Assembly: GCA_905215145.1 (NCBI GenBank)
Contig: CAJMOW010000047.1
Location: 1 to 9,174 of the forward strand
Length of the DNA: 9,174 nucleotides
Source: an uncultured bacterium
Lineage (GTDB): Bacteria > Bacillota_I > Bacilli_A > RF39 > UBA660
Direction: 5' to 3'
Shown here: in pieces, positions 1-9,174 of the stretch
Position numbering within the stretch: position 1 is the first letter of the stretch
Layout of the letters: every line of letters begins with the position of its first letter
Program-made: the position numbers and the translations under genes
The notes under the pieces: model-generated
Databases searched by the model: none
Seen by the model: only the letters and a program-made list of their open reading frames with translations
What the model was told of the DNA's origin: nothing

Positions 1-34
1 ATCCAGTAGCACCAATAATACTTACTCTAATCAT
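1..34 (-). CDS. argC: Probable N-acetyl-gamma-glutamyl-phosphate reductase, first 11 codons only
   Basis: Only the N-terminus, MIRVSIIGATG, is inside the window; the gene runs off the left edge. The start is secure because a GGAGG ribosome site (plus positions 40-44) lies five bases upstream of the ATG. The peptide is the first beta strand and glycine loop of a Rossmann NAD(P)-binding domain. ArgC proteins, which reduce N-acetylglutamyl phosphate in arginine synthesis, typically begin this way (IGATGYxG). Aspartate-semialdehyde dehydrogenase starts similarly, usually with VGATG, so the assignment rests on a short stretch. It lies downstream of the glyS terminator and seems to have its own promoter. 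Confidence 0.55.
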   Translation of the reverse strand, partial: MIRVSIIGATG

Positions 35-110
35 GATATCCTCCATTTTTAAAAGTTAAATATTAACGCTTCAATATAATTAAAGATATGCAGTGTTAAC
101 ATGTAAATAA

Positions 111-119
111 ATTATAACA
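111..119 (-). promoter_or_regulatory. Extended -10 promoter candidate for argC
   Basis: The minus strand reads TGTTATAAT, a perfect TATAAT (plus 111-116) with the TGn extension. The -35 region would fall inside the glyS terminator stem and is poor (GTTTTC), so recognition would rest on the extended -10. The predicted transcript starts near 104, just before an imperfect inverted repeat (63-70 with 92-99) that could form a hairpin at the mRNA 5' end. Confidence 0.5.
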
Positions 120-121
120 CA

Positions 122-157
122 AAATAAAAAAAAGAAAACACTTTTTTGTTTTCTTTT
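122..157 (-). terminator. Intrinsic terminator of glyS
   Basis: On the minus strand the stem AAAAGAAAAC pairs with GTTTTCTTTT (10 bp, plus 148-157 with 130-139) around an 8-base loop, followed by a run rich in T. It begins 16 bases after the glyS stop codon and ends the operon. The stem is AT-rich, in keeping with the genome. Confidence 0.8.
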
Positions 158-173
158 AAAAATCAATTCTATT

Positions 174-1553
174 TTAAAATTTAATCTTATTAGAAATATA
201 ATTAATTAATTCATCTATTTTTACAGTTTCCTGCATCATAGTATCCCTATTTCTTATAGTAACTGTATTATTATTTATTGTATCTTCATCAATAGTTACA
301 CAATATGGTGTACCAATGACATCTTCTCTTCTATATCTTTTACCTATATTACCACTTTCATCATAAGTAGTCATAAACTCTTTAGATAACATATTATACA
401 CTTCCATAGCTTTTTCACTGTGATATTTTTTTACAAGAGGTAAAACAGCAACTTTATAAGGGGCTAAGAAAGGATGAATTTTTAATACTTCACGAGTTGT
501 ATTATCTTCTAAAGTTTCTTCATTATAAGCATCGCATAATACAGCTAATAAAAGTCTATCTACTCCAACAGAAGGTTCTATTACATATGGTAGATATTTT
601 TCATTAGTTTCTGGATCTAAATATCTCATATCAACTTTAGAATGATTAGAATGAACTGATAAATCATAATCTGTACGATCTGCAATTCCCCATAATTCTC
701 CCCAACCCATAGGATATTTATATTCTATATCTGTTGTTGCTTTACTATAAAAAACTAGTTCTTCTTTAGCATGATCTCTATATCTTAAATTTTCTTTTTT
801 TAATCCTATTTCTTCTAGGAATTTTAAACAATGATTTTTCCAATAATCAAACCATTCTAAATCTGTTTGTGGTTTACAGAAAAACTCATATTCCATTTGT
901 TCAAATTCACGTGTTCTAAAAATAAAATTTCCTGGAGTTATTTCATTTCTAAAAGCTTTTCCTATTTGACCAATTCCAAAAGGTATTTTAGCTCTCATGC
1001 TTCTTGAAACATTATTAAAGTTTACAAATATTCCTTGAGCTGTTTCTCCTCTTAAATATACCTTATTTGAAGAATCTTCAGTTACACCCATATGTGTTTC
1101 AAATAACAAGTTAAATTTACGTATAGGTGTAAAATCACTTTTACCACATTTTGGACAAACTATATGATTATCTTTTATATATTTTTCTAGCTTTTCATTA
1201 TCCCAGCCATCACCAGTTTCTTTTCCTTCTGTAAATTCTTCTATTAATTTATCTGCTCTATGTCTTGTTTTACAATTTTTACAATCTATAAGTGGATCTG
1301 AAAAACTTGATACATGACCTGATGCTACCCACACTTCAGGATTCATAAGTATTGCAGCATCTAATCCATAACTATCTTTTTGTTCAACAATAAATTTTTT
1401 CCACCATGCTTTTTTTATATTTTCTTTTAATTCTTTTCCAAGTGGACCGTAATCCCATGTATTTGCAAGTCCTCCATATATTTCACTACCTTGAAATATA
1501 AATCCATATTGTTTACACAAATTAACTACTTTTTCCATATCTAACTTATCCAT
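174..1553 (-). CDS. glyS: Glycyl-tRNA synthetase, single-chain class II type
   Basis: Charges tRNA-Gly with glycine using ATP, in the cytoplasm. The 459 residues match the alpha2 homodimer family, not the two-subunit GlyQ/GlyS type. Residues 20-40 hold the typical [18 protein letters not shown] start. Cys91, Cys94, Cys133 and Cys136 form a zinc-finger-like insertion. RGETAQGIF (168-176) and FRNEI...RTREFEQME (201-221) form the motif 2 region, and [12 protein letters not shown] (326-337) is motif 3. Residues from about 363 are the anticodon-binding domain, with the usual [19 protein letters not shown]. The start ATG follows AAGGAAGGGA and lies one base after the stop of the preceding gene, so translation is probably coupled. 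Transcription should be governed by the glycine-type T-box upstream of the two-gene operon. The gene looks complete and functional. Confidence 0.97.
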
Positions 1554-1554
1554 A

Positions 1555-2193
1555 TTATATTCCCTTCCTTTTCAAAACAAATCCCAAAACATTTTCCCCA
1601 AATTCTTCAGGACAATTTTTAAAATTAATTTTTTTATTTCCTGATTTTAACCTAAAATAATTTTTATCATATTCATTTGTTATTCTCCCATATTCATCAT
1701 GAATTGTTTCATATTCAAAACTAGGTTTTTCATCATACATTTCAGAAATTAATCTTTTAATAAATTCAAAATCTTTTAAATCATTTATTTGTAAATCAAT
1801 TTTCAAAATTCCTTCTAACTCATTACATTTATAAGATGTTTGAATATCATTATAAAAACAATCTACTTGTACATCATCATATTTTTGAAGTAAATTAAAT
1901 ATTTGATATTTTCTATCTTCTTCATATATTCTTAATATATATTCTTTAGTAATATCATATAAAATTTCATTGCTTGCAACAAAATTCGTTTTAAAATTAG
2001 TTAAATCACACACATTTACACAACGTGTTGTATCATCAGAAATTACAGTTTTTATTGTTTTAAATCCTAATGATTTATGTATCAATTTATTTAAATCTTT
2101 TATACTTGCATTATTACTATCTATATCAATATTTTCACTTGATATATTATAAACCCTAGAGTCATTTGAATTAAATATTTGTAAAGTACACAT
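1555..2193 (-). CDS. Unrecognised 212-residue protein in the T-box/glyS operon
   Basis: I do not recognise this protein. The start chosen is the ATG at 2193 ([11 protein letters not shown]...), because AAAAGGAGG lies directly upstream. The frame stays open to 2241, but that extension would run through the T-box element and is not real. The product is soluble, rich in Asn, Asp, Lys and Ile, with no signal peptide, membrane segment or clear catalytic motif. It has scattered Cys residues (2, 58, 62, 112, 123, 195) with no zinc-finger spacing. It is the first gene behind the glycine T-box, and its stop lies one base before the glyS start. It should therefore be induced with glyS when uncharged tRNA-Gly accumulates. 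A link to glycine supply or tRNA quality is possible but only inferred from position. Confidence 0.85.
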
Positions 2194-2211
2194 AAAAATC
2201 CTCCTTTTAAC

Positions 2212-2345
2212 AAAAAAACTCCTAGAAATATAAGGACGCAATATAACAATAGCGCGGTTCCACCTTATTTATTCTAGAAGAATCCCTCTTAAATCTGATA
2301 ATGCTGATAAGTTTCCAAGCTCGTCATCGCATTCATAAACATTAC
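2212..2345 (-). promoter_or_regulatory. T-box riboswitch, glycine type, with very short leader
   Basis: The minus strand carries AGGTGGAACCGCG (plus 2253-2265), a clear T-box sequence. The antiterminator helix can form: ATAAGG (2263-2268) pairs with CCTTAT (2230-2235) across the T-box bulge, and a short CGC/GCG helix lies inside. The UGGA tetranucleotide would pair with UCCA of a tRNA with U73, which fits tRNA-Gly and agrees with glyS downstream. A T7 run (2212-2218) marks the termination point. From the consensus promoter to the T-box is only about 80 nt. It holds one small hairpin (2300-2333) with a GGA in its loop (2314-2316), a possible specifier. A canonical Stem I of roughly 100 nt does not fit. 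The T-box motif is certain; the tRNA-reading part is tentative. Confidence 0.85.
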
Positions 2346-2351
2346 ATTTAA

Positions 2352-2380
2352 ATTATAGCATTTAAATAATTAGTTGTCAA
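2352..2380 (-). promoter_or_regulatory. Consensus SigA promoter of the T-box/glyS operon
   Basis: The minus strand reads TTGACA (plus 2375-2380), 17 bases, then TATAAT (2352-2357): a perfect vegetative promoter. Transcription would start near 2345 and lead straight into the T-box leader. The -35 box begins two bases after the stop codon of the preceding small gene, with no terminator between. Confidence 0.93.
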
Positions 2381-2382
2381 AG

Positions 2383-2601
2383 TTATTTTACTTTGCCTTG
2401 TATCATGCATTTATTATCCATCTTTATTGAATATTCTGTTTTTCTTAATTCTTGTTTTAAATCTTCTTTTGATATTAATCCAAGTTCACATAATTTTATC
2501 AAATTATTAACATATATTTCTTGTTGTAATTGTTTATTAACATTCTTTAAATTTATTAATTGTTCTCTTAATGATTGCATCGAAAAATTTAAATCATTCA
2601 T
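2383..2601 (-). CDS. Unrecognised 72-residue coiled-coil protein
   Basis: Family not recognised. The ATG follows AAGGGGG at suitable spacing, so the start is well supported. Residues 1-35 (SMQSLREQLINLKNVNKQLQQEI) have the heptad-like spacing of Leu/Ile with Gln, Asn and Lys expected of a coiled coil. Residues 36-60 include LCELGLISKEDLKQELRK, a helix-turn-helix-sized segment of the kind often seen in short helical adaptor proteins; this is not evidence of DNA binding. No membrane segment or signal peptide is present. It lies 37 bases after the 160-residue gene with no visible terminator between, so the two are probably cotranscribed. It ends immediately before the promoter of the T-box operon. 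Confidence 0.75.
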   Translation of the reverse strand: MNDLNFSMQSLREQLINLKNVNKQLQQEIYVNNLIKLCELGLISKEDLKQELRKTEYSIKMDNKCMIQGKVK

Positions 2602-2638
2602 ACACTTTCCCCCTTAAATTGAGGTATATACTAGCATA

Positions 2639-3121
2639 TTATTTTCTATTTGTCAAAGCAAGTTTCTTAAAATGCGTATCTTCTTTTTTCTGGGTTTCAT
2701 TTATTTCGTTTATTATTTCATTAATAGTTATTTTTTCATATTTACCATCAGTTAAAAATAATTCACATAATAAATATTCTGGTTGTTTATTTTTTATAAG
2801 TAATCTAGATATTGTATCAAATTGTTTAAATGATACTTCTCTACTATTAATATTTTGTTCTGGTGCGATTATATGTGGTATCACACCTCTATTATTATAT
2901 AAAACATATCCTAATATATCTATAAGTAAATTTGTATAGTTTAAATTTATATTTTCATATTTTGGATTTATAGATTGTATCTTAGAATATATTTCTTTTA
3001 AATCAATTCCAAGTTTTTCTACATAATTTTTAGAAAACTCTTCAATTGATGAATTATTATTTATTTTAATTAAATTTCCATCTACATCTACAAAGAAACT
3101 CAGTCCTTCTATATCATTCAA
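2639..3121 (-). CDS. Unrecognised 160-residue protein with TTG start
   Basis: Family not recognised. The start appears to be TTG at 3121: GGGGTG lies seven bases upstream, an in-frame TGA stands just before it, and the protein contains no internal methionine to use instead. An ATG four bases further on (3117) is in another frame and hits TAG at its third codon. The product is soluble and acidic to neutral, beginning LSFFVDVDGNLIKI, which looks like a beta hairpin. The rest is mostly helical, with a Lys-rich C-terminus. It is the first gene of a short unit with the 72-residue coiled-coil gene and is preceded by a SigA-like promoter. It follows the spoVA terminator, so it is transcribed separately from the sporulation genes. 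Confidence 0.72.
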   Translation of the reverse strand: MNDIEGLSFFVDVDGNLIKINNNSSIEEFSKNYVEKLGIDLKEIYSKIQSINPKYENINLNYTNLLIDILGYVLYNNRGVIPHIIAPEQNINSREVSFKQFDTISRLLIKNKQPEYLLCELFLTDGKYEKITINEIINEINETQKKEDTHFKKLALTNRK

Positions 3122-3201
3122 TTTTTTTCACCCCACTATCTATTAAATTCATAGATCAAAAAATAATTACTACTTTTTTGTCTTAAAAAAGACACCATAT
3201 C

Positions 3202-3229
3202 AGTATATCACAAATAGAAATTAAATCAA
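3202..3229 (-). promoter_or_regulatory. SigA-like promoter for the 160- and 72-residue genes
   Basis: The minus strand has TTGATT (plus 3224-3229), a 16-base spacer and TATACT (3202-3207), preceded by TGTGA. The predicted start near 3195 is followed at once by a short hairpin, GTCTT/AAGAC (3180-3193), at the 5' end of the mRNA. It lies downstream of the spoVA terminator, where a new promoter is needed. Confidence 0.65.
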
Positions 3230-3244
3230 TAGCAAATTTTGTCG

Positions 3245-3282
3245 AAAAAAGTCACTAATCTTTAGGTTTGAAAATTAGTGAC
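3245..3282 (-). terminator. Intrinsic terminator of the spoVA operon
   Basis: The minus strand has GTCACTAAT (plus 3274-3282) pairing perfectly with ATTAGTGAC (3251-3259) around a 14-base loop, followed by TTTTTT. The last codons and stop of spoVAE form part of the hairpin. Confidence 0.92.
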
Positions 3283-3605
3283 AAAAAGAAAGAAAATATT
3301 ATAGCAGCTGATATACCGGAAGCTGTTAAATCAAACATTCCCATTACAAGTCCCATAACTCCATAATCAAAGGCTGAAACCATTGCTCCATGTGTAAGTA
3401 AATGTCCAAAACTTGTTATAGGGACTAATGCTCCTCCACCTGCCATCAATACTATTTTATCATATATACCAAATATATCTAAAAATGCACCTACTATTAC
3501 AAATATAGTTGTTATATGTCCTGGAGTTAGTTTAGTATTATCTAAAATAATTTGACCTAACATACATACAAAACCACAAAACAGAAATGAGTATAAATAT
3601 ATCAT
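3255..3605 (-). CDS. spoVAE: Stage V sporulation protein AE (SpoVAEb type)
   Basis: An integral membrane component of the SpoVA channel that carries calcium dipicolinate into the forespore and out at germination. The 116 residues match the SpoVAEb family in length and layout. There is a first membrane helix with GQIILDNTKLTPGHI (17-31), further hydrophobic helices, the conserved GGGALVPITSFGHLL (about 56-70) and a last helix near 95-112. The start ATG overlaps the spoVAD stop (TAATG), and GGAGG lies seven bases upstream. It is the last gene of the operon. It resembles SpoVAC in the same window (VPITSFGHLL against IPITGFAHAM), consistent with the two being paralogous membrane subunits. Confidence 0.95.
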   Translation of the reverse strand: MIYLYSFLFCGFVCMLGQIILDNTKLTPGHITTIFVIVGAFLDIFGIYDKIVLMAGGGALVPITSFGHLLTHGAMVSAFDYGVMGLVMGMFDLTASGISAAIIFSFFLSLIFKPKD

Positions 3606-4591
3606 TATATTACCTCCAAACTAACAGCATGCGCAATACTTGGAATAGTAAGATGCTGATAAACAGAAGTTGGACTCATAAGTGCACCTGTTGCTACAAG
3701 CAAAACTTTTTTTAACTCTTGTTTTTTCATTTTATCAAATATATAAGTATATGTAACAAGTGGTAAACAGGCAGGGCCACTTCCACCTGAGTAAACAGGT
3801 TGTTTATCTAAATCATATATCATACAAGCACTATCATCATAATTCTTTAATTCAATATTATATTCTTCCATCATATATTCTTTTAGAATTTCTTTTCCAT
3901 GTTTTCCTAAATCACCAGTTAGAATTAAATCATAATAATCTATAGTTCTACCAGTTTCTTTTAAATGAGTATATATCGTATAAGCTGCTGCTGGTGCCAT
4001 AACACCACCCATATTAAATACATCTGTTACTCCCATATCCATTACTTTACCTATTGTCGAACTTTCAACTTTTATATTCGATTTTTCATTAGATATTAAA
4101 ATACTAGCTCCACCTGTTGTTGTAAAAGTTGTATAATTTTTTTTAGGAGCACCATACTCTACTGGATATCTAAATTGTTTTTCTGCAGAATTATTATGTG
4201 AAGATACTGATACAATTGCATTTTTTATTTGTGATTTATCAATCATATTTGAAGCAATAAGAATTCCTTCTGTACTACTAGCACATGCACTATAAATTCC
4301 TATAAATGAAATTCCTATTTTTGATGCTGCATAATTTGAAGCAATTATTTGATTTAATAAATCCCCAGATATATGAACATCTATATCGTCTGCTTTTTTA
4401 TTACTTTTATTAAGTAATATATCAACACTTTCATTTATTAATTTGCTTTCTGCTTGTTCAAATGTTTTTTCATTAAAATAAAATTCTTTATAAGTTTTAT
4501 CATATAAATTTCCAAAAGGTCCATTTTTTTCATATGGTCCTGCAACAGTACTACTATCATTTATATATACATTGTCATATTTAAATGTCAT
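3605..4591 (-). CDS. spoVAD: Stage V sporulation protein AD, dipicolinate-binding
   Basis: A soluble thiolase/ketoacyl-synthase-fold protein that, in Bacillus, binds calcium dipicolinate and works with the SpoVAC/SpoVAE membrane subunits. The start is the ATG at 4591, since GGAGG lies five bases upstream. A reading from 4603 would begin at a TTG that overlaps this ribosome site and is rejected. The 328 residues are near the usual length. Recognisable parts are AGPYEKNGPFGNLYD near the N-terminus, the nucleophile-elbow-like GIYSACASSTEG (about 98-109), SSHNNSAEKQFRYPVEYGAP and the C-terminal GALMSPTSVYQ. One base separates it from spoVAC, and it overlaps spoVAE by one base, a tight three-gene unit. 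Confidence 0.97.
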   Translation of the reverse strand: MTFKYDNVYINDSSTVAGPYEKNGPFGNLYDKTYKEFYFNEKTFEQAESKLINESVDILLNKSNKKADDIDVHISGDLLNQIIASNYAASKIGISFIGIYSACASSTEGILIASNMIDKSQIKNAIVSVSSHNNSAEKQFRYPVEYGAPKKNYTTFTTTGGASILISNEKSNIKVESSTIGKVMDMGVTDVFNMGGVMAPAAAYTIYTHLKETGRTIDYYDLILTGDLGKHGKEILKEYMMEEYNIELKNYDDSACMIYDLDKQPVYSGGSGPACLPLVTYTYIFDKMKKQELKKVLLVATGALMSPTSVYQHLTIPSIAHAVSLEVI

Positions 4592-4592
4592 A

Positions 4593-5033
4593 TTAACCTC
4601 CAAATATTAATAATCTTATAAGTCCAAATACATAAGCACTAACTACACCAAACACAATTACACTTCCTGCAAGCTTAAACATATTAGCACCAATACCAGT
4701 TATCATTCCTTCTTTTCTATATTCTAAGGTAGCACTCATCATAGCATGAGCAAATCCAGTTATTGGAATAATAAGTCCACATTTAGCAAATTGGACTAAT
4801 TTATCAAAAAATCCTAAGCAAGTAAGTAAACATCCAACAAATATAAGTGTTACTATCATAAATACTGATGCATCTTTAGTTGAAATTGAAAATATATATG
4901 AATAAAAATCAATTAATCCTTGACCTAACAATCCCATAAATCCGCCTACCAAAAAGGCTATTATTGGATTTAATATAATTTTTTCTCTAGGTGTATTTTT
5001 TTTTACTATTTTAGCATATTTACTTTTTTCCAT
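4593..5033 (-). CDS. spoVAC: Stage V sporulation protein AC
   Basis: A membrane subunit of the SpoVA dipicolinate channel; in Bacillus it acts as a mechanosensitive pore at germination. The start chosen is ATG 5033 (MEKSKYAKIV...), six bases after AGGAGG, giving 146 residues. An upstream in-frame start at 5081 would run through the promoter and terminator region and is rejected. A basic N-terminal cytoplasmic tail of about 30 residues is followed by hydrophobic helices: PIIAFLVGGFMGLLGQGLIDFY, a second near 55-80, the conserved IIPITGFAHAMMSATLEYRKEG, and a C-terminal helix. It is first in a minimal spoVAC-D-E operon. The spoVAA, spoVAB and spoVAF genes found in Bacillus are not in this operon, a reduced set also known from clostridia. 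Confidence 0.95.
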   Translation of the reverse strand: MEKSKYAKIVKKNTPREKIILNPIIAFLVGGFMGLLGQGLIDFYSYIFSISTKDASVFMIVTLIFVGCLLTCLGFFDKLVQFAKCGLIIPITGFAHAMMSATLEYRKEGMITGIGANMFKLAGSVIVFGVVSAYVFGLIRLLIFGG

Positions 5034-5050
5034 TTTTTTCCTCCTAAATT

Positions 5051-5079
5051 TATTATGATAATTATTAAAATTCTTATAC
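5051..5079 (-). promoter_or_regulatory. Candidate SigG-type forespore promoter of spoVA
   Basis: The minus strand has GTATA (plus 5075-5079), 17 bases, then CATAATA (5051-5057). Both boxes agree with the Bacillus SigG consensus as I recall it (GHATR, 17-18 bases, CATNHTA). It sits between the sigma-factor terminator and spoVAC, and spoVA is SigG-controlled in Bacillus. One caution: the start site would fall near 5045, right at the AGGAGG ribosome site (5040-5045), giving a very short leader. Confidence 0.62.
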
Positions 5080-5080
5080 A

Positions 5081-5111
5081 AAAAAACTTACAAGTATTAA
5101 ACTGTAAGTTT
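5081..5111 (-). terminator. Intrinsic terminator of the sigma-factor operon
   Basis: The minus strand has AAACTTACA (plus 5103-5111) pairing with TGTAAGTTT (5084-5092) around a 10-base loop, and the T run continues past the stem. The stop codon of the sigma gene lies in the loop. It separates the spoIIAA-sigF unit from spoVA. Confidence 0.88.
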
Positions 5112-5756
5112 AGTTTTTAATTTATTTAATATTTTATTTTCACTTCTTGAAACTTGCACTTGACTCATTCCAAGTATTTTAGCTGTTTCATTTTGTGTAC
5201 AATCTTCATTATATCTTTTTTTTAACAATTCTCTTTCCAGTGGTGACAAATTATTTATTTCATCTCTTAACATTATTAACTCATCTATGTTTTCTTTTTT
5301 AGATGATATTGTATCTTTAAGCGTTATTTCTTTTGAAGAATCATCATTGATTGGTCTATCAATACTTTCTATAGTATTTAATGACTTTAATGATTCAACA
5401 ACATAATATTCTGGAATTTCTAAATAATTACTTATTTCTTGTACAGAAGGTTCTCTCATTAATTTTTGTGTTAACAAAATGGTTGCTTTTTCTATTTTTA
5501 AATTTAATTTGCTTATTTCTCTACTTATTTTTAATCCTTTGTCTTCTCTTACATATTTTCTTATTTCTCCTAATATATATGGATAAGCATAAGTAGTAAA
5601 TTTAGCTCCATAACTTTCATCATATTTTTTATAAGCTTTTATTAAACCAACACATCCTACTTGAAATAAATCTTCTTTACTTGCATATTTTTCAAAATAA
5701 TGTGTTATTTTATAAATCATGTTTTGGTTTTCTATTATCAAATTATTTAGTTCCAT
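5097..5756 (-). CDS. sigF: Forespore RNA polymerase sigma factor, SigF type
   Basis: A sigma-70 family factor of the SigF/SigB/SigG branch that directs RNA polymerase to early forespore genes. Region 2 spans about 5-75, with DLFQVGCVGLIKAYKKYD and FTTYAYPYILGEIRKYVRED. Region 3 spans about 80-130. Region 4 spans about 165-215, with the helix-turn-helix around 187-207 ending SQVQVSRSENKIL, a hallmark of SigF and SigG. SigF rather than SigG is favoured by the spoIIAA-like gene upstream and spoVA downstream. At 219 residues it is about 35 shorter than Bacillus SigF; the missing part is the N-terminus before region 2. The start follows AAAGGAG, 11 bases after the STAS gene. The SpoIIAB anti-sigma gene normally found in front of it is absent. 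Confidence 0.92.
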   Translation of the reverse strand: MELNNLIIENQNMIYKITHYFEKYASKEDLFQVGCVGLIKAYKKYDESYGAKFTTYAYPYILGEIRKYVREDKGLKISREISKLNLKIEKATILLTQKLMREPSVQEISNYLEIPEYYVVESLKSLNTIESIDRPINDDSSKEITLKDTISSKKENIDELIMLRDEINNLSPLERELLKKRYNEDCTQNETAKILGMSQVQVSRSENKILNKLKTKLTV

Positions 5757-5767
5757 ATTTTTCTCCT

Positions 5768-6115
5768 TTATACATTTATATATTTGGATGCAGTTAATTC
5801 GTCTGGTGTTTCATGAATATATTTTAATAACCTGCTATTCATTATTTTTTCTCTAACTGACTCATTATTTATTCCACATAATAATATTTTTCCTTTATTT
5901 TGATTACATAATTCATAATTATAAAGCAGTGTATTAATTCCTTTTACATCTATATAATCAATTTCTGAAATGTTAAAAACCACATTTCTTATTCCATTAT
6001 CTCTTATCATATCAGTTACTTCATCATTCATTTTTCCAACTGTTGTTTTATTTAATATTCCAGCTAATCTTATAAAAGCAATTCCTTTCCTAAATTCTAT
6101 GTTTATATCAAGCAT
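5768..6115 (-). CDS. spoIIAA: SpoIIAA-like STAS protein lacking the phosphorylation serine
   Basis: In the classical system SpoIIAA is the anti-anti-sigma factor that releases SigF from SpoIIAB when unphosphorylated. This 115-residue protein aligns along its whole length with Bacillus SpoIIAA (117 residues): IAFIRLAGIL for CIRLTGEL, GIRNVVFNISEIDYID for DIRHIVLNLEDLSFMD, and KGKILLCGIN for GGEMVVCAIS. At the phosphorylation site, DSSG is replaced by DVKG (56-59), so Val57 stands where the phosphorylated serine should be. The LDHHT patch is also changed, to LNKTT. The start follows AGAGGTG. The next gene is the sigma factor with no spoIIAB between. Assignment rests on the fold plus context; a non-phosphorylated STAS regulator is the likely role. 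Confidence 0.85.
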   Translation of the reverse strand: MLDINIEFRKGIAFIRLAGILNKTTVGKMNDEVTDMIRDNGIRNVVFNISEIDYIDVKGINTLLYNYELCNQNKGKILLCGINNESVREKIMNSRLLKYIHETPDELTASKYINV

Positions 6116-6163
6116 TTATTCACCTCTTTTTATAATTTAGAACACATAATTTTATTTTTATAC

Positions 6164-6194
6164 AGATTCGACAAAACTAGAATTTTTTTTCTGT
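6164..6194 (-). promoter_or_regulatory. Weak SigH-like promoter candidate before spoIIAA
   Basis: The minus strand has ACAGAAAAA (plus 6186-6194) and GTCGAATCT (6164-6172). Each matches eight of nine positions of the SigH boxes as I recall them (RNAGGAWWW and RNNGAATWW), but the 13-base spacer is one longer than usual. Bacillus spoIIA is SigH-dependent, which is why it is listed. The position just upstream of spoIIAA and inside the end of the 71-residue gene is sensible, but the match could be chance in such AT-rich DNA. Confidence 0.25.
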
Positions 6195-6392
6195 TAATTT
6201 TAGTATAAATAAACTTATAATAAGCACAATAAATACTATTAAAATAAATGGTATTTGAATCGTACTATTTTGAACATTTAACTTTGATTCTAGATTTTCT
6301 ATATATCTATTACTTAAATCAAGTTTTGTTTTTGTATTAGATAAATCATTTTCTAATTGTTCTATTTTTTTCTCATAAACTTCTACATTCAT
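6177..6392 (-). CDS. Small coiled-coil protein with C-terminal membrane anchor
   Basis: Family not recognised. The ATG follows GAGGTGG with good spacing. Residues 1-40 (VYEKKIEQLENDLSNTKTKL, then NLESKLN) show a clear heptad pattern for a coiled coil. Residues 47-65 (IPFILIVFIVLIISLFILK) form one hydrophobic helix, followed by the basic tail LTEKKF. The topology suggests a tail-anchored protein with its coiled coil in the cytoplasm. It stands 61 bases before the spoIIAA-like gene, downstream of a terminator, with no terminator after it. It is therefore probably cotranscribed with spoIIAA and sigF. A role in tethering or controlling the forespore sigma circuit is possible only by position. Confidence 0.75.
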   Translation of the reverse strand: MNVEVYEKKIEQLENDLSNTKTKLDLSNRYIENLESKLNVQNSTIQIPFILIVFIVLIISLFILKLTEKKF

Positions 6393-6444
6393 ATTACCAC
6401 CTCAATATATACATATTATGTCGATTAATGATTTCCTTTTTATT

Positions 6445-6480
6445 AAAAAAAAATTATATAAGTTTTAGCCTATATAATTT
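6445..6480 (-). terminator. Intrinsic terminator of the frameshifted helical gene
   Basis: The minus strand has AAATTATATA (plus 6471-6480) pairing perfectly with TATATAATTT (6451-6460) around a 10-base loop, and the T run continues to 6445. The last codons and TAG stop of the preceding gene lie in the hairpin. It isolates the spoIIA-like unit from what lies upstream. Confidence 0.88.
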
Positions 6481-7612
6481 TTCTATCGCTTTTATTTAAG
6501 ATTTTTTTTAATGTTTTTATCAATCTTTGTTCTTGTATTGATTTGTCTTCATTAACTATTTCATCATAAGTTTTTAATAATCTTTTTTGTAATTTCATAG
6601 GAGTTTTATCTATTAATGAACTCATTAACTCTTCAGCAAATGCTTCTTTATCTATCTCATATTCATTACATTTTTTTGTTTTATTTAACTCATTTACTAA
6701 ATAATTAATATAATTATATAATTTTACATTACCTACAATTAATCCTTTAATTTTTTTTAATAATTCATCTCTAACTAAATAATCTTCTTTGTGTTCAAAA
6801 TTTACTTCAGTTAATGCACTATATAATATATTAAGTGTTTTAATATCCTCATCTACAACTAAAGGTGAAATAAATGGTTCCATAAGTAGTTCTTTTTTTC
6901 CAAAAGTTGAATCATTAATACAATTTTTAATAATATCTAAACATTCTTTATTTATCATAGGAAAGTTCTTATTTTTTATAGTAGATAAAAGTATAGAATT
7001 TAGTGCTTTTTTATCATCTTGTGGTGTTTGCTCCAATAAAAATTGAAATACATACGGAACTGATTCTTTATCTATTGTAACGTTTTTAAGCAAATAAGAA
7101 ATCATATCATATTTTTTAGAATCAACCAATTCTGGAATAAAGCTTACTACATCATATACTTCTAAATCTATAATACGCACTTGAGACAAAAATTTTATAT
7201 ATTCTGTATGTGAAGTAAGTAATAATTCATGCATATCATCAAAATCAAAATATAAAGTATTATCACCTTTAAAATTTATATCTATTAATGAAATATATTT
7301 TATTTTAACTTTTTCTGGAAGACTTGAAAAAACTAATTCATTCATCAAAGATTCTCTATTTATTGAATCTAAATATTTATATAATAACAAAACATCATCT
7401 TTTAAATAATATATTAAATTTTCAATATAATAACTATATTCAAGTCTATTTTTAATATATTTATTTAATTCTTTTGTAAAATCATTATAAGTTATATTTT
7501 TTTGATTAGAATTTAAAATGTCAAATATTTTAGTATTTATCTCTTTAACTTGATTAATTGTTTTTTCATCTTCTAAAAATAAATAATATAAATTCAAATG
7601 TTTTTTTATCAA
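6470..7612 (-). CDS. Main part of an unrecognised helical protein (second frame)
   Basis: Family not recognised. The open frame has 380 codons and is predicted to be almost wholly alpha-helical, rich in Lys, Leu, Ile, Asn and Asp. There is no signal peptide, no convincing membrane segment and no catalytic motif; repeated short helix pairs suggest a solenoid-like scaffold. The only early start is a TTG at 7612 with no ribosome site, and no methionine codon follows for about 90 codons. The frame overlaps the end of the preceding 80-codon frame by 47 bases, and the two join cleanly if one A is removed from an A7 run at 7601-7607. I therefore read it as the C-terminal 376 residues of one protein of about 445. 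It ends in an intrinsic terminator. Confidence 0.7.
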   Translation of the reverse strand: MIKKHLNLYYLFLEDEKTINQVKEINTKIFDILNSNQKNITYNDFTKELNKYIKNRLEYSYYIENLIYYLKDDVLLLYKYLDSINRESLMNELVFSSLPEKVKIKYISLIDINFKGDNTLYFDFDDMHELLLTSHTEYIKFLSQVRIIDLEVYDVVSFIPELVDSKKYDMISYLLKNVTIDKESVPYVFQFLLEQTPQDDKKALNSILLSTIKNKNFPMINKECLDIIKNCINDSTFGKKELLMEPFISPLVVDEDIKTLNILYSALTEVNFEHKEDYLVRDELLKKIKGLIVGNVKLYNYINYLVNELNKTKKCNEYEIDKEAFAEELMSSLIDKTPMKLQKRLLKTYDEIVNEDKSIQEQRLIKTLKKILNKSDRKII

Positions 7613-7808
7613 TATTTTTTTCTTGTTTTTCTAAGTTTTTATCAACATAATCAAATGCTTTTAAAACTTCTATTAAATTACTATATTCATCGCTTACTAT
7701 TTCTGAATTGCTATTTAATTTAGAAATACTTGCGTTTAATAATAATACTAAATAATTAATTTCAAACTCATTAAGTATTTTTTTATCCGTTTTACTAATA
7801 TTTTTCAT
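7566..7808 (-). CDS. N-terminal part of the same helical protein (first frame)
   Basis: Family not recognised. This 80-codon frame has the proper translation start of the locus: ATG 7808 with AGGGTGG four bases upstream. Residues 1-69 are helical (ILNEFEINYLVLLLNASISKL, then SNLIEVLKAFDYV). The last 11 residues after the A7 run (TFEFILFIFRR) are a hydrophobic tail read in the frame left after the run and are probably not native. With one A fewer, reading continues IDKKHLNLYYLFLEDEK into the 380-codon frame. If the frame is genuine as written, it would be a separate 80-residue protein translationally coupled to the next. Confidence 0.7.
   Translation of the reverse strand: MKNISKTDKKILNEFEINYLVLLLNASISKLNSNSEIVSDEYSNLIEVLKAFDYVDKNLEKQEKNIDKKTFEFILFIFRR
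7601..7607 (-). other. A7 homopolymer at an apparent frameshift
   Basis: The minus strand carries seven consecutive A between GAT and CATTTG. The upstream frame continues only 11 codons past it to a TGA. Loss of one A, or an equivalent +1 shift, joins the two frames into a single protein. It could be a real mutation, a sequencing or assembly error in a homopolymer, or a site of transcriptional slippage. Confidence 0.65.
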
Positions 7809-7826
7809 AAAACCACCCTTGAATTT

Positions 7827-7855
7827 ATAATAACATTAAAGAATTTGGAAAGCAA
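7827..7855 (-). promoter_or_regulatory. Weak SigA-like promoter candidate for the helical gene
   Basis: The minus strand has TTGCTT (plus 7850-7855), 17 bases, then TATTAT (7827-7832). It lies between the transporter terminator and the ATG at 7808, where a promoter is needed. The leader would be very short (about 16 bases) and the -35 match is only moderate. Confidence 0.35.
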
Positions 7856-7856
7856 T

Positions 7857-7880
7857 AAAAAAAGGATTATTTCATCCTTT
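7857..7880 (-). terminator. Intrinsic terminator of the transporter gene
   Basis: The minus strand has AAAGGAT (plus 7874-7880) pairing with ATCCTTT (7861-7867) around a 6-base loop, with T continuing to 7857. It starts at the transporter stop codon. Confidence 0.85.
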
Positions 7881-9174
7881 TATATAATCATTGATATTAT
7901 TAAACCAAATAATATAACTACTACAAATAATTGAAGTAATAATTTCCAAATATATTTCATCCAATCTTTGTAAGAAACATCTAGAAATTTTAATCCAGCA
8001 ACTAATACAACACTTACTGGTAGTATAAACATTACAAATCCATAAGCTGATTGTAAAATTATAGATATAGCTGGTAATGCACTTTCTTCAAATGCAATAA
8101 GTCCACCATACATACTATTTACTAAATATGGGAAATCATTAAAGAAAAATCCTCCAACCATACCTGTTAAGCTTACTAATAGTACATTAAATGATTTTGA
8201 TAATCCTAATATAAAATTAGAAATAGTCGCACTTAATGTTCCATTTGAACTATTAACCATAATTGCGAATATTACACAAGCTAATGCTACATATATTGAA
8301 GTTTTAAGCATTGATTTAATTCCCTCAAAATATGTTTCTATTGCTTCACTAGGTTTTATACTATATACCCATGCAATAATTACAGTAGCAAATAAAATTA
8401 GCGCTGCAAACTCATAATTACCCCATTGTCCTATTTCAGTAAATGTTCCAAGTAATTTTGAGAAAATTGCTATTCCACCTATTTTAAATTCACTAATTGA
8501 AGTACTTATTTTATTAAATAATTCAATTCCAAATGAATAATACCAATTATACATTCCAACAAATGATACTACCATTAAAACTATAAATATTATAATTAGT
8601 GGTAAAGAACTCTTTTTTTCTTTTGAACCTTTTATATAAAAAGGTGCTTCGATTACTGGTTCAACAATAACTTCTTCTTTTTTAGTTTTTTTAGATTTCT
8701 TAGTTTCTTTAATTTCTTCTTTCTTTGTTAATGATTTATTTTTTCCAATAACAAACATTATAAGTAAGAATACTAGTACAGCAAGTAAACCAAATTTATA
8801 AACTATTCCTTTATTTGCATTTAAACCAAAGAAGCTTTTAAAAACTAAAGCATTTCCATAAGTTGACCCCATTATACCAACAAGTATAGCTCCAACTGTA
8901 GATGCAAGTGCTGTTACTTTATCATATCCTAACAATAATATAATTGCAGATACGAACGGTACTAATGCGAATACTACAATAGGAAGACCTGATAATGATG
9001 CAAGTAATGCAAATGAAATTATACTAATAATTAAAAATAAAGTTTTTTTCTTACTAAATTTTTTAACTATTGAATCTATAACTTTACTATAAACTCCTGT
9101 TTTACTCATAACAGCGTATAATCCACCAATTGATAAAAATACAACTAGGTATTGAACAAATATTGCAACACTAT
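7880..9174 (-). CDS. Polytopic membrane transporter, YfcC/DcuC-like, N-terminus beyond window
   Basis: The reading frame is open to the right edge (431 codons visible), so ATG 9109 is internal and the true start lies outside. The codons before it read FLSIGGLYAVMSKTGVYSKV, continuing smoothly into the frame. About ten hydrophobic helices are visible. A Lys/Glu-rich cytoplasmic loop lies in the middle (near KKEEIKETKKSKKTKKEE). Glycine-rich patches include GYDKVTALASTVGAILVG and GSTYGNAL, and the last part has YGFVMFILPVSVVLVAGLKF followed by a Trp-containing helix pair. The layout recalls the ion-transporter superfamily members YfcC and DcuC, which move amino acids, peptides or C4-dicarboxylates. 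The substrate cannot be read from the sequence. It ends in its own terminator. Confidence 0.75.
   Translation of the reverse strand, partial: SVAIFVQYLVVFLSIGGLYAVMSKTGVYSKVIDSIVKKFSKKKTLFLIISIISFALLASLSGLPIVVFALVPFVSAIILLLGYDKVTALASTVGAILVGIMGSTYGNALVFKSFFGLNANKGIVYKFGLLAVLVFLLIMFVIGKNKSLTKKEEIKETKKSKKTKKEEVIVEPVIEAPFYIKGSKEKKSSLPLIIIFIVLMVVSFVGMYNWYYSFGIELFNKISTSISEFKIGGIAIFSKLLGTFTEIGQWGNYEFAALILFATVIIAWVYSIKPSEAIETYFEGIKSMLKTSIYVALACVIFAIMVNSSNGTLSATISNFILGLSKSFNVLLVSLTGMVGGFFFNDFPYLVNSMYGGLIAFEESALPAISIILQSAYGFVMFILPVSVVLVAGLKFLDVSYKDWMKYIWKLLLQLFVVVILFGLIISMII

What the first reader, a model, noticed from the sequence alone, without database searches (positions are those of the whole stretch)
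5097..6115. spoIIA-type locus with no anti-sigma factor SpoIIAB
The sequence shows a SpoIIAA-like STAS gene followed after 11 bases by a SigF-type sigma gene, then spoVAC-D-E. In known spore formers the operon order is spoIIAA, spoIIAB, sigF, and SpoIIAB holds SigF inactive until septation. There is no room for even a remnant of the kinase gene here. Either SpoIIAB has moved elsewhere in the genome, or forespore sigma activation works without it. The intact flanking genes and ribosome sites argue against an assembly join.
Basis: partly seen in the sequence, partly recalled or inferred. Interest (0 to 1): 0.82.

Follow-up and report, generated by a model that had tools for sequence, protein, structure and literature searches.

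The report
Spore sigma-factor operon lacking its inhibitor
In a group of small-genome, mostly uncultured bacteria, the gene pair that should switch on the first spore-specific transcription factor has lost the protein brake and the phosphatase that control it in well-studied spore formers, yet a changed remnant of the switch is usually still kept, so these bacteria must time this step in another way if they make spores.

Summary
A STAS gene (5768-6115, minus) is followed after 11 bases by a SigF-type sigma gene (5097-5756) and spoVAC-D-E, with no spoIIAB. It is no assembly accident: in 146 genomes drawn from the order of the nearest named relatives, none has SpoIIAB and none reaches the SpoIIE cut-off, while Spo0A, SpoIIR, SpoVAD and SigG are mostly kept. 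In the same class 41 of 198 genomes have SpoIIAB. The STAS protein keeps the SpoIIAA fold but has lost the kinase's target serine and much of the surface around it, is under purifying selection, and gained conservation elsewhere. A Spo0A box precedes the operon in 76 of 81 loci (4.7 expected). My reading: partner switching was discarded in this order (probably RF39); Spo0A-driven transcription is the visible remaining control of sigma-F, and the orphan STAS has a new role. Absence of spoIIAB and spoIIE in RF39 is already in print as part of a gene list (PMC10868615); the locus, erased phosphosite and promoter I did not find described. Sporulation of this group is unproven, and the window's own genome is not held.

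The parts
6167..6173 (-). Spo0A box TGTCGAA, 58 bases before the STAS start; a degenerate second half-box TGTATAA follows at 6157-6163
   Evidence: 76 of 81 loci have a box within 200 bases, 4.7 expected; alignment of 71 promoters; coordinates
6134..6139 (-). -10-like hexamer TAAATT, 34 bases after the box start, at a conserved TAWATT position
   Evidence: T 67, A 67, T 44 (A 26), A 62, T 46, T 65 of 71 at these six columns
5768..6115 (-). SpoIIAA-like STAS protein without the phosphorylatable serine
   Evidence: structure; alignments
5945..5947 (-). codon GTA (Val57) at the place of the kinase target Ser58 of SpoIIAA
5757..5767 (-). 11-base gap where spoIIAB would lie
   Evidence: 28 control loci have 395-568 bases from SpoIIAA stop to the sigma domain
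5097..5756 (-). divergent SigF-type sigma factor (219 aa)
5085..5110 (-). hairpin overlapping the end of sigF, followed by a T run: weak intrinsic-terminator-like element
   Evidence: (-8.3 kcal/mol, z -2.07, 8 of 200 shuffles as good)
5051..5080 (-). forespore-type promoter-like sequence TGTATA-N17-CATAATA in front of spoVAC
   Evidence: strict pattern upstream of spoVAC in 39 of 123 loci, background 0.016 per 240 bases
4593..5033 (-). spoVAC (ATG at 5033 with AGGAGG; the ORF tool starts it at TTG 5081)
   Evidence: 164.6 bits, cut-off 164
3605..4603 (-). spoVAD
3255..3605 (-). spoVAE (SpoVAC/SpoVAEB family)
   Evidence: (132.7 bits, cut-off 131.1)

Best explanation
This is a collapsed spoIIA operon. 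SHOWN by sequence in the relatives: the anti-sigma kinase SpoIIAB is not found and no SpoIIE reaches its cut-off in the sampled order, the sigma-F-type gene survives as a group of its own, and most STAS proteins can no longer be a SpoIIAB substrate but are still selected. INFERRED: sigma-F is made when Spo0A is active, from a sigma-A-type promoter whose Spo0A box lies just upstream of (or over) the -35 region, and is active without an anti-sigma factor. Its output (SpoIIR to the mother cell; forespore promoters such as that of spoVAC) is as in other spore formers. INFERRED with less support: the orphan STAS is a feedback regulator that works through its beta1-beta2 face. The two candidate targets are Spo0A activity (a second role reported for B. 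subtilis SpoIIAA) and sigma-F itself. What confines sigma-F to one compartment is not known.
For: SpoIIAB 0 of 146 at E<=1e-12, B. subtilis control positive; SpoIIE 0 of 146 over cut-off, 2 weak matches; Fin 0 of 146, B. subtilis positive. Kept: Spo0A 137, SpoIIR 135, SpoVAD 130, nearly full-length SigG matches of 285 bits or more in 125 (none over the curated cut-off) of 146. Kinase site: 6 Ser and 1 Thr of 72 STAS proteins, 2 Ser of 19 further ones and 0 of 100 close metagenome relatives, against 28 of 28 in same-class loci with SpoIIAB. 12 of 17 strongly conserved SpoIIAA positions are lost, R67 among them (34/34 to 1/71), while E7, G11, I12, F14, R16 became conserved. STAS dN/dS 0.05-0.09 in the four closest pairs. 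Spo0A box in 76 of 81 loci and 24 of 30 further ones; in loci that lost STAS it is still there before sigF in 9 of 9 and 7 of 11.
Against: STAS is missing in 20 of 111 loci, with at least 12 changes on a quick sigma tree (5 forced by its starred branches), so it is not essential. A few STAS proteins keep Ser or Thr at the site. In ten less close pairs STAS dN/dS is 0.16-0.55, above that of sigma (0.13-0.24) in nine of the ten. Mean identity of this sigma to canonical SigF (30.5%) and to the SigG of the order (30.3%) is the same; profile scores and synteny favour SigF. The SpoIIAB-contact test on sigma is inconclusive. No test of binding, compartment-specific activity or sporulation was possible. 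Boxes and promoters are pattern matches. The genomes look like draft assemblies for the most part and completeness was not reported.
Confidence: 0.58

Rival explanations
1. Neofunctionalised switch: the STAS protein now binds sigma-F (or core polymerase) directly and is itself the anti-sigma factor or chaperone of sigma-F, replacing SpoIIAB.
For: STAS sits directly before sigF in 91 of 111 loci; new conserved beta1-beta2 positions; purifying selection in close pairs.
Against: Sigma-F persists without STAS in 20 of 111 loci, which is hard if STAS were the only brake. A common operon history alone explains the adjacency.
Confidence: 0.2
2. An unrelated or unrecognisable anti-sigma factor has replaced SpoIIAB, so sigma-F is still held inactive until septation.
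For: The SpoIIAB face of the STAS protein degenerated but sigma-F stayed under purifying selection; uncontrolled sigma-F is harmful in B. subtilis (recalled, not tested). One genome, G110, has a 625-aa frame that matches both the SpoIIE phosphatase region and the GHKL family.
Against: No third gene lies between the two: STAS to sigma gaps are -11 to 168 bases in 72 loci. Fin is absent in 146 of 146; the search for CsfB/Gin was uninformative. The G110 frame is 1 of 146 and that genome's sigma locus L177 has no STAS. A gene elsewhere in the genome was not excluded.
Confidence: 0.2
3. Decay: these bacteria no longer sporulate and the locus is a remnant on its way out.
For: Small genomes (0.6-1.6 Mb); repeated loss of STAS; STAS cut to 64 aa in L001; a published classifier gives RF39 MAGs from cattle 0% sporulation probability (PMC12536801, passage).
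Against: Spo0A 137, SpoIIR 135, SpoVAD 130, SigG-like 125 of 146; in the four closest pairs dN/dS of sigF is 0.04-0.11 and of STAS 0.05-0.09; Spo0A boxes kept; PMC10868615 predicts spore formation for RF39 (section 21). The classifier paper reports spoIIAB in all 63 of its predicted spore formers, so it may be blind to this group.
Confidence: 0.12
4. SpoIIAB is encoded elsewhere and missed because the genomes are incomplete or the gene too divergent.
For: Assemblies in many contigs; completeness was not reported by the tool; the window's own genome could not be searched.
Against: 0 of 146 at E<=1e-12; the GHKL family search shows no stand-alone candidate, its single short frame (G139) being the end of a split sensor kinase; lack of SpoIIE, of Ser58 and of the binding surface all agree with true loss.
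Confidence: 0.04

Closest known systems
spoIIA operon (spoIIAA-spoIIAB-sigF) of Bacillus and Clostridium
   Same: STAS gene directly upstream of the SigF-type gene; spoVA genes follow; Spo0A box in front; the STAS model's best PDB match is SpoIIAA in the SpoIIAB complex (1thn, TM 0.91, 26% identity)
   Different: No SpoIIAB, and no SpoIIE over cut-off in the order; kinase target serine and R67 gone; promoter looks sigma-A type (the sigma-H dependence of spoIIA in B. subtilis is recalled)
RF39 gene-content survey, Field et al. 2024 (PMC10868615; abstract, section 21 and passages seen)
   Different: In the parts seen: no locus, no statement on the phosphosite or the promoter; spoIIAA and sigF do not occur as terms in its main text
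Non-canonical stand-alone STAS proteins (SypA, BtrV; review PMC8256260, passages seen)
   Same: STAS proteins that act on unknown partners or in an unusual way
   Different: Those have a phosphorylated serine; here it is absent in most members
SpoIIAA as negative regulator of Spo0A activation (Arabolaza et al. 2003, seen only as cited in PMC8256260)
   Same: A further role for a SpoIIAA protein in a loop with Spo0A, which also drives this operon
   Different: Not tested here; the B. subtilis protein is phosphorylatable

Membership tests
spoIIA partner-switching module | STAS gene and sigF in one operon | tested here: met
   91 of 111 loci
spoIIA partner-switching module | SpoIIAB GHKL anti-sigma kinase | tested here: not met
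   none in the window; 0 of 146 relatives; own genome not held
spoIIA partner-switching module | SpoIIE phosphatase | tested here: not met
   0 of 146 over cut-off, 2 weak matches
spoIIA partner-switching module | Phosphorylatable serine (SpoIIAA Ser58) | tested here: not met
   Val in the window; 6 Ser and 1 Thr of 72; control 28 of 28 Ser
SpoIIAA-like STAS protein | STAS fold | tested here: met
   pLDDT 95.7; 1thn chain B TM 0.91; PF01740
SpoIIAA equivalog (TIGR02886) | Score over the curated cut-off | tested here: not met
   49.9 bits, cut-off 114.75
Sigma-F | Nearer to SigF than to SigG | tested here: met
   sigF model beats sigG model, 186 to 136 bits, and the spoIIA-spoVA gene order fits; a separate SigG-like gene exists in the order. 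Against: below the sigF cut-off of 321; mean identity to canonical SigF and to SigG is the same, 30.5 and 30.3%; in a quick tree the group is one side of a branch (SH-aLRT 91) and canonical SigF is not one group
Sigma-F | Active in the forespore first | not testable with these tools
   no expression data
Spo0A-controlled sporulation operon | Spo0A box near the promoter | tested here: met
   76 of 81 loci within 200 bases, 4.7 expected; binding not tested

The most novel reading that the evidence does not exclude
An entire order of bacteria makes endospores with no anti-sigma control of sigma-F. Cell fate is set by Spo0A-gated transcription alone, and the former kinase substrate SpoIIAA has been re-tooled, through a new beta1-beta2 surface, into a phosphorylation-free feedback regulator of Spo0A or sigma-F.
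Probability: 0.33. Interest if true: 0.87.

Novelty: new variant of a known kind. Interest (0 to 1): 0.7.

Why it matters
[quoted passage not shown] An order that keeps a SigF-type factor, SpoIIR, SigG and SpoVA but has no SpoIIAB or SpoIIE, with a phosphosite-less SpoIIAA, is a natural experiment on what that switch is needed for. It also warns that a classifier whose predicted spore formers all carry spoIIAB (PMC12536801, passages) may call these bacteria non-sporulating for the wrong reason.

Tried and rejected
Own-genome search: no whole genome is held for the window, so relatives were used. Phage origin: no megablast match. CsfB/Gin search: nothing rang in any control, so no conclusion. 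Sigma contact residues (equivalents of B. subtilis SigG E156 and N45; residues from PMC3174212 passages; the reading of E156K as SpoIIAB-resistant and the placement in the alignment rest on recall): canonical SigF has Glu in 30 of 36 at the neighbouring position against 24 of 79 here, and an acidic residue in 20 of 36 against 20 of 79 at the E156 position, but 12 of 12 SigG of this order stay acidic there without any SpoIIAB, so the test is not specific. Chromosome position: GC skew on stretches of two long contigs puts sigF roughly 120-205 kb (G115) and 130-285 kb (G101, if that contig is nearly the whole chromosome) from the likely origin; the script stopped at a stretch without any G or C, so the dnaA-region search did not run, and the question was dropped as inconclusive. 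The order name RF39 is inference from gene content, genome size and the titles 'uncultured Bacilli' and 'uncultured Tenericutes' of L001 and L002; the taxonomy holds no such name. Rows dropped: of 130 genomes with SpoVAD, 123 loci were examined (120 fetched plus L001, L002, L053); seven were left out (gene near a contig end, or beyond the batches). Of 43 loci without sigma nearby (42 plus one truncated), 38 genomes were searched for sigma and the best 30 loci read. Two short sigma rows were left out of the alignment and trees. dN/dS was computed for the 14 closest pairs by sigma identity only. The metagenome relatives counted were the 100 of 104 that are at least 100 aa long. Position 1 (start Met) also appeared among the newly conserved positions and is disregarded.

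Full report
What is there. The genes named here lie on the minus strand. A 115-residue STAS protein (5768-6115) is followed after 11 bases by a 219-residue sigma factor (5097-5756), then spoVAC, spoVAD and spoVAE. The sigma scores best with the SigB/F/G and SigF models but below their cut-offs; the STAS protein matches PF01740 and, below cut-off, the SpoIIAA model. No GHKL domain was found in the 12 window ORFs scanned.

It is a conserved arrangement. The nearest named loci, L001 and L002, have STAS, sigma and spoVAC-D-E without SpoIIAB (the STAS gene of L001 is cut short). From 146 genomes drawn from the order of L001, which includes the genome of L002, SpoVAD is present in 130. Of 124 oriented loci (120 fetched, L001, L002, L053 and the window), 81 have the SigF-type gene upstream of spoVAC and 72 of these have the STAS gene directly before it, with gaps of -11 to 168 bases. 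In 30 further loci where sigma lies away from spoVA, 19 have the STAS gene before it. Together 91 of 111. On a quick tree of 109 sigmas the presence of STAS needs at least 12 changes, 5 of them forced by starred branches. The window's nearest row is L114, 61% identical in sigma; the window lies in a pair with 98 support, presumably with L114.

The kinase and the phosphatase are not found. SpoIIAB: 0 of 146 at E<=1e-12. SpoIIE: 0 of 146 over the cut-off, 2 weak matches. A wider GHKL search gave 15 of 146 genomes with matches at E<=1e-5: one 625-residue frame in G110 that also matched the SpoIIE phosphatase region; one short frame (G139), which is the end of a split sensor kinase beside a response regulator; the rest in frames of 346-682 residues, taken for sensor kinases by length and not examined. 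Fin, an inhibitor of sigma-F, is absent in 146 of 146. In the same class 41 of 198 genomes have SpoIIAB. Kept are Spo0A 137, SpoIIR 135 and nearly full-length SigG matches of 285 bits or more 125 of 146 (no SigG match reaches the curated cut-off of 457). In a quick tree of 51 sigmas the 12 SigG proteins taken form one group (100) and the divergent SigF type another (91), while canonical SigF is not one group; mean identity of the divergent type to SigF and to SigG is equal (30.5 and 30.3%). That it is SigF rests on profile scores, gene order and the separate SigG.

The STAS protein is no longer a SpoIIAB substrate but is still selected. AlphaFold gives a STAS fold (mean pLDDT 95.7) whose best PDB match is SpoIIAA in the SpoIIAB complex (1thn, TM 0.91). 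At the position of Ser58 the window has Val. Of 72 relatives (window included) 6 have Ser and 1 Thr, the rest mainly Glu, Asn, Lys, Asp, Met, Leu; a second alignment of 71 gave 5 Ser and 2 Thr, 19 further loci gave 2 Ser, and 100 close metagenome relatives gave none (98 with Leu, Ile, Met, Val, Phe or Cys, one Tyr, one gap). The control is 28 of 28 same-class SpoIIAA proteins beside SpoIIAB with Ser (two of the 30 control loci gave no SpoIIAA match). Of 17 positions conserved in at least 85% of 34 canonical proteins, 12 keep that residue in less than half of the relatives, among them Ser58 (34/34 to 5/70) and R67 (34/34 to 1/71); PMC11418112 names R67 as part of both the SpoIIAB and the SpoIIE interface, and Ser58 as the phosphorylation site there (passages and legend). 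Conversely E7, G11, I12, F14, R16, I55 and C80 became conserved. I12, F14 and R16 alternate along strand beta2, so they should lie on one face; that the face is exposed is inference. The four closest pairs have dN/dS of 0.05-0.09 for STAS and 0.04-0.11 for sigma; in ten less close pairs STAS has 0.16-0.55 and sigma 0.13-0.24, so the STAS protein is constrained but evolves faster.

Regulation. A Spo0A box (TG[TA]CGAA, either strand) lies within 200 bases of the operon start in 76 of 81 loci, 4.7 expected from local density, usually about 58 bases before the start codon. On the coding strand alone it is in 65 of 72 loci with STAS and 9 of 9 that lost STAS, where it stands before sigF itself. In the 30 further loci it is in 24, including 7 of 11 without STAS. 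Aligned on the box, 71 promoters share TAWATT 34 bases downstream and a degenerate second half-box 10 bases downstream, which looks like a Spo0A-activated sigma-A promoter; the resemblance to spoIIG and spoIIE promoters is recalled. In the window a weak terminator-like hairpin closes sigF and TGTATA-N17-CATAATA precedes spoVAC; the strict form of this forespore-type pattern is upstream of spoVAC in 39 of 123 loci, about 2 expected. That consensus is recalled.

Mechanism. With the kinase, the phosphatase, the target serine and the binding face gone, partner switching should not operate here; the losses are shown by sequence for the relatives and by kinship for the window. That sigma-F is then gated by Spo0A at transcription is inferred from the promoter. 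That STAS has a new partner is inferred from the swap in conserved surface and from selection. A role on Spo0A is attractive because B. subtilis SpoIIAA is reported to restrain Spo0A activation (review PMC8256260 citing Arabolaza et al. 2003, passage) and because Spo0A seems to drive this operon. How sigma-F is confined to one cell remains open.

Comparison with print. [quoted passage not shown] PMC12536801 (passages) reports spoIIAB in all 63 of its predicted spore formers and gives RF39 MAGs from cattle 0% probability. PMC3533761 (passage) lists spoIIAA, spoIIAB, sigF and spoIIE in all spore-forming bacilli and clostridia. Library searches listed no paper that, by title or start of abstract, describes this locus, the erased phosphosite or its promoter; only open-licence PubMed Central papers were searched, and of the listed papers I opened six, in passages or sections. 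The gene absence is therefore known, and the anatomy appears to be new.

Limits.

Noticed in passing
window 6177-7808: Three ORFs upstream of the STAS gene (71 aa coiled-coil plus membrane segment by eye, 380 aa, 80 aa) have no convincing family match in the scans made (Pfam for all three, NCBIfam for the 380-aa one).
   Followed up: no
window 1555-3121: Two ORFs (228 and 160 aa) between spoVAE and glyS without a family match (NCBIfam for both, Pfam for the 160-aa one).
   Followed up: no
window 7880-9109: DcuC-type C4-dicarboxylate carrier (PF03606); its open frame runs on to the window end.
   Followed up: no
L264 (G110:C2) and L066: One genome of 146 has a 625-residue frame matching both the SpoIIE phosphatase region and the GHKL family, perhaps an RsbU-RsbW-like fusion; its own sigF locus (L177) has no STAS gene.
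   Followed up: partly
promoters of L001, L002, L071, L088, L109 and others: Several loci carry a second Spo0A box 26 or 36 bases upstream of the first, suggesting a tandem array.
   Followed up: partly
sigma alignment: The 12 best-scoring SigG proteins of this order are far more alike (mean identity 64%) than the 79 SigF-type ones (39%); the samples differ in size and choice.
   Followed up: no
L001:8651-8842: The STAS gene of L001 is cut to 64 residues before sigF, apparently a decaying copy.
   Followed up: partly
G023:C57 and G023:C52: One genome has two SpoVAD genes, one at a contig end with a much higher score to the family model; second copy or contamination.
   Followed up: no
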